The position numbers were made by a program, and so were the translations under genes. Source: Desulfotruncus arcticus DSM 17038 (GTDB lineage: Bacteria > Bacillota > Desulfotomaculia > Desulfotomaculales > Desulfallaceae). From it: 64,000 bases of DNA. Where the stretch lies: positions 1 through 64,000 of the forward strand of contig NZ_FOOX01000009.1 in assembly GCF_900113335.1 (NCBI RefSeq), read 5' to 3'. The notes below the pieces were generated by a model. The model did no database searches and had not been told where the DNA came from. It saw nothing but the letters and a program-made list of their open reading frames with translations. Positions 1-64,000 of this stretch are shown piece by piece; positions within the stretch are counted from its first letter, which is position 1; each line of letters begins with the position of its first letter.

Positions 1-260
1 CACATTTTACTACCTGCTTTATGTCCCTCATTATTTATCGATTATTGGAAAAGAAACTAGGAAATAAGTTTTCATGCAGTGAAATCATCAACGGATTGAA
101 AGAAATGAATTTCTATGAGATTAAGGGAGAGGGGTATATACCGACCTATACAAGAACCGAATTTACTGATGCACTACATGAATCTTTTGGTTTTCGAACA
201 GATTACGAGATTATAAAAAAGACACTGATGAAACAATTTTTTAGCATAACTAAAAAATAA
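1..260 (+). pseudogene. 3' end of an IS transposase (IS1634/IS1111-like), cut by the window edge
   Basis: The reading frame is open from the first bases of the window and stops at 258-260, so the gene starts outside. The visible residues (HFTTCF, then IYRLLEKKLG, then a Cys-Ser-x-x-Ile-Ile helix) resemble the C-terminal end of transposases of the DDE type seen in IS1634-like elements, where an RGHF-type motif is followed by a helix with LLEKKLG. A strong terminator hairpin follows at 290-333. Whether the rest of the element is intact cannot be seen. The family name is a recollection of motif style, not a search result. It may equally be an ordinary intact transposase whose 5' part lies upstream. 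Confidence 0.6.
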
Positions 261-289
261 AAAATATTACTCACTTTTTTAATAGTGCA

Positions 290-333
290 AAAAAGCTTGA
301 AGACCCTGCAAATACAGGGTCTTCAAGCTTTTT
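290..333 (+). terminator. Perfect 19-bp stem-loop terminator after the transposase
   Basis: The arms at 290-308 and 315-333 are exact reverse complements (AAAAAGCTTGAAGACCCTG) around a 6-nt loop, with T and A tracts on both sides, so it can end transcription in either direction. It lies 30 bp after the transposase stop and isolates the heat-shock promoter downstream. Confidence 0.85.
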
Positions 334-447
334 CATGGCTTATAACTGTCAAAGACAGGATTATAGCCTATAAATTCATTTCTTGTCAATACAAAAAAGT
401 TTTGGCATATACTTACCTTGGTCATGGTATTTTTTTCTGGAAACAGG

Positions 448-476
448 TTGACGGCATAAAAAATCTGGTATAGTAT
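448..476 (+). promoter_or_regulatory. Probable sigma-A promoter for the dnaK cluster
   Basis: TTGACG at 448-453 is followed by overlapping -10 candidates, TATAGT at 469-474 (15-bp spacer) and TAGTAT at 471-476 (17-bp spacer). The start of transcription would then fall around 481-485, inside the CtsR-like operator at 480-496. The remaining 200 bp to dnaK would be a long leader. A second TATAAT lies at 625-630 without a convincing -35. Confidence 0.5.
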
Positions 477-479
477 AAA

Positions 480-496
480 AGTCAGAAAAGGTCAAA
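480..496 (+). promoter_or_regulatory. CtsR-type heat-shock operator
   Basis: AGTCAGAAAAGGTCAAA matches the CtsR direct heptad consensus (A/G)GTCAAA-NAN-(A/G)GTCAAA with one mismatch. A third half-site, AGTCAAT, follows at 502-508. The site begins 6 bp after the candidate -10 at 469-474 and so covers the expected transcription start, which fits repression. CtsR normally controls clp genes, and clpB is in the downstream cluster. No CIRCE (HrcA) element was found there. Confidence 0.65.
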
Positions 497-696
497 GTTA
501 AAGTCAATAAGTTGCGGTCATTGCTTTAGTTTTAACAATTACATCTATGATGTAAAGTGTCCTGATGTAAAGATCAAATTGTTGACCTGGTTGCTGAGCT
601 TGTGGTTGGCACTAACTGTGGCGGTATAATATCATCTGGTCTGATTCAAAATACTGGTAAAATAATTTAGTTTTTTCAAAAAGGAGGTTTCAAAAT

Positions 697-2622
697 ATGG
701 GTAAGACAATAGGTATCGATCTTGGAACTACAAATTCTGTGGTATCTGTTATGGAAGGCGGAAAACCCGGGGTGATAGTGAATGCCGAGGGTTCCCGGAC
801 CACCCACTCTGTGGTGGCGTTTAAAGAGGACGGGGAAAGGCTTGTCGGCCAGGTAGCCAGGCGCCAGTCGGTATTAAACCCGTCCAATACACTATCCTCG
901 GTTAAAAGGTTCATTGGACGTAAATATTCCGAAGTGTCAGGAGAGCGGGAGCTGGTGCCTTACAAGGTTGAGTCAGGTCCCAATGACGCGGTGAGGTTCA
1001 ACATCAGGGGCAAGCAGTACGCCCCTGAAGAGGTATCAGCCATGGTATTGCGCAAGCTGGTGGATGACGCTTCCAAATACCTGGGCGAAAAAGTGACCGA
1101 TGCTGTCATTACGGTACCGGCCTATTTCAACGACGCCCAGCGGCAGGCTACGAAAAACGCGGGCAAAATCGCCGGTCTTAACGTGCTGCGCATTATTAAC
1201 GAGCCAACTGCGGCAGCTCTGGCATACGGGCTGGATAAAAAGGTTAACCAGACTGTTCTGGTCTTTGACTTGGGTGGTGGTACCTTTGACGTTTCAATTC
1301 TGGAAGTTGGCGACGGGGTGTTTGAAGTAAAATCAACCAACGGTGATACCCACCTGGGCGGCGACGATTTTGATAAAGCTGTTGTCGACTGGATGGCGGA
1401 AGAATTCAAAAAGGATTACGGTATTGACCTGCGCAACGACAAACAATCGCTGCAGCGCCTGACCGAGGCGGCTGAAAAAGCCAAGATTGAGTTGTCCACC
1501 ACGCTGGAAACGCAAATCAGCCTGCCTTTTATCACTGCGGATGTGGCGGGCCCGAAACACCTGGAACTGAAGCTGGCCCGGGCCAAGTTTGACGACCTGA
1601 CCCATCAGCTGGTTGAAAGATGTCGCGGTCCGGTTAAAGCGGCCCTGGCAGACGCCAAGCTTTCAGAAAAGGATATAGACGAAGTTATTCTGGTCGGCGG
1701 ATCATCCCGGATTCCGGCGGTACAAAAGTTGGTCCGTGAAATGACCGGCGGCAAAGACCCGCACCAGGGGGTCAACCCCGACGAGGTAGTGGCCATTGGG
1801 GCCGCAATTCAGGGCGGAGTTTTAGCCGGTGAGGTAAAAGATGTGCTGCTGCTGGATGTTACCCCGCTGTCACTGGGTGTTGAGACTCTGGGCAGTGTCA
1901 TGGCCAGGGTAATCGAACGCAATACTACCATTCCGGTGCGCCGCAGCCAGGTGTTCACCACCGCGGAAGATAACCAGCCTGCAGTGGATATACACGTGTT
2001 GCAGGGTGAAAGGGAAATGGCCAGGGATAACCGTTCTCTGGGGCAGTTTAAACTGGAGGGCATCCCCGCCGCGCACAGGGGCGTGCCGCAAATTGAGGTA
2101 ACCTTTGATATCGATGCCAACGGGATCTTGAAAGTAAGCGCCCGCGACCAGGGAACGGGTAAAGAGCAGGCCGTCACGATCAGCGGGTCGACCAGCCTGG
2201 ACCAGGCGGAAATCGACCGGATGGTGCGTGATGCCGAAGCCAATGCTGTTGAAGATAAAAAGCGCCGTGAGGAAGTGGAGGTCCGCAATGAGGCCGATAC
2301 TCTGCTGTACCAGGTGGACCGGCAAATCAAAGATTTGGGAGATAAGGTTCCCGTACATGAAAAGGGCCGGATTGAGCAGCTGCTGGAAGAGCTAAGATCC
2401 GCGCTCAAAGAAAACGCTGCGGTAGATCGCATTCGTTCACTAAAGGATGATCTGCAGCAAGCAGCTTACTCACTGTCTCAGGCGGCTTACCAGCAGGTAC
2501 AGACCGGCGCGGACACGGCCGATGGGGCTGGCTGCAGCGGTGGAACCTGCGGTGGCGGTCCCCAATATCACGGCGGTGACGACGTAATTGACGCCGAATA
2601 TGAGGAACGGCCCAATGCCTAA
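697..2622 (+). CDS. dnaK: Chaperone DnaK (Hsp70)
   Basis: ATP-dependent Hsp70 chaperone, cytoplasmic, 641 residues, a normal length. The N-terminal ATPase has the phosphate-1 motif GIDLGTTNS (5-13), the [10 protein letters not shown] stretch and a second phosphate loop, [12 protein letters not shown]. The substrate-binding domain and helical lid follow. The tail ends in the usual acidic [10 protein letters not shown] motif used for co-chaperone contact, but just before it is a CSGGTC segment (Cys613 and Cys618), which is unusual for DnaK. The start is set by AAGGAGG 8 bp upstream. The gene is not in an hrcA-grpE-dnaK-dnaJ operon. It heads a cluster with a divergent dnaJ, a cbpM-like gene and clpB, so it may be a second, specialised DnaK. 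A 220-bp spacer holding a repeat element separates it from dnaJ. Confidence 0.96.
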
Positions 2623-2644
2623 TCGCATTGCGGCACCCGGTTTC

Positions 2645-2829
2645 ATCTCGTTAACCGCCGCTAAGACTCCCGCCTCGCATAAGGAAAGGGGACACACCTG
2701 CTGAAGCTTGGGTATTTCTCTGGGGACAGGAATGTCCCCAACTAATGGAGTTAAGCGGCGATAAACTCGAAATAAGTGCGACTAAGGTTCAGGTGGGGTC
2801 AAAACCCCACCTGAACCAAGTCTTCTTTA
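2645..2829 (+). repeat. Two-hairpin repeat, copy A (carries an inserted second element)
   Basis: Member of a five-copy family in this window (copies A to E). Order: hairpin 2 (arms CCGCCGCTAAGACTCCCGCCT and TTAAGCGGCG), the invariant linker CTCGAAATAAGTGCGACTAA, hairpin 1 (GGTTCAGGTGGGGT/ACCCCACCTGAACC), then AAGTCTTCTTTA. In this copy the loop and part of the right arm of hairpin 2 are replaced by a roughly 61-bp element at 2687-2747 with GGGGACA/TGTCCCC ends. The copy lies between dnaK and dnaJ in the same direction as the genes. Confidence 0.9.
2687..2747 (+). repeat. Nested small palindromic element inside repeat copy A
   Basis: It begins AGGGGACACACCT and ends AATGTCCCCAACTAATGG. A related sequence of about the same length interrupts copy E at 54117-54177. 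GGGGACA (2688-2694) and TGTCCCC (2733-2739) form terminal inverted repeats, and TGGGGACA-ggaa-TGTCCCCA forms a second hairpin at 2721-2740. Confidence 0.75.
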
Positions 2830-2845
2830 CTGGGGGTGGTGATCT

Positions 2846-3847
2846 ATGAGCGTTAAGTTTCAAGACTATTATCAGGTGCTTGGCGTCGGCCGCGACGCTA
2901 CTGAAAAAGAAATTAAAACGGCCTATCGCAAGCTGGCCCGCAAATGGCATCCGGATTTGCACACCGGCAAAGAGAAGGAAGCGGCGGAAGAAAAGATCAA
3001 GCAGATTAATGAAGCTTACGAGGTGCTTAAAGACAAGGCAAAGCGGGCCAAATACGACAGGCTGGGCGCCAACTGGCAGGCGGGACAGGATTTTCGCCCG
3101 CCTCCCGATATGGATGGCTTTACTTTCCATACCAACTTTGGCGGCGGCGGGGAAAGCGCTTTCAGCGACTTTTTTGAAACGCTTTTCGGCGGCGGTGCCG
3201 GATTTCGTCGCGCCGCCCGCCCGTCCCGGCGCGGTCCGGCCCGCGGCAGAGATATTGAAGCGGAATTAGAGCTTTCCCTGGAAGAGCTTTACCGGGGAGG
3301 GGAAAAGAACCTGCAGCTTTCGACCCGCGAGCTTTGCGCCGCCTGCGGCGGAGCCGGACATGACGGCAAATCTTTTTGCAGCGTCTGCGGAGGCACCGGT
3401 GAAAAAAGCGGCGTTAAAACACTGACGGTGAAAATTCCTCCCGGCGTAAGCGAGGGCAGCCGCATCAGGCTGAAAAACCAGGGCGGTGCAGGCTTAAACG
3501 GAGGAGGCTCAGGTGACTTATATCTAAAAGTACGGTTGCTGCCGCATCCGGCTTTCAAGGTTTCCGGCCAAGACCTGGAAACTGAGATTACTTTGCGACC
3601 CGAGCAGGCCGTTCTGGGCGACAGGGTTTCTGTTCCCACTCTGGATGGCCCGGTTAACCTGAAGATACCTGCCGGCATCCGGGTGGGCAAACGCCTGCGT
3701 TTAAAAGGCAAGGGGTTACCGGTCCGGGGCGGCAGGGGGGATGAGTACGTGCGGGTAAAAATAGATCTTCCTGAAAACCTGTCGGCGGAAGAAGAAAATC
3801 TTTACCGTCAAATAGCCGAACTCAGGAAAGGGGTGCAGGGGCAATGA
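2846..3847 (+). CDS. DnaJ/CbpA-like co-chaperone with a reduced zinc domain
   Basis: J-domain protein that stimulates the DnaK ATPase, 333 residues. The J domain spans about 5-70 with the HPD triad at 35-37. A Gly/Phe-rich stretch is at about 88-130 and a C-terminal substrate-binding beta region follows. Canonical DnaJ has four CxxCxGxG repeats, and CbpA has none. Here only two are present, CAACGGAG (Cys164/167) and CSVCGGTG (Cys178/181), enough for one zinc site. A strong GGGGGTGGTGAT precedes the ATG. The gene overlaps the next reading frame by ATGA coupling. The neighbouring cbpM-like gene supports a CbpA-type role. The gene name is left open because the protein is intermediate between DnaJ and CbpA. 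Confidence 0.92.
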   Translation: MSVKFQDYYQVLGVGRDATEKEIKTAYRKLARKWHPDLHTGKEKEAAEEKIKQINEAYEVLKDKAKRAKYDRLGANWQAGQDFRPPPDMDGFTFHTNFGGGGESAFSDFFETLFGGGAGFRRAARPSRRGPARGRDIEAELELSLEELYRGGEKNLQLSTRELCAACGGAGHDGKSFCSVCGGTGEKSGVKTLTVKIPPGVSEGSRIRLKNQGGAGLNGGGSGDLYLKVRLLPHPAFKVSGQDLETEITLRPEQAVLGDRVSVPTLDGPVNLKIPAGIRVGKRLRLKGKGLPVRGGRGDEYVRVKIDLPENLSAEEENLYRQIAELRKGVQGQ

Positions 3848-3878
3848 AGAAATATTATTTAGAACTGTATCCCATACT

Positions 3879-4139
3879 TTGCCCGTAACAGAAGATGAAA
3901 CATTAGTCGATCTGGAGTCACTGGAATTGCACCCTGAAATTATTGAATTATTGGCCGAGTTCGGCGTTCTTGAATTGCACCGGGGAGGTATCCGGGCCGA
4001 CCACGCGGCCAGGGCGGAAAAAATAATGAGATTACGCCGTAACCTGGGGGTTAACCTGTCGGGAGCAGCCATTATTCTGGAGCTTTTGGAGCGCATTGAG
4101 CAGTTGCAGGATCAAATTGAACATTTAAAGAGGAGGTGA
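3879..4139 (+). CDS. CbpM/MerR-like chaperone modulator, possible N-terminal frameshift
   Basis: A short helical protein, 86 residues from the TTG at 3879, resembling the CbpM family of J-protein modulators: a short winged-helix-like region ([17 protein letters not shown]), an Arg-rich stretch, then a C-terminal coiled coil ([18 protein letters not shown]). It ends 7 bp before the clpB start, and the clpB SD overlaps its last codons. The TTG has no Shine-Dalgarno. A better start is the ATG at 3844, overlapping the dnaJ stop as ATGA, but that frame ([14 protein letters not shown]) stops at 3886-3888. A -1 shift near 3876-3881 would join it to this frame. The protein is therefore either shortened, frameshifted or affected by a sequence error. 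Confidence 0.75.
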
Positions 4140-4146
4140 ATGCTCA

Positions 4147-6741
4147 ATGGATATTAATCGCTATACGCAAAAATCAAGGGAAGCGCTGGCTGCCGCCCAG
4201 CAGCTGGCTGCTGAAAAACATCACCAGGAAGTTACCGGCAAACATTTGCTGGCTGTGCTGCTGGCACAGGAAGGCGGCATGGTTCCCCGGTTTGTGGAAC
4301 ATGCCGGAATGAACCCTGTTGATCTGGCCGGCAAGGTTGAGGCTTTATTAAAAAGAATTCCGGTGGTAACCGGCTACGAGGGTACGCTGCACCTGGGTTC
4401 CGGGCTGGCCAGAGTTTTGGCGCGGGCGGAAAAAGAGGCCCGGGATATGAAGGACGACTACGTGAGTGTCGAACACCTGCTTTTAGCACTGGTGGAAGAA
4501 GGCGAGCCGGAAACCGGGGAAGCCCTACGCCAGTCCGGGATAACCAGGGCTACACTGCTTAATTCCCTGCGCGCGGTCCGGGGGAACCAGCGGGTAACCG
4601 GGGAAAATCCCGAGGAAACCTATGAGGCGCTGGAGCGTTACGGCCGGGACCTGACCAAACTAGCGGCAGAAGGAAAACTGGACCCTGTTATCGGCAGAGA
4701 TAATGAGATTCGCCGGGCTATTGAGATACTATCAAGGCGTACCAAAAATAATCCCGTATTAATCGGGGAGCCGGGCGTTGGTAAAACCGCTATCGTGGAA
4801 GGTCTTGCCAGGCGCATAGTGGCGGGTGACGTGCCCGAGGGGTTAAAAGACAAGCTTATCATTGGCCTGGATATGGGATCGCTGCTGGCCGGGGCCAAAT
4901 ACCGGGGCGAGTTTGAAGAGCGGCTCAAAGCGGTGCTGAAGGAAGTGCAGCAATCCCAGGGCAGGATTATCTTGTTTATCGATGAACTCCATACCGTGGT
5001 GGGGGCCGGCAAGGCCGAGGGCGCCGTGGATGCGGGCAATATTTTAAAACCCATGCTGACCCGGGGCGAGCTGCGCACCATTGGTGCCACCACGCTGGAT
5101 GAATACCGCAAGCATGTTGAAAAGGACGCCGCATTGGAAAGGCGGTTCCAGTCGGTAATAGTTAACCCTCCCTCCGTGGAGGACACCATCTCAATTTTGC
5201 GCGGCTTAAAGGAGCGCTATGAGGTGCACCACGGTGTGCGTATTCAGGACGGCGCGCTGGTAGCCGCTGCGACACTTTCAGACCGGTATATTTCCGACCG
5301 TTTCCTGCCCGACAAGGCCATTGATCTGATGGACGAGGCGGCGGCCCGGCTGCGCACTGAAATCGACAGCATGCCGGCGGAGTTGGACCAAATTACCCGC
5401 CGTATTATGCAGCTTGAAATCGAAGAAGCCGCGCTGAGTAAGGAAAAGGATACCGTCTCCCGGGACCGGCTGAATAAAATCAAAAAACAGCTGGCGGAAT
5501 TACGCGGCGAAGCCGATGCCATGAAGGCCCGGTGGCAGGTGGAAAAACAGTCAATTTCCAGAGTGCGCCAGATTAAAAAGGAAATTGAAGAAACCCGCCA
5601 GGAAATTGAGCGCGCCGAGCGGGATTACGACCTGAACAGGCTGGCGGAACTGAAATACGGTCGTTTGAACGACCTGGAGCGGCGCCTTAAAGCGGAAGAA
5701 GAGAATTTGGCAGGCAAGCAAAAGCACGGTATGCTGCTTAAAGAAGAAGTAGATGAAGAAGATGTGGCCAGGGTAGTCAGCCGCTGGACCGGCATCCCGG
5801 TGAGCAAATTGATGGAAGGCGAGAAAGAAAAACTGATCCACCTGGATGATGAACTGCACAAGCGGGTCATTGGGCAGGACGAGGCGGTACGGGCGGTGGC
5901 CGATGCCGTTCTGCGGGCCCGGGCCGGCATCAAAGACCCCAACCGGCCCATTGGCAGTTTTATTTTCCTGGGACCCACCGGAGTTGGCAAGACCGAGCTG
6001 GCGCGGGCGCTGGCCCAGTCACTGTTCGACGACGAGCGCAGCATGACCAGGCTGGATATGTCCGAATACATGGAAAAACATGCTGTATCCCGTTTAATCG
6101 GGGCCCCGCCCGGCTATGTCGGCTACGAGGAGGGCGGGCAACTGACGGAGGCGGTGCGGCGCAAGCCTTATTCCGTAATCTTGCTGGATGAAATAGAAAA
6201 AGCCCACCCGGACGTATTTAATATCCTGCTGCAGCTGCTGGACGACGGCAGGCTGACTGACGGTCAGGGGCGCACCGTTAACTTCCGGAATACGGTGGTA
6301 ATTATGACCTCCAATCTCGGCAGCCAGGAAATATTAGGTCAGCAGGAGCGGGGCGGGGATTTCGACCAAATGAAGGCCAGCGTGTTGGGCATACTGCGGA
6401 AGCACTTCCGGCCCGAATTCCTCAACCGGGTGGATGAAATTGTAGTCTTCCACGCCCTCAACCAGGCCCAGGTACGGCAAATTGCCGGCCTGCTGCTGGA
6501 AAAACTGGCTATGCGCATCACTGCCGGAACGGGCATAAAATTTAGGTGGGATGACAGTGCTTTAAACTACCTGGCCAACAGAGGGTATGAGCCTGCCTAT
6601 GGCGCCAGGCCCTTAAAACGGCTGATCCAACAGGAAGTTGAAACGGCGGTCAGCCGGATGATTATCAAAGGCGCGATTGCGCCGGGAGATACTTTGACAC
6701 TTAGTTCCGATCAAGGCGAACTGCAATTGATTAAAGAATAA
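4147..6741 (+). CDS. clpB: Disaggregase ClpB (Hsp100)
   Basis: AAA+ unfoldase that extracts proteins from aggregates with DnaK, 864 residues, full length. Order of domains: Clp N-domain repeats (about 1-145); first ATPase with Walker [10 protein letters not shown] and Walker B ILFIDELH; a long coiled-coil middle domain (about 410-525, rich in E/K/R), which distinguishes ClpB from ClpC and ClpA; second ATPase with GPTGVGKTE and [14 protein letters not shown]; and the C-terminal D2-small domain. No ClpP-binding IGF loop was noticed, as expected. The start is set by AAGAGGAGGTGAA. It closes the heat-shock cluster, which fits joint regulation with dnaK by the CtsR-like site. It ends 8 bp from the convergent CapA-like gene. 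Confidence 0.97.
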
Positions 6742-6749
6742 CAACATTA

Positions 6750-7916
6750 TTATCTTGCTGCTGATTCTAAACTACTGTCCAGGGAAAACAAAAACTCCGG
6801 GCTCAACTCGTCAGCCACCTGCTTTAGCCGCTGGTAATCATCAGCGGTTAGCAGCGGGTCGGCTTTGTTTTCATAATCTTTAATGGCTTGATTTACCTCC
6901 AGTATTCTGTAATGCTGCTTGCCGCTGACCCGGTAGGTATCCACCCAGGTTGGTATCAGTTTGATTTCACGCAGGGTTGTTAGGCCGCTGCCAAGATCTT
7001 TATCAAGTGCCAGGTTGATTAGTAAGCCACTGTCTGAGTACCTCCAGCGCTGGTTGGAAATAAAATTGCCCAGTGAATAAATAACGAATTTCTTCTTTTC
7101 AATGTTATCTTCGGTCATAGTTCTAATTTCCGCCGGCTCAACAACATGGGCGTGGTTGCCCAGAACAACATCAACACCGGAGTCAAATAAAAAATCAACC
7201 AGTTCCTTTTGCTCTTTGTCGGGATAGCGGCTGTATTCGATGCCGAAATGGATACAGGCGATAATAATATCCACCCCGGCATCTTGTATAGCTTGCAGCT
7301 CTTTTAATATTGCCGGGCGGTTCACAACATTAACCAGGTAAGGTTTGTCAGCCGGCACAGGAATACCGTTGGTGATAGTGGTATAGTTGATGATTCCCAC
7401 CCGAATGCCTTTAATGGTTTTAATTAAAGGTTTGCTTTTGGCCTCTGCGCTGCTGTATGTTCCGACATGGTCCAACCCCGCGGCCTCAATATTGCCAAGG
7501 GTGGCGATAACGCCGCCCGTTCCCTTGTCCAGGCTGTGATTGTTGGCGGTGAGAAAAAGGTCAAAGCCAACTTTTTTCATTTCTCCGGCCAGATCGGCCG
7601 GGCAGTTAAAAACGGGATACCCTGAATAGCCGTATTCCGCGCCGGCCAGGCGGGTTTCCAGGTTGGTGATACTGTAATCGGCGTTTTCAATCAGCCCCTG
7701 CACCGGCGTAAAGATGTGGCTGAATTCATAGCTGCCTGATTCCGGGTTTTTAACCGATTGGATTACAGGCATATGCATCAGCAAGTCACCCACCGCCACT
7801 ATATGAATGCTTACCTGGCGTGGTTCAGGCGGGGGGGCTGTTTTAACGTTAGTGGCAGGTTCGGCCGAACATCCGGTCAATAACACCAGCAAATATAGTA
7901 AAAATCTTTTGTTAAT
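6750..7916 (-). CDS. CapA-family (PGA capsule synthesis-like) lipoprotein
   Basis: Metallophosphatase-fold protein of the CapA/PgsA family, exported and lipid-anchored. The core shows AVGDLLMH near the N-terminus, ITNLETRLAG, TANNHSLD, IIACIHFGIEY and LGNHAHVVEP, the metal-site motifs of the family. The predicted signal peptide reads NKRFLLYLLVLLTGC, with LLTGC as lipobox. The frame can only include this peptide if translation starts at ATT (7914-7916), which is preceded by AAGAAGGGG at good spacing. The next candidate, TTG at 7892, would cut the signal peptide in half and has no SD. The substrate is unknown: family members act in poly-gamma-glutamate export, but no capsule genes are nearby. 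Confidence 0.85.
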   Translation of the reverse strand: MNKRFLLYLLVLLTGCSAEPATNVKTAPPPEPRQVSIHIVAVGDLLMHMPVIQSVKNPESGSYEFSHIFTPVQGLIENADYSITNLETRLAGAEYGYSGYPVFNCPADLAGEMKKVGFDLFLTANNHSLDKGTGGVIATLGNIEAAGLDHVGTYSSAEAKSKPLIKTIKGIRVGIINYTTITNGIPVPADKPYLVNVVNRPAILKELQAIQDAGVDIIIACIHFGIEYSRYPDKEQKELVDFLFDSGVDVVLGNHAHVVEPAEIRTMTEDNIEKKKFVIYSLGNFISNQRWRYSDSGLLINLALDKDLGSGLTTLREIKLIPTWVDTYRVSGKQHYRILEVNQAIKDYENKADPLLTADDYQRLKQVADELSPEFLFSLDSSLESAAR

Positions 7917-7963
7917 GATAAACCCCTTCTTTAAAAAAGTATAAAATCATAATAGCTAAAACA

Positions 7964-7985
7964 AAACCCCGGCAGTCCGGGGTTT
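7964..7985 (-). terminator. Terminator of the 59-aa Cys-rich gene
   Basis: AAACCCCGG at 7964-7972 and CCGGGGTTT at 7977-7985 pair around CAGT. On the minus strand the stem is followed by TTGTTTTAG. It lies 8 bp after the stop of the small gene and before the CapA-like gene. Confidence 0.8.
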
Positions 7986-7993
7986 ATTGTCTT

Positions 7994-8173
7994 TTAACTA
8001 CAACACTTGCATTTTCCCGAATGGGATTCTCCCCATTCGTCAGTGAGCTGTTTTTTACTGACAAAGTCGTCACAAGGCCTGCTGCTGGTTTCGACAGGCT
8101 TATTTGTTTTTTCACACATTGCGGCCTCAATAGCCTTCCATTGTTTAAAATGCAAGCAATCTTTACAGAGCAT
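7994..8173 (-). CDS. Small Cys-rich protein (59 aa), unknown function
   Basis: An open frame with a clear ribosome site (GCAGGGGTGAAATA before ATG) and its own terminator, so I take it as a real gene. The 59 residues contain seven cysteines: an N-terminal LCKDC pair (Cys3, Cys6), Cys20, Cys34, and a C-terminal KCKCC cluster (Cys55, 57, 58). This pattern suggests zinc or iron-sulfur binding rather than disulfides, since no signal peptide is present. I do not recognise a named family. It stands alone between the CoA-transferase and the CapA-like gene, all on the minus strand, but separate terminators flank it. Confidence 0.7.
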   Translation of the reverse strand: MLCKDCLHFKQWKAIEAAMCEKTNKPVETSSRPCDDFVSKKQLTDEWGESHSGKCKCCS

Positions 8174-8280
8174 TATTTCACCCCTGCCCCTGCGAATAAT
8201 TAGTTAGCCTTTCTAATTATAAACAAAAAAAGGGAAATTCGCCAGATATAAACCGCAGATAAAATAAATAATAAAAAGAA

Positions 8281-8305
8281 AACCCCGGGCATTATATCCC
8301 GGGTT
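8281..8305 (-). terminator. Terminator of the CoA-transferase gene
   Basis: CCCGGG at 8284-8289 and 8298-8303 form the stem, extended by AA/TT. On the minus strand it is followed by the run TTTTCTTTTTATT. It lies about 40 bp past the stop codon. Confidence 0.8.
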
Positions 8306-8346
8306 AATTTTTATGCGGTATGCCTTCTTTCCTCAGAGGTTCTTTT

Positions 8347-9705
8347 CTATGATGCTGTCTGGCAGGCAGTTGGTTTTTTGTTGGACTTGGTCCAGATCTT
8401 CATTTTTTCAGCTTCTTTGATCAATTCTTCCTGAAAGTTCGGGTGAGCCAGGGAAATGAGCGCCTCAGCCCGCTCCCAGGTTGATTTGCACTTCAAGTTG
8501 ACCATTCCGTTTTCCGTTACAAGGTACATTACCATGGAGCGGGGTGTGGTTACAATGGTTCCCGGACTTAGGGTAGGTTTAATGCGGGAATGCAATTCAC
8601 CGTTTTTATCTTTATAAGTTGACGGCAGGCAGAGAAATGCTTTACCTCCCCTGGAAAGATAAGCTCCTTCCACAAAATCCACCTGCCCGCCGGTGCCGCT
8701 GATCTGGCGGCTGCCGGTTGATTCTGAAGCCACCTGGCTGAACAGGTCCACTTCGAGAGCGCCGTTAATGGACATAACCTTATCGTTTTGGGCAATTATA
8801 TGCGGGTAATTGGTGTAGTCCACAGAATATGAGGCTACGCTCGGGTTGTTATGAAGAAAATCATAAAGTTTTTTACTGCCCAGGGCAAAGGTGAATACCA
8901 TTTTACCGGTATCGATATTTTTACGTTTTCCGGTAAGCTTGCCTGCCTCCCACATGTCCAGGTAGGCGTCACAAAGCATTTCGGTGTGGGCTCCCAGGTC
9001 TTTGAGGTCGGACTGAGCAATCAGCTTGCCCAGTGCATTCGGCATGCCGCCTATGCCCAGTTGTATGCAGGCTCCGTCTTCCAGCTCATTCATTATTAAC
9101 ATAGCAATTTTCTGGTCAACCTCTGAAATAGGGATCTCAGGTATAGGGGGCACGTTCCAGTCTGCTTCCACTATCATATCTACTTCGGAAATATGAACAC
9201 ATTCATTATTTCCGCCCGGTACCCTGGGCATTTGGGGATTTACTTCAACTATTACTTTGGGGGCTATGTCCATAACAGCTCTGGTGAAAGTATTGGACAG
9301 GCCGAAGTTAAAATAGCCGTGCTCGTCCATTGGGGCAACGGATACCATAGCGACGTCACTTCTGGTATAATTGGCATAACTGGGGCATTCTCTAAAAAGA
9401 ATGGGAAGGAAGTGACAAAGCCCGTAATCGTGCACCCGCCTGTCAATTAACGTAAAATGTCCGCTGTTAAAATTAAAGCTTTCACCCTGCGGGTCTGAAA
9501 GCACAATCATAGGCGGTCCGTAAACTCTGGCTGCGGAGCGGATGTATACATCTTTTAATTCCGGCTTGCGTTTGGCCAGCGCTTTGTCAATTTCTACCAC
9601 CTGGTTGGCAAAAGTTCCGTAGTCAATCAGGTCTCCCGGTTTAATTACTTTTACCGCTTCGTCGGCGGTGCGCAGCTTGTACTTATACTCCTCATGATAA
9701 TTCAT
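8347..9705 (-). CDS. Acetyl-CoA hydrolase/transferase family: butyryl-CoA:acetate or 4-hydroxybutyrate CoA-transferase
   Basis: Class I CoA-transferase of the Cat1/Cat2/AbfT/But family, 452 residues. It moves CoA between a short acyl-CoA (butyryl, 4-hydroxybutyryl or similar) and acetate. Seen in sequence: GIGGMPNALG (oxyanion/substrate loop), and SESTGSRQISGTGGQVDFVEGA, where the Glu in SES-T-G is the likely CoA-thioester-forming residue and GTGGQVDF is the family signature. The start has GGGGGGAGGA upstream. A sigma-54 promoter at 9744-9759 and a palindromic site at 9892-9918 point to control by an enhancer-binding protein, most simply the PAS/AAA+ activator at 11105-12496. The exact acyl substrate cannot be read from the sequence. 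Confidence 0.9.
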   Translation of the reverse strand: MNYHEEYKYKLRTADEAVKVIKPGDLIDYGTFANQVVEIDKALAKRKPELKDVYIRSAARVYGPPMIVLSDPQGESFNFNSGHFTLIDRRVHDYGLCHFLPILFRECPSYANYTRSDVAMVSVAPMDEHGYFNFGLSNTFTRAVMDIAPKVIVEVNPQMPRVPGGNNECVHISEVDMIVEADWNVPPIPEIPISEVDQKIAMLIMNELEDGACIQLGIGGMPNALGKLIAQSDLKDLGAHTEMLCDAYLDMWEAGKLTGKRKNIDTGKMVFTFALGSKKLYDFLHNNPSVASYSVDYTNYPHIIAQNDKVMSINGALEVDLFSQVASESTGSRQISGTGGQVDFVEGAYLSRGGKAFLCLPSTYKDKNGELHSRIKPTLSPGTIVTTPRSMVMYLVTENGMVNLKCKSTWERAEALISLAHPNFQEELIKEAEKMKIWTKSNKKPTACQTAS

Positions 9706-9743
9706 TAAAATCCTCCCCCCAAAACGTATTTGACTAAAATCGC

Positions 9744-9759
9744 AGCAAGAACAATACCA
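9744..9759 (-). promoter_or_regulatory. Sigma-54 (-24/-12) promoter of the CoA-transferase gene
   Basis: On the minus strand the sequence is TGGTATTGTTCTTGCT, which matches TGGCAYR-N4-TTGCW except for the R position and one conserved C/T choice. GG and GC have the required spacing. The start of transcription would be about 25 bp before the start codon at 9705. Sigma-54 promoters always need an activator, which this window supplies. Confidence 0.75.
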
Positions 9760-9891
9760 GTCTTTTGATGTCAGTATTATCAGTCTATTTGCGCGCTTAC
9801 GCTATTTAATAACACATAGTTTATATTTTTGTGTCTTAATTTTGCGTCTAAAAAACCTGCGCAGGGCTATGAAAACAACAGTTTGGGGTTG

Positions 9892-9918
9892 TGTCGCAAG
9901 TGTTGCGAATAAGCGACA
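9892..9918. promoter_or_regulatory. Palindromic upstream activator site
   Basis: TGTCGC (9892-9897) and GCGACA (9913-9918) are inverted repeats, and within them TCGCAA-gtg-TTGCGA (9894-9908) is another perfect palindrome. It lies about 135 bp upstream of the -24/-12 promoter, a normal distance for an enhancer-binding protein. The rest of the 9706-10043 gap holds nothing else I could identify. Confidence 0.6.
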
Positions 9919-10043
9919 TGAATGGCCTGGTTTTAATTATTGGCGGATTAGTTGTATAGTTATTTAGACGGTTAATATTAGTTTTTTATGTTAAAATAAT
10001 AAGGTATTTTTATTTCCAGTTCTGTAAATTGAGGTGAAACAAT

Positions 10044-11093
10044 GTGTTGTGCTCAGTTGAATTGTTAAAGCCGGGTATGGTTTTGGAGGAAAACGTATAT
10101 GATTTGGAAAGGGTGCTCCTTCTTTCTGCCAGCACTGTTTTATCACCTGAGAGTATTAAAATAATTATGCGGCTTGGATACACTGAAATTAATGTTCAGG
10201 GCGATTCAAGCTTGCCGGATACCGCGGGCTACCGACTTGACAAGGCTAAAGTGGAGCAATTTCAGAATACCTATGCCGAGATGGAAAACGAGGTTGCCGA
10301 TATTATTAAATATATCAGTGACGGCAACCATATTGATATGAACCAGGTGTTTGATGTTCCAAGTAAGCTAATGGGGGAAATAGGCAGTAATATAGGTGAT
10401 GTTTTTGCGTACCTTAATCAAGTCAGCATGCTGGATGACCATACTGTGGGGCACAGCATCAATGTATCTTTGATCAGCGGTGTAATATGTGACTGGATAA
10501 AAATAAAGCAAACCTTGAAGAGGGATGTTATTTTAGCCGGGATGCTGCATGACATAGGAAAAAGTATTATACCGCAAAGTATATTAAAAAAGCCCGGTTC
10601 ACTTTCTCGGGAAGAATGGGAGCAGATTAAACAGCACCCGGTCAATGGTTATAAAATATTGAAAGAGGCCAAGGCCCCCGATTCAGTGCTGATCGGCGCA
10701 CTTATGCACCACGAGCGCGGCGACGGCAGCGGCTATCCCCTGGGTTTAAAGCAGGATAAAATACCGCTGGTTGCCAAAATTGTGGCTATTGCGGATATTT
10801 ATGACGCTATGACCTCTGAAAGGACTTACAGAAATAAAATGTGTCCTTTTCATGTAATCAGGCAGTTTCAGTTTAATTATTTTGGTGTTCTGGACACCCG
10901 AATTTTAATGACGTTTTTGACCAGGATTGCTGAGTGCTATATAGGAGAGTTGGTAGCGCTGACTGATGGGACAGCAGGGGAAATAGTTTTTATACACCCT
11001 GGTGATCCCGCCAAGCCGCTTGTTAAAACTAAATTCGGGCTGATAAATTTACAGGATCAGCCCGGCCTGGAGGTTGATCATATCATCATTTAA
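10044..11093 (+). CDS. HD-GYP domain protein, probable cyclic-di-GMP phosphodiesterase
   Basis: 349 residues. An N-terminal unassigned domain of about 120 residues (KPGMVLEENVYD opening) precedes an HD-GYP domain: DHTVGHSINVS, LAGMLHDIGK (metal-binding HD), HHERGDGSGYP (the GYP motif) and ADIYDAMTSERTYR. All catalytic motifs are intact, so hydrolysis of cyclic-di-GMP is expected. The start is GTG at 10044 with GAGGTG seven bases upstream. An overlapping ATG at 10042 is in another frame and stops at once. No transmembrane segment is seen. It is transcribed divergently from the CoA-transferase and converges on the sigma-54 activator 11 bp away. Confidence 0.9.
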   Translation: MLCSVELLKPGMVLEENVYDLERVLLLSASTVLSPESIKIIMRLGYTEINVQGDSSLPDTAGYRLDKAKVEQFQNTYAEMENEVADIIKYISDGNHIDMNQVFDVPSKLMGEIGSNIGDVFAYLNQVSMLDDHTVGHSINVSLISGVICDWIKIKQTLKRDVILAGMLHDIGKSIIPQSILKKPGSLSREEWEQIKQHPVNGYKILKEAKAPDSVLIGALMHHERGDGSGYPLGLKQDKIPLVAKIVAIADIYDAMTSERTYRNKMCPFHVIRQFQFNYFGVLDTRILMTFLTRIAECYIGELVALTDGTAGEIVFIHPGDPAKPLVKTKFGLINLQDQPGLEVDHIII

Positions 11094-11104
11094 AATTAAA
11101 TACT

Positions 11105-12496
11105 TTAATCTATACGCTCCAGTTTTCGATATAAAACTGAGCGGTGTATCTCTAGTAAACGCGCCGCTTCTTTTTTATTGTTATCTGTAGCGTTAAGGGC
11201 TTTTAAAATGGCTTTTTTTTCTGCTTCTTTTACTACTTCATGTAAGGGCCTGACGGTGCCGGAGACAGAGTGGCCTTCTAATTGCCTTTGCAGGCGTTTA
11301 TTTAAAACGGGAAAATCAAAACGATAAAGAATTTTATTCTCTGCCAGGTTAATCGCCTGCTCCAGAAGATTTTCCAATTCGCGCACATTTCCGGGCCAGT
11401 CGTAACTGAGAAACATTTCCATTGTTTCCTGGTTGAGACCGGTGATTGCCGCTCCAAGTCGTTTATTTAGCTTTTTAATCAGCTCCGAGGTCAGGCCGGG
11501 AATGTCCTCTTTGCGTTCTCGCAGCGGAGGAACCTGAAAAAGAACTACATTCAGGCGGTAGTACAAATCCTCCCGGAACTGGTTGGTTTGCATCATTTCT
11601 TCCAGGTTGCGATTAGTTGCAGCTATAACTCTGACGTCCACCGGCACGGGCTTGGTGCCCCCGATTCTTTCAATCTCCTTTTCTTGCAGCACCCTGAGCA
11701 GTTTAGCCTGCATCGACCTGTCCATATCGCCAATTTCATCGAGGAAAATTGTACCACCTTGGGCAATTTCGAATTTGCCAAGCTTACCGCCCCGTTTGGC
11801 TCCGGTGAAAGCTCCTTCATCATAGCCGAAAAGCTCGGATTCCAATAGGTCCATTGGTATAGAAGTGCAGTTAACCCGCACGAAAGCCCGGTTCCTGCGG
11901 TTGCTGGCGTTATGAATGGCGTGGGCAAACAGTTCCTTTCCCGTGCCGCTATCACCGGTAATCAGCACAGTGGAAGATGTTTTAGCCACTTTGAAAATTC
12001 TATTTTTGAGTTTTAGCATTTTATCGCTGTTACCAATAATTTCATCAACTTCATATTTGGCGCGCCTGGCATGGTCCAGTTCGGCACGGTAACTGGCGAG
12101 TTGTTCTTCCAGCTTTTTTATTTTTTGGGCGAAATCAAGGGCCAGTGCTATTTCGTCGCGAAACATACTCCGCCCCAGCACACCAATAATTTGTCCGTCT
12201 TTCTCTATGGGCAATCTGGTCACCACCACTCTTTGGCCATTAATTGCCCAAATATCACCGTATTGCGGTTTGCCGGTTTTAAGAACTTCCAGTAATTGCG
12301 TTTGAGGAACAATTTCAAGGATATGACGGTTGACTAGTTGTTCGGGCCGGTATCCCAGAAATTCTGCGTAACCTTCGTTAATAAGCCTGATTATCCCTCC
12401 TGTGTCGACAAATATTATTGCCTCATGAGGGGTTTCCACCATTGCTTGTAGTAATTCTTCCCTGGTAAAGGATTGATTGCTTATTTTATTGGCCAT
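11105..12496 (-). CDS. PAS-domain sigma-54-dependent transcriptional activator
   Basis: Enhancer-binding protein of the NtrC type, 463 residues. An N-terminal PAS sensor (about 10-115) is followed by a short coiled-coil linker (about 128-150), the AAA+ domain (about 152-380) with Walker A GDSGTGKE, the sigma-54-contacting loop GAFTGA, Walker B IFLDEIGDM, and a Fis-type helix-turn-helix at the end (KKEAARLLEIHRSVLYRKL). There is no receiver domain, so a small molecule or redox state sensed by PAS is the likely input. GGGGGAG precedes the ATG. Its probable target is the CoA-transferase promoter at 9744-9759. A TTCGACATA sequence at 12520-12528 resembles a Spo0A box. Confidence 0.95.
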   Translation of the reverse strand: MANKISNQSFTREELLQAMVETPHEAIIFVDTGGIIRLINEGYAEFLGYRPEQLVNRHILEIVPQTQLLEVLKTGKPQYGDIWAINGQRVVVTRLPIEKDGQIIGVLGRSMFRDEIALALDFAQKIKKLEEQLASYRAELDHARRAKYEVDEIIGNSDKMLKLKNRIFKVAKTSSTVLITGDSGTGKELFAHAIHNASNRRNRAFVRVNCTSIPMDLLESELFGYDEGAFTGAKRGGKLGKFEIAQGGTIFLDEIGDMDRSMQAKLLRVLQEKEIERIGGTKPVPVDVRVIAATNRNLEEMMQTNQFREDLYYRLNVVLFQVPPLRERKEDIPGLTSELIKKLNKRLGAAITGLNQETMEMFLSYDWPGNVRELENLLEQAINLAENKILYRFDFPVLNKRLQRQLEGHSVSGTVRPLHEVVKEAEKKAILKALNATDNNKKEAARLLEIHRSVLYRKLERID

Positions 12497-12683
12497 ATTG
12501 ACTCCCCCTGAAGTGATTATTCGACATATAGTGCGTATTTCCTTGCTTAGATCAGGAGCTGTTTATAGTAGTACCCCAATCATAACCGCAGACTGTCAAG
12601 CGCTTGCCTGCCGTTTAAAAGTCACATTTAAGAATCACAGGCCCGGCAGGGTGATTTTTTTTGGGCAACGGTAGTATTGGTCA

Positions 12684-12713
12684 TTGATATACCTCGTCGA
12701 AATGGTTTATATT
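12684..12713 (+). promoter_or_regulatory. Possible sigma-A promoter of the Asp23-like gene
   Basis: TTGATA at 12684-12689, 18-bp spacer, TATATT at 12708-12713, 43 bp before the start codon. It is reasonable but not strong. The sequence AAGGAAAGGGGACA just after it also opens the element inserted in repeat copy A. Confidence 0.4.
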
Positions 12714-12755
12714 TAAGGAAAGGGGACAAAACGTCGGAGTTAGGAGGACAAATTA

Positions 12756-13106
12756 ATGAAAGTTTATCCTTCCGAAAAAAATAATATGGGAACCATTAGG
12801 TACAATGAAGATGTTCTTAAAACCATGGTCGGCATCGCCCTGTCACAGGTTGAAGGCGTTGCAGGGGTTGAAGGCCGGGTAACGGGCAGTATTCTTGGCC
12901 GCAAAAACTACTCTTATATTCATAAGATCACAGTGGAAGAAAAGAAAGTCATCGTGGATGTTTCTATTGTTGCAAAATATGGAATGCTGCTGCGCGAGTG
13001 CGCTCAAACTGTTCAGCAGAAAATTAAAGAAAACATTGAAGAAATGACTGACTTGTATGTTGCTGCTGTAAACGTGACTGTGGCCAGTCTGGATCTACAG
13101 GAATAA
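12756..13106 (+). CDS. Asp23/Gls24 family envelope stress protein
   Basis: 116 residues, the usual size for the Asp23/Gls24 (DUF322) family. Typical features are the opening MGTIRYNEDVLKTMVGIALSQVEGVAGVEG, the central VDVSIVAKYGMLLRECAQTVQQKIKENIEEMT, and the closing VAAVNVTVASLDL. Family members are abundant small proteins associated with the membrane and with alkaline or envelope stress, and no enzymatic activity is known. It is preceded by TTAGGAGG. It stands as a single gene before the metallophosphoesterase, with a weak AT-rich hairpin between them. Confidence 0.9.
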   Translation: MKVYPSEKNNMGTIRYNEDVLKTMVGIALSQVEGVAGVEGRVTGSILGRKNYSYIHKITVEEKKVIVDVSIVAKYGMLLRECAQTVQQKIKENIEEMTDLYVAAVNVTVASLDLQE

Positions 13107-13158
13107 TTATTGGGTAAAGACATGTAAAAGAACTAAAACCAAATATAAGCCGGCTGCA

Positions 13159-13186
13159 TAATCTGTTTATTAATAGATTATTTTTT
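13159..13186 (+). terminator. Weak AT-rich terminator after the Asp23-like gene
   Basis: TAATCT at 13159-13164 pairs with AGATTA at 13175-13180 and is followed by six T. The stem is short and has only one G-C pair. Confidence 0.4.
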
Positions 13187-13201
13187 GAGGAGTGTTAGTG
13201 C

Positions 13202-14431
13202 ATGCCGGCAGTGGTGGCGATCAGCGATCTGCATTTAGGCGAAGAATCCTCTGCTTTGAACCCCCTGCTGAGAGAGGCCGTTCCCCCAATTCTAAAGGAT
13301 GATAATGCTTTCCAAAACCCACCGCAAAATTCAACCCCGTATGAGTTGAATATGCTTATGCATAATATCGCCTGGGAAACAGGTGGCATAGCTGAAGTGG
13401 TTTTAGTCGGAGATATCATTGACCTGAGCCTGGCTTCCTACAGCGATTGCCTATTGCAAGCGCGGGAATTCTTTAGCCTGCTGTTTACCGGCCTATCGCC
13501 AGGCGCGGTAGTATGGGTTCCCGGAAACCATGACCATCATATTTGGACGCAGGTATGCGAGGATGAGTATATTAAAAGACCGCTGCTCAATAAACAGCTG
13601 CCGGGCGAATACCCCAGAATTACCGGACCGGGTAAGGGAACAGGCGCCTTTAACAGCATGAACTTTGGGGTGCAGTTTTTGCTTAATTTATTGCCCCCCT
13701 TTTTAAGGGGGCGTTTCTGGCTTGCTTATCCAAATTATATAACTAACTGCGGTGATCAAACAATTTTATTCCACCACGGACACTTCTTTGACCACAAGCA
13801 GTCCTGGATCGGTACCAATGTAATTCAGGCTCAAAACCTGTCCGAATTGGAGATGTTTAATTCTTCTTACCTTGAATTCATCATGTACGGCAGCGGCCAG
13901 TCCGGCCGGCTTTCAGAACAAATAGAAAATGCTTTTGAGGAATTTCGCTGGGCTTTTGAAAGGTTGGGCCATATCTTTGATTATATTACCATGGGGAAGT
14001 TTTTCAAAAGGCTGTTTGGTGATGTAAAAAAAGGCGGCGATCGCAATGCCTCTTTAGGGTCCGGGTTATCATCGCGCGTTGCCAAGTACCTGCAGTATAT
14101 TGAGCGGGAGCGCGAGCTTGCTCCGGAAGCGTATCCACAAGAATTCAGCCTTGTTTTTGGCCATACTCACCGTCCCGTGTACGGGGAGCAAGTGGGGAAC
14201 TGCCAGGTTTACAATGCCGGAGGGTGGACTGTGGATGAATTGTGGCCGGGTCGGGATAACCTGCGGTCACATGTATTCATTGCCGTACCGGATAGACAGT
14301 TTGAAGTCCGGCCACTGGTGATAAAAAGGGATATTTATGATTTTTGCCATAATCTGAACGCCGCGCTGAGAGACGCCGTAAAAATTAACCTTGGTGCTCC
14401 GGTCGGAGCCCCGGAGCCAAAAAATGATTGA
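13202..14431 (+). CDS. Calcineurin-like metallophosphoesterase
   Basis: 409 residues with the full set of binuclear metal motifs in order: ISDLHLGEE (D-x-H), VGDIIDLS (G-D), VPGNHDHH (G-N-H-D), LFHHGHFF (H) and FGHTHRPVY (G-H-x-H). These show a phosphoesterase. The substrate is not evident: family members act on phosphodiesters, UDP-sugars or nucleic acids. A variable insert with an amphipathic helical stretch (about residues 220-300) lies between the fourth and fifth motifs. The start is ATG with GAGGAG upstream. No membrane segment or signal peptide is clear. The gene stands alone, followed by a REP-like repeat. Confidence 0.9.
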   Translation: MPAVVAISDLHLGEESSALNPLLREAVPPILKDDNAFQNPPQNSTPYELNMLMHNIAWETGGIAEVVLVGDIIDLSLASYSDCLLQAREFFSLLFTGLSPGAVVWVPGNHDHHIWTQVCEDEYIKRPLLNKQLPGEYPRITGPGKGTGAFNSMNFGVQFLLNLLPPFLRGRFWLAYPNYITNCGDQTILFHHGHFFDHKQSWIGTNVIQAQNLSELEMFNSSYLEFIMYGSGQSGRLSEQIENAFEEFRWAFERLGHIFDYITMGKFFKRLFGDVKKGGDRNASLGSGLSSRVAKYLQYIERERELAPEAYPQEFSLVFGHTHRPVYGEQVGNCQVYNAGGWTVDELWPGRDNLRSHVFIAVPDRQFEVRPLVIKRDIYDFCHNLNAALRDAVKINLGAPVGAPEPKND

Positions 14432-14494
14432 CCGGAGTTGGTGGATTTTATATAATTATAATGATAATGCAGCCATGAAGGCTGTAAGCTGGTT

Positions 14495-14518
14495 ATTGCG
14501 AGCGTAGCGAAGCAATCT
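14495..14518 (+). repeat. REP-like palindrome 1 (GCGAGCGNAGCGAAGC type)
   Basis: ATTGCGAGCGTAGCGAAGCAAT has ATTGC/GCAAT ends and a GCGA-rich core. Two related sequences occur at 16275-16306 and 25133-25163, each directly after a gene. Confidence 0.6.
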
Positions 14519-14568
14519 TAATATGGATTTAAATACATAATTTAAATAATTTAATCCAAGAAATAAGG

Positions 14569-14618
14569 ACCACGGAGGTTCTGCCGGGTAATGGCAGTTT
14601 TTCGTGGTTTTATTTTTT
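14569..14618 (+). terminator. Nested hairpin with T-tract in the leader of the ECF transporter genes
   Basis: An outer stem ACCACG/CGTGGT (14569-14574, 14603-14608) encloses an inner stem CTGCC/GGCAG (14581-14585, 14593-14597) and is followed by TTTTATTTTTT. It ends about 18 bp before the start codon, so it probably works as an attenuator or as part of an unrecognised riboswitch. It matches no riboswitch class I can name. Confidence 0.5.
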
Positions 14619-14635
14619 CTTCGGGGGGCGCGGTC

Positions 14636-15433
14636 ATGGATTTTTTGTATTCCGTTAATAATAACACTTGGATGGGCCGGTTGGATGCCAGAGTAAAGAT
14701 TGTTTCACTGGCCGGGTTTATTTTCATCATGACCTCATCGGATTCAATGGCAGCCCTGCTGTGTGGGATGGTATTTTTAGTTTTATTGGGTGCGCTGGCC
14801 GGGGTTTCCTTTACCATATTCGCCAAAAAGCTGCTCTGGATACTGCCTTTCGGAGGGACCATGGCAGTCATTTTACCATTTGTGGTGGCTGGAGCGGCAA
14901 TTGCCCGGGTTCATCTGGGGGCACTGGAGCTTACAATGTCAGATGAAGGTCTTATCCGGGCGGTATTACTGACGTTGCGCATGGGGTTAGGGATATTTGC
15001 CGTTACACTTTTAGTTGCCACTACCGGTTTGGGCCGGTTAATGTTGGGGTTACGCCAGATGCGTGTGCCATATGTTTTTGTCGCCCTGGTCGAATTTACT
15101 GTCAGATATATTAATGTGTTGCTTGACGAGCTCAAAACCATGTCTCTGGCCCGCAAGGCAAGAGGTTTTGAATCCGGCCGCAGTTTCCTGCACAGACGCA
15201 CTTTTACAACTCTGGGCAGTCAGGTCGGGGTGCTGTTTATGAGGGCGGGCAACCGGGGTGAGCGGGTTTACCAGGCTATGCTGTCCCGGGGGTACTGCGG
15301 TGAAACCGGAGCTGTTCTTAGCAGCGGGATCAGGCCCCTTGATATCGGCCTGGGCTTTGTGATTCTGGCTATGGCCATGTTTCTTCAAGTATATGACGCT
15401 GGGGGTTGGCAATGGCTTATATCATTAAAGTAA
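14636..15433 (+). CDS. Energy-coupling factor transporter T subunit (EcfT/CbiQ family)
   Basis: Membrane subunit linking an ECF-type vitamin or metal transporter to its ATPase, about 265 residues from the ATG at 14636. That start has GGGGGG upstream, whereas the ATG at 14591 lies inside the leader hairpin. Five to six hydrophobic segments are visible, starting with a helix after RLDARVKIV. The two coupling-helix signatures of EcfT are present: ARKARGFESG (Ala-Arg-Gly) and SRGYCGE. It overlaps the start of the ATPase gene by about 20 bp. No substrate-binding S component is encoded next to it, so it may serve one or several S components elsewhere. Cobalt is one possible substrate but is not shown by the sequence. 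Confidence 0.88.
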   Translation: MDFLYSVNNNTWMGRLDARVKIVSLAGFIFIMTSSDSMAALLCGMVFLVLLGALAGVSFTIFAKKLLWILPFGGTMAVILPFVVAGAAIARVHLGALELTMSDEGLIRAVLLTLRMGLGIFAVTLLVATTGLGRLMLGLRQMRVPYVFVALVEFTVRYINVLLDELKTMSLARKARGFESGRSFLHRRTFTTLGSQVGVLFMRAGNRGERVYQAMLSRGYCGETGAVLSSGIRPLDIGLGFVILAMAMFLQVYDAGGWQWLISLK

Positions 15434-16230
15434 AAGACTTGTTTTTTACGTATTCGGATGGAACCAGAGCTTTAAACGGAGTTTCTTTCGCCATAGAAGA
15501 AGGCTCAAGGGTGGCTATGCTTGGACCTAACGGGGCGGGCAAGTCCACCCTTCTTTTGCACCTTAACGGGCTGCATTTGCCTCAGCAGGGCTCTGTATCA
15601 GTGCGGGGCCGGGAGATCGGCAAAAAGACCGAAAAATGGGTGCGAACAGCTGTCGGGATGGTGTTCCAGGACCCCGACAATCAGGTTTTTTCATCCACCG
15701 TTTGGGAAGATGTGTCATTCGGACCGATTAATATGGGACTGAACAGTGCTGAAATTAACAACAGGGTCAGCAAGGCACTTCATGCCGTTGGGATGTACGA
15801 ATACAAGGAAAAACCCCCGTATCATTTAAGCTACGGGCAAAAGAAAAGAGTTGCTATTGCCGGTATCCTGGCCATGGAGCCGGGGGTTATTGTTTTGGAC
15901 GAACCCATGGCCTACCTTGACCCGTCAGGTAAAGAACAGGTAGTAAATATTCTTGACGACTTGCATCAAAGGGGGATAACTATAATCATAGCCACTCATG
16001 ACGTAGACCTGGCGGCCGAATGGGCGGATCACATTATTATTGTTAAAGATGGGCGGGTATTGGCCAATGGCGGTTCGGAATTGCTTACCCAAAAGAAAAT
16101 TGTGGAGGAAGCAAGTCTGACCTACCCGCTGGTGTCGCGTATATTCTTAAATATACCGGAATTGGCAGTAGCAGTGCCAAGAACGGTAAACCAGGCTGTT
16201 GAAGCAATACGGAATTTAATTAAAAGGTGA
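15412..16230 (+). CDS. Energy-coupling factor transporter ATPase (EcfA/CbiO family)
   Basis: ABC-type ATPase that powers the T subunit encoded just upstream, about 272 residues. In order: Walker A GPNGAGKST, Q-loop VFQDPDNQVFS, signature LSYGQKKRVAIAG, Walker B VIVLDEPMAYLDP and switch histidine ATHDVD. The FQDPDNQ Q-loop is typical of CbiO/EcfA ATPases. I chose the ATG at 15412 with GGGGGT upstream; a TTG six bases earlier is possible. Only one ATPase gene is present, so the module would use a homodimer (as CbiO does) instead of the EcfA1/EcfA2 pair. It is followed by a REP-like repeat in a convergent gap. Confidence 0.93.
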   Translation: MAYIIKVKDLFFTYSDGTRALNGVSFAIEEGSRVAMLGPNGAGKSTLLLHLNGLHLPQQGSVSVRGREIGKKTEKWVRTAVGMVFQDPDNQVFSSTVWEDVSFGPINMGLNSAEINNRVSKALHAVGMYEYKEKPPYHLSYGQKKRVAIAGILAMEPGVIVLDEPMAYLDPSGKEQVVNILDDLHQRGITIIIATHDVDLAAEWADHIIIVKDGRVLANGGSELLTQKKIVEEASLTYPLVSRIFLNIPELAVAVPRTVNQAVEAIRNLIKR

Positions 16231-16274
16231 ATGTCCATGCCGCCGGCGTGGCACCAGCAGAAGGATGAAAATTG

Positions 16275-16306
16275 CCATTGCCGGGAGCGAAGCGACGTGG
16301 CAAGCT
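16275..16306 (+). repeat. REP-like palindrome 2
   Basis: CATTGCCGGGAGCGAAGCGACGTGGCAAG, with ATTGCC/GGCAA ends, is closely similar to the copy at 25133-25163. It lies between cbiO-like and kinase stop codons, about 11 bp past the apparently shortened 3' end of the kinase gene. Confidence 0.6.
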
Positions 16307-16316
16307 CATACTTCCT

Positions 16317-19289
16317 TTAAAATCTGGATTCCAGATAGTTCCTTTCCTCTTGTGTAAGATTCTTTGAGGTAAGAATAAAAATATGCAGATCTCTTACCCA
16401 GCTTTCCTCTCCCAGTTTATCCATAACCTCAAAACCGTTAGCCCCGGGCATGATAATATCGAGGATAATGATATCCGGCTTTTGGTCACAAGCTTTTTCA
16501 ATACCTTTCAAGCCATTGCTTGCCTCCAAAAATTTATATCCTCTGGGCGCTAAAACAGCGGCAAGGTAACCCCGGATCACAGGGTCGTCGTCTATTACCA
16601 TAACGGTGAGGGGGGCACCCGCATGTTGATGTTGAATCCTCTCTAAATGTTCAAGGAGAACGGCTTTATCCACTGGTTTTTGTAGGAACATTATGGGGGT
16701 GCCGATAGATTTACTTTTTATTTGGCTTTCTGCGTGGGAAGCTTCCCGTTGTCCCGTTAAACCGGCCAACCCTACATCAACCAGAGGCAGGGTAAAGGTA
16801 AATGTGGCCCCTTGCTCTTTGGCGCTGCTCACAAAAATTTTGCCGCCCTGCAATTCCAATAGCTTTTTGGTAATGGCCAGTCCTAAACCTGTCCCGATTG
16901 TCCCGGATGCATTCTCGCCTTGCTTAAATTCTTCAAAGATAATATCCTGGTCTTTCTTGTCTATCCCAATCCCGGTGTCGGCAACCCAAAATTCAACAAC
17001 CAAATTATTTACCCGGGCTCCAATAGTTATTTGGCCGCTTTTAGGTGTAAATTTAACAGCGTTGGTCAATAAATTAAGAAATACCTGTTTTAATCTGTCC
17101 CGGTCTGCAGCAACCAGGTATGAGTGGGGTTTAATAGAATTAGTTATTACAAGCCGATTGCGGGAAATATCAGCGCTAACCATGGTGATCGCTTCTTCCA
17201 GCGGCGCGGACGGGTCAACTTCCTCTATTTTCAGTTCAAGTTGGCCGGCTTCGATTTTGGAATGGTCCAGCAGGTCGTTGATTAAATTTAACAGGTGCTG
17301 CCCGCTATTTAATATTTCCCGCAGGTATTTCTCCTGTTGTTGGTTTAGCTCACCCATTACTTTGTCCAGCAGCACGTCGGAAAAACTAATTACGGCATTT
17401 AGCGGCGCCCTTAATTCGTGGGATAAGGTAGCTACAAACCTTGACTTTTGTTCTCCAACCCTTTCCAATTCATGATTCTTTTTCTGTAACTCATCGGTAA
17501 CGCCCAGTAATTCCTCGGACTGGGCCTGCAGTTCTTCGGTTTGAGACAGCAATTCCTCACTCTGGGCGTTTAGCTCCTCATTTTGCTGCGCCAACTGCTC
17601 ATTCAATTCTTGTAAATTATGAGATAACCGCTGAGTTTCTTCATGGGATAAATTATTATTAATAGCTACACCGAATAAATTCCCAATGTCCGTCAATTCG
17701 TTAATATCCCGCTGGTCAATGCCATTAACCGAAGCCAGGCTGATTACGCCCAGGGTCTCAGAACCAAACGCCACCGGGATCGCCACAATAGCGGCCGGCT
17801 GCAGGCTGCCTCCCAACCAGTTGACTGTATAAACCGTATCTTCTGTTATACCTGTAACCAATTGTACTCCCTGAGTAAGAGCCGCAAACCCTTCCAGTCC
17901 TTCGCCCATTTTAATTGCTTCCTTTCGGTTCAGCTTTTGTCCCGGACAGTACATGGCTTTGCACAACAGCGTTTTCTTCTGGTCATCAACCAGAAAAATA
18001 GCCCCTACGTTATAGCTGTAAGACCGGCAGATTATATTCAGACCTCTGTTTAATATATCACACATGTTGAGGTTGGAGGACAGTGCCACAAGCACATCCT
18101 GCCTGGTTTTTTGAACTTTAAACTGCTGTTCCAGGTCGTCTGCCATAGAGTTTAGTGTCTGCCCCAGTACCCCTATTTCATCTCTAGATTGAATTTGGGT
18201 CCGCCGGGATAAGTTTCCACGGGAGATATCCCGGGCTACATCCGCCATTTCTTTTACGGGCTTTAAAAAGCGACTAAAGGTAATGTACATAATTAACAGC
18301 ATAAGCAAGAGCGCGGATAAGCCGGTTATGGTAAATCTTAAGGCATTATATTTAACGGGGCCATATATCTCTGATGTTTCCTGGCGTATAATGATGCCCC
18401 ACCCTGTTTGGGGCAAATAGCGATAAACAGAAACTATCTCCTGGCCATTATACCCTAATCCTTTTAGTAACCCTTCTTCACCTTGGGTAACTTTTAAGGC
18501 GGGTTCGCTCTTTAAATTGTAGTTTAAGGCCGAGCCCGGGCGATTCCGTAATTCCGTAATGGCCGTATTATTTTCGTTAATTAAAATTACCTCTCCCGTT
18601 TTTCCCAGGTTAACCTGGCTTTCCAGCATAGGTTGGAGTACCGTTTGAATGTCGATCCGGCACACCAGAACGCCGGCATAGCCGGCATTTTTTGGGTGAT
18701 TTTGGCTTAAATTACGCACCGGAGTGGAGTAAGCAATGCTCGGCTTATTATTATAATAAGACATGTAAGCATCCTGAAAGTAGATGCTTCCTGTTGTTAG
18801 CGGTTTGTTAATTATAGCATCCTGCGGGCGCAGGATATGCTCACGTTCAGGGTTGGTGGAAACCATGATTTCTCCGTCTTTGGAAACAAAATAAATCTCA
18901 TCGTAAACTCCGTATTGCGCCTTAACCTCCATCCAGTAACGCAGCAACTCTGTTCTTGCCCGGCTGGAACCGGCACTGCCTGACATGATGTCGCTCAGAT
19001 ATTGTTGAATCAGCGGATTAGCGGCCATGGAGGCAACATCATTTTCCCGGTAAGTCAACCAGCGATTTGTATCGTTTTTTAATATATCTGCCAGTAATGA
19101 AAAGTTATTATTCACTTGTTGATTAAGCCGCTTTATTTCATTTACGTAATTAAGATACAAAAACAGGGCGACAAAGACGCTGGTGATGATAATTACAGTT
19201 GTCATCAGCTTAAAGCGAATACTATCCTTAAAGTTAATATTTAGCTGCTGAAACGACTGTTTGTATGGGAAATGGGTTTCCGGTTTCAT
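16317..19289 (-). CDS. Membrane hybrid histidine kinase (Cache-HAMP-GAF-HisKA-HATPase-REC), probably rearranged
   Basis: Sensor kinase of 990 residues. TM1 at about 28-48, an extracellular sensor of the dCache kind (about 50-320), TM2 at about 322-345, HAMP (345-395), GAF (about 405-545), a heptad coiled coil (EELNAQSEELLSQTEEL, about 550-620), HisKA with LSHELRAPLN, HATPase with NLLTNAVKF, DTGIGI and GTGLGL, and a C-terminal receiver with IDDD and LDIIMPG. Two oddities. Between HATPase and receiver there is FLQKPVDKAVLLEHLERI, which looks like the last strand and helix of another receiver whose first ~100 residues are missing. The final receiver ends after about 97 residues without its conserved Lys. 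It is the second gene after a REC-PAS kinase (36-bp gap), so the two are probably co-transcribed. Confidence 0.92.
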   Translation of the reverse strand: MKPETHFPYKQSFQQLNINFKDSIRFKLMTTVIIITSVFVALFLYLNYVNEIKRLNQQVNNNFSLLADILKNDTNRWLTYRENDVASMAANPLIQQYLSDIMSGSAGSSRARTELLRYWMEVKAQYGVYDEIYFVSKDGEIMVSTNPEREHILRPQDAIINKPLTTGSIYFQDAYMSYYNNKPSIAYSTPVRNLSQNHPKNAGYAGVLVCRIDIQTVLQPMLESQVNLGKTGEVILINENNTAITELRNRPGSALNYNLKSEPALKVTQGEEGLLKGLGYNGQEIVSVYRYLPQTGWGIIIRQETSEIYGPVKYNALRFTITGLSALLLMLLIMYITFSRFLKPVKEMADVARDISRGNLSRRTQIQSRDEIGVLGQTLNSMADDLEQQFKVQKTRQDVLVALSSNLNMCDILNRGLNIICRSYSYNVGAIFLVDDQKKTLLCKAMYCPGQKLNRKEAIKMGEGLEGFAALTQGVQLVTGITEDTVYTVNWLGGSLQPAAIVAIPVAFGSETLGVISLASVNGIDQRDINELTDIGNLFGVAINNNLSHEETQRLSHNLQELNEQLAQQNEELNAQSEELLSQTEELQAQSEELLGVTDELQKKNHELERVGEQKSRFVATLSHELRAPLNAVISFSDVLLDKVMGELNQQQEKYLREILNSGQHLLNLINDLLDHSKIEAGQLELKIEEVDPSAPLEEAITMVSADISRNRLVITNSIKPHSYLVAADRDRLKQVFLNLLTNAVKFTPKSGQITIGARVNNLVVEFWVADTGIGIDKKDQDIIFEEFKQGENASGTIGTGLGLAITKKLLELQGGKIFVSSAKEQGATFTFTLPLVDVGLAGLTGQREASHAESQIKSKSIGTPIMFLQKPVDKAVLLEHLERIQHQHAGAPLTVMVIDDDPVIRGYLAAVLAPRGYKFLEASNGLKGIEKACDQKPDIIILDIIMPGANGFEVMDKLGEESWVRDLHIFILTSKNLTQEERNYLESRF

Positions 19290-19325
19290 TAATCCACCTT
19301 CTTCATTGGCTATTTCTTTAAATCC

Positions 19326-20858
19326 TTATCTGACCGGGAGAAAAACGGAAAAAGTGGTGCCGCGGCCCTCTTCACTTTGCACATTAATCCGCCCGCCATG
19401 CTGTTCAACGATGGAAAAGACTATGCTAAGCCCCACGCCGGTTCCTTCAGGTTTAGTAGTATAAAAGGGCACGCCCAGGTTTTTAATTTTGTCCCGGGGA
19501 ATCCCGCAGCCCGTGTCATGCACATCGAGACGGATTTCCTTTGCGGCATGTAAATATTTTGTTTCCAAAGTTAGTTTACCGCCTTTATCCATGACTTCCA
19601 AAGCGTTTTGAGTCAGGTTTAAAACAACCTGTTTGATCTGGCCGGGGTCCATTAGACTTTCCGGGATCATAGAATCAGTTTTTAGCGAAGTTTCAATGCC
19701 CTTTAGAAAGGCTTGCGGCCCGATAATCGAAGTTATATCGTGAAAGAGTAGATTTATATCTGTTCTTTCGAAATTCGGGGCTTTGGGCCTGGCTAATTGA
19801 AGAAAGTCCCGAATTACCTGACTCATGCGGTTTATTTCATCGTCCATAATAGTTAGATATTCTTTAATGGTGGGGTCTTTAATCTTGGTGGACAGCAATT
19901 GGGCAAAACCCTTAATGGCGGTGAGGGGGTTTTTAATTTCGTGGGCCATGCCGGCAGCCATTTGCCCGATGATGGTTAATCTCTCCCGTTCTTTGAGCAG
20001 TTTTTGAAAATTTCTCTGTTCCGAAATTTCATCAAATACTGCCAGAACGCCTATTTTGTGCCCGTGATGGTCAAAAAGCACATCAGTATTTACGGAGAAG
20101 AGCAGATCTTTTTCTGGTCCCTGGTGGGCAACCTCAAATAACCGAAATCCTTTTTCATTGATCAGTGTTTGTTTAAGGAGGCTGTTTTTTTTTAAATCAG
20201 GGAGGGTCGCATAAAAATCTTTGCCCAAAACATTTTGGTTTTCCAGGTCAAAAAACTTTAAGGCCGCGTAATTGATCATTTTAATACGTAAAAGATTGTC
20301 CAGGGCTACAACGCCGGCTGACATGCAGTGTAGGATTGAATCCGAGCTAACTTGAAGCTCTTCGTAGGCAGTTTGCAAGTTGGAAATAGACTTTGCCCGG
20401 TAATTAAGTTGTCGCTGCTTGACTAAAGCGTGTTGTACCACACTGGTCAGCTCACTGTATTTCACAGGCTTTCTGATATAATCCAAAGAGCCGTTCTTCA
20501 TGGCCGTGGCAGCAATTTCCTCGCTGCCAAAAGCGGTCATTACAACCACACCAATTTGCGGGTATTGGGCGCGGATTTTAGCTAACAAATTCAGGCCACT
20601 TTCACCGGGCATAACTAAATCCAAAAGGACCAGTTCCGGTTCCTCGGCTATTAATAATTCCCAGGCATTTTTAATATCCGATGCGCAAAAAACCTCGAAG
20701 CCCGATTTTCCCAAGTAAAGCTTGGCTGTTTCAAGATGTAATAGCATATCATCGACGATTAAAACTTTTTCCTTTCCCCCGTTGGTTTGTTCATTAACTA
20801 AATCGGTTTGTCCAAATTTATTTTTACCAGTTTCTGTTGATGATGAATTATCATCCAT
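19326..20858 (-). CDS. Cytoplasmic REC-PAS-histidine kinase
   Basis: 510 residues, no transmembrane segment. An N-terminal receiver (about 32-150) carries IVDD, LLDLVMPG (phospho-Asp), TAFG and IRKPV. A PAS domain (about 180-280) is followed by HisKA with AHEIKNPLTAIKGFAQLL (phospho-His) and HATPase with NLTQNALEV, DTGCGI and GVGLSI. The HisKA resembles those of the sporulation kinases and of NtrB. GGAGGCGATT precedes the ATG. It is transcribed first and the membrane hybrid kinase second, so phosphate could pass between the receiver of this protein and the other kinase. Its output protein is not encoded nearby. Confidence 0.94.
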   Translation of the reverse strand: MDDNSSSTETGKNKFGQTDLVNEQTNGGKEKVLIVDDMLLHLETAKLYLGKSGFEVFCASDIKNAWELLIAEEPELVLLDLVMPGESGLNLLAKIRAQYPQIGVVVMTAFGSEEIAATAMKNGSLDYIRKPVKYSELTSVVQHALVKQRQLNYRAKSISNLQTAYEELQVSSDSILHCMSAGVVALDNLLRIKMINYAALKFFDLENQNVLGKDFYATLPDLKKNSLLKQTLINEKGFRLFEVAHQGPEKDLLFSVNTDVLFDHHGHKIGVLAVFDEISEQRNFQKLLKERERLTIIGQMAAGMAHEIKNPLTAIKGFAQLLSTKIKDPTIKEYLTIMDDEINRMSQVIRDFLQLARPKAPNFERTDINLLFHDITSIIGPQAFLKGIETSLKTDSMIPESLMDPGQIKQVVLNLTQNALEVMDKGGKLTLETKYLHAAKEIRLDVHDTGCGIPRDKIKNLGVPFYTTKPEGTGVGLSIVFSIVEQHGGRINVQSEEGRGTTFSVFLPVR

Positions 20859-21181
20859 AATACAATCGCCTCCAAGGTACCCCCTTGCTTATTTTGGCAG
20901 TGATTATATCGAAAAGGGCTTTGTGAATAAAAAAACTAAAGAACTTACCATGCGGAAATATCACATAATTCTTAATTATTTACTTTGTTTTAATACTACA
21001 TGAATTTACTAACTCCTCCAGTAATTAACGTGGGGTATAAAGTAATCTTTTCAGCAATTAATATAAAACGTAACTTCCATAGAGACAATTATTTTACCAT
21101 TGGCCCCAATTTGAGCAACAAACTGTCTTGCCTCTGCGTAAAATGTAGAAAAGAATCCACGGAGGTGAGGTTTTTCTGAAC
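20859..21181. other. Divergent intergenic region between the kinase operon and the TPR gene
   Basis: AT-rich. On the minus strand TATAAT (20903-20908) is a candidate -10 for the kinase operon, but I see no good -35. The Shine-Dalgarno of the TPR gene (CGGAGGTGAGG) is at its right end. I find no further gene or repeat. Confidence 0.4.
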
Positions 21182-21793
21182 ATGAACAAGCATATTATTT
21201 TCATCATTACTTCAGTTGCAGTTGCCGGCATTGCACCTATGGTGTTTAAAGATAGCAGCCGTTCCTTGGTTTTTCTTGCCTTGGTGTTGGTTGCTTTATG
21301 GTTGCAAACGTATTGGCGGGACATTTTAATTCAGTTTTTTATTGCCAGGGGGCAGTTTGCTGTAAGAAAAGGCAACCGCGAGCTGTTGGAAGCCTCTTAC
21401 AGAAAAATATACCGGTTGTCACCTACCGGTTTTGCCGGGAAAATGTCCGCCGGGGTAATCTATACTCTGTATGGTAATTGGAAACAGGCGGAGACCTTTT
21501 TTCGCCAGGCACTTTATCTAAAGCCAGGCAATCTTTATATTTGCCTTAACCTTGCTGTAGTTTTAATTAAAAGTGAACAATATATTGAAGCAAGGAAAAT
21601 GCTGTATAGTTTAATTTTTTCCTACCCTCGTTGCGTTCAGGCATATCTAATGATGGCCGAGGCCTACTACCGTTTGGGTGAACTATATGAAGCTAAAAAA
21701 TACCTTTTGGTTGCGAGGATATTGGATCAGGGGAACATTGAGATTAAAGAATTTTTGCTAATCATACAGCAGGAATTGGAAAAGGCCGCCTGA
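21182..21793 (+). CDS. Membrane-anchored TPR protein
   Basis: 203 residues. Two hydrophobic segments at the N-terminus (about 5-22 and 28-45) are followed by tandem tetratricopeptide repeats from about residue 60 to the end: GVIYTLYGNWKQAETFFRQAL, LNLAVVLIKSEQYIEARKML and MAEAYYRLGELYEAKKYL, each with the usual small residues at positions 8 and 20. TPRs mediate protein contacts, and no enzymatic motif is present. The start is ATG, with CGGAGGTGAGG upstream. It shares a bidirectional terminator with the convergent permease gene. The partner is unknown. Confidence 0.8.
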   Translation: MNKHIIFIITSVAVAGIAPMVFKDSSRSLVFLALVLVALWLQTYWRDILIQFFIARGQFAVRKGNRELLEASYRKIYRLSPTGFAGKMSAGVIYTLYGNWKQAETFFRQALYLKPGNLYICLNLAVVLIKSEQYIEARKMLYSLIFSYPRCVQAYLMMAEAYYRLGELYEAKKYLLVARILDQGNIEIKEFLLIIQQELEKAA

Positions 21794-21808
21794 ATATGTT
21801 GTTTGCTT

Positions 21809-21834
21809 AAAGAGAAGCCATTGGGCTTCTCTTT
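21809..21834. terminator. Bidirectional terminator between the TPR and permease genes
   Basis: AAAGAGAAGCC (21809-21819) and GGCTTCTCTTT (21824-21834) form a perfect 11-bp stem with a 4-nt loop, flanked by A and T tracts. Confidence 0.85.
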
Positions 21835-22930
21835 AAATTTTTGGCGCTAGTTTCCTTTTTAGGAGGGCGATGATTAACAGCATGATGGGAATGCCGAATT
21901 GGAAAAGAAACAAAGAATAAAAGGGCCATATATTAGCCAGGAAGCTTGAAATTTCAAGGGTGTTATCGGCTATAATCATAGACAGTGCAATTAAGATTGC
22001 TCCAATTGGCAGGACCAAAGGCCGGTAATCCTTCAGTTTAAGCCATTGGGCCAGGCCCAAAACGATAACAAAATAAAAAATTGCTATTTTCATTATCCCG
22101 CCTGCGACCCAAACAACCATTATTATCGGTTCCGGCCGTTGAAGAAATTCTGCGATATTAATCAGGCGAGCTGCATTTAGTACGGGATAGGTCATGGTTG
22201 AAATTAAGGCTCCAAATACAAGCAAGCTTCCTATTACATTAAACAAGAAATTTAACCCCACCAGTATAATTGATACAGCTGCAACCTTAAAAGAATGCCG
22301 GGGTTTGGTTAAAAAGGGAATGAACATGGCAAAAGTAAATATTTCTGTCATCCAGCCCATAGGCACCAAGGAGCCTTTAAATATGCTGATAGTATTCGAA
22401 TCATAGATGGGTAGTAACCTATTTATATCCATGTTAGGGATTAATAAAAGAAATATTAAAACAACTGATATGATTATCCACGGAAAAAACACTTCTAATG
22501 TTCGGGCTATCACCTCCAAGCCTTTCTTAACAGCATAGGCGATAACCAAAGTGGTCATAACCGGGAAAACAACCAACGGTGTTTCCGGCATATAAACGTC
22601 CGTAAGAAACTCTGAGTATTCTCTGTACATGATAGATGTAATGTGAATGAACCAGAGGAGGTAAAGAAAAGCTAAAACCTTCCCCGGCCATAACCCTAAA
22701 ATCTCTTCAAGGTATTCGATTAATGTTTTTCCAGGATAGAGAGAACTCAGCTTACTTATTATCCAGGCTATTGGTAAGCTTAATAAGGTGGCTATTAAAA
22801 ATGAAATCCAGGCATCTTGTTTAGCTTTCTCGGCGACAAACGCCGGTGCGCTCAGCCAACCCGTGGCGATGACCAAAGTAATGTTGATATAGATGGCCTG
22901 TTTGCTGCTGATCTTGATATCTTTTAGCAA
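21833..22930 (-). CDS. Orphan GerB-family spore germination permease
   Basis: Integral membrane protein of the amino-acid permease-like GerB (GerAB/GerKB) family, 365 residues with ten hydrophobic segments. Family features include ISSKQAIYINITLVIATGWLSAPAF at the start and the long loop with PNMDINRLLPI. GerB subunits form the germinant-binding part of the receptor with GerA and GerC in the inner spore membrane. Here neither partner is adjacent; a complete gerABC set lies at 37532-41707. The start is TTG with AAAGAGGATTAGA upstream. It could contribute an alternative germinant specificity to that receptor, or be a former receptor remnant, but the frame itself is intact. Confidence 0.88.
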   Translation of the reverse strand: MLKDIKISSKQAIYINITLVIATGWLSAPAFVAEKAKQDAWISFLIATLLSLPIAWIISKLSSLYPGKTLIEYLEEILGLWPGKVLAFLYLLWFIHITSIMYREYSEFLTDVYMPETPLVVFPVMTTLVIAYAVKKGLEVIARTLEVFFPWIIISVVLIFLLLIPNMDINRLLPIYDSNTISIFKGSLVPMGWMTEIFTFAMFIPFLTKPRHSFKVAAVSIILVGLNFLFNVIGSLLVFGALISTMTYPVLNAARLINIAEFLQRPEPIIMVVWVAGGIMKIAIFYFVIVLGLAQWLKLKDYRPLVLPIGAILIALSMIIADNTLEISSFLANIWPFYSLFLFQFGIPIMLLIIALLKRKLAPKI

Positions 22931-23105
22931 TCTAATCCTCTTTTACCGTTTATAATTTGATAATATTAGTAATGTGTTAAAGGTTGAACATTTATGAATT
23001 TTTATCAATATAATCCAGTTTTATTTGTTATAGCTTAAACAATAAAGGTCTATTCAATTTGCGATGCCAAGCGGAAAATTTTGAATTTTTAATAATATTT
23101 CAATG

Positions 23106-23114
23106 TTCGACATA
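23106..23114 (-). promoter_or_regulatory. Spo0A-box-like site before the PAS kinase
   Basis: TTCGACATA is the reverse complement of TATGTCGAA, 8 of 9 positions of the Spo0A box TTTGTCRAA. The same 9-mer occurs before the PAS sigma-54 activator at 12520-12528. TATAAT at 23135-23140 may be the -10 of the kinase gene. Confidence 0.35.
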
Positions 23115-23199
23115 ATATCCAAAGGTATTTTGTTTATAATTATCAAATAGATGATTATGTAGAATAATTGCCTCATGACTGTCGATGGGGGTATGCATA

Positions 23200-25116
23200 A
23201 TGAATGATGAGGAAAAGACAAAGGATCAGCTGATTAAAGAATTGGTTGAGCTGCGCAGCCGGGTCGCTGAATTACAAACAGTTCAAACACCGCGCAAGCA
23301 AACTGAGGAGAAGCTTGAACGAACGTTACGGGAACAGTATCATTTTCTGCAGCGGTTAATTGATACCATACCGAATCCCATATTTTATAAAAATGTTCAC
23401 GGACTATTCACGGGCTGCAATGCAGCTTATGAGGCATATGTCGGTTTAGCCAAAGAGGATATAATAGGTAAATCGGTTTTCGAGGTATATCCTGACGATT
23501 TAGCTGAAATTTATCATGAAAAGGATACAGCTTTGTTTACCGAACCTGGTGTCCAGGTCTTTGAGACTAAATTTAGAGTTGCCGACGGAACACGGCGCGA
23601 TATGGTTTTTAATAAGGCTACATATGAAAGCAGCGTTGGCACCCTGGCAGGGTTGGTGGGGGTAATCACAGATATTACGGACCGTAAGCGGGCGGAAGAG
23701 GCGCTAAAGGAAGAACGGCAAAGGCTTTTTTCTCTTCTTGATTCTCTTCCCGCGCTTGTCTATTTGCAGGCACAGGATTATTCAATTAGTTTTTCCAACC
23801 GCTACTTCTGGGAGGTATTCGGTAAACCTAAAAAAAGACCCTGCTATGAGATTCTGCATGGACGAAAACAACCATGCAGCGAGTGTTCAACTTTCCGTGT
23901 CTTTGATACTAAAACTCCACAAGTATTGGAGGAGGATATGCTTGCCGGCCGGTATTACCGGATTTACCTTTACCCGTTCTCCGATATTGACGGTTCTCCG
24001 CAGATTCTGGTTTTAGGCATTGACATCAACGATCAAAAACAAGCTGAAGAAGCAATGAGGCTGTCGCAGGAATTATTTTTCAAAGCCTTTAACGCGAGTC
24101 CAAGCATGATGGCAATAGCAAGGCTTGCTGATAATAAAATTATCAACGCTAACGACAGTTTTCTTAATGCTGCCGGTTATCGCCGCGAGGAAATTGTTGG
24201 CCTGACCGCATGTGATTTAAACCTCTGGGAAAGTACGAAAACCCGGGTAAAAATAGTTGAGATGCTGCATCAGGGAAAACCGGTGCGTAATTTTGAATGT
24301 AAATTCCGCGCCAAGTCCGGTAAGGGGCGCGTTGGTTTAGTATCCGCTGAATTAATTGAATTTGGCGGAGAGCCATGCTTGCTGGCTGCTGTCAATGACA
24401 TTACCGAAAGGAAGCAATTGGAGCAGGAAATGGCCAGATTAGACCGGCTTAACCTGGTGGGTGAAATGGCGGCCGCTATTGGTCATGAAGTCAGAAATCC
24501 AATGACTACGGTGCGTGGTTTTTTGCAGCTGCTTGGGGAGAAAGCCGGTTGCATGCTATATAAAGACTATTTTAATCTTATGATTGATGAGCTGGATAGG
24601 GCAAATTCTATTATTACACAATTTCTGTCACTGGCCAAGGATAAGCCTGTAGACAAAAATGAACAAAACCTCAATACCATAATCAACACTATATTCCCTC
24701 TTATCCAAGCAGACGTTTATAAATCCGACAAATATGTAAATTTGGAGCTTAACGATATTCCAGATTTATTTCTGGATGATAATGAAATCCGTCAATTAAT
24801 ACTAAATCTCGTTCGTAACGGTTTGGAAGCAATGCAGTCCGATGGAATTCTTACAATAAGAACCTACGCTGATGCTGATAAGGTGGTTTTGGCCGTCCAG
24901 GATCAGGGATGTGGCATTGAAGCAGGTGTTGTTGATAAGTTGGGTACTCCCTTTTTTACCACTAAAGATAACGGGACCGGATTAGGTCTGGCAGTTTGTT
25001 ATAGCATTGCTGACAGGCATAACTCAAAGATTGTAATAGAAACTGCCCCAACAGGGACCACTTTTTATGTGCAATTTCCGTGTAGTGGAGAGATTGCTAC
25101 GCTGAGCTCGCAATGA
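23200..25116 (+). CDS. PAS-domain histidine kinase of the sporulation-kinase type
   Basis: Cytoplasmic kinase, about 638 residues. A short N-terminal coiled coil (ELRSRVAELQ) precedes three PAS domains (about 45-165, 175-285, 290-415), the second with a Cys pair, PCYEILHGRKQPCSEC, that could bind metal or respond to redox. HisKA has AAAIGHEVRNPMTTVRGFLQLL (phospho-His) and HATPase has LNLVRNGLEAM, DQGCGI and GTGLGL. The HisKA sequence with its RGFLQLL extension is like KinA/KinE kinases that feed Spo0A, and no response regulator is next to it. I chose the ATG at 23200 because GGGGG lies at the right distance; an ATG at 23185 is in frame but has no SD. Confidence 0.92.
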   Translation: MNDEEKTKDQLIKELVELRSRVAELQTVQTPRKQTEEKLERTLREQYHFLQRLIDTIPNPIFYKNVHGLFTGCNAAYEAYVGLAKEDIIGKSVFEVYPDDLAEIYHEKDTALFTEPGVQVFETKFRVADGTRRDMVFNKATYESSVGTLAGLVGVITDITDRKRAEEALKEERQRLFSLLDSLPALVYLQAQDYSISFSNRYFWEVFGKPKKRPCYEILHGRKQPCSECSTFRVFDTKTPQVLEEDMLAGRYYRIYLYPFSDIDGSPQILVLGIDINDQKQAEEAMRLSQELFFKAFNASPSMMAIARLADNKIINANDSFLNAAGYRREEIVGLTACDLNLWESTKTRVKIVEMLHQGKPVRNFECKFRAKSGKGRVGLVSAELIEFGGEPCLLAAVNDITERKQLEQEMARLDRLNLVGEMAAAIGHEVRNPMTTVRGFLQLLGEKAGCMLYKDYFNLMIDELDRANSIITQFLSLAKDKPVDKNEQNLNTIINTIFPLIQADVYKSDKYVNLELNDIPDLFLDDNEIRQLILNLVRNGLEAMQSDGILTIRTYADADKVVLAVQDQGCGIEAGVVDKLGTPFFTTKDNGTGLGLAVCYSIADRHNSKIVIETAPTGTTFYVQFPCSGEIATLSSQ

Positions 25117-25132
25117 TAACCTTGCAATCCAT

Positions 25133-25163
25133 GTCATTACGAGAAGCAAAGTGACGTGGCAAT
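25133..25163 (+). repeat. REP-like palindrome 3
   Basis: GTCATTACGAGAAGCAAAGTGACGTGGCAAT shares the AAGCGAAGCGACGTGGCAA core of the copy at 16275-16306 with a few changes. It follows the stop of the PAS kinase by 17 bp. Confidence 0.5.
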
Positions 25164-25225
25164 ACCTGTTTTTTTTGTTGGACAATTAATTGGGTTCATG
25201 ATAAAATGTTCGTAATTAAATAAAG

Positions 25226-25430
25226 GTTAAGGCTAAGGTTCCCCTGGGGTCCAACCAGGGGTTAAAAGGGAACCGGGTGTAAGTCCCGGACGGTCCGGCC
25301 ACTGTGAGTGGGGAGCAGCTCCCATGAGCCACTGGGTTTAATGCCTGGGAAGGCGGGAGGTATGCGGTGAACCATGAGTCAGGAGACCTGCCTGGTCAAA
25401 TTGGTATCGCCTTCCGCGCAAAGGCATGGT
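25226..25430 (+). ncRNA. Cobalamin (B12) riboswitch with no downstream gene
   Basis: All conserved blocks of the adenosylcobalamin aptamer are present in order: AAAAGGGAACCGGGTG, CCGGACGGTCC followed by GGCCACTGTGA, the CCACTGGGTTTAATGCCTGGGAAGG region split over the P6/P8 arms, and the B12 box AGTCAGGAGACCTGCC at about 25377-25392. Such RNAs normally control B12 synthesis or transport, or B12-independent enzymes. Here the only thing that follows on this strand is a strong terminator, then the 3' end of the oppositely oriented GH57 gene. It is therefore either the remnant of a lost operon or controls a short or antisense RNA. Confidence 0.92.
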
Positions 25431-25459
25431 GCTTTTCGATTATTATTAATCCAACGATT

Positions 25460-25492
25460 AAGCCCGGCTGTTGTGGAACAGACGGGCTTTTA
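25460..25492 (+). terminator. Terminator behind the cobalamin riboswitch
   Basis: AAGCCCG-g-CTGTT-gtgg-AACAG-a-CGGGCTT followed by TT forms an almost continuous 12-bp stem. It could be the riboswitch expression platform or a constitutive end. No protein gene begins between it and 25564. Confidence 0.85.
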
Positions 25493-25563
25493 AGTTTATG
25501 CCCAATTACTTTTACTCCATACTTTTAACCGGCAAATTTTCGCCGGTTACTTTTTGGGCAAAA

Positions 25564-27996
25564 TTAGCCTCCCTGGTATACCTTGAGTTTATCGCCAAGC
25601 GCGGAAAAATGTTCCAGCCACTCCCGGGCATCAGCATTTTCCTTTGCTTTTTTAGCTTGAACCGGATAAATAGTTTGGAGCAACCCATAATAAACGTTTT
25701 GCATTTTCCAAAGGTCCACTTCAAAGGGCAGGGAGCGGGCCAGTCCGGTTATCAGGTCCAGATTTTTCAGCAAATTCAAGTCCATGGGGTTTTTGAGCCA
25801 GTGTGCAGCCAATCGCTCCATTGTTTTCGCCAGGATATAGCTTAACCCGTCGTTATCAAGGCTAATTTCCAGTTCTTTTGCTTCCTTCAACAGGCCGGTG
25901 ATATATTCTAAGTCAGGGGTTTCATTAATAAAGGATCGCCGCAGGCTGTTATTTAAGTGAAAATCAGCGGCGCAAATCAACGCATGAGGCAGCGGGGTAC
26001 CCATATCTTTTAAAAACCGCATTAGAAAGGCATGGTGCTCGTAGATTTTTCGGTAATCCGCCTCAACTTCATCCAGCGTTGAATTCAGAATTATATCAAG
26101 TATATTGCGCTGCTGATCCTTAAATATTTCCTTAAGTGAATAAATAACCCCATCTTCAAAATAAAAATCAAGCAACCGGATTACCTCTGGTAAATCTGCC
26201 CGGTTAAACGCCGCTGTTGTTTCTTGTTTTAGCTCCCGGTAAAGGTTCTCGTTGGCTAAAGCACCAACACCACAAATTACGTTATGATAGCCGAAATACA
26301 CTACTCCATAACAAACCGTAGCTGATTCCCTGGTAATTTGGGAAGTAATCCTCGCCCGGCCCACTTCTAATTTTGCTTCACCTGTTATAGCCGCTTGTTT
26401 TTCCAGCTGATCTATGTTATAGCAAAAAATTTGAGTTTGCTTGCCATACTTTGCAAACAAGGAACTTATTGCATAATGGGCGCCAACTTTAGGTAGGTCC
26501 ACCATTGAAGGTTTGATGTATTTTTTGTATATGTCTGATCCGTTGCCCAGTTCGCTCCGGTTGCTTTTGGCCTGGGATAATATTTCAAGAAAATCTTTCT
26601 CCAACCCGGCGCCGAATAATTCTTCTGCAAGTTGAATTACCCGTCTTGCGTATTGCAATATTTGAATTGTTTCAATTCCTGAAATATCGTCAAAAAACCA
26701 ACCGCAGCTGGTGAACATCAGCATAGCGTTCCTTTGCATTTCCATTAATTTAAGAACGGCTATTTGTTCACTTTCGTTGAGCCGGTGCGCAGCGTGATTA
26801 TTGAAAAACTGGTCTATGTTTTGGGGTGAACGGTTTAAAATGACTTTGATATATTCGTTGCGCGCAGTCCATGGGTCTTTAAGATAGCGGCGGGCGTCCT
26901 TTTCATAAAGTGGAGTCAGGTTATTGCGCAGCCAGTTCAGAGAATGGCGCAAAGGTGCGCGCCAGGCCTGATTCCAACCGGGCTTTAAACCTGAATGGCA
27001 GCCGCAATTGTTTTGCCAGCGTTCCACCCCGTGGGCACAGCTCCAGGCGGTTAGCTCTTTGATTTCAACCCCATGGGTTGGGGGGTGTAAATCAAGGTAC
27101 TCACCATAATTGGTAATCCGGGCTATTTTATGTGTTTCGATATAATCAAGAGCGTAAGCCAGCGCCATTTCCCCGTGACGGTGGTGGTGGCCGTATGTTT
27201 CCCCGTCGGTGGCAATATGCACAAGCTGGGGGCGCTCCTTTGATTCGTTAAAACCGCCCGCCAGCCGGTGGGCAAACAACTCGCCGTTGGTGAGCAGGTT
27301 TTCAAAGGCAACAGCCTGAGATATGGGCCCGTTGTAAAAAAATATGTTAATATGCCTGTTTGAGCCGGGCAGGTTCAAACGGTAGGGCATAGTTGAGTCG
27401 ATACCTTCAGCGCCTACTTCAATCCAGCCTTCGGTGCCCAATTTGCGAAACCGTCCGGCCTGATACTGGCTGAGGATAGTGAAGCGAATGCCCAGTTCTG
27501 CCATTATATCCAGAGTTTCCAGGTCTACGGCTGTTTCCGGCAGCCACATCCCTTCGGGAGAACGGCCAAATCTTGCTTCAAAATCGCGAATGCCCCAGAC
27601 TACCTGGGTGTATTTATCCCGGTGGTTGGCCAGTGGCATGATCATGTGGTTGTAAGCCTGGGCCATGGCGGAGCCATGGCCGGAAAAATGCTTAATACTT
27701 GCCTGATCGGCTTGGATGATCGCCTCATAAACTTCCGGCTCATTGGATTCCATCCAGTCAAGCAGGGTCGGGCCGAAATTGAAACTGATGCGTGAATAGT
27801 TGTTAAAGATTTTTTTAATCCAGCCCTTTCCGTTTAAAATCCTCGCCGCGGCATTTGGCGCATAGCATTCAAAGCTGATTTTTTCGTTCCAGTCATGATA
27901 AGGATAGGCCGGATCTTGTACCTCTATGGCTTCAAGCCAGGGGTTTTCCCGCGGTGGCTGATAAAAATGGCCGTGAATACAGATGAATTTTTCCAT
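25564..27996 (-). CDS. GH57 family glycoside hydrolase with DUF3536
   Basis: 810 residues. The N-terminal GH57 catalytic barrel opens with CIHGHFYQPPRENPWLEAIE. Further motifs are GHGSAMAQAYNHMIMPLA, GMWLPETAVD (with the catalytic-region Glu/Asp) and HIATDGETYGHHHRHGEMALA. The C-terminal half is the helical DUF3536 region. GH57 enzymes act on alpha-glucans (amylase, glucanotransferase or branching activity), and the precise reaction is not settled for this subgroup. No signal peptide is seen, so an intracellular storage glucan is the likely substrate. The start lies 2 bp after the malQ stop with AAGGAGGAATAACT, so the two are translationally coupled. The orphan B12 riboswitch points into its 3' end from the other strand. 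Confidence 0.9.
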   Translation of the reverse strand: MEKFICIHGHFYQPPRENPWLEAIEVQDPAYPYHDWNEKISFECYAPNAAARILNGKGWIKKIFNNYSRISFNFGPTLLDWMESNEPEVYEAIIQADQASIKHFSGHGSAMAQAYNHMIMPLANHRDKYTQVVWGIRDFEARFGRSPEGMWLPETAVDLETLDIMAELGIRFTILSQYQAGRFRKLGTEGWIEVGAEGIDSTMPYRLNLPGSNRHINIFFYNGPISQAVAFENLLTNGELFAHRLAGGFNESKERPQLVHIATDGETYGHHHRHGEMALAYALDYIETHKIARITNYGEYLDLHPPTHGVEIKELTAWSCAHGVERWQNNCGCHSGLKPGWNQAWRAPLRHSLNWLRNNLTPLYEKDARRYLKDPWTARNEYIKVILNRSPQNIDQFFNNHAAHRLNESEQIAVLKLMEMQRNAMLMFTSCGWFFDDISGIETIQILQYARRVIQLAEELFGAGLEKDFLEILSQAKSNRSELGNGSDIYKKYIKPSMVDLPKVGAHYAISSLFAKYGKQTQIFCYNIDQLEKQAAITGEAKLEVGRARITSQITRESATVCYGVVYFGYHNVICGVGALANENLYRELKQETTAAFNRADLPEVIRLLDFYFEDGVIYSLKEIFKDQQRNILDIILNSTLDEVEADYRKIYEHHAFLMRFLKDMGTPLPHALICAADFHLNNSLRRSFINETPDLEYITGLLKEAKELEISLDNDGLSYILAKTMERLAAHWLKNPMDLNLLKNLDLITGLARSLPFEVDLWKMQNVYYGLLQTIYPVQAKKAKENADAREWLEHFSALGDKLKVYQGG

Positions 27997-27998
27997 AG

Positions 27999-30080
27999 TT
28001 ATTCCTCCTTGTAACGGAACAGGGCGGTGGGTTTAATTCCTTTTCTCAGGTTATTTACTTTTAAAAGCATTCTTTTAACCCTTGGCGAAACAGTGAACTC
28101 CTCAACACTTTTGCGGAATTTACGGCGCCAGTTTGGATATCCGCCGGTTGTCCCGGGAACATTTTGCGGTGATTTTTCCAGCCATAAATCCTCCAGATTG
28201 ACTAACATTATTTTCGCCGGTCCGGAGGACAAATAATTCAGGCAGCAGGTTAAAGCACCTTTGATGTTTTTTCTTCTGGCCCCAATTTGTTTCCGGTTGT
28301 GAAAATATCTGATCAGGGCAGTGCGATCTGCTGCTTTACTGCCGCGCCAAAAAGCTGCAAAAGGCTGCATGTCATGTGTATTCAGGCAGGCCAGCGAGCC
28401 GGCGGGCGCCTGGTTTGGTTTTAATTGCCTGCCTGAACGCTTTAGTTCAAACGGCAAAACGAACATGCGTAAAATTTTTTTCTTTTTCATATCTTTCCTA
28501 ACGGTGTCCGGGACTAAACCCAGATCTTCGCCCACCAGGACGGTTTTTTGCCTGTTCGATTCCAGTGTTAAAATAGCATAAAATTCTTTAGCATTGTAGC
28601 CTACATAAACACCGTTTTTCGCTGTTTGGCCGGCGGGGATCCAAAATAAGCGGTGAAACCCCATTACATGATCAATCCGCAGAATATGGGCCTGTTTCAT
28701 GTGATGGCGCAATACGTCAATAAAATAGTCATAATGCTGCTGCCGGATTTGTTCCGGGTGCAAGGGAGGAAAATCCCAGTTTTGTCCCCCTGAATTAAGC
28801 AGGTCGGGTGGAGCTCCGCAGCTGGCATTAAGCACAAAAAGATTTTGCCTGCTCCAGACATCATAACCCGCCGGGTGAACTCCCAGGGGCAGGTCCAGGT
28901 ACAGTCCGGGCCATTCTTTATTGGCTTGCGCGGCTGCCGATTGCAGTTGGTTATGGGCCAGCCACTGAACGTAAAGGTGATATCGTTCTGCTTTGGGGTC
29001 ACAGTCTTCTTCCCGGAGCTTCCCGCTGCGCATACTGTCCGGCCACTGCTGCCACGGGGCGTTCCTTTTTTCCATGGCTGCCCGGAATCTGGCGTAACGT
29101 TTTACTTCGGGATTAGCCTCAGTCCACCGGCATAGTTCGTCATGCCGGGAGGAGTCCGAATTCGCAAGGCATTCGGATAATAGCTCCAGCAGGTTTCGTT
29201 TAAGACTCATAATGTGCCGGTAATCCACCAAGCGGCTGGCGCGCAGCTCCGCCAGCCGCTTGTTAAAAGCCCGGGAATTAAGCAAATCTAGCGCTGAGGG
29301 ACAATGTTTTAATTCAGCCACCCGGTTTATGTTCAGGTAAAACTCATTCCAAAATAACCGGCTGGCCGGCGAGTACGGGCTTGGTTCAAAAGGCTCATTT
29401 AAAAAAGAGGCCAATAGGGGGAGGGTCCCAACAAAGCTGCCGCCAAGGTCACCTGTCCACTTCAGTATATTTTCAAGGTCCCCAAAATCACCGGCGCCCC
29501 AATTATCCTCCGAGCGAAGCGCGTATAGTGGCATGAATGTTCCCCAGCTGCGCTTGGCTTTCATTTCTAATGGAAAATATGCTTTAGGCGGCGTCACTAT
29601 GAGCAATAATTGATGTGTGCTGTGGGGGAGATTTAAAGTGCAGCGGTGATAGCCTGCGGGCAGTGCTTTGGGTATGGGTATGAATCTGGTAATATAATTT
29701 ACACCGTCCACTTTTGTTGCCTGCGCGGCAAATTGATCCAGGCCACAGTTCCACCGGTGCAGTTCGCCGTTTTCCAAATGACAAGCCAATTCCACGCAAC
29801 CGGCAGTTCCGGCCGGCAAGCGCAGCTCAATGAAGCCCGGGGACCCTTGACAGACAGCCACTACAGGCTCGCAGCAGCGCCGCCATAGCTCTTGCTTTCT
29901 ATGGTGCAGCGCCTCTTTTAGGTCATGGGGGCTTTCTATTTTAACCCCCAGTGCGTGCAATATCGCCAGCAGGTTATGTGGCTCGGTTTCCCGGCAAGCG
30001 CCCCCTGCAGCGGTGTATTTTGTTTTTATGTTATATAGTGATGCCAGCTGTTGCAGGCTATAATATTGTTGATAATCCAT
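27999..30080 (-). CDS. malQ: 4-alpha-glucanotransferase (amylomaltase), GH77
   Basis: Disproportionating enzyme that transfers maltooligosaccharide units between alpha-1,4-glucans, 693 residues from the ATG at 30080. That start has AAAGAGG upstream; a TTG nine bases earlier lacks proper spacing. An N-terminal extension of about 175 residues resembles a beta-sandwich of long MalQ proteins. The catalytic barrel contains RSWGTFMPLYALRS, ILRIDHVMGFHRLFWIPAG (nucleophile Asp), VGEDLGLVP (acid/base Glu) and NTHDMQPF (transition-state Asp). It forms a two-gene operon with the GH57 enzyme, which suggests turnover or remodelling of glycogen inside the cell. Confidence 0.93.
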   Translation of the reverse strand: MDYQQYYSLQQLASLYNIKTKYTAAGGACRETEPHNLLAILHALGVKIESPHDLKEALHHRKQELWRRCCEPVVAVCQGSPGFIELRLPAGTAGCVELACHLENGELHRWNCGLDQFAAQATKVDGVNYITRFIPIPKALPAGYHRCTLNLPHSTHQLLLIVTPPKAYFPLEMKAKRSWGTFMPLYALRSEDNWGAGDFGDLENILKWTGDLGGSFVGTLPLLASFLNEPFEPSPYSPASRLFWNEFYLNINRVAELKHCPSALDLLNSRAFNKRLAELRASRLVDYRHIMSLKRNLLELLSECLANSDSSRHDELCRWTEANPEVKRYARFRAAMEKRNAPWQQWPDSMRSGKLREEDCDPKAERYHLYVQWLAHNQLQSAAAQANKEWPGLYLDLPLGVHPAGYDVWSRQNLFVLNASCGAPPDLLNSGGQNWDFPPLHPEQIRQQHYDYFIDVLRHHMKQAHILRIDHVMGFHRLFWIPAGQTAKNGVYVGYNAKEFYAILTLESNRQKTVLVGEDLGLVPDTVRKDMKKKKILRMFVLPFELKRSGRQLKPNQAPAGSLACLNTHDMQPFAAFWRGSKAADRTALIRYFHNRKQIGARRKNIKGALTCCLNYLSSGPAKIMLVNLEDLWLEKSPQNVPGTTGGYPNWRRKFRKSVEEFTVSPRVKRMLLKVNNLRKGIKPTALFRYKEE

Positions 30081-30468
30081 TTTTATCAACCTCTTTTAAC
30101 TGTTTCGGGTGTCACACGGATTGTTGCTATTCAGGTATTCAGAGTTCAGTAGTCAGAATTCATAATACTTCGAAACGATAAACTGTTTTATCATTCTGAC
30201 TCCTTTATTACACGGATTATTATATGTGAGGCCGCGGGTTTTTAAGCAAATACTAATGCTGGGAACGACTGATGGATTAATTTTATCTGAATAAGCTGCT
30301 GTTTCATAGCTAAAGTTTCGTGGGGACGGTTGGCCCTGGCCGTCACACAACAACAAGGTGCCAGGTAATATAATTTTTAATTTTAACATAAACTGACAAA
30401 AACAGTGTAACGTTGAACTGTACAGTATTGTTGTTGTGGGTTATAATAATACTGGTGGGGTGATGTAA
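30081..30468. other. Divergent intergenic region between malQ and the MerR gene
   Basis: It holds TATAAT on the minus strand near 30219-30224 (candidate -10 for malQ), a small hairpin GACGG/CCGTC at 30325-30344, the perfect palindrome ACTGTACAGT at 30417-30426 (possible operator), and TATAAT at 30442-30447 before the MerR gene. The stretch around 30130-30165 has AGTCAGAATTC-like words that recur near 54720-54830. I see no additional gene. Confidence 0.4.
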
Positions 30469-30930
30469 ATTGGGGAGTTAAATAAATATAGGATTGGCGA
30501 AATTGCCCGGCTGGCAGGGGTCAGTAAACGGACGATAGACTATTACACCAACCTTGGTTTGCTTGAACCGGTTCGGTCTGAGAGTAATTACAGGTTTTAT
30601 ACAGATAAATCGCTGCTGCAGCTTAAGATTATTGAAGTATTAAAAACAAACAGATTAACCCTGGAAGAAATAAAGTTGCATTTAAGCCAGCTCAATGAAG
30701 AACCATCACTTTCTCATGATAGTGGCAATGGTAATTGCTCAGTAACTATTGACCTTCTAAAGAAGCAGTTTAAGCAAATTGAATCCCAGTTAGCTCAGCT
30801 GCAGCCGGCTGCGGCCGCAAGTCTTGACGCCAATCAAGCGGTGCAGATAAGAAATAAAATTATGGTGCAGGGTATTACGCTGGTTCAATCTCTGCTGGTT
30901 TATCTTAACGAAGTAACATCAAGTCTGTAA
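30469..30930 (+). CDS. MerR-family transcriptional regulator
   Basis: Regulator with an N-terminal winged helix-turn-helix, YRIGEIARLAGVSKRTIDYYTNLGLLEP, and a C-terminal coiled coil, 153 residues. Reading back in frame, a stop at 30466-30468 leaves no ATG, GTG or TTG before the DNA-binding domain. The only codon that keeps the domain is ATT at 30469, with GGTGGGGTGAT upstream at normal spacing. The first standard start, TTG at 30559, would delete most of the DNA-binding region. No Cys or other metal-site pattern is obvious in the C-terminal half, so a metal ligand is not indicated. It lies 35 bp before htpX and may regulate it. Confidence 0.85.
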   Translation: MGELNKYRIGEIARLAGVSKRTIDYYTNLGLLEPVRSESNYRFYTDKSLLQLKIIEVLKTNRLTLEEIKLHLSQLNEEPSLSHDSGNGNCSVTIDLLKKQFKQIESQLAQLQPAAAASLDANQAVQIRNKIMVQGITLVQSLLVYLNEVTSSL

Positions 30931-30965
30931 TCCAATAGTTTATAGAAAGGGAGGTTGGTCAAAAG

Positions 30966-31811
30966 ATGAATACATTAAAAGTATGGCTGTTGATGGGCGG
31001 TTTATCTGTTTTGCTGGTGTTGATGGGGAACGCGCTGTTCGGACAGTCGGGCGCAGTGATGTTTTTCTTTATTGCCATGGCGCTAAACTTCTTCAGTTAC
31101 TTTTACAGTGATAAAATTGCCATTAAAATGACTCGCTCTTACCCGGTATCCGAGGCTGAGGCTCCCGACCTTTATGCCATAGTCGGAAGATTATCAAATC
31201 GGGCCGGAATTCCTATGCCCAAATTATTTGTAACTCCGTCGGATCAGCCCAATGCTTTTGCTACCGGACGTAACCCGGCCCATTCCGCTGTGGCTGTCAC
31301 TGAAGGGATTATGCGTCTGTTGAACCGTTCCGAAGTTGAGGGTGTGCTGGCGCATGAACTGGCCCACATCAAGAATAGGGATGTGCTTATCGGAACGGTT
31401 GCGGCTACCATTGCCGGTGCCATATCCATGATGGCCAGCGCTTTTCAATGGGCGGCTATATTCGGGATGGGCAGGGGAGATGACGATGAGGGCGGCGCCG
31501 GACTCATAGGTGGTCTGGCGATGGCTATCATAGCTCCAATTGCCGCTATGATTATCCAGATGGCCATTTCCCGTTCCAGGGAATACTCGGCGGACGCCAC
31601 CGGCGCGCGTCTGGCCGGGTCCCCGGACGGATTGGCCAACGCACTGTTGAAACTGGAATCGGCTGCTCACCGCATTCCCATGCAGGTAAATCCTGCTGCG
31701 TCCCACCTTTTCATTGTCAACCCGCTGTCAGGCGCGTCTCTGGCTAAACTGTTCAGTACTCACCCGCCTATTCAGGAAAGGGTCAACAAACTGCGCAGTA
31801 TAAAATTTTAG
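30966..31811 (+). CDS. htpX: Membrane zinc protease HtpX
   Basis: M48 family metalloprotease in the cytoplasmic membrane that degrades damaged membrane proteins, 281 residues. Two N-terminal transmembrane segments (about 5-25 and 28-48) are followed by the zinc motif [10 protein letters not shown], two further hydrophobic segments (about 140-165 and 178-200) and the third zinc ligand region [13 protein letters not shown]. It ends with [14 protein letters not shown], which is typical. AAAGGGAGG precedes the ATG. A MerR-type regulator is directly upstream, and a strong terminator follows. Confidence 0.95.
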
Positions 31812-31834
31812 GCGTGAAAACTTGGATGTTTTGT

Positions 31835-31880
31835 AAAAAAAGAGACTGTTTACGGCGTAAAGCCGACAGTCTCTTTTTTT
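31835..31880. terminator. Bidirectional terminator between htpX and the sulfite-reductase-like gene
   Basis: AAAAAAAGAGACTGT (31835-31849) pairs with ACAGTCTCTTTTTTT (31866-31880), with an inner GGC/GCC pair in the loop. Poly-A and poly-T on both sides serve both convergent genes. Confidence 0.9.
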
Positions 31881-32533
31881 TACAGCAGGGCTTTTTTAAT
31901 CTCTTCGATGCCGGTGCGGTCCACAAACCGGGCTGTTCTCTCTCTGTTCTTAGCGTTGGCCCTGTAATAATCAAAGAATTTGTGGGCGAGAGCGATAACT
32001 TCCTCACTGGTGAGGTTTTCCGCTAATACATCACCAATTCTGGGCCTTCCGCCAGAGTTGCCGCCGATAACCACCGTCCAGCCGGATTTTTTTCCGAAAA
32101 CCCCAAAGTCTCGTACATATCCTTCTGAACAGTTCATGGGGCAACCGGACACGCTGATTTTAGTTTTGGCGGGCGTTTCCATGTTGACAAATAATTTTTC
32201 CAGCTCTCCGGCCAGGGCAAGCGAGTCCTGAATTCCATATTTGCACAAAGTAGTGCCGGGGCAAGCCTGAACATAATGAACGCATAGACCCACTGCCGGG
32301 CCGACATCTATGCCCAGGTCCCGCCAGACTTCCTCGACAGACTCCGGTTCCAGTCCCACCAGGGCCAGCCGTTGGCCTGAGGTGATTTTAATCACCGGTA
32401 TGTTATGCTTACGGGCTACGCGGGCGACATTTTCCAGAATATCAGGTGTTACCAGGCCCATGGGTGACCTGGGTACTATGGCGTAAGTCTTTTTATCTCT
32501 TTGGATAAAAGCTCCCCTGGGTGCGTCATTCAT
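31880..32533 (-). CDS. Small siroheme/[4Fe-4S] sulfite or nitrite reductase-like protein
   Basis: 217 residues from the ATG at 32533, which has AGGAGG upstream. The cysteine pattern ACPGTTLC and SGCPMNC (C-x5-C and C-x3-C) is the siroheme-[4Fe-4S] signature of sulfite and nitrite reductases. It is preceded by the ferredoxin-like half domain (SPMGLVTPDILENVARVA, ITSGQRLAL). The length fits the small single-domain sulfite reductases known from Desulfovibrio and other sulfate reducers, which are about half the normal repeat size. Electron donor and physiological substrate are not evident. It is a single gene with a repeat element in its upstream region. Confidence 0.88.
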   Translation of the reverse strand: MNDAPRGAFIQRDKKTYAIVPRSPMGLVTPDILENVARVARKHNIPVIKITSGQRLALVGLEPESVEEVWRDLGIDVGPAVGLCVHYVQACPGTTLCKYGIQDSLALAGELEKLFVNMETPAKTKISVSGCPMNCSEGYVRDFGVFGKKSGWTVVIGGNSGGRPRIGDVLAENLTSEEVIALAHKFFDYYRANAKNRERTARFVDRTGIEEIKKALL

Positions 32534-32624
32534 TATTACTTCCTCCTGACAATATAAAGGTTTTAATTTCAATTAATAACTATCTGTGTTATATTCCATA
32601 TCAGGAGCGGTTTTTCCTTGTATA

Positions 32625-32747
32625 ATAAAGAAGACTTGGTTCAGTTGGGGTTTTGACCCCAACTGAACCTTAGTCGCACTTATTTCGAGCTTACAGCCTG
32701 TTAATCCCCGACCGAAGAGGGCGGGGTCTTACAGGCTGTGTGAAGAT
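32625..32747 (-). repeat. Two-hairpin repeat, copy B
   Basis: Read on the minus strand: hairpin 2 of type Y (ACAGCCTGTAAGACCCCGCC/GGTCGGGGATTAACAGGCTGT), the invariant linker, hairpin 1, then AAGTCTTCTTTAT. In hairpin 1 both arms carry the same change (GGTTCAGTTGGGGT/ACCCCAACTGAACC), a compensatory pair relative to copies A, C and D. It lies in a divergent intergenic region. Confidence 0.9.
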
Positions 32748-32767
32748 AAAAAGTAATGGGTGATGAT

Positions 32768-34186
32768 ATGAGCAAAATGGGAACAGTTTATACAGGGAAT
32801 AATATTAGCCCTGTCGCGTTCTTTGAACGATTGTCCAAATTTATAGCCGTGCTGCGCAGTTTGGGTCTGAACACTGGAACCTCGGAACTGAGCGATGCCA
32901 TCAGAGCGCTGGCAGCAGTGGATGTTTTGGACCGGAAACAGTTTCGCTTGGCGCTGAGGGCCACACTGGTAAAAAAGCAGCGAGACGCCAGGGTGTTTGA
33001 TCTCGCTTTTGACAGGTTTTTCGCACCTGACGAAGTTAAGGAGCAGTGGCGCCGGCAGGAGGCGGAAGAGGCTGTGGAATTGGAACAGTTAATGCAAAGT
33101 TCAGAAGAAGAGATTATGGCTGGTGTTTCACGCAGCGGAGGAGAATGGGCCGGGGGGGCTGCCGAGCAGATTAAGCTTACCGAACAACAGTTGGAAACCT
33201 ATACCCGCTTGCCGGAAAATGAGCGCAATAGAATCCGCAGTTTATTGGAAAGTTACCGGGGGAACCCAGTAAACGACCCTTCCAACTTAATTGCCCAGGT
33301 AGTGGAGTCATCACTGGATTACTGGCGTTATCATTTAAACAAGAAGGAAGATGAGCAAGGGGAAACCCGGCCGAATTATGATGTTGGTTATTATGGTGAC
33401 CAGGAGGCGGATGAAGTAATCAGGTCGGTGGCCCGGGACCTGGTACGGGAACCAGAGGAGTCACTTTTGGAAAAGGATATGCGGGCAATAGGCGAGCAGG
33501 ATATGCCGGCGGTCACCGTGCTGCTGAAAAAAATGGCCCGCCGCCTTGCCACCGGATTATCACGCCGTTACCGGGGCAGCAGAAAAAAACAGGCCATTGA
33601 TATCAGGCGCACTGTGCGCGGCAGCATCCAATATGGAGGTATCCCATTGTATCTTCGTTACAGAAGCAAGCGGGTGCAAAAACCAAGGCTTGTTTTAGTA
33701 TGTGACGTATCCGCTTCGATGGCCCGTTACGCCCGCTTGATCATTCAGTTTATTTACGGCCTTACCGATGTGGTCAAGGATATTGAAACATTTATATTCT
33801 CCGAAGATCTGGAAAGAATCACGCCACAACTCGCAAGGCGCCTGGGCTTTGCGCAGACAATGTCCGTAGTGATGTCGGAAAGCGGCCAGTGGGGCAAAAC
33901 CACCAATCTTGCGGCTTCCCTGCGTACATTTACGACCAATTACCAGCACCTGCTAACCAGAAACACTTTTTTTATTATCGTGAGCGACACCAAGACTCTG
34001 GAGCCTGAGAACACTGCTTTGTTGCTGGGAGAAATAAAAAAGCGCGTTAAGGATGTTCTGTGGTTGAATACGCTTCCCCACAGAGAGTGGCAGGATGTCC
34101 GTACCGTGGAGCTTTTGGGGCAAACGGTTAGGTTGCTGGAGAGCAACACGTTGTCACAGCTGGAACGCTCGATGAAACGACTGTAA
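32768..34186 (+). CDS. VWA domain protein (CoxE-like)
   Basis: About 472 residues. The N-terminal part (about 1-270) is helical and charged. The C-terminal third is a von Willebrand A domain with the metal-ion site LVCDVSASMARYARL (DxSxS) and a later SDTK stretch. Proteins of this type usually work with a MoxR AAA+ ATPase to insert metals or assemble enzyme complexes. Here no MoxR gene is adjacent. The ATG at 32768 has GGGTGAT close upstream; an in-frame ATG at 32756 is possible. The gene is followed by a good terminator and stands alone. Confidence 0.87.
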   Translation: MSKMGTVYTGNNISPVAFFERLSKFIAVLRSLGLNTGTSELSDAIRALAAVDVLDRKQFRLALRATLVKKQRDARVFDLAFDRFFAPDEVKEQWRRQEAEEAVELEQLMQSSEEEIMAGVSRSGGEWAGGAAEQIKLTEQQLETYTRLPENERNRIRSLLESYRGNPVNDPSNLIAQVVESSLDYWRYHLNKKEDEQGETRPNYDVGYYGDQEADEVIRSVARDLVREPEESLLEKDMRAIGEQDMPAVTVLLKKMARRLATGLSRRYRGSRKKQAIDIRRTVRGSIQYGGIPLYLRYRSKRVQKPRLVLVCDVSASMARYARLIIQFIYGLTDVVKDIETFIFSEDLERITPQLARRLGFAQTMSVVMSESGQWGKTTNLAASLRTFTTNYQHLLTRNTFFIIVSDTKTLEPENTALLLGEIKKRVKDVLWLNTLPHREWQDVRTVELLGQTVRLLESNTLSQLERSMKRL

Positions 34187-34195
34187 AAACAAACC

Positions 34196-34223
34196 AAGCC
34201 CTGCCGATAAGGGCAGGGCTTAT
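34196..34223 (+). terminator. Terminator of the VWA gene
   Basis: AAGCCCTGCC (34196-34205) pairs with GGCAGGGCTT (34212-34221) around a short loop, 10 bp after the stop. Confidence 0.85.
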
Positions 34224-34311
34224 AAACATCAATGAAAGTTTTGACAATTTAAAATATTATAGAACTGTCATCTTTGAGAATACTGTGTCATATAGTTAGT
34301 TTAGGGTTTAA

Positions 34312-34407
34312 TTACGGGTACGAGATTACAAAGCCAAAAGTTATTTTCCACCGGAATTTGATTAACATTAAAAGTGGTGGAAAGGAAAGCAGCAAAAAGG
34401 CAAGCAT
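34312..34407 (-). CDS. Putative 31-aa membrane micro-protein
   Basis: An ATG preceded by a near-perfect AAGGAGGTGATTAT starts a frame of 31 codons (MLAFLLLSFPPLLMLIKFRW then KITFGFVISYP). The first 16 residues are almost all hydrophobic, followed by basic residues, so a single membrane segment is likely. The ribosome site is the main reason for calling it. No family is recognised, and a chance frame is possible. Confidence 0.45.
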   Translation of the reverse strand: MLAFLLLSFPPLLMLIKFRWKITFGFVISYP

Positions 34408-34563
34408 ATAATCACCTCCTTCCATAGACGATGTGGCGCCTACTACATCATATGGCTGAGGTTTTATATGTATTCCTTTATTGCTGTTTTTCCATAAAAA
34501 TTAAGTATCGATTAATCGGTAAAACTACTTATTGAGCCCCTGGCCAGGTGCCGGAGTCTTTTT

Positions 34564-34688
34564 ATCTCGTTAACCGCCGCTAAGACTCCCGCCTCTACAG
34601 GCGGGAGTCTTAGCGGCGATAAACTCGAAATAAGTGCGACTAAGGTTCAGGTGGGGTCAAAACCCCGCCTGAACCAAGTCTTCTTTAT
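34564..34688 (+). repeat. Two-hairpin repeat, copy C (the most regular type-X copy)
   Basis: Hairpin 2 is fully paired (CCGCCGCTAAGACTCCCGCCT/AGGCGGGAGTCTTAGCGGCG). The invariant linker CTCGAAATAAGTGCGACTAA follows, then hairpin 1 with one G-T type difference (GGTGGGGT/ACCCCGCC). Its last base touches the stop codon of the convergent Spo0E-like gene. Confidence 0.92.
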
Positions 34689-34858
34689 TATAAAGCCGCT
34701 TTTACTTCCCGCTGATACTTATTAATCAACTCATCCAGTTGCTGGCTCACCTGAAGCAGTTTTTTAAAATTGGCCGGGTCGTTTTTTGATACCTCATAAA
34801 GCTTACGCCTTTCAAGCTCTATTTGTACTAAAAGCCTTCCCCAATTTAAAAGATTCAA
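34688..34858 (-). CDS. Spo0E-like aspartyl-phosphate phosphatase
   Basis: 56 residues from a TTG start with CGGGTGAT upstream. The sequence has two amphipathic helices and the family signature SQQLDELINKY near the end, preceded by IELERRKLYEV. Spo0E-type proteins dephosphorylate Spo0A or related response regulators and so delay sporulation. Length and motif fit, although the proteins are short and variable. It is too short to have been found by simple length cut-offs. Repeat copy C abuts its stop codon and may serve as its transcription end. Confidence 0.8.
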   Translation of the reverse strand: MNLLNWGRLLVQIELERRKLYEVSKNDPANFKKLLQVSQQLDELINKYQREVKAAL

Positions 34859-35031
34859 AGAAAATCACCCGAGTGCAATAATAACATATTATTACAAATA
34901 GTTAAATACAATTACAAAAATTTGTATTTATTATCCAAAATACCGGAGTTTTTATTATCCCTTCAAGCCAAAACGTATGTTTGGTATAATTACATGATGA
35001 ATGCCCCGCAAGGGGACAATTACTTCTTTTT

Positions 35032-35232
35032 TCAGCCAAAGTAAAAGGGGAAAACTTTGGTTTCTCTGACCCACCTTTCAATGCTGAACGGTAATATGCT
35101 AAATGGGTCATATCTGATTTTAACTTTATCCCCAATAATATCCACCTGTTCAATACCTGGTTTGCTTAATAGCTTTTTTACTACTTCTTCTCCGGTTTTT
35201 TTTCTGGGAATCTCCAGTGTAATTATAGCCAA
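35032..35232 (-). CDS. Small protein (66 aa), possibly HMA/ferredoxin-like fold without metal motif
   Basis: The TTG at 35232 follows GGAGGTG at good spacing. The sequence alternates strand and helix: AIITLEIP, a helix TGEEVVKKLLSKPG, then IEQVDIIGDKVKIRYDP. This resembles the start of an HMA-like beta-alpha-beta-beta fold, but the CxxC metal motif is absent. A longer frame up to 35274 has no ribosome site. Function unknown; it neighbours other very small genes on the same strand. Confidence 0.55.
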   Translation of the reverse strand: MAIITLEIPRKKTGEEVVKKLLSKPGIEQVDIIGDKVKIRYDPFSILPFSIERWVRETKVFPFYFG

Positions 35233-35393
35233 AAATGACACCTCCGAATATAATAGGGGGTCAGGCTCTGCCATTTATAAGCGTAACTTGATTATCTTAC
35301 CTTGGTTTGTGACAGTGATTCCGGCAGGGGTCGGGAAAAGACTGCCCGGGCTAAGTTATAATAATATATTATGTAAAATAGAATTGAGTCGTG

Positions 35394-35440
35394 AAAAGAA
35401 AAACACGCACATATTGAAATTCAATTAGCGTGCGCGTTTG
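35394..35440 (-). terminator. Terminator of the 57-aa gene (member of a repeated terminator family)
   Basis: On the minus strand AAACGCGCACGCTAATTGAA and TTCAATATGTGCG form the stem, followed by TGTTTTTCTTTT. The left arm AAACGCGC-CGCTAA and the T-rich end are shared with hairpins at 59397-59450 and 63030-63070. Confidence 0.65.
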
Positions 35441-35511
35441 TATAATATTTTGGAAAAGCATGCCTGGCGTTTATAGTCATTTTGTATAAAAATTAAATTA
35501 TGCATTATGCT

Positions 35512-35685
35512 TTAGATGCTGGCAGGTTGCCATAGTCCGTCGATTAGTTGCTCAATGCTGATTTGCTTGCCCAGGTTTTGATAAGTTTGAAGGTAAACTT
35601 GGACCAACCACCTGGAATAGAGGTGGTATTGCCTGTTTTCTCCGTCACTGTTAATGGTTAACCGATATGCCGTATTGAGTTTCAT
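35512..35685 (-). CDS. Small conserved-looking protein (57 aa), unknown function
   Basis: ATG preceded by GCGGAGGTGGTTTT, a strong ribosome site, and followed by a terminator, so a real gene is likely. The sequence opens MKLNTAYRLTINSDGENRQY, then has YSRWLVQVYLQTYQNLGKQ and ends EQLIDGLWQPASI. It has no signal peptide or membrane segment and a mixed, soluble composition. I recognise no family. Confidence 0.6.
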   Translation of the reverse strand: MKLNTAYRLTINSDGENRQYHLYSRWLVQVYLQTYQNLGKQISIEQLIDGLWQPASI

Positions 35686-35891
35686 AAAACCACCTCCGCG
35701 CTTATATTATGCATATTATACACAAAGGTAATTAATAAAGCAACAGCTTTTAATGTAAAGTTTAGGTTAATTTCTGGTTAGTTGTTTCGTGGAGGCACTC
35801 CGATTTGGTAATTTTAACTGCAAAGAACGGTCGATACCATGGTTTAACATAATTGTTAACTTATAATTAATATCTTTTTTACAAATTTTCA

Positions 35892-35920
35892 TTTAATTTT
35901 TAACACATTTTAGTTATAAT
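35892..35920 (+). promoter_or_regulatory. Possible promoter of the micro-gene unit
   Basis: TTTAAT (35892-35897), 17-bp spacer, TATAAT (35915-35920). Upstream, TTAACA-taat-TGTTAA at 35844-35859 is a perfect inverted repeat that could be an operator. Confidence 0.45.
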
Positions 35921-35963
35921 AAGCATATCATTTTTCTTAGGTACTTTTAAAAGGAGGTGAGGT

Positions 35964-36074
35964 ATGGTAATGACCAAAGAATTAATTGACCAGATCCTGA
36001 GAGATATTGGTCTGGAAAAAATCGAAGTTGAACCCGATGAAAAGCGGGAAACCCTGTCCGAAGACAGGAAGTGA
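35964..36074 (+). CDS. 36-aa charged micro-protein
   Basis: ATG preceded by AAAAGGAGGTGAGGT (an ideal Shine-Dalgarno) and by a plausible promoter. The 36 residues (MVMTKELIDQILRDIGLEKI then an acidic-basic tail ending EDRK) would form one amphipathic helix and a charged tail. Its TGA overlaps an ATG (TGATG at 36072-36076) that opens an 11-codon frame, MKNNLRRFLSW. A second perfect SD at 36088-36094 precedes a six-codon frame at 36103-36123 (MVTENN). A strong terminator follows. The transcript is therefore tiny. It may encode signalling or leader peptides, or be a regulatory RNA; no family is recognised. Confidence 0.6.
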   Translation: MVMTKELIDQILRDIGLEKIEVEPDEKRETLSEDRK

Positions 36075-36123
36075 TGAAGAATAACTTAAGGAGGTTTTTA
36101 AGTTGGTAACGGAAAATAATTAG

Positions 36124-36174
36124 CCGGGGGCTGGAGTTAAGCAATTAACCCGCCCCCGGTTTCGGTTTTATTGT
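36124..36174 (+). terminator. Terminator of the micro-gene unit
   Basis: CCGGGGGC (36124-36131) pairs with GCCCCCGG (36152-36159), with an inner stem GTTAA-gcaa-TTAAC, followed by TTTCGGTTTTATT. Confidence 0.85.
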
Positions 36175-36212
36175 ATATTTCATTCTGTATACCTGGGTTG
36201 AGCCAATGCCTG

Positions 36213-37361
36213 CTACCCTTCATATTGTTGGTCTTTCAGGATATGAATATCCTCTTCCCGCTGGTACAGTACCCGGCGGGGATAAGGGATTTCAATACCG
36301 GCCCGGTCCAGTGCATATTTAAAACGACGCCGCAACTCGCGTTCAATAACCCATTGCTCACCGGGAGCAGTTGGGGCAACGGTGCGGATATTAACGGAGG
36401 AATCGGCAAGCTCAGTCACCCCTTGGACCTGGGGTTCATCCAAGATTGTTTCGATATCTTTATAAGCGATATAGCTTTCCTGTTTTAACACCTCGATGGC
36501 CCGGTCAATGTCTTCCTCGTATGCAATTCCCACAGTTACCACAGCCATCATATGTCCCCTGTTGTAGTTGGTCACCCTGGTTATTTCTCCGTTGGGAATA
36601 ATGTGCAGCTGCCCCGTCCACTGCCGGATCTTGCAGGTGCGCAGGCCGATTTCCTCCACTGTTCCGATGATTCCTGCGGTTTCAACGAAATCCCCAACAC
36701 TAAATTGATCTTCGAATAGAATAAAAAACCCGCTGATGATGTCTTTAACCAGGTTCTGTGCTCCGAATCCGACGGCCAGACCCAGTATGCCTGCGCTGGC
36801 CAGGATGGCACTGGTGTTGACATTGAAAATTTCCATAATCATTAGTGCGGCCAGAAAAAAAATTATATAGGTAAGCACATTGCGCAGCAGTGCTTCAAGA
36901 GTTTGGGCCCGCCGTTGTTCATTTAGTTTATGACGTTCGAAAATTTGTTTAACCGTTATCTGGCCGATATTAACGGCAAGCCTGGCTCCTACCAGAACTC
37001 CTACAATTTTAATAATTTTAACGGCTGCGGTTTTTAAGTCGTCAACTGAAATAACTTTTACTTGAAAGATTTGAAGGATCAAAATAGCAGCAAAAAAATA
37101 TCCTCCGTAAAGTAACAGTGTTTTTAATAGAACCCTGGTTGAACGGATTAAATTATCGGATATAAGACGATTGTCTGTTTCGCTATCAGTGTTTTCTTCG
37201 TTGATGTTCCTTTCTTTTATCACCCTGTCTATGATTGAGGACAAAATTTTGATAATTAAGTAGGTTGTAAATAATACTACCGCTGATAGCCCAATATTGA
37301 TCAGTAAAGCTTGGATGTTTGCCGGAGTCGCTATCCAGTTTCTGATCTGGTCGGTAGTCAT
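36213..37361 (-). CDS. Small-conductance mechanosensitive channel (MscS family)
   Basis: Membrane channel that opens on osmotic down-shock. Three to four N-terminal hydrophobic segments are followed by the pore-lining helix and beta domain: SAILASAGILGLAVGFGAQNLVKDIISGFFILFEDQFSVGDFV and GTVEEIGLRTCKIRQWTGQLHIIPNGEI, both strongly diagnostic of MscS. The C-terminal domain ends after RVLYQREEDIHILKD. From the ATG at 37361 it is 382 residues. The frame is open further upstream, and a GTG at 37391 or an ATT at about 37382 with GGGTGAT before it are alternatives, so the start is uncertain. No operon partner; convergent with the micro-gene unit and divergent from gerA. Confidence 0.92.
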   Translation of the reverse strand: MTTDQIRNWIATPANIQALLINIGLSAVVLFTTYLIIKILSSIIDRVIKERNINEENTDSETDNRLISDNLIRSTRVLLKTLLLYGGYFFAAILILQIFQVKVISVDDLKTAAVKIIKIVGVLVGARLAVNIGQITVKQIFERHKLNEQRRAQTLEALLRNVLTYIIFFLAALMIMEIFNVNTSAILASAGILGLAVGFGAQNLVKDIISGFFILFEDQFSVGDFVETAGIIGTVEEIGLRTCKIRQWTGQLHIIPNGEITRVTNYNRGHMMAVVTVGIAYEEDIDRAIEVLKQESYIAYKDIETILDEPQVQGVTELADSSVNIRTVAPTAPGEQWVIERELRRRFKYALDRAGIEIPYPRRVLYQREEDIHILKDQQYEG

Positions 37362-37531
37362 CTGGAGTTGGTCCTGTATAATTTTTATCACCCGCTCTAA
37401 GGTACTTTTGCAGGATATTATAACACATCTAATATATCCACATAAACCACTAACTGCCAGGGTATTACTAATATTCAAATTTAAGAGCTTTGTTCAATTT
37501 ATTAATTTAAGCCTGACTCTGGGGTGATGGT

Positions 37532-39382
37532 GTGGAGTTGTTGAAGTATCTACTTTACAGGAAGCCAAATTCTATCCCGTCTCTTTTTGAATCAGGGATA
37601 GAAGACCGGATGGATGAAGATGGCAAGCAATCCGGTAAGAATAAAAATAAATGGCCGGACAAAGAATCCTCAGCTGGCCAAAAGAACAGTGGTCGGCAGG
37701 GGCAAGATGCCCGGGACGGAGGAAAATCATCAGGTGGTGGAGTTAAGCCCAACCCTGCTATTGAAAAAAGATTTGCCGATAAGATAGCGGAAAACAAGGC
37801 TATTGATGACATAATGAACAATAAAGTTAAGCTTTATCTGGGCTTGGATAATAATAAACAGGTGCTGGAGAAAATTTTTCGTGTGCCCGAGAACAAGGAC
37901 CCTGTTTTCAGAATTATCTCCATCGGTACTAAACCTCCCACCAGGGCCATGCTGCTATACCTGGACGGAATTACCAATACCCAATTGCAGAATACCACTG
38001 TATTGCAGCCGCTGATGCTTCTTTCGGAGCTGAGAGATGTTCGTGCGGATGGGGGGGCAGCCGATGCTAAAAAAATTGATGAAGACTTTATCGAGCGGAT
38101 AAAAGCTGCGGTACTCCCCAGCAACCAGGTTGCTGAGGCTGAAACCTTTGAACAAGTGGTTAATGATGTGCTAAACGGCAACACCGCATTAATTATCGAT
38201 GGTTTTGACCGGGCTATACTGATTGAAACCAAGGGCTGGCAGTACCGGAGCGTGGGTAAGCCCCAGGTAGAGGCTGTAATCCGGGGGCCCCAGGAAGGGT
38301 TTACCGAATTAATCAAAATCAATACTACGCTGGTACGCAAGATAATCTATCGCCCTGCTTTGGTTACTGAGTACGTAAATGCCGGCGCTGTCGGGCCAAT
38401 GCAGTGTGCTGTGATGTATATGGCGGATGTGGTTAATCCGGATTTGGTTAAAGAAGTAAAAAGAAGGCTTGAATTAATTCGCGCGGATTATTTAAGCGAA
38501 CCCGGTCTGGTGGAGCAAATGATTGAGGATTCGCCCGGTGTTCCGGTTCCTCAGGTGCTTACCACCGAGCGGCCGGACCGGGTGGCAGCTAATTTATTAG
38601 AGGGTAAGGTGGCTATTTTTGTAAACGGTAATCCTTTTGTTATGCTGGTGCCGTGTACTTTTTTCAATCTAATGCAGTCTCCCGAAGACGCTTACATCAG
38701 GTGGCCCTCCGGCTCTTTTATCAGGATTATCCGCTACCTGGGACTGTTTATGGCGTTGCTGCTCCCGGCTCATTATGTGGCTATCGTTGCTTATCACCCG
38801 GAATTCATCCCCACAGACCTGCTGCTGGCCATGACCGGGGCCCGGGAGAAGGTGCCGTTTCCGTCCATCGTGGAGGTTCTGCTGATGGAAACCTCCTTTG
38901 AATTGATTCGGGAAGCAGGTATTCGGATTCCAGGTACTGTCGGTACTACTCTGGGCATCGTGGGGGCTTTAATTCTGGGTCAGGCGGCAGTATCGGCCAA
39001 TATTGTCAGCCCTATCCTGATCATTGTGGTGGCGGTAACGGCTTTGGGGTCGTTTGCGATACCTAATTATTCTTTTTCTTTATCCATCAGGCTATTGCGG
39101 TTTGTTTATATTTTGTTGGGTTCAGTTATGGGTCTAATGGGTATTCTGATTGGGGTGTATATTCATGTGGGGGTAATGGTTACCTTGAAGTCTTTCGGGA
39201 TACCTTTTATGGCGCCGGCCGCGCCGGTAACCATTAAAGGTACGGATTACTTCATGCGTGGACCGGTATGGCAACAGGAAACCCGGCCGGATTATTTAGA
39301 TCCGCTAAAAACCCGGCGCCAGCCCCCAAAAAGCCGCAGCTGGTTGCGGCGCGGCGGCAAGCGGGGCGGGGGTGGCAAATGA
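37532..39382 (+). CDS. Spore germination receptor subunit GerA family
   Basis: A-subunit of a germinant receptor in the inner spore membrane, 616 residues. A hydrophilic low-complexity N-terminal part (about 25-75, rich in K, S, G, Q, D) is followed by the GerA globular domain (VKLYLGLDNNKQVLEKIF, VNDVLNGNTALIIDG, VEAVIRGPQEGFTE) and a C-terminal set of four to five membrane helices with IRIPGTVGTTLGIVGALILGQAAVSANIVSP. First gene of a gerA-gerB-gerC operon; its stop overlaps the gerB start (ATGA). No dedicated promoter could be read with confidence, though a forespore sigma-G promoter would be expected. Confidence 0.95.
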   Translation: MELLKYLLYRKPNSIPSLFESGIEDRMDEDGKQSGKNKNKWPDKESSAGQKNSGRQGQDARDGGKSSGGGVKPNPAIEKRFADKIAENKAIDDIMNNKVKLYLGLDNNKQVLEKIFRVPENKDPVFRIISIGTKPPTRAMLLYLDGITNTQLQNTTVLQPLMLLSELRDVRADGGAADAKKIDEDFIERIKAAVLPSNQVAEAETFEQVVNDVLNGNTALIIDGFDRAILIETKGWQYRSVGKPQVEAVIRGPQEGFTELIKINTTLVRKIIYRPALVTEYVNAGAVGPMQCAVMYMADVVNPDLVKEVKRRLELIRADYLSEPGLVEQMIEDSPGVPVPQVLTTERPDRVAANLLEGKVAIFVNGNPFVMLVPCTFFNLMQSPEDAYIRWPSGSFIRIIRYLGLFMALLLPAHYVAIVAYHPEFIPTDLLLAMTGAREKVPFPSIVEVLLMETSFELIREAGIRIPGTVGTTLGIVGALILGQAAVSANIVSPILIIVVAVTALGSFAIPNYSFSLSIRLLRFVYILLGSVMGLMGILIGVYIHVGVMVTLKSFGIPFMAPAAPVTIKGTDYFMRGPVWQQETRPDYLDPLKTRRQPPKSRSWLRRGGKRGGGGK

Positions 39383-40485
39383 GCCGTTTTAAACCTGTTA
39401 TTGGCGCTTCCGAAGCGATAACGTTACTGTTCATTTTTATTTCGGCCAAGATTTTTTTAACCTATACAGTTTTTTACTATCAAAAAGGTTTGAATGCCTC
39501 ATGGGTGATTCCTCTGCTAACCGCTGCTGCCGGCATTGTCGTCGTGCTGCTGCTGGTTGCTCTGCTTAACCGGTATCCGGGCCGGGATTTGGTTGAAATT
39601 GGCGAGGGATTGGCGGGACCGTATATTAATCTGCTGTTTGCTTTTTTTTATCTGGCTGTGCTGTTGCTTGGGGCAGGGATGACCCTGCGGGGGATCAGTG
39701 AGCGGGTGGTGTCGGGGTTCCTTACAGACACGCCCATCAGCCTGGTAACCGCTTTATTTGTCACCGGAACTATGGTGGTGAGCTACCTGGGACTTGAGGC
39801 TATAGCACGTACCGCCAGGTTTCTGGCCTCGGTGATGGTTGTTACAGCCCTGATTTTGATTGTTTTAACCACCCCCATGTGGCGCTGGGACGCGCTTTAC
39901 CCGCTGCTTGGCCCCGGTCCGCTGAAATTATTGCTGGGGAGCTTTAATTTTACCGGGGAGTATGTGCAAATTTTATTGTTGGGTCTGATCTGTCCCTTTT
40001 TACCGGCCGGTAGGATCAAGGCCATTGGTATCGGGGGGACGCTTATAGCGGGGTTTTTCCTGTTTGCATTTACAGCAGTTCCTATTTTGGTTTTTAGTTT
40101 CCCGCCCGTGACCGAATTAATGCTTCCTTCTTTTGAACTGGCCAGAATCATCAACATTGGCAGGTTCGGACAAAGAATGGAGGTTCTGTTTGTACCATTA
40201 TGGGTTTTTGGCAATATGATTTTTCTTTCCATTTCCTATTATGCCGCGGCTATGGTGTTAACGCGTATTTGTAAGCTGAGAGATTACCGCCCGTTTGTAT
40301 TGGCAGCGACGGTGTTAACTGTTGTTATTGCGTTTATTCCGCAAAATGCGCTCCAGGTGACCTACTGGGCCCACCAATATTTAAGCCGTTACAGTTTAGG
40401 CCTGCTGGTAATAGTTGTATTGTTATTGCTGATAATTGCCAAAATCAGGGATGGGGGAGGCGGCCTTAATGAAAAGAGCAATTAG
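39379..40485 (+). CDS. Spore germination receptor subunit GerB family (permease)
   Basis: B-subunit of the receptor, related to amino-acid permeases and thought to bind the germinant, 368 residues with about ten hydrophobic helices. The ATG at 39379 overlaps the gerA stop and has GGGGGTGG upstream; earlier in-frame starts fall inside gerA. Family features: the SAKIFLTYTVFYYQKGLNASW opening, a loop DALYPLLGPGPLKLLLGSF and ITELMLPSFELARIINIGRF-like sequence. It overlaps gerC by 17 bp. A second, unlinked GerB lies at 21833-22930. Confidence 0.94.
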   Translation: MSRFKPVIGASEAITLLFIFISAKIFLTYTVFYYQKGLNASWVIPLLTAAAGIVVVLLLVALLNRYPGRDLVEIGEGLAGPYINLLFAFFYLAVLLLGAGMTLRGISERVVSGFLTDTPISLVTALFVTGTMVVSYLGLEAIARTARFLASVMVVTALILIVLTTPMWRWDALYPLLGPGPLKLLLGSFNFTGEYVQILLLGLICPFLPAGRIKAIGIGGTLIAGFFLFAFTAVPILVFSFPPVTELMLPSFELARIINIGRFGQRMEVLFVPLWVFGNMIFLSISYYAAAMVLTRICKLRDYRPFVLAATVLTVVIAFIPQNALQVTYWAHQYLSRYSLGLLVIVVLLLLIIAKIRDGGGGLNEKSN

Positions 40486-41707
40486 TCTTTTATTAATCGG
40501 TTTTCTTCTTTTGCTGATACCCGGCTGCTATGACTACAATGACCCCGATGAAATTGCCTGGGTACTGGCGATTGGGCTCGACAAGGGCAAACAAAACAAT
40601 CTTACCATAACCACTGTTGTTGCAGTGCCGAAGAATATCGCAGGCGGTGGTGGCGGCCAACCCGCCTCGGGAGGAGGGGGCGGAGGGGGCTTTTTTACAG
40701 TTTCAATGGAGGCGCCGACTTTTTTAAGCGCCCTGGAACTGCTGGACTCCGTGGTGGACAGGCGGGCTGACCTGAGTCACATCAAGTGGGTTGTTTTTTC
40801 CCGGGCACTGGCTGAAGAAGGCCTAACAAAATATATGGATACTCTGGTCCGGTTCCACCAGTTTCGCCGAACCTCATATGTAATCATTTGCGAGGGCGGG
40901 GCCGAAGACTTCCTGTCGAAGGGCGTGCCCAAACTTGAGGATAACGTGGGGAAATATTATGAATTGCTGCAGAGGGGTTGGAGGTATACCGAGTTTATAC
41001 CTTTTGACAATTTTGAATATTTTTATATTAAATCCGAAATGCCCGGTGTTGCTCCTTTAGGCATCTTAGCCTCTCTTAACCGTGAAGCTCCCGTTTACAA
41101 TAACAATTCCCCCAAGGCAAATGGTATTTACCAGGCGGGAAAGATTCCCCGTGAGGGTGGCGGTGAGCTGGAATTTATGGGAGCCGCTATCTTTAAAGAG
41201 GGAAAAATGGTAGGTACCTTAAACGGGAATCAGGTTGGCGTGCAGAAGATTTTTGAAGGTACTATGAAACGAACATTTATTGATGTGCCTGATCCTGAAC
41301 ACCGGAATGATTATATTATTGTTGAAGTCAAGCCCCGCCAATCTCCAAAGGTGAATGTGCAAATTGTAGACGGTTATCCGCACATAGCCGTTGATGTCCA
41401 AATGGAGGGGGGGGTGGTTGGTATACAGAGCCGGGAAAATTACATTACCCCGGCCAGATTGTATATTATCGAAGACGCGGTTGAAAAGAGTTTATATAGA
41501 GATATTAACGAAACCATGGTTAAAAGTATGGATTTAAAAGCTGATTTTCTGGGGTTCGGTCTTCACGCCAAAAAGTTGTTTTTAACCTGGCCGGAATGGG
41601 TGGCTTACAACTGGGACGAAAAATACCCGGAAGCGACTTTCGATATCAAGGTGGATTACAAAGTTCGCCGGGCCGGATTGCTACATGAAATAGTTCCTAT
41701 TCAATAG
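40469..41707 (+). CDS. Spore germination receptor subunit GerC family (lipoprotein)
   Basis: C-subunit of the receptor, 412 residues. MKRAISLLLIGFLLLLIPGC is a lipoprotein signal peptide with the lipid-modified Cys at residue 20. GerC features follow: the DYNDPDEIAWVLAIGLDKG strand, a glycine-rich insert (GGGGGQ-type, about 60-75) that is longer than usual, ALELLDSVVDRRADLSHIKWVVFS, and the C-terminal FLGFGLHAKKLFLTWPEW. The ATG at 40469 has GGGGGAGG upstream and lies inside the end of gerB. Confidence 0.94.
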   Translation: MKRAISLLLIGFLLLLIPGCYDYNDPDEIAWVLAIGLDKGKQNNLTITTVVAVPKNIAGGGGGQPASGGGGGGGFFTVSMEAPTFLSALELLDSVVDRRADLSHIKWVVFSRALAEEGLTKYMDTLVRFHQFRRTSYVIICEGGAEDFLSKGVPKLEDNVGKYYELLQRGWRYTEFIPFDNFEYFYIKSEMPGVAPLGILASLNREAPVYNNNSPKANGIYQAGKIPREGGGELEFMGAAIFKEGKMVGTLNGNQVGVQKIFEGTMKRTFIDVPDPEHRNDYIIVEVKPRQSPKVNVQIVDGYPHIAVDVQMEGGVVGIQSRENYITPARLYIIEDAVEKSLYRDINETMVKSMDLKADFLGFGLHAKKLFLTWPEWVAYNWDEKYPEATFDIKVDYKVRRAGLLHEIVPIQ

Positions 41708-41717
41708 GGGTGGTTAT

Positions 41718-41912
41718 ATGTATTATGCAGTGATTCTAACAGTGGTTGGCCTGGTATCTCTGCATATTGCCAGTTACGGGTGGTATGCTTGGAAAGAGGA
41801 AAAAAACCTGCGCGGTGCGCTGGGGGCTTTTTTTACCGCAGGATTGACTTTTGCGGCGCCGGTGGCATTAATAATCTATTACGCCTACTTTGTTGATAAA
41901 GTCAACGGGTGA
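41718..41912 (+). CDS. Small two-helix membrane protein at the end of the ger operon
   Basis: 64 residues with TAGGGGTGGTTAT before the ATG, 10 bp after gerC, and followed by a terminator. Two hydrophobic segments (about 3-22 and 36-58) are separated by a charged turn WKEEKNLRG. It may be a fourth subunit of the germination receptor: small D-subunits with two membrane helices exist in some ger operons. The assignment rests on position and topology only. Confidence 0.75.
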   Translation: MYYAVILTVVGLVSLHIASYGWYAWKEEKNLRGALGAFFTAGLTFAAPVALIIYYAYFVDKVNG

Positions 41913-41933
41913 GGCGACGCAGGCAAAATAAGC

Positions 41934-41958
41934 AAAGGAGGGGGATACCCCTCCTTTT
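41934..41958. terminator. Bidirectional terminator between the ger operon and acyl-CoA dehydrogenase gene
   Basis: AAAGGAGGGG pairs with CCCCTCCTTT (41948-41957) around a short loop and is followed by T on both strands. Confidence 0.85.
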
Positions 41959-43108
41959 AGCTGTTCAGCACATGCTTGGATATTACAATCCTTTGTATTT
42001 GGTTGGTGCCTTCATATATCTGGGTGATTTTGGCGTCTCTCATATAGCGCTCAACAGGATATTCCCGGCAGTAACCGTAGCCACCCAGGATTTGTACTGC
42101 GTTGGTGGTAACCTCCATGGCAGTGTCAGTGGCGTACATCTTGGCCATTGAGGACTCCTTGCTATAAGGCAGGCCCATATCGCGCATGCGGGCGGCCCTG
42201 TAAACCAGCATGCGGGCGCAATCTATGCGGGTGGCCATGTCTGCCAGCATAAACTGGATAGCCTGGAAGCTGGCAATCGGCTTGCCAAACTGCACCCTTT
42301 CTTTGGCGTATTCTTTGGCAACATCGAAGGCCGCCTGGGCAATACCCAGACCTTGAGCAGCAATGCCGATACGTCCTCCGTCCAGTAGGGCCATAGCGAC
42401 TTTAAATCCTTCGCCTTCTTTTCCTAAAAGATTTTCTTTGGGAACCACGGCGTTGTCAAAAATCAATTCAGTGGTTATATCGCCGTGCAGCCCCATTTTT
42501 TCCTCTGTTTTGCCTATGGAAAAGCCTGGCGTATCTTTTTCCACCAGTAGGCAGGTAATGCCCTTGTGTCCCTTGCTTTTATCCGTGGTTACGAAAGTAA
42601 CATACACACTGGCCTCTCCGCCGTTAGAGATAAAGATCTTGTTGCCGTTGATAATGTAGTGGTCCTCCTCCAGCCTGGCGGTAGTGGCAAGATTGGCTGG
42701 ATCGGAGCCGGCGTTTGGCTCGGTAAGTGCGAAAGCGCCGATATATTCTCCGCCGGCCAGTTTTGGGATGTACTTTTGTTTTTGCTCCTCGGTGCCAAAG
42801 TACAATATGGGAAAAGTGCCAACCGAGGTATGAACTGCTAAAATAACGCCGGTTGAGGCACAAGCCCGTGATATCTCCTCAATGGTGATGATGTAGGAAA
42901 GGAAGTCGCAGCCAGCTCCTCCGTATTCCTCGGGAATTGGCACGCCCATCAGGCCCAGTTCGGCCATTTTTTCGATATTTTCCCTGGGGAATCTATGATC
43001 CCGGTCGATTTCCGCAGCCAGAGGGGCAATTTCATTCTGTGCAAGTTTTCTAACCATATCACGCATCATTTTTTGCTCGTCCGTAAGTAAATAAGGCAAT
43101 GCAGGCAC
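41957..43108 (-). CDS. Acyl-CoA dehydrogenase (short-chain/butyryl-CoA type)
   Basis: FAD enzyme introducing a double bond between C2 and C3 of an acyl-CoA, 383 residues. Seen: signature GAFALTEPNAGSDPANL, FISNGGEASVYVTFV for flavin and substrate contact, and the C-terminal AVQILGGYGYCREYPVERYMRDAKITQIYEGTNQIQR, where the Glu of YEGTNQI is the catalytic base of butyryl/short-chain enzymes. GGAG-type SD and ATG at 43108. It lies 20 bp after the thiolase gene on the same strand, so both form an operon of fatty acid or butyrate metabolism. In an anaerobe it could run in either direction. Confidence 0.95.
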   Translation of the reverse strand: MPALPYLLTDEQKMMRDMVRKLAQNEIAPLAAEIDRDHRFPRENIEKMAELGLMGVPIPEEYGGAGCDFLSYIITIEEISRACASTGVILAVHTSVGTFPILYFGTEEQKQKYIPKLAGGEYIGAFALTEPNAGSDPANLATTARLEEDHYIINGNKIFISNGGEASVYVTFVTTDKSKGHKGITCLLVEKDTPGFSIGKTEEKMGLHGDITTELIFDNAVVPKENLLGKEGEGFKVAMALLDGGRIGIAAQGLGIAQAAFDVAKEYAKERVQFGKPIASFQAIQFMLADMATRIDCARMLVYRAARMRDMGLPYSKESSMAKMYATDTAMEVTTNAVQILGGYGYCREYPVERYMRDAKITQIYEGTNQIQRIVISKHVLNS

Positions 43109-43128
43109 TCCTTTCTTTTAAACTGGTT

Positions 43129-44310
43129 TTATTCCACCCTGACCATCACTGCATCACCCTGGGCGGCGCCGCTGCAGATTGCGGCCACGCCGATGCCGCC
43201 ACCGCGCCGGCGGAGTTCGTATACCAGAGTCATCAGGATGCGGGCGCCACTGGCCCCAATTGGGTGTCCAAAGGCAATTGCGCCGCCGTTGACATTAACC
43301 CTGTCGGGGTTCCAGCCTGCGATTTTACCGCTTACCAGTGCAACTGCAGCGAACGCTTCATTTACTTCCAGCAAGTCTATCTGGTCGATGTTCATATCTT
43401 TTTGTTTAAGCAGTTTATTAATTGATAAGCCGGGAACGGTGGCAATGTATTTAGCGTCCTGTGACACTGAAGCGTGCCCCAGAATAGTGGCCATGGGCTT
43501 TAAGCCCAATTCGGAAGCTTTTTCGTCGGACATCACCACCAGGGCTCCTGCACCGTCGTTAACACCGGGGGCGTTGCCTGCCGTTACGGTATTGTTGGGA
43601 TCGAAAACAGGCGGCAGTTTACGCAAAGCTTCAATGCTGGTATCGCGCCTGGGACCTTCGTCCGTGTCTACTACCTTGGGATCGCCTTTCTTTTGGGGAA
43701 TATTTACAGAAACAATTTCTTCTTTCAGCCGCCCGCTGTCAATGGCGGCAACTGCCAATTGCTGGCTGCGCAGTGCCCATTCATCCTGTTCCTCCCGGCT
43801 AACCCCATATTCTTTGGCGACTTCGCCACCGTGAATTGCCATGTGCCGGTCATAGAATGAGCACCACAGTCCGTCGTTTACCATCAGGTCAATAAATTTA
43901 GTGTCAAACATACGCAGGCCCCAGCGGGCGTTTTTAACAAAGTAGGGGGCATTGCTCATGCTTTCCATGCCGCCGGCTACGATTATGTCGGCATCTCCCG
44001 CCCGGATAATTTGGTCTCCAATGGTTACGGCGCGGAGGCCGGAGGCGCATACTTTATTGATAGTTTCGGAAGGGGTTTCCCAGGGCAGTCCGGCTTCACG
44101 GGTCGCCTGGCGGGATGGAATCTGCCCGCAGCCACCTTGCAGAACCTGGCCAAATATAACATTTTCTACGTCATTGCCTTCAATACCGGCTCTTTTTATT
44201 GCTTCAGCTATGGTTATACCGCCCAGTTTTGTCGCCGTGATGGTTTTAAGCGCACCACCAAGCTTGGCGAATGGTGTTCTGGCGGCGCTTACTATAACAG
44301 TTTGACGCAT
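43129..44310 (-). CDS. Acetyl-CoA acetyltransferase (thiolase)
   Basis: Condenses or cleaves acetoacetyl-CoA and longer beta-ketoacyl-CoA, 393 residues. The acyl-carrying Cys lies in [11 protein letters not shown], the catalytic His in [17 protein letters not shown], and the second Cys near the C-terminus in [15 protein letters not shown]. The ATG at 44310 has GAAAGGAG upstream; the frame is open 25 codons further but without a ribosome site. First gene of the operon with acyl-CoA dehydrogenase. Together with the CoA-transferase at 8347 it indicates short-chain fatty acid metabolism. Confidence 0.95.
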
Positions 44311-44858
44311 CTTTTTACTCCTTTCTAAGGCTGGATTAGACCTTAGGAAAATCTGATTATAAGATTCACCTGTCCTCAAGCACAATTTTTAAGGATAAGA
44401 TAGGGTAAAATCAGACTGATTTTTAATGTTCAACGCGGTCTTAACACGGTATTACTGCAAAAACCATGCCAATTTTATGCGCCAAATTGTGTTTGTTCCA
44501 ACGCTTGCTGCTTATTGGGCTGATCTTATAAAGAAGACTTGGTTCAGGTGGGGTTTTGACCCCACCTGAACCTTAGTCGCACTTATTTCGAGTTTATCGC
44601 CGCTTAACTCCCGCCTATAGAGGCGGGAGTCTTAGCGGCGGTTAACGAGATTAATGACCGGGCTATGAAAGGCGTTTACTGTACTTTAATGTAGACAGTG
44701 GCTATCTTGGGTGTAAACAAAAAAATGCCCCGGCAAATGCGCGGCAACAGTAAATTATTATAAAAAATTAAAAGGCCGCATTCCTCCGTAAAGCTGGCGG
44801 GGAAATTGGCCACATAAATAACCTAATCAACACATATAAAAGGCCGGATAAAACAGAG
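44311..44858. other. Intergenic stretch holding repeat copy D
   Basis: 548 bp between the thiolase and biotin-carrier genes. Repeat copy D occupies 44528-44651. The remainder has no open frame with a ribosome site and no other structure that I can support. Confidence 0.5.
44528..44651 (-). repeat. Two-hairpin repeat, copy D (type X)
   Basis: On the minus strand: CCGCCGCTAAGACTCCCGCCT/AGGCGGGAGTTAAGCGGCG with a small internal mismatch, the invariant linker, hairpin 1 (GGTTCAGGTGGGGT/ACCCCACCTGAACC), and AAGTCTTCTTTAT. Confidence 0.92.
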
Positions 44859-45071
44859 CTATTCGAGGGTCATAATTACAGTGTCGGTATTAACAACATC
44901 GCCGGCAGCAGCATTAATTTCTTTAACTGTGCCATCAGCGGGAGCATAAATTTTAACCATCATTTTCATGGCTTCGATGGTAGCAACGGCATCGTTGGCT
45001 TTAACCGCATCGCCCACTTTAACATCAACAGATACGAGTTTTCCAACCATTGGTGATACAACATTAGTCAT
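44859..45071 (-). CDS. Biotin/lipoyl-attachment domain protein (biotin carboxyl carrier)
   Basis: 70 residues from the ATG at 45071, with AAGGAGG upstream. It consists of one biotinyl domain: SPMVGKLVSVDVKVGD, the biotin-acceptor motif EAMKMM, and APADGTVKEINAAAGDVV. This is the size of a free carrier subunit of a biotin-dependent carboxylase or decarboxylase, such as the gamma/carrier subunit of methylmalonyl-CoA or oxaloacetate decarboxylase. The enzyme subunits are not in the window, so the complex cannot be named. Confidence 0.9.
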   Translation of the reverse strand: MTNVVSPMVGKLVSVDVKVGDAVKANDAVATIEAMKMMVKIYAPADGTVKEINAAAGDVVNTDTVIMTLE

Positions 45072-45371
45072 AAGAGTAACCTCCTTATTTGTTCTTGATT
45101 TAATTAAACTGCCGGTAAGATGCAACACGACCGGTAGCTTAGGATATCCTGATACTATTTTCCGGCTTGTCCCATAGGTTATTCTTCCCTGAAAACGAGG
45201 CAAATAATCTTAGCTGATAAGGCACAACTGCCGGTTGAAAAAGTGCCCCCTCTCCCCCCTTGTCTCTCTCCCTATCTCCGGCCATCCAAAAAAATATTTT
45301 TTTGTATACCGTATGTACTAGAGAAAATTATTACATATTTCAAATGTTACGTCAATTCGAAATGTAAAAAA

Positions 45372-45472
45372 CTTTTGCCTGTGAGTTATTGCAGTCAAGG
45401 CAAAAGCATGTTAAAATTAAACGTCAATTAGAGTTTGATGCCGGCGTTATAACACCGGCTATTTGTTTTTAT
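45372..45472 (+). ncRNA. Candidate structured leader or small RNA upstream of tig
   Basis: A first hairpin CTTTTGCCT/AGGCAAAAG (45372-45380, 45398-45406) is followed by a second, GCCGG/CCGGC (45440-45444, 45455-45459), with TATTTGTTTTTATG after it, which looks like a terminator. No open frame lies between. The rest of the 45072-45609 gap holds no other feature I can support. It could be an attenuated leader of the tig-clp operon or an independent short RNA. Confidence 0.4.
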
Positions 45473-45609
45473 GGTTTTATTTAGCAAAAGTAAAAGGAAA
45501 TATTTAAGTCATTGTAGAATAGCATTGTAATTATTAAGGTTTTGGATAAAATATTACTGTGCGATGGAAAACATTACATATGACAACTTAAAAGGGGGAG
45601 CACATTATA

Positions 45610-46926
45610 ATGAAGGCAACCGCGGAACGGTTGGAGAATAACCAGGTAACAATTGAAGTAGAGGTCGATGCCGAACAATTTACTAAAGCCATGGATCAGG
45701 CATACCGCAAGCTTGTCGGAAAAGTTACGGTACCGGGCTTTCGCAAGGGGAAAACACCGCGGGTGGTTTTTGAAAACTTCGTCGGCAAAGCAACCCTTTA
45801 TAACGAAGCAGTTGAATTAGTTGTGCCTGATGCTTATATGAAAGCAGTTAAAACAACAGGGGTGGAACCGGTTTCCCAGCCTCAGCTTGATCTGGTGCAG
45901 GTTGAAGAAGGTAAGCCGGTGGTCTTTAAGGCTACCGTTCGCGTTAAACCGGATGTTAAGCTGGGCCAATACACCGGATTGCAGGTAACCAAACCTGTTT
46001 CAGAAGTAACCGGTGACGACATCGAGAACGAGTTAAAGAAGTTGCAGGAAAGACATGCGCGCCTCAATAACCTGGAGGAGGGAACCGTTCAACAGGCTGA
46101 CATTGCGCTAATAGATTTTGTGGGACGCAAGGACGGAGTTGAATTTGAGGGAGGCGCGGGCACCGATTATTCACTGGAAATCGGCTCCGGCTCCTTTGTG
46201 CCGGGTTTTGAGGATCAACTGGCAGGTGTCGCCATTGGCGAAACCAGGGAGGTTACCGTAACTTTCCCCGAAGATTATCCCAATGAAGACTTAAAAGGCC
46301 AGGAAGCGGTGTTTACCGTTACGGTTAAGGGTATTAAACGTAAAGAAACAGCTGCTCTTGATGATGAATTTGCCAAAGATGTAAGCGAATTCGATACACT
46401 GGAGGAATTAAGGGCTGATTTATCGAATAAATTAAAGGAAGCGGCCGAAAAGAGGGCGCAACAACAAATAAACGGTGAAGCGGTTAGTAAAGCTGTGGAA
46501 AACGCGGAAGTGGATATTCCGGATGAAATGATTGAAACCAGGCTGGAAGAAATGATTGAAAACATGGAAAGACGGCTGATGCAGCAGGGTATGACCATGG
46601 AAAATTATTTTAAATATACCAATTCCAATCTGGACGATTTGAAGAAAAGCCTGCGTGATGATGCAGCAAGGGGAGTTAAAACCACTCTGGTGCTGGAGAC
46701 TATAGCAAAACAAGAAAACATTGAGGTCAGTGACGAGGATCTGCAAAACGAAATAGCCAGAATGGCCGAAAATTACCAGCAGGAGCCTGAGGTTTTACGT
46801 AAAATACTTGAAGGACAAAACCAGTTGGAGTATGTAAGGGACAGCCTGCAGCAGCAGAAAACTATTGAATTTATTGCAGAAAAAGCCGAGCTTGTTGAGG
46901 GAACAAACCCGGAGGAAGCAGAATAA
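45610..46926 (+). CDS. tig: Trigger factor
   Basis: Ribosome-bound chaperone and peptidyl-prolyl isomerase, 438 residues, full length. The N-terminal ribosome-binding domain has the signature GFRKGKTPR (about residues 42-50). The FKBP-type isomerase domain is at about 155-245 (DFVGRKDGVEFEGG, LEIGSGSFVPGFEDQL). The C-terminal part is helical with a long charged arm. AAAGGGGGAG precedes the ATG. It is followed by clpP, clpX, lonB and lon on the same strand, the usual order in Clostridia and Bacilli. Confidence 0.97.
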   Translation: MKATAERLENNQVTIEVEVDAEQFTKAMDQAYRKLVGKVTVPGFRKGKTPRVVFENFVGKATLYNEAVELVVPDAYMKAVKTTGVEPVSQPQLDLVQVEEGKPVVFKATVRVKPDVKLGQYTGLQVTKPVSEVTGDDIENELKKLQERHARLNNLEEGTVQQADIALIDFVGRKDGVEFEGGAGTDYSLEIGSGSFVPGFEDQLAGVAIGETREVTVTFPEDYPNEDLKGQEAVFTVTVKGIKRKETAALDDEFAKDVSEFDTLEELRADLSNKLKEAAEKRAQQQINGEAVSKAVENAEVDIPDEMIETRLEEMIENMERRLMQQGMTMENYFKYTNSNLDDLKKSLRDDAARGVKTTLVLETIAKQENIEVSDEDLQNEIARMAENYQQEPEVLRKILEGQNQLEYVRDSLQQQKTIEFIAEKAELVEGTNPEEAE

Positions 46927-46998
46927 GTTATTCACAAAGGGGTTATTTATAGTGATAATCCTGTAACCATGATTGTATAATTGTTAGGAGGAGATCTC

Positions 46999-47592
46999 GT
47001 GTCTTATCTTGTTCCCATTGTTGTTGAACAAACAAACCGGGGAGAAAGATCATACGACATATATTCAAGGTTATTAAAGGACAGAATTGTTTTTATCGGT
47101 GGCGCTATCGATGATAACGTGGCAAATCTTGTAATAGCTCAGCTTTTATTTTTAGAAGCCGAAGACCCGGAAAAAGATATCAATATTTACATTAATTCCC
47201 CCGGTGGCGTGGTTACGGCCGGAATGGCAATATATGATACCATGCAGTATGTAAAACCGGATGTTTCCACTATCTGTCTGGGGCAAGCAGCCAGCATGGG
47301 TGCATTTTTGCTTACGGCAGGTGCCGCCGGCAAGAGGTTTGCACTGCCTTACGCCAGGATTATGATTCACCAGCCTCTTGGCGGCACCCAGGGGCAGGCT
47401 ACGGATATAGAAATTCAAGCCAGAGAAATTTTGCGCACTAAAGACGTTATCAATGAGCTTTTGGCGAAGCATACCGGACAGCCCAAGGAAACCATCGCCC
47501 GGGATACAGAACGTGATTTTTATATGTCGGCTGAAGAGGCCAAAGAGTACGGCGTTATAGATAAGGTGTTTGTACGGGCGAAGCAAAGCTAA
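46999..47592 (+). CDS. clpP: ATP-dependent Clp protease proteolytic subunit ClpP
   Basis: Serine protease forming the 14-mer chamber, 197 residues from the GTG at 46999 with TAGGAGGAG upstream. A TTG at 46981 is in frame but lies over the ribosome site. Catalytic Ser in [11 protein letters not shown], His in [11 protein letters not shown], Asp in [15 protein letters not shown]. The IGGAIDD and NSPGG motifs are typical. It lies 14 bp before clpX, so both are made together as ClpXP. Confidence 0.97.
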
Positions 47593-47606
47593 AAGAGGTG
47601 TAAATT

Positions 47607-48857
47607 ATGTTTAATGAAAAAGGTCAGCTGAAGTGCTCCTTTTGCGGCAAGCTCCAAGATCAGGTTAAAAAGCTAGTGGCCGGGCCCGGTGTCTATATTT
47701 GCGACGAATGCATTGAACTTTGCAATGAAATCATAGAAGAGGAATTAAATGAGGATATCGGTCTGGACCTTGGCGACGTTCCCAAGCCTAAGGAAATAAA
47801 GTCGATCCTGGATCAATATGTTATTGGCCAGGAAAGCGCAAAAAAAGCATTGGCCGTGGCTGTTTACAACCATTACAAAAGAATAAACCTGGGCGGCAAA
47901 ATTGACGATGTGGAACTGCAAAAGAGCAACATTGTTATGCTGGGCCCGACCGGCAGCGGGAAAACACTGCTGGCCCAGACGCTGGCCAGGCTTCTTAATG
48001 TGCCCTTCGCCATTGCCGATGCCACATCGCTTACCGAAGCCGGTTATGTGGGTGAAGACGTAGAGAACATTTTACTGAAACTAATCCAAGCTGCTGATTA
48101 TGATGTTGAAAAAGCCGAAAAGGGTATAGTTTATATTGATGAAATCGACAAGATCGCCCGTAAGTCTGAAAACCCCTCTATTACCAGGGATGTTTCAGGT
48201 GAGGGTGTTCAACAGGCTTTGCTGAAAATTCTTGAGGGAACTGTGGCCAGTGTACCGCCCCAGGGCGGTCGTAAACACCCGCACCAGGAATTCATTCAGC
48301 TGGATACCACCAATATACTGTTTATTTGCGGAGGGGCCTTTGACGGTATAGAAAAGCTTATTCAGAACCGTATCGGGCAGAAAGTCATGGGTTTTGGGGC
48401 TGAAATCAAGCCCAAACAAGAACAGCGCATTGGTGAGATTTTGGCACAGATACTGCCGGAAGATTTATTAAAGTATGGATTGATTCCGGAATTTGTTGGC
48501 CGATTGCCAATCATTGTAACCCTGGACGCGCTGGATGAGCATGCGCTGGTGCGCATATTAACCGAGCCCAGGAACGCGCTGGTGAAGCAGTACGAAAAGC
48601 TGTTTGACCTGGACGGGGTCAACCTGGAATTCCAGCATGACGGTTTGATCACCATTGCCCAGGAGGCATTAAGGCGCAAGACAGGAGCCCGTGGCCTGCG
48701 CTCCATCCTGGAAGATATTATGCTTGAAATTATGTACGATATCCCGTCCCGCGAGGATATTGCCAAATGTGTAATTACCAAGGATACCATTTTGAAAAAG
48801 GAAAAACCGCTTATTATAACTATGGAACGTAAGAAGAAAAAAGAAGAATCAGCTTAA
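47607..48857 (+). CDS. clpX: Clp protease ATP-binding subunit ClpX
   Basis: AAA+ unfoldase that feeds ClpP, 416 residues. The N-terminal zinc-binding domain has CSFCGKLQ and CDECIELC (four Cys). Walker A is [12 protein letters not shown] and Walker [11 protein letters not shown]. The pore loop GYVGEDV, the ClpP-binding IGF-type loop (IGQKVMGFG) and the sensor 2 region [11 protein letters not shown] are present. AAAAGAGGTG precedes the ATG. Ends before a strong terminator. Confidence 0.97.
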
Positions 48858-48866
48858 CCGAGGAAT

Positions 48867-48895
48867 AAAAAGCCACCCGCAGGGGTGGCTTTTTA
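48867..48895 (+). terminator. Terminator after clpX
   Basis: AGCCACCC (48871-48878), loop GCAG, GGGTGGCT (48883-48890), flanked by AAAA and TTTT. Confidence 0.9.
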
Positions 48896-49056
48896 TTACC
48901 GGTTTGTGTTATTTGTTAAATTCCTTAAAAAGATTAAGAAAGATTTCCTGCAATTGAGCCCTAGCATGCAAATTTATCTGATGCACTTCATACCGGATAA
49001 AATATACAATATCTAGCAATAATATATAGCAATAATATTTTTACTGGAGGACCATA

Positions 49057-50772
49057 ATGGAGCTGTCAGGTGGAATTGCGAGTTTCATAACATTTATCCA
49101 GGTTTTTTTCGCTGTTATTATCGGCTTGTACTTTTGGAACCTGCTCAAAGCACAGCAGGGCAATAAGTCGGCGGTGGACAGGGAATCCCGCAAGGAATTG
49201 GAAAAATTGCAGAGATTGCGGCAGGTCTCTTTGACCGAGCCTTTGGCGGAAAAAACCAGGCCCAATAAGTTTGCAGACATTATTGGACAGAGGGAAGGGC
49301 TGAAATCTCTGCGGGCAGCACTATGCGGCCCCAACCCGCAGCATGTTATTGTTTACGGGCCACCGGGGGTTGGAAAAACAGCCGCGGCCCGATTGGTGCT
49401 GGAAGAGGCCAGGAAAAACCCCACCTCACCGTTTAAAGAAAAAGCCCGGTTTGTTGAGGTTGATGCTACTACTGCTCGCTTTGACGAAAGGGGCATCGCC
49501 GATCCTTTGATTGGTTCCGTACACGACCCCATCTACCAGGGAGCAGGTCCAATGGGCATGGCAGGCATACCTCAGCCCAAATCCGGTGCTGTTACCAAGG
49601 CACACGGTGGAATTCTTTTTATTGATGAAATCGGAGAATTGCATCCGATTCAAATTAATAAGCTGCTAAAAGTTATGGAGGATCGTAAGGTGCTGCTGGA
49701 AAGCGCCTATTACAATTCCGAGGATGCCAATATACCCAGCCACATCCATGACATCTTTCAAAATGGGCTGCCTGCCGATTTTCGCATGGTAGGCGCAACT
49801 ACCCGGATGCCGGAAGATATTCCTCCGGCTATCAGGTCACGCTGTCTGGAAATTTTTTTCCGGCAGCTAATGCCTGCTGAAATTGAACAAATTGCGGTGA
49901 ATGCTGCCAATAAAATTGAGTTTCCTCTGGATCCGGAAGCGCTGGAAATCGTTAAAAAATATGCCACCAACGGACGCGAAGCAGTGAATATAATCCAGTT
50001 GGCCGCAGGCATTGTAATTACGGAAGGTCGGGGTGAGATCAAAGCCCCCGATGTGGAATGGGTGATCAACAGTGGGCAATACGTTCCGCGCCCCGAAAAA
50101 AAGATACCTTTAAAACCCCAGGTTGGCCTGGTCAATGGCCTGGCAGTTTATGGGCCCAACATGGGCATGCTGCTGGAAATTGAAGTGGGTGCAATACCGG
50201 CCCCCAGGGGGCAGGGCAAAGTGGTTGTAACAGGGGTGGTTGATGAAGAGGAATTAGGGGGTCGCGGTAAAACCATTCGTCGTAAAAGTATGGCCCGGGG
50301 CTCTGTTGAAAACGTGCTGACAGTGCTTAGACGCACTATGGATGTTGATCCGCGCGATTATGATCTGCACGTTAATTTTCCGGGCGGCGCCCCGGTGGAC
50401 GGCCCTTCTGCCGGTGTGGCCGTTGCCACCGCGGTCTATTCAGGCATAACCGGTATTCCTGTCGATAATACGGTGGCTATGACCGGCGAGGTATCCATCC
50501 GTGGCTTGGTTATGCCGGTTGGCGGCGTGGTGGCCAAAGTAGAGGCGGCCAGACATGCCGGAGTGCAAAAAGTTTATATTCCGGCGGACAACTACCAGGA
50601 GATTTTTAAAGACATGCCCGGCATCCGGGTAATTCCCTCGGATAGCCTGGCGGAGGTGATCAGGGGGGCGCTGCTTACCAATTCGGAAAAGAAATTAGTG
50701 CTGGCTGACCAGCGGGAAACCGTCGGGTCCGGAGTTTTTGTTCCTGCGGCCGGGGCGCCGGCTGATATATAA
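49057..50772 (+). CDS. lonB: ATP-dependent protease LonB
   Basis: Membrane-associated Lon-like protease of spore formers, 571 residues. One N-terminal membrane segment (about 7-27) is followed by AAA+ with [12 protein letters not shown] and ILFIDEIGELHPIQ and by a C-terminal Lon serine protease domain with the Ser in DGPSAGVAVA and the Lys in PVGGVVAKVEAA. In B. subtilis LonB acts in the forespore. CTGGAGG precedes the ATG. Separate from clpX by a terminator and from lon by about 220 bp, so each may have its own promoter. Confidence 0.93.
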   Translation: MELSGGIASFITFIQVFFAVIIGLYFWNLLKAQQGNKSAVDRESRKELEKLQRLRQVSLTEPLAEKTRPNKFADIIGQREGLKSLRAALCGPNPQHVIVYGPPGVGKTAAARLVLEEARKNPTSPFKEKARFVEVDATTARFDERGIADPLIGSVHDPIYQGAGPMGMAGIPQPKSGAVTKAHGGILFIDEIGELHPIQINKLLKVMEDRKVLLESAYYNSEDANIPSHIHDIFQNGLPADFRMVGATTRMPEDIPPAIRSRCLEIFFRQLMPAEIEQIAVNAANKIEFPLDPEALEIVKKYATNGREAVNIIQLAAGIVITEGRGEIKAPDVEWVINSGQYVPRPEKKIPLKPQVGLVNGLAVYGPNMGMLLEIEVGAIPAPRGQGKVVVTGVVDEEELGGRGKTIRRKSMARGSVENVLTVLRRTMDVDPRDYDLHVNFPGGAPVDGPSAGVAVATAVYSGITGIPVDNTVAMTGEVSIRGLVMPVGGVVAKVEAARHAGVQKVYIPADNYQEIFKDMPGIRVIPSDSLAEVIRGALLTNSEKKLVLADQRETVGSGVFVPAAGAPADI

Positions 50773-50993
50773 GTAAAAATGCTAATAAATCAAAAACAAG
50801 GAAAAAGAAAGTTGTAACTGCTAAAAACCATTCATTTTGCCTGTATTTCTCTGTATGCTCGCTTATAACCGGTTTCCTTATGGCATGGGACTTATTGCTA
50901 TGGTAGCACCCATTGTGTTATGTTACAATAAACTAGTATCTGCACATGCATATGTTATAATAATGGTTAAAACTTTCAACGAGGAGGTGCTTC

Positions 50994-53420
50994 ATGAATC
51001 CGGTTCAAACACGGGTTTTACCTCTGTTGCCACTAAGAGGTATTTTGGTTTTTCCCTACATGGTCATACACCTTGATGTGGGCAGGGAAAAATCGGTTCA
51101 AGCCATAGAGGAAGCCATGATCAATGAAAGGTTAATCTTTTTGGCTACCCAAAAAGAAGCCCAGACTGATGATCCTGGCGAGGAAGATATCTTTACGGTC
51201 GGCACCGTGGCAGAAGTCAAGCAGTTGCTTAAGCTGCCCGGCGGAACCATCCGGGTGTTGGTTGAAGGCATCGCCAGGGCCGAAATTAAGGAATACGTCA
51301 GCAAAGATCCGTACTTCAAAGTAGAGATCGACCATTATTCCGAAGAGTTTGCCAAGAATCCCCAGGTTGAGGCATTGATGCGCAATCTGGTTACACAGTT
51401 TGAACAATATGTTAAGCTGAGCAAGAAAATTCCTCCCGAAACTGTTGTCACTGTTGTCAATCTGGAGGAGCCGGGCCGGCTGGCGGATATCGTCGCCTCA
51501 CACCTGACTCTGCGCATTGAAGATAAACAGGAAATTCTGGAAGCAATTGATATTGTTAAGCGTCTGGAAAAACTTTGTGCGATAGTGGCCAGGGAACTGG
51601 AAATTGTGGAACTGGAACGCAAGATTAATGTTCGCGTCCGCAAACAGATGGAAAAAACCCAAAAAGAATATTACCTGCGCGAGCAAATCAAGGCCATTCA
51701 ACGTGAATTGGGAGAAAAAGACGACCGCATGGCCGAGGGCGAAGAATTAAGAGAAAAAATCGCCAAGGCCAAGCTGCCCAAGGAAGTTGAGGAAAAGGCG
51801 CTGAAAGAGCTGGAGCGGCTTGAAAAAATGCCTCCTATGGCTGCCGAGGCCGCGGTCGTCAGGAATTATTTAGACTGGCTGCTTGCTCTGCCCTGGTCTA
51901 AAGGCACCAGGGATCGTCTGGATATCAATCTGGCCGAAACCATTCTGGATGAAGATCACTACGGGCTAAAAATAGTTAAAGAGCGCATTCTGGAGTACCT
52001 TGCTATCCGCAAGCTGGCCAAGAAAATGAAAGGCCCCATATTATGCTTTGTCGGACCTCCCGGTGTTGGTAAAACATCGCTGGGTCGTTCCATCGCCCGC
52101 GCCCTGGAGCGTAAATTCGTCCGCATTTCCCTGGGTGGCGTGCGTGATGAAGCGGAAATCAGGGGACACCGGCGCACTTACGTGGGAGCCATGCCCGGCA
52201 GGATTATCCAGGGCATGAAGACCGCAGGTTCTAAAAACCCGGTTTTTCTGCTGGATGAGATTGATAAAATGAGCATGGATTTCCGCGGCGACCCGTCTTC
52301 GGCTTTGTTGGAGGTGTTGGACCCCGAGCAAAACAATACTTTTAGTGATCATTATATTGAAGCCCCGTATGATTTGAGCAATGTTATGTTCATTACCACC
52401 GCAAATGTGCAGCATAACATCCCCAGGCCGCTGCAGGACCGGATGGAAATTATTTATATCTCAGGTTATACGGAAGTTGAAAAAGTGCAAATTGCATTGC
52501 GGCATTTGCTTCCCAAACAGATTAAAGAACATGGTTTAAATGATAGCATGGTGCAGATATCAGAGAATACCATTAAGAGAGTAATCAGGGAATACACCAG
52601 GGAAAGCGGTGTCCGCAATCTGGAGCGCAATATTGCCTCACTTTGCCGCAAGGCAGCCAAGCATATTGTTTCCGGTAAGTCGGAAAAGGTTAAAATAACC
52701 GCGCAGAATCTGGAGCAGTTTCTGGGCAAACCAAGGTTCCGCTACGGTATGGCTGAACAGGAAGACCAGGTTGGCGTGGCAACAGGATTGGCCTGGACTG
52801 AAGTGGGCGGCGATACGCTGGCTATTGAAGTTACTATTTACAAGGGCAATGGCAAGCTTACATTAACCGGTAAGCTGGGTGATGTAATGAAAGAATCCGC
52901 CCAGGCCAGCTATAGTTACGTAAGGAGCAGGGCTGCCGAACTTGGCATTAAGGAAGAAATGTTTGAAAAATTTGATATCCACGTTCATGTTCCCGAAGGG
53001 GCGATTCCCAAGGACGGTCCATCCGCCGGGATTACTCTGGCCATAGCCCTTGCTTCAGCTTTGACCAACCGTGAGATCAGGCACGATGTGGCTATGACCG
53101 GTGAAATAACCTTACGGGGACGGGTGCTGCCGATAGGCGGGCTTAAGGAAAAAGTTCTGGCGGCTCACCGCGCCGGGATTAAGATCGTAATGTTTCCCGT
53201 AGATAATAAAAAGGACCTTGAAGAGATCCCGAATAACGTGAAAAAGCAGCTGGAGCTAATACCGGTGGAACATATGGACCAGGTGCTCAAGATTGCCTTG
53301 CGCGAGTCTAAATTTTCACCTGAGCCGGCGATGATTGACCCGCCGCCGGAAGTCTCTTACGGGTCTGTGATGGAAACGGAAAGAGGAACTGAGTTACCTA
53401 ATGAAAATAACTTCAGCTGA
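50994..53420 (+). CDS. lon: ATP-dependent protease Lon (LonA)
   Basis: Soluble hexameric protease degrading damaged and regulatory proteins, 808 residues. The N-terminal LON substrate domain ([20 protein letters not shown]) is followed by a coiled coil, AAA+ with [11 protein letters not shown] and [10 protein letters not shown], and the protease domain with catalytic Ser in [12 protein letters not shown] and Lys in [22 protein letters not shown] precedes the ATG. Upstream TATAAT at 50956-50961 is a possible -10. The last 20 bp overlap engB, so the two are coupled. Confidence 0.97.
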
Positions 53421-53997
53421 TTTTGCAACAAGTGCAGTAAAATTAGAACAATGTCCGGCCGGGAGCTACCCTGAAGTAGCCCTGGCCGGTCGTTCCAATG
53501 TCGGAAAATCCAGCCTCTTAAACTCCTTAATTAACCGAAAACGTTTGGCCAGGACCAGTAATACGCCGGGCCGGACCCAGCTAATAAACTTTTTTCTGAT
53601 CAATGACAGTTTTTATCTGGTTGATCTGCCCGGCTACGGGTTTGCGAAAGTTCCGGCCCGGGTTAAGGCCGAATGGGGCAAAATGGTTGAAGGTTATCTT
53701 TCCCAAAGAAAACAGCTGCGCGGCGTTGTGCAATTGGTAGATATCAGGCATGCTCCCACCGCTGACGATCTGCAAATGTATAACTGGCTTAAGCACTATG
53801 GTATTCCCGCTGTCGTTGTAGCTACCAAAGCCGATAAAATCAGCCGGGGGCGCAGTAAACAAAACCTTGCTGTGGTGAGGAAAACTATGTCTTTGAATGA
53901 GGAGGACCCGTTACTTCTTTTTTCTGCCGTCACCGGGCAGGGGAAGGACGAGATCTGGAAAGTTATAGGTGAATGGGTGCAGCAGGTTGGAAGTTAG
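53401..53997 (+). CDS. engB: Ribosome biogenesis GTPase EngB (YsxC/YihA)
   Basis: GTPase for assembly of the large ribosomal subunit, 198 residues. G1 [10 protein letters not shown]2 region with NTPGRTQ, G3 DLPGYG, G4 TKADK, and FSAVTGQG as G5. The ATG at 53401 overlaps the end of lon in another frame, with AAAGAGGA upstream. The lon-engB pairing is conserved in Firmicutes. Confidence 0.96.
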
Positions 53998-54026
53998 AAG
54001 TCTTCAAACTTCCAACTTCCGCTTTC

Positions 54027-54210
54027 ATCTTCGCACAGCCTGTAAGACCCCGCCCTTTTGGGCCGGGGATTAACATGCTGTAAGCTCGAAATAAGTGCGA
54101 CTAAGGTTTAGCGGTCAGGGGACACACCTCTGCTTATGGGTCAAACTTTTGGGTCGAGGAATGTCCCCAACGTATGGGTCAAAACCCCACCTTAACCAAG
54201 TCTTCTTTAT
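54027..54210 (+). repeat. Two-hairpin repeat, copy E (type Y, with inserted second element)
   Basis: Hairpin 2 is ACAGCCTGTAAGACCCCGCCC/GGGCCGGGGATTAACATGCTGT. The invariant linker follows, then hairpin 1 (right arm ACCCCACCTTAACC) interrupted by a ~61-bp element at 54117-54177 related to the one in copy A. The last base is part of the hsp20 stop codon. Confidence 0.88.
54117..54177 (+). repeat. Nested small element inside repeat copy E
   Basis: Starts AGGGGACACACCT and ends AATGTCCCCAACGTATGG. GGGGACA (54118-54124) and TGTCCCC (54162-54168) are terminal inverted repeats. Both ends match the insert in copy A, while the middle differs. Confidence 0.75.
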
Positions 54211-54653
54211 CAGTGCCATTCAACATCAATGGCTTTATGCTGCCCGGGGGTTTCCTTGGGCATCTTTATTTCCAACACCCCGTTGCGGTAACTTCCCTTA
54301 ACGCCCTCGGGGCTTACTTTGGCCGGCAGGGTTATGCTCCGCTGAAACCTTCCGTAAAAACGCTCGGTGCGGTGGACTTTATTTTCATCTTTAACCTCAT
54401 TGGTCCGGTTAATTATACCTGAGACAGCCAGGACGTTATCATGGATGTTGATATTGATATCATCTTTTTTTTCAACGCCGGGTATTTCACATAAGGCTAC
54501 AACATCATTTTCGGTTTCGTACACATCGACCCTCGGGCCACCGTTAAACTCTTCTCTGAAGCCAGTAAAAACGGGAGATAAGAACCTGTCCATTTCCCGC
54601 CTCATTAAATCCACGGCACGAAAAGGATCGTACGGTACCAGTGCCATAATCAA
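54210..54653 (-). CDS. Small heat shock protein Hsp20 (alpha-crystallin family)
   Basis: 147 residues. The ATP-independent holdase binds unfolding proteins in large oligomers. The N-terminal arm has FRAVDLMRREMDRFL. The alpha-crystallin domain runs from VDVYETENDVVALCEIPGV to the strand with FQRSITLPAKV and SYRNGVLEIKMPK, where L-x-I is the conserved dimer and oligomer contact. The ATG has CGGAGGTGATTG upstream. Convergent with engB. No CIRCE or CtsR site was seen in front of it. Confidence 0.94.
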   Translation of the reverse strand: MIMALVPYDPFRAVDLMRREMDRFLSPVFTGFREEFNGGPRVDVYETENDVVALCEIPGVEKKDDININIHDNVLAVSGIINRTNEVKDENKVHRTERFYGRFQRSITLPAKVSPEGVKGSYRNGVLEIKMPKETPGQHKAIDVEWH

Positions 54654-54926
54654 TCACCTCCGGTTTTTTTCAATATGTTATTATCTGCAGTATCAAAAAA
54701 AATATTTGTAACTACTCAGGAGACAGGAGGCAGGAGTCAGAATAGTTTTTGAGTACAATTTATGTGGAATGCAAGAAATCCTACTGAATTCTGCCTACTG
54801 ACTACTGGATTCTAATTTTATTAATTCTGACTACCAGAATTAATAAAATTATTTCATGATCTGGTGAAAGAAAAGAGGAAATTTATCGTCTAAACAATCA
54901 GAGGCACACGAGAGAGGAAGTCTTAA

Positions 54927-55532
54927 TTGATTGCGGATGAGATACTGGTAAAGAAAGCACAGGGCGGTGATACCGCCGCTTTCGGGGAACTGGTGCGCAG
55001 GTACCAGAATAAGGTTTACGGTTTTACGCTAAAAATGTTTGCCGCTCCCGAAGACGCCCGGGATGCTGCCCAGGAAATATTTATCAGGGTTTTTAGAGCC
55101 TTGCCCGGATTTAACTTGCGATCCAGTTTTGCAACCTGGCTTTACCGTATAGCAACCAATCTGTGCCTTGACCTGCTGCAACGACGTGCCAGAGATATTA
55201 AAAGACAGGTGCCGCTGGAGGATCATTGGCAAGATGGCTCGCCCGGACCGGAGGCGGATTTATTGGAGAAAGAAAGAGCCGGTGCAGTTAAAGAAGCGGT
55301 TAACGAACTGCCGGACGGCTACCGGGTGGTACTTGTGCTGCATCATTACCAGGGCTTAAGCTATAAACAGGTTTCCGCAGTAATGGAACTGTCGGAAAAA
55401 ACTGTGGCTACCAGAATTCACCGGGCTAAAAAAATGCTGCGGGAAAAACTTGTGGGAGGTGAGGACGGTGCGCTGCCGGAAAGTAAAGGAAAAACTAGGC
55501 CGGTTCCTGGCCGGGGAATGTCGGTCCTCTGA
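54927..55532 (+). CDS. ECF-type RNA polymerase sigma factor (SigW-like)
   Basis: 201 residues. Sigma region 2 (about 10-80) has GELVRRYQNKVYGFTLKMF and AQEIFIRVFRALPGF. Region 4 (about 125-175) has LPDGYRVVLVLHHYQGLSYKQVSAVMELSEKTVATRIHRAKKML. The start is TTG with GAGAGGAAG upstream. The C-terminal tail overlaps the anti-sigma gene by 65 bp. It directs a stress regulon, usually including its own operon. Neighbours downstream suggest an envelope role. Confidence 0.94.
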   Translation: MIADEILVKKAQGGDTAAFGELVRRYQNKVYGFTLKMFAAPEDARDAAQEIFIRVFRALPGFNLRSSFATWLYRIATNLCLDLLQRRARDIKRQVPLEDHWQDGSPGPEADLLEKERAGAVKEAVNELPDGYRVVLVLHHYQGLSYKQVSAVMELSEKTVATRIHRAKKMLREKLVGGEDGALPESKGKTRPVPGRGMSVL

Positions 55533-55962
55533 ATTCAGTGCAATTGAAAAACACCTGTCCCACTGCCCGGGGTGCGCCGCAGAATTGAATGAACTGCAGC
55601 GGCTCGATCTTTTGCTGGACCAATGGGAACCTGAACCAGCCCCGCCGGATTTTTGGAACTCAGTAATGACCAGGGTGGCTGAAGAAAGCGTGAATCTGCA
55701 CGGCAATAACAGGCGGATGGGCTATAGCAAACGCCCGGTATTGCTGTTGCGCGACCTGGCGGTGGCAACTGCGGTATCGTTAGCCCTGTTTTGGAACGCA
55801 GGGCCGTGGTTTAGTGGAAGTCAGGTGCTTGTTGCCGGAAAAAGTGTCAACGGCGCGGTGGTAACCTATACCAGAGTTACGGATACGGCGCTGACGCGGT
55901 TAACCGAGACTGCGGGAGCATATACCCAAAAGATAATATTTGAGGAGTGGAAGCTGAGATGA
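55468..55962 (+). CDS. Membrane anti-sigma factor with zinc finger
   Basis: 164 residues from a GTG at 55468 with GGGAGGTGAGGAC upstream. The zinc-binding motif HLSHCPGC (H-x3-C-x2-C) and an upstream Cys near the start form the ZAS domain that holds the sigma factor. A single membrane segment is at about 90-112 (VATAVSLALFWNAGPWF), with the rest outside. Release by regulated proteolysis would free the sigma factor, as for RsiW. It ends in an ATGA overlap with the next gene. Confidence 0.9.
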   Translation: MRCRKVKEKLGRFLAGECRSSEFSAIEKHLSHCPGCAAELNELQRLDLLLDQWEPEPAPPDFWNSVMTRVAEESVNLHGNNRRMGYSKRPVLLLRDLAVATAVSLALFWNAGPWFSGSQVLVAGKSVNGAVVTYTRVTDTALTRLTETAGAYTQKIIFEEWKLR

Positions 55963-56588
55963 AATGTATCAACCATCCTGAAAAGGAGGCCGAGGTGCTC
56001 TGTGTTGTTTGTAACGCACCGATATGTGCTGATTGCCGCGTTACCCTGCGGGGTAGGGATTTTTGCCGGGCTTGCCTGGAAGAGAGGGTGGAATCGGTAA
56101 ATAGCGGCATCAGCACCCCCAGGAACAAATTGCTGGCCTTTTTTCTCTCCCTGGTGCCCGGGGCCGGCTATATGTATCTGGGGCTGATGAACAGGGGATT
56201 ACAAACAATGATTATCTTTTTCGGCACCATATTCGTGTCTGTGGTGACCAGGCTGGATTCGTTGGCTCCTTTTGTAATGCCTGTGATACTGTTTTATAAC
56301 GTATTTGACACGCTGCAGCTGGCCGGTCGGATGAATGAGGGGGTACGGGTGGAGGATAAACCTCTGGTGGATCTGGGAGGCCGTGCCGACTGGCATAATC
56401 TATTGGGTTACGCACTGGTCGGGCTTGGTTTGCTGGCGCTGTTTAACAACTTAATTCCCTATGTCTTTCATGATTTTTATATGCTCCAGTCGCTGGTGGC
56501 GCCATTAATCATCATTGCCATAGGTGTATATATTCTTTATCAAAATCTTAAAGGGGGGCGTAAAGATGGCGGCGAAGGGAATGTCTAA
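55959..56588 (+). CDS. B-box-type zinc-finger membrane protein
   Basis: 209 residues. The N-terminal zinc-binding stretch (CINHPEKEAEVLCVVCNAPICADCRVTL and FCRACLEE) is B-box-like and contains the usual Cys/His pairs. Four hydrophobic segments follow (about 55-75, 80-100, 105-125, 150-185). The ATG at 55959 overlaps the anti-sigma stop. The function is unknown; the position in an ECF sigma operon suggests sensing or responding to envelope stress. Confidence 0.82.
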   Translation: MKCINHPEKEAEVLCVVCNAPICADCRVTLRGRDFCRACLEERVESVNSGISTPRNKLLAFFLSLVPGAGYMYLGLMNRGLQTMIIFFGTIFVSVVTRLDSLAPFVMPVILFYNVFDTLQLAGRMNEGVRVEDKPLVDLGGRADWHNLLGYALVGLGLLALFNNLIPYVFHDFYMLQSLVAPLIIIAIGVYILYQNLKGGRKDGGEGNV

Positions 56589-57651
56589 AGCCGGCCCTGT
56601 TACACTGGCCCTGGTACTGGTGCTGGGAGGCCTGGCGCTGCTGCTGTACAACTTTGGGGCCTTATCCAACCCGGGCTGGTTGTGGAAGCTATGGCCTCTG
56701 GCACTGATAGGTGTTGGGCTGGAGTATTTTATTAAAAAGGCTGTTAACCGTGATGTTGATGTCCACTTTCACGTACCCAGCGTCTTATTGATTGTTTTTG
56801 TGATTTTTGCAGGTGGTGCCTTATACGCAATAAGTAACGTCGGCAGGAACCTGGATAGTTTTTTTGATGGTTTTCCTTTGCACCAGGCCAGACTTGATTA
56901 TAGCCGCTCCTGGACGTCTGACCCGGTGGAGGTAAAGGATGAGCGGCAGTTGCTGATTCAAAATGAGACCGGCCGGGTTGTTTTAAAGCCTGCCCCCGGG
57001 CGCGCCCTCGGCGTTGAGGCAATTATTCAATCTCCGGATAACGGGCCGGCCAGGCAAGCGGCCGACAGTATTAACCCTGCAATTAAACGGGAAGGGGCGG
57101 TAATCACAGTTTCCGTTCCGCAAACAGAAAACCAAGCTGCTGATAGAATTAACAATTATATAGTTACTGATCTGGTTGTTGCTGTTCCTTCCGGCCTTGA
57201 TGTTCGGGTTGAAAGCGGCACGGGCCGGGTGCAGGCTCAAAACATTGACGCAGCCCTTGCGATCAACGGCAATACAGGGACAGTGGAGCTTAGTGATATT
57301 AAGGGCGATATTACCGTAGATAACAATACGGGCCGGGTAGAGGTTAGAAATCCGGGCGGTAATGTAACGGCTGATACTAATACCGGAAGCATCGAGCTGT
57401 ACTCCGATAATCCGTTAGCAGGTAATTATCATTTGCAAAGCAGCACCGGAGTGGTTAGTATGCAGCTGCCCAAAGGGTCGGACTTATCCATTAACGCTGA
57501 ATCCCGCACCGGGAAGGTTACAGTTTGGGGACTCCCCGAGCACCAAACCAGCGCAGGAGCGAATAATCAATACAGCTATAAATTTGGATCGGGTAAGGGG
57601 TTGGCTGAATTAACCGTTGGAACCGGCGCTGTAAAAATTACGGTTAAGTAA
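56566..57651 (+). CDS. LiaF-like membrane protein with DUF4097-type beta-repeat domain
   Basis: 361 residues from the ATG at 56566 with AAAGGGGGGCG upstream. Three hydrophobic N-terminal segments (about 10-30, 35-52, 65-90; DUF5668/LiaF-type) are followed by an extracellular beta-helix with repeated turns: SGTGRVQAQNIDA, GNTGTVELSDIKGD, NNTGRVEVRNPGG, TNTGSIELYSDN and SSTGVVSMQLP. Such repeats form stacked strands. LiaF proteins inhibit cell-envelope stress signalling, so this may be a negative regulator of the adjacent sigma/anti-sigma system. Confidence 0.85.
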   Translation: MAAKGMSKAGPVTLALVLVLGGLALLLYNFGALSNPGWLWKLWPLALIGVGLEYFIKKAVNRDVDVHFHVPSVLLIVFVIFAGGALYAISNVGRNLDSFFDGFPLHQARLDYSRSWTSDPVEVKDERQLLIQNETGRVVLKPAPGRALGVEAIIQSPDNGPARQAADSINPAIKREGAVITVSVPQTENQAADRINNYIVTDLVVAVPSGLDVRVESGTGRVQAQNIDAALAINGNTGTVELSDIKGDITVDNNTGRVEVRNPGGNVTADTNTGSIELYSDNPLAGNYHLQSSTGVVSMQLPKGSDLSINAESRTGKVTVWGLPEHQTSAGANNQYSYKFGSGKGLAELTVGTGAVKITVK

Positions 57652-58725
57652 TTAAAAAATTCTTTTGATTGTTCTTTTCAGCCAGTTTTGTTCTCGTTCC
57701 TCTTTGGGAATATATTTAACCTTTTCTTTGGCGCTGAGCGAGAAGCTGTTGTCCACCGCCTCGGTATATGTTACCGTTGCCGGTATCAAACCTACGGTGT
57801 CTAACATCGTTTGGATTTCTTCAAAAAGGTTCTTTTCCAATACAGGATCAGGCTGCCACATTTTGATTTGAATATATTTATCTAATACTTGGCCGCGCAC
57901 TTTTTTATCAACATTTTTCAAATGACTGTCTGCAGAACCGGTGCATAATTCAGGCTCATGTTCCATCCAGAGCTGGGCTTTATAAATTGCGTTAACAAAG
58001 CCTTGAATTGCCTCGGGTTTCTGTTGAATAATTTGAGGCCACGCGGTGCATAACATGGAGGGGTATCTTCCGCCTTCCTCTCCGACAGACGCAGCTATGT
58101 ACCCGATGCCTTCCGCTTCAGCTAGATATGCTTCAGAACCTTGTAATTGAATAAAGGAGCCGCTGCCGGCTTTGAAGGCTCCCAGCCGCAAATCCGGCGG
58201 GATCCGGTTGTACAGGCTGAGATCATGCATTGGCTGAAGTTCCTTTTGGCGCAGAATCTTATCTAACGCAAATCCCGGGCCGGTCTCGGGCGGAAAAGAG
58301 ATCATGTTTAGATCTTTTAACATTTCCCAGGTAAAGGGCTCTTTTTTTCTGCCCAGGAGGAATGTGTCATCTCTGGCGGCAATAATTGCGACAATTTTAG
58401 GTGCTGCCGGGTTTACCGATTGCTGATAAATGTGTTCAACCGGATCAGTCAGGATCAAATCGGCGACGCTTTCAGCGTATGGGTCCGTAGCCGGTTGATC
58501 CGTCCGGGAGATTATTTCTAGCTTTATACCTGCTTCGGTAAAGAAACCCTGGTCCATAGCAACATATACAGGAAGATGCTGCAATGATTTTTCACTTTCC
58601 CAAACTTTAAGCACGGTAAGCTCTTTTTTATGCCAACTCATTATTTTGCTATAAGTAAAGACACCGCTGCCTAACAAAACCGCTGCTATGGTTAGTAAAA
58701 CAACAAGTTTATTCCTTTTATACAT
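57652..58725 (-). CDS. Orphan ABC-type substrate-binding protein (NMT1/THI5/SsuA-like)
   Basis: 357 residues. N-terminal membrane anchor or signal (about 7-27) without a lipobox Cys. The mature part has LKVWESEKSLQHLPVYVAMDQGFFTEAGIKLEI and DLILTDPVEHIYQQ, the fold of NitT/TauT-type binding proteins for sulfonates, pyrimidine precursors or similar. No permease or ATPase is adjacent, so a sensing role or a partner elsewhere is possible. CGAGGAGTGAT precedes the ATG. The ligand cannot be told. Confidence 0.8.
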   Translation of the reverse strand: MYKRNKLVVLLTIAAVLLGSGVFTYSKIMSWHKKELTVLKVWESEKSLQHLPVYVAMDQGFFTEAGIKLEIISRTDQPATDPYAESVADLILTDPVEHIYQQSVNPAAPKIVAIIAARDDTFLLGRKKEPFTWEMLKDLNMISFPPETGPGFALDKILRQKELQPMHDLSLYNRIPPDLRLGAFKAGSGSFIQLQGSEAYLAEAEGIGYIAASVGEEGGRYPSMLCTAWPQIIQQKPEAIQGFVNAIYKAQLWMEHEPELCTGSADSHLKNVDKKVRGQVLDKYIQIKMWQPDPVLEKNLFEEIQTMLDTVGLIPATVTYTEAVDNSFSLSAKEKVKYIPKEEREQNWLKRTIKRIF

Positions 58726-58860
58726 CTAATCACTCCTCGATAAAACCAGGTTAAACTACTTAATAGCTATTCATTTGGATCAGATTAATGACATAAAAAT
58801 GGTAATAAATCGGCATCAATTACCATATTATTGAATAAAAGTCTATTTGGAGGTACTTAT

Positions 58861-59328
58861 ATGTTAAGGGGTATTACTTTAGTTAAATGGTCCCGCAGCG
58901 GTGGACAGGCACATTTAATCAAAATAAGCGCTTTATGGGCGGGAGTTGTTTGGGCTGTGATGACAACTGTTTTTATTTGTGCTGCCCTGGCGCTCTGGGT
59001 TTTGATGACGAACGGGATGGTATACCATTTCAGCAGCATTATAACTGCCAGTATTCTGTTGGGGGCGATTATTGGCGGAATAGTTAGCGGTAACAATGCG
59101 GGCGGTCTGGGCTTGCTGCATGGTACCGTTGTTGGTTTGCTGTATTTTGTTGCTATTTTTTCCTTTCTAATAGCCTGGAATGGTGGCATGCCTCCGCTTT
59201 CAACGGCAATTGTACATCTCCTAATGGTTCTGATTCCTGCCGCTTTAGGCGGTGTTATTGGCATAAACCTGCCTATACGGGGGAAAAACCGGTCGCACAC
59301 CCGGTTAAACTACACTGCCCACCGCTAA
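58861..59328 (+). CDS. Four-helix membrane protein (TIGR04086-like)
   Basis: 155 residues with four hydrophobic helices (about 20-45, 55-75, 82-105, 112-135), a short basic N-terminus and a C-terminal tail. ATG at 58861 with TTTGGAGGTACTT upstream. It resembles a family of small membrane proteins of unknown function found in spore formers; the family name is given with caution. A terminator overlaps its stop. Confidence 0.75.
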   Translation: MLRGITLVKWSRSGGQAHLIKISALWAGVVWAVMTTVFICAALALWVLMTNGMVYHFSSIITASILLGAIIGGIVSGNNAGGLGLLHGTVVGLLYFVAIFSFLIAWNGGMPPLSTAIVHLLMVLIPAALGGVIGINLPIRGKNRSHTRLNYTAHR

Positions 59329-59343
59329 GCCGGTGGTTTTTTT
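59319..59343 (+). terminator. Terminator overlapping the end of the membrane protein gene
   Basis: CCACCG (59319-59324) pairs with CGGTGG (59331-59336); seven T follow. The stop codon TAA lies in the loop. Confidence 0.8.
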
Positions 59344-59396
59344 CACTTTAAGAGAGTATATCTTGCCATATATATGGCAAGAGCTAAGGTGTAAAG

Positions 59397-59450
59397 TATT
59401 AAAACGCGCGCGCTAAGGGAACTGATTAAGCGCGCGTTTTTTATTTTTAC
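59397..59450 (+). terminator. Repeated hairpin with T-tract (family copy 2)
   Basis: AAAACGCGCGCGCTAAGGGAACTGATTAAGCGCGCGTTTTTT forms a long G-C stem. Nearly the same sequence, in the other orientation, is at 63030-63070, and a diverged one at 35394-35440. A short palindrome CTTGCCATATATATGGCAAG lies just before it at about 59362-59382. Confidence 0.75.
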
Positions 59451-59505
59451 AAGAGTTTCTGGAGTTAAATTAAAGTTAATAGCGCAAAATATTAAGAGCA
59501 AAATA

Positions 59506-59534
59506 TTGACAGTGTTTGATAAAAAAATTAATAT
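59506..59534 (+). promoter_or_regulatory. Sigma-A promoter of valS
   Basis: TTGACA (59506-59511), 17-bp spacer, TAATAT (59529-59534). Transcription would begin near 59541 and run into the T-box leader. Confidence 0.8.
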
Positions 59535-59559
59535 TATTGGTAGTTGCAATCAGCTATGA

Positions 59560-59800
59560 AGGGGAGTTTGACTGATAATCGCGGCCTTAGAGAGGAAATG
59601 CCCGTTGGCTGAAAGGCTTTCCGGTTGCGCCGGTCATTGTCGCCCCAAAGCTGCCGGGGTGAACGGTATCAATCGTTAAGCCCGTGCCGGGTAAGCCCGT
59701 TAAAGCTGTCAAGCGCCGTGCGAAATTTATTTTTCGCCGGAATTAAGGTGGTACCGCGGAACTCCTTCCGTCCTTAAATACGGAAGGGTTTTTTATTTTT
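59560..59800 (+). ncRNA. T-box leader controlling valS
   Basis: The T-box sequence AAGGTGGTACCGCGG is at 59745-59759. Before it lies a stem I with AGAGAGGAAATGCCC and GGCTGAAAGGC; after it is the terminator CCTTCCG/CGGAAGG with a run of T (59764-59800). Uncharged tRNA would bind the leader and the T-box bulge and block the terminator. I could not assign the specifier codon safely from sequence; given the downstream gene a valine codon is expected. Confidence 0.92.
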
Positions 59801-59828
59801 ATTGAGATGTTAGGAGGAGAACTAAATT

Positions 59829-62486
59829 ATGGCCGAAAAATTTGACATGCCCACCACATATGATCCCCATGCAGTAGAGGGAAAATGGTATAAATACTGG
59901 GAGGACGAAAAATTTTTCCGGTCCACGGTGGACCCGGATAAAAAACCTTTCTGCATTGTGATCCCGCCACCCAATGTTACAGGGCAGCTGCATATGGGGC
60001 ATGCCCTGGACAACACGTTGCAGGATATATTAATCCGCTGGCGCCGCATGCAGGGCTATAACGCACTCTGGCTGCCCGGCACAGACCATGCCGGAATTGC
60101 TACTCAGGCCAAAGTTGAAGAACAATTGCGCAACGAGGGCCTTAGCAAGTACGATGTGGGGCGGGAGAAATTTTTAGAACGGGTCTGGGAGTGGAAAGAA
60201 CAGTACGGTGGCCGTATCACCACCCAGCTTCGCCGTCTGGGCGCTTCCTGTGACTGGGACAGGGAACGCTTTACCATGGACGAGGGCTGTTCCGAGGCGG
60301 TATTGGAGGTTTTTATCCGCCTTTACGAGCAGGGCTTGATTTATCGTGATTACTACATTACCAATTGGTGTCCCCATTGCCAGACCACCATTAGCGACAT
60401 TGAAGTGGAGCACAAGGATAAGCCGGGCCAGCTGTATTACATCAAATATCCCGTTAAAGACAGTCCCGGTGAATTTATTACCGTGGCTACCACCAGGCCT
60501 GAAACTATGCTGGGTGATACGGCGGTGGCGGTGCATCCGGAGGACGACCGTTACCGGCACCTGGTAGGCAAAACTGTGGTTTTGCCGCTGGTGGAACGGG
60601 AGATTCCCATCATCCCGGATGAATATGTCGATCCGGAATTCGGCACCGGTGCGGTAAAGATCACCCCTGCCCACGACCCCAATGATTTTGAGGTTGGCCG
60701 TCGTCATGACCTGCCCTCGGTTCAGGTAATTGATAAAGAGGCTAAAATGACCCGGGAGGCCGGCCAGAAGTATCTGGGGTTGGACCGGTGGGAATGCCGC
60801 AAGCGCATTGTCAAGGACCTGCAGGCAAAGGGTTTGTTAATTAAAATTGATGACCTGTCTCACGCGGTAGGGCATTGCTATCGCTGTTCATCGGTCATTG
60901 AGCCCATGCTCTCCAAACAGTGGTTCGTACGCATGAAGCCGCTGGCGGAACCGGCTATTGCCGCGGCCAGGGAAGGCAGGGTACGTTTTGTGCCCGAACG
61001 CTTCACCAAAGTTTACCTGAACTGGATGGAGAATATCAGGGACTGGTGTATCAGCCGCCAGCTTTGGTGGGGGCACCGTATTCCCGTTTATTACTGCCGG
61101 GATTGCGCTGAGGCAATCGCCAGCAAAACACAGCCGGAAAAATGCGGTAAATGCGGCTCCACCCATTTTGAACAGGACCCCGATGTACTGGACACCTGGT
61201 TCAGTTCCGGATTGTGGCCCTTTTCAACCCTGGGCTGGCCCCGCAAAACGTTGGACCTGGCCTATTATTATCCCACATCGGTGCTGGTTACCGGCAGAGA
61301 CATTATTTTCTTCTGGGTTGCCCGGATGATTTTCGACGGGCTGGCCTTTATGGACGAAGTGCCCTTTAAAGATGTGTTTATCCATGGGTTGGTGCTGGAC
61401 GCCCTGGGCCGCAAGATGAGCAAGTCCCTGGGCAACGGCGTGGACCCCATCGATGTAATTGAAAGCCACGGGGCGGACAGCCTGAGATTTATGCTGGTTA
61501 CCGGCAATACCCCGGGTAATGACCTGCGCTTCCATTTTGAGCGGCTGGACGGGGCTAGAAACTTTGCCAACAAGATTTGGAACGCATCCCGCTTTGCTTT
61601 GATGAACTTACAGGATTACAGGCCGGAAGCTGTTCCTGCTCCGGAACAATTTACTCTGGCTGACCGCTGGATTATGAGCAGATTCCAGAGGGCGGTTAAG
61701 GAAAGCACAGGTTATCTTGAAAAGTATGAATTGGGGGAAGCTGCCAGGATACTGTACGAATTTACGTGGAATGAGCTGTGCGATTGGTATATCGAACTGG
61801 TGAAGCCAAGGTTATACGGTAAAACCAGCCCCGCGGACAGGGAAGTTGCCCAGCACGTACTGGCGGCCGTACTACGTGGCGCACTGGAATTGCTGCATCC
61901 GGTTATGCCTTTTATTACAGAAGATATCTGGCAGCGCTTGCCGCACCGGGGACGTACGATCATGCGGGCTCCCTGGCCGGTATATAAGGAAAATCAGGTG
62001 GATAAAGCAGCTGAGGAGCAGATGGAAATAATAATGGAGGTCATTAGGGGTATCAGGCAGATTCGCAGCGAAATGAACGTGCCCCCGGGCAAGAAGGCGG
62101 AAGCACTGATTGTTTCAGGGGTCGAAAAAATACGAAAGATATTAACGGATAATATTTCATACGTGGAAAGCCTGGCTAATTGCAAGGCGGAAGTGCTATC
62201 AGTATTGGGGGAAAAGCCCGAACAGGCAGCCACTGCGGTGGCTCAGGATATTCAGGTGTTTGTGCCACTGCGCGGCCTGATTGACGTTGACCGCGAAATA
62301 GCCCGTTTAAATAAGGAGCTGCAGACCCTGGAAAAAGATCTGGGACGCGTTCAAGGCAAATTAAAAAACAGCGGCTTTTTAGCTAAAGCCCCTGCCGAAG
62401 TGGTGGAGAAGGAGCGGGGCAAGGAAGCCGAGCTTACCTCCAAGATAAACGCCATTAAAGAGCGGTTGGTTATGTTTGGGGTTTAG
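59829..62486 (+). CDS. valS: Valyl-tRNA synthetase
   Basis: Class I aminoacyl-tRNA synthetase charging tRNA-Val, 885 residues, full length. HIGH-type motif in PNVTGQLHMGHALDN (about 47-61) and KMSKS in GRKMSKSLGNGVDP (about 525-538). The editing domain has TTRPETMLGDTAV. A C-terminal coiled coil (IDVDREIARLNKELQTLEKDL, last 65 residues) is typical of ValRS. TTAGGAGGAGAAC precedes the ATG. Controlled by the T-box leader upstream. Confidence 0.98.
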   Translation: MAEKFDMPTTYDPHAVEGKWYKYWEDEKFFRSTVDPDKKPFCIVIPPPNVTGQLHMGHALDNTLQDILIRWRRMQGYNALWLPGTDHAGIATQAKVEEQLRNEGLSKYDVGREKFLERVWEWKEQYGGRITTQLRRLGASCDWDRERFTMDEGCSEAVLEVFIRLYEQGLIYRDYYITNWCPHCQTTISDIEVEHKDKPGQLYYIKYPVKDSPGEFITVATTRPETMLGDTAVAVHPEDDRYRHLVGKTVVLPLVEREIPIIPDEYVDPEFGTGAVKITPAHDPNDFEVGRRHDLPSVQVIDKEAKMTREAGQKYLGLDRWECRKRIVKDLQAKGLLIKIDDLSHAVGHCYRCSSVIEPMLSKQWFVRMKPLAEPAIAAAREGRVRFVPERFTKVYLNWMENIRDWCISRQLWWGHRIPVYYCRDCAEAIASKTQPEKCGKCGSTHFEQDPDVLDTWFSSGLWPFSTLGWPRKTLDLAYYYPTSVLVTGRDIIFFWVARMIFDGLAFMDEVPFKDVFIHGLVLDALGRKMSKSLGNGVDPIDVIESHGADSLRFMLVTGNTPGNDLRFHFERLDGARNFANKIWNASRFALMNLQDYRPEAVPAPEQFTLADRWIMSRFQRAVKESTGYLEKYELGEAARILYEFTWNELCDWYIELVKPRLYGKTSPADREVAQHVLAAVLRGALELLHPVMPFITEDIWQRLPHRGRTIMRAPWPVYKENQVDKAAEEQMEIIMEVIRGIRQIRSEMNVPPGKKAEALIVSGVEKIRKILTDNISYVESLANCKAEVLSVLGEKPEQAATAVAQDIQVFVPLRGLIDVDREIARLNKELQTLEKDLGRVQGKLKNSGFLAKAPAEVVEKERGKEAELTSKINAIKERLVMFGV

Positions 62487-62523
62487 CAGATTTCAGTTCC
62501 AAACTATAAGTGTACTAATGTAT

Positions 62524-62556
62524 ATAGCCACACTTTTTAACCAAGAGGTGTGGCTT
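62524..62556 (+). terminator. Terminator of valS
   Basis: AGCCACAC (62524-62531) pairs with GTGTGGCT (62546-62553), 38 bp after the stop, followed by TTAA. Confidence 0.7.
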
Positions 62557-62688
62557 TAACATTAATGATTAAAGAAAACTGACTTTCCGGCATTGGGGTT
62601 ACCAGCCAGCACAATTTTTTTTGCTTTGCTCTGGTCGCTAACGCGCCACTGGCAGATAATGAAAAAGTATGGTGGAGAGTTAAAAAAT

Positions 62689-62720
62689 AAAGGGAACCGC
62701 AATTCTAATCGGTTCCCTTT
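62689..62720 (-). terminator. Terminator of the 67-aa gene
   Basis: AAAGGGAACCG (62689-62699) and CGGTTCCCTTT (62710-62720) form a perfect 11-bp stem; on the minus strand ATTTTTTAAC follows. It lies 15 bp after the stop of the small gene. Confidence 0.85.
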
Positions 62721-62734
62721 AAGCTGCAGCACTT

Positions 62735-62938
62735 TTATTTTTTGTCCTTTACCCCATAGTACCCACCATACCAGGGGCCAAATTTACCAAAAAACGGGAA
62801 AATGAATAGTAAGAGAAAGATCCATGGAAAGAAACCGGGGAAAAATGGAAAAAACGGAAATCCCATAGTTTGAGTATCTTGCTCTACTTTTGGCTTGGCG
62901 GGGCTATCCGGTACCCTTCCATTATTGCCATATCCCAC
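62735..62938 (-). CDS. Small aromatic-rich membrane-type protein (67 aa)
   Basis: Start GTG with AGGAGG upstream (spacing 8) and its own terminator. After a polar N-terminal part comes a segment extremely rich in Phe, Pro and Trp (GFPFFPFFPGFFPWIFLLLF), then GPWYGGYYG and a basic end KDKK. The composition resembles small spore-coat or spore-envelope proteins with Tyr/Gly motifs, but this is a resemblance only. It is likely membrane associated. Confidence 0.65.
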   Translation of the reverse strand: MGYGNNGRVPDSPAKPKVEQDTQTMGFPFFPFFPGFFPWIFLLLFIFPFFGKFGPWYGGYYGVKDKK

Positions 62939-63029
62939 AAAACATACCTCCTATCCGTTAGGTTAAATATATAATATATTGGATAACTGCAAAATGTTAC
63001 AAAATATGTTAATGAAATTGCTAATAAAA

Positions 63030-63070
63030 AAAGCGTGCTAAGTCAGTTCCTTTAGCGCGCTTTTTAATAC
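63030..63070 (-). terminator. Repeated hairpin with T-tract (family copy 3), terminator of the chemotaxis receptor gene
   Basis: On the minus strand AAAGTATTAAAAAGCGCGCTAAAGGAACTGACTTAGCACGCTTTTTTTATTA. It shares AAAGTATTAAAA and GCGCGCTAA-GGAACTGA with the copy at 59397-59450. It lies about 50 bp past the receptor stop. Confidence 0.75.
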
Positions 63071-63122
63071 TTTAGAAAGTATACCGTGTCAACTTTAATT
63101 TCTTGATTAAAAAAGCATCAAT

Positions 63123-64000
63123 TTATTCGTTTCCAAATTTCCAAATGTCAGCTACTTTTTTCAGACTGTCTGCGGTAATAGTTAATTCCTGGGCCACTGC
63201 TGCCGTTTCCTCACTGCTGGCCGCCGCTTGTTGGGCTACTGCGGATATTGACTGGGTGCTTGATAACATACCTGATGTTTGAAAGGCTTGGTCCTTGGCA
63301 ATTTTGGCAATATTGCCAACCAGGAGTTTGGTTTGGTCAAGGGTTTGGCTGATATGTGTAAAAAGTTGTTCAGCTTCCCGGGAATGAGATAATCCTGATT
63401 TTACAGCTTGAACCGTATCTGATACTGCGGCTTGAATTTCATTAACAATTTGAGCAACTTCTTTGGTCGCTTTTTCCGAATCCTCGGCCAAGCTCCTTAC
63501 TTCTTCCGCCACAACAGCAAACCCTCTACCGTGCTCACCGGCCCGGGCAGCTTCAATGGCGGCGTTTAGGGCTAATAGGTTTGTTTGAGCCGCTATATTT
63601 TGAATAACATCAAGGAACTGTACAATGCGGTTTGAACTTTGGTTTAAATGATCAAATTTTATTTCTAATGTGTTCATTTCATCAAGCGCTTTTTGAATTG
63701 TTGAGCTGCCACGGAAAGTGGTATCTGCGGCGTTCCGGGCTACTTCGTCAGCCTGTCCGGCCTGTCGGGCGCAATCTTCAGACTGCTTGGACAGGTTTTC
63801 TATTGCTTCCAATAAACTGCCGACCTGTTCTGCCTGATCCTGGCTTCCCGTACTAACGTGCTCCGTGCTGGCAGTGATCTGACCTGCTGCCCGGTCGAGG
63901 GTTACACTGGTATCCTTGACCAGGGAAAACCACTTATGTACTCCTTTTAATATTTTTCGAATATTACCTATTAATAGATTAATCTCACCCCAGCCATAAT
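63123..64000 (-). CDS. Methyl-accepting chemotaxis protein, C-terminal part (5' end outside window)
   Basis: The frame is open from the right edge of the window to the stop at 63123, so at least 292 residues are seen. The signalling domain is clear, with the hairpin tip [46 protein letters not shown], flanked by long coiled-coil arms with Gln/Glu/Ala-rich methylation-type heptads. It would pass a signal to CheA/CheW. No membrane segment or sensor domain is in the visible part, where [20 protein letters not shown] precedes the coiled coil. The sensor input is unknown. Confidence 0.93.

Follow-up and report, generated by a model that had tools for sequence, protein, structure and literature searches.

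In Listeria, the non-coding RNA Rli55 is gated by a B12 riboswitch and its long form is made without B12; Rli55 and AspocR apply equivalent B12 logic in other pathways, and the SAM riboswitches SreA and SreB act in trans on prfA (PMC8079631). A computational set of antisense-acting riboswitches, which read into the opposite gene, over-represents the cobalamin class (PMC9943018). Here, we describe a cobalamin riboswitch in a 64 kb stretch of the Desulfotruncus arcticus genome (the whole stretch analysed, hereafter the window) that probably belongs to a stand-alone non-coding RNA gene, whose small RNA would be made at low B12 and block translation of acsC, thus sparing B12. Cofactor sparing is the task of RyhB-type sRNAs, which shut off the users of a scarce cofactor and pair at the Shine-Dalgarno sequence or start codon. 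The regulator of RyhB is the repressor protein Fur, whereas the sRNA of the window would be gated by a riboswitch. Our search of the open-access literature, of limited coverage, found no report of a riboswitch directly gating a base-pairing sRNA for cofactor rationing; the claim is credible because precedents exist for each half of it.

The aptamer (25218–25409, + strand) is the sole Rfam match within the window and fits RF00174 over its full length (1–189/189; 124.6 bits, E 7.4e-31, gathering score 31.5). Just 5' of it is a sigma-A-type promoter (25179–25207, +; TGGACA-17-TAAAAT with an extended -10 TG), whose blocks TGGACAATTAA and TGATAAAATGT show no differences from the sister species Desulfotruncus alcoholivorax. 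The P13 hairpin GCCTTCCGCGCAAAGGC (25409–25425, +) follows, and its loop is able to pair with that of terminator 1 (T1; 25460–25491, +), where GTGGAA (25473–25478) is complementary to the TTCCGC kept in L13. T1 is a strong stem that, in RNA folding, forms both in the entire transcript and in the 3' portion alone; its U-tract has four U in the window versus five in D. alcoholivorax, and a pattern scanner missed it because there are only four. P13, T1 and the complementarity of their loops are preserved in the window riboswitch, which is predicted to respond to B12.

Across the family, the T1 loop GGAA goes with P13 CCTTCC (10/17 vs 0/17, Fisher P 3e-4) and GGGAG with CCTCCC (10/17 vs 1/17, Fisher P 2e-3); in this count the window is outside the ten positives, its second terminator having been taken in place of T1. 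Such covariation agrees with a pairing of L13 and the T1 loop without ligand that would compete with L5-L13 when the ligand is bound. Among 96 family cobalamin riboswitches (L001–L015, L172–L258) the P13 loop co-varies with the loop of the next terminator, which suggests a general antitermination pairing in this riboswitch group.

The D. arcticus genome has 15 cobalamin riboswitches, 14 of which are followed by a gene, mostly for corrinoid or cobalt functions (including cbiZ, cbiK, cbiJ, cbiQ, the DBI phosphoribosyltransferase family, DUF4430 proteins and an FMN-binding/periplasmic-binding fusion); the one without is that of the window. From its 3' side up to the convergent GH57 gene, spacer included, there is no + strand ORF of note, and the original prediction of a complete, terminator-bearing aptamer with no gene behind it holds; a small protein encoded ahead of GH57 was rejected as a candidate because the spacer has no such ORF. 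Six of the 15 riboswitches (L003, L006, L010, L011, L012 and L014) lie within ~45 kb on G000:C20, beside cbiZ, cobO-like, cbiQ-like and DUF4430 surface-protein genes, and this group is probably a corrinoid uptake and salvage cluster.

The spacer between T1 and GH57 (~72 nt, 25492–25563) carries a second conserved module with a second terminator. Module 2 contains a C-rich, single-stranded seed, CCCAATTACTTTTACTCCATACT (25500–25525, +), which is complementary to the acsC translation start, with an exact 12-nt match at 25512–25523; terminator 2 (T2; 25526–25555, +) reads TAACCGGC-AAATTTTC-GCCGGTTA and then CTTTTT, and is conserved in D. alcoholivorax. Elsewhere the unpaired stretch is AAACCCA..ACTCCATA; the window's seed is weakest in its start-codon half, which is degenerate (GCCCA and a long spacer). 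What comes after riboswitch and terminator is a non-coding module that lacks an ORF and has a terminator of its own. This resembles Rli55 (PMC8079631) and EutX of Enterococcus, in which a B12 riboswitch and terminator precede a non-coding RNA and the long form, made without B12, keeps a B12-dependent pathway off, as is predicted from sequence here. In those systems, however, ANTAR hairpins sequester EutV, whereas the window unit has one terminator hairpin and an mRNA-complementary seed. Inspection of the window fold 3' of T1 found a single hairpin (8-nt loop) and no ANTAR paired-hairpin motif for EutV, and an ANTAR decoy was rejected on this ground. We also rejected a pairing between the seed and UGGGU within the aptamer, a sequence missing from the G005 and G007 aptamers.

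The opposite strand carries a gene for a GH57/DUF3536 protein of 810 aa (25564–27996, -), a convergent neighbour outside the unit. The original prediction placed T1 directly against this gene and took read-through RNA for a possible antisense regulator; T1 exists, but module 2 and T2 lie between. The convergent orientation does suit an AspocR-like antisense role, and by orientation alone the locus fits the published antisense-acting set (PMC9943018), while module 2 and T2 speak against it. The T-run of T2 ends at 25555, ~8 nt short of the GH57 stop codon (25564–25566), and up to this predicted end the read-through RNA has no overlap with the opposite gene; D. alcoholivorax has an additional hairpin with a T-run in the spacer, most copies of the unit in other genomes lie away from GH57, and GH57 loci from 19 further genomes outside the genus carry no riboswitch. 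We therefore regard antisense control of GH57 as very improbable. As with AspocR (PMC8079631), a repressing RNA working through complementarity would be terminated in response to B12; AspocR, however, is 1.4 kb long and cis-encoded opposite pocR, whereas the window RNA would stop before the opposite gene and have its target elsewhere in the genome. T2 may also terminate GH57 on the opposite strand.

D. alcoholivorax DSM 16058 (G001) has the riboswitch at the corresponding position, flanked by a spore-germination permease gene and GH57 and again with no gene behind it. The comparison within the genus covers two species, D. arcticus (G000) and D. alcoholivorax, which differ in GH57, MalQ and the permease at 40%, 33% and 43% of 4-fold degenerate positions, respectively. 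Between them, P13 shows 0/27 differences (25405–25431), the aptamer 30/192 and T1 4/34, with T1 kept and its pairing improved in D. alcoholivorax. There, a long spacer that contains the additional hairpin separates T1 from the conserved stretch and second terminator. Module 2 has 3/46 differences (P 2e-5 to 5e-8 against the neutral rate), counted in a separate alignment, the extra spacer of the sister having displaced it in the automatic one; the seed, taken by itself, matches at 13/14 positions (P 0.005–0.03). Conservation of T2 alone is not decisive because of its possible service to GH57. As judged from these substitutions, the gene-less unit is under purifying selection, and since it is conserved despite 33–43% neutral divergence, it reads neither as a decaying relic nor as a GH57 antisense RNA. 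The suggestion that a B12 gene was lost here, to be recognised by a gene after the riboswitch in relatives, was rejected on this conservation as far as recent loss is concerned.

The succession of riboswitch, T1, seed and T2 was found in the window genome and nine others (G000, G001, G002, G005, G006, G007, G008, G009, G034, G044), of which G002 and G005–G009 belong to the family of the window and G034 and G044 to the same order. The common arrangement, behind cobalamin riboswitches, is AAACCC(A/T), 0–10 nt, ACTCC(A/T)T, a GC hairpin and, in most cases, a T-run; units were defined by conservation of this motif before the target was known. The strict motif lies 3' of 7/96 family riboswitches, compared with one on the 5' side and none for the reversed motif. 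The surroundings of the unit differ: it adjoins GH57 in the window and G001, a convergent SNF2-type helicase gene (named from sequence) and its neighbour in G006, and in G008 the same upstream gene as in G006 with a multicopper oxidase gene 0.5 kb off. G007 has no recognisable gene nearby, the sequence around it in G009 resembles, as judged by eye alone, a promoter and an rRNA leader, and in G044 the unit lies between trxA and uspA. An iron-dependent-repressor-type gene is found in G005, a second riboswitch with a DUF4430 gene in G002, and cobO in G034. In G013, a riboswitch resembles that of G007, and the sequence 3' of it consists of N. The AACCCA..CTCC pattern with a T-run, scanned over 113 genomes, returned G044 and several known units, the rest being near the reversed-pattern background, and a looser pattern gave no riboswitch-linked match in 12 genomes without a known unit.

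Recurrence also bears on the reading of the locus as a relic leader, in which promoter, aptamer, T1 and module 2 would be leftovers of a lost corrinoid gene. Elsewhere, corrinoid genes have very similar riboswitches in front of them, and related versions of module 2 stand before cobO in G034 and before cbiZ in two leaders, because of which the unit may descend from a corrinoid-gene leader and part of module 2 may act in cis. Units without a corrinoid gene, however, have a T2 with a clean T-run, and those of G006, G007, G009 and G044 recur without a gene and with a strong T2, while the T-run is not clean in G034, G002 and the two cbiZ leaders in which a similar stretch occurs. Together with the gene-less conservation in two species and the complementarity of the seed to acsC, this makes a relic quite unlikely. 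The proposal of a B12-responsive small RNA, made from the window alone, gains support from the apparent selection on the unit and its recurrence without a corrinoid gene. The leaders L003 (G000:C20:150838, cbiZ), L207 (G007, cbiZ) and L302 (G034, cobO) each contain a related C-rich stretch and hairpin, and they may be leader-derived versions of the unit RNA, or cis-acting.

We searched both Desulfotruncus genomes for the 12-mer complementary to the seed, allowing one mismatch. Total matches were at background level, and the only exact match at a start codon, in both genomes, is acsC. Its start site is AAAGGAGTATGGAGTAATGGGTTTAACAGG, reading MGLTGLEIFKQLPKTNCKDCGQPTC; the ACTCC half of the seed pairs with the Shine-Dalgarno sequence and AAACCCA with the start and codons 2–3. 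The gene lies between acsB and a CooC-like gene and was identified as acetyl-CoA decarbonylase/synthase gamma (NF003195, 591.9 bits). AcsC is the corrinoid iron-sulfur protein and depends on B12. A one-mismatch match to a response regulator in G001 was rejected as a second conserved target, having no counterpart in G000.

In 10/10 genomes the seed pairs with its own acsC start at -25.8 to -31.1 kcal/mol, and at most 1/200 shuffled seeds (preserving base composition only) did as well. Set against the starts of 96 other genes, acsC comes first in eight genomes, third in G009 and second in G000, where 1/96 decoy starts pairs better. The pattern GGAGTN0-4ATGGGTTT occurs 18 times in 11 genomes, and acsC is the one site recurring across them. 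We also scanned the 89 usable regions downstream of family cobalamin riboswitches, each against the acsC start of its own genome. Ranks 1–6 fall to the six units that have ACTCCATA and lack a corrinoid gene (G000, G001, G006, G007, G008, G009), and ranks 10 and 14 to those of G005 and G002. The rank sum of 21 for acsC is the minimum possible, versus at least 165 for 24 decoy starts with a good Shine-Dalgarno sequence (0/24 likewise); because these decoys never come near it, the pairing is not merely generic anti-Shine-Dalgarno. The genomes are related, and counts across them are not independent. In a small sample of related genomes, genus g4, G007 and G009 have both the unit and the acsC site, the unit is missing and the acsC start altered in G004 and G011 (ATGGCTTTA, with no GGAGT before ATG), and both the unit and acsC are absent from G014 and G015. 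Relatives in which a unit was not found likewise conserve the acsC start, and so its conservation is not evidence by itself. Codons 2–6 of acsC (GGT TTA ACA GGT TTA) do not vary among 11 genomes of the order (L338–L356, L438–L445), which holds for only ~10% of other synonymous columns; this invariance extends to genomes without a known unit and was dropped as specific evidence.

A conserved, unpaired seed is thus complementary to the translation start of one mRNA across species, as for a trans-acting sRNA. The RNA might be B12-regulated and yet have a different job, such as acting on other mRNAs, binding a protein or buffering B12 through the aptamer, the acsC match being secondary. Half of the seed, complementary to Shine-Dalgarno sequences, is generic, and one-mismatch 12-nt matches are present elsewhere; acsC alone recurs among the tested genomes, however, its ranking against decoy starts is high, and ANTAR-like paired hairpins were not seen. 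Such a different job seems rather unlikely to us.

From the observed parts, conservation, recurrence, complementarity and specificity we infer the transcripts, their B12 response, the pairing in the cell and the direction of repression as follows. The promoter would drive the cobalamin riboswitch. With B12 bound, L13 would be held by the aptamer and T1 would end the RNA at ~280 nt; at low B12, L13 would pair with the T1 loop, and read-through would give a ~340-nt RNA ending at T2 (the T2 form being longer in D. alcoholivorax). The exposed anti-acsC seed of this RNA would block 30S binding at acsC, and with AcsC synthesis blocked, scarce B12 would not be tied up in this major corrinoid protein. 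SreA is active as the terminated RNA with its ligand bound, whereas the seed of the window unit would be in the read-through form. On balance, we also favour the existence of a riboswitch-sRNA chimera family shared by Desulfotruncus with related Clostridia; in its members, a cobalamin riboswitch would gate a trans-acting sRNA against the Wood-Ljungdahl corrinoid iron-sulfur protein at low B12. If true, a metabolite sensor directly gates a base-pairing sRNA to ration a cofactor, a B12 counterpart of the iron-sparing sRNAs in which the metabolite controls the sRNA directly, and B12 supply is tied to the central carbon pathway that sulfate reducers and acetogens use. A rule for 'orphan' riboswitches would be to check each for a second terminator and a seed before it is classed as relic or antisense.

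Some sRNA-like loci without a riboswitch have an anti-acsC-like stretch and a terminator. They comprise L291 (G008:C48:155394-155462, -), L297 (G037:C12:51873), L293 (G055:C1:1178315) and L292/L299 (G019, G067); for L291–L293, L297 and L299, a biased set because they were found by pattern, pairing is about -20 to -29 kcal/mol. The stretch is just 3' of a promoter-like site in L291 and L297. In the window, a PAS-histidine kinase gene (23185–25116) lies between the spore permease gene and the riboswitch; it is missing from this place in D. alcoholivorax, and a repeat-like stretch, GTCATTACGAGAAGCAAAGTGACGTGGCAAT, is found 3' of it.
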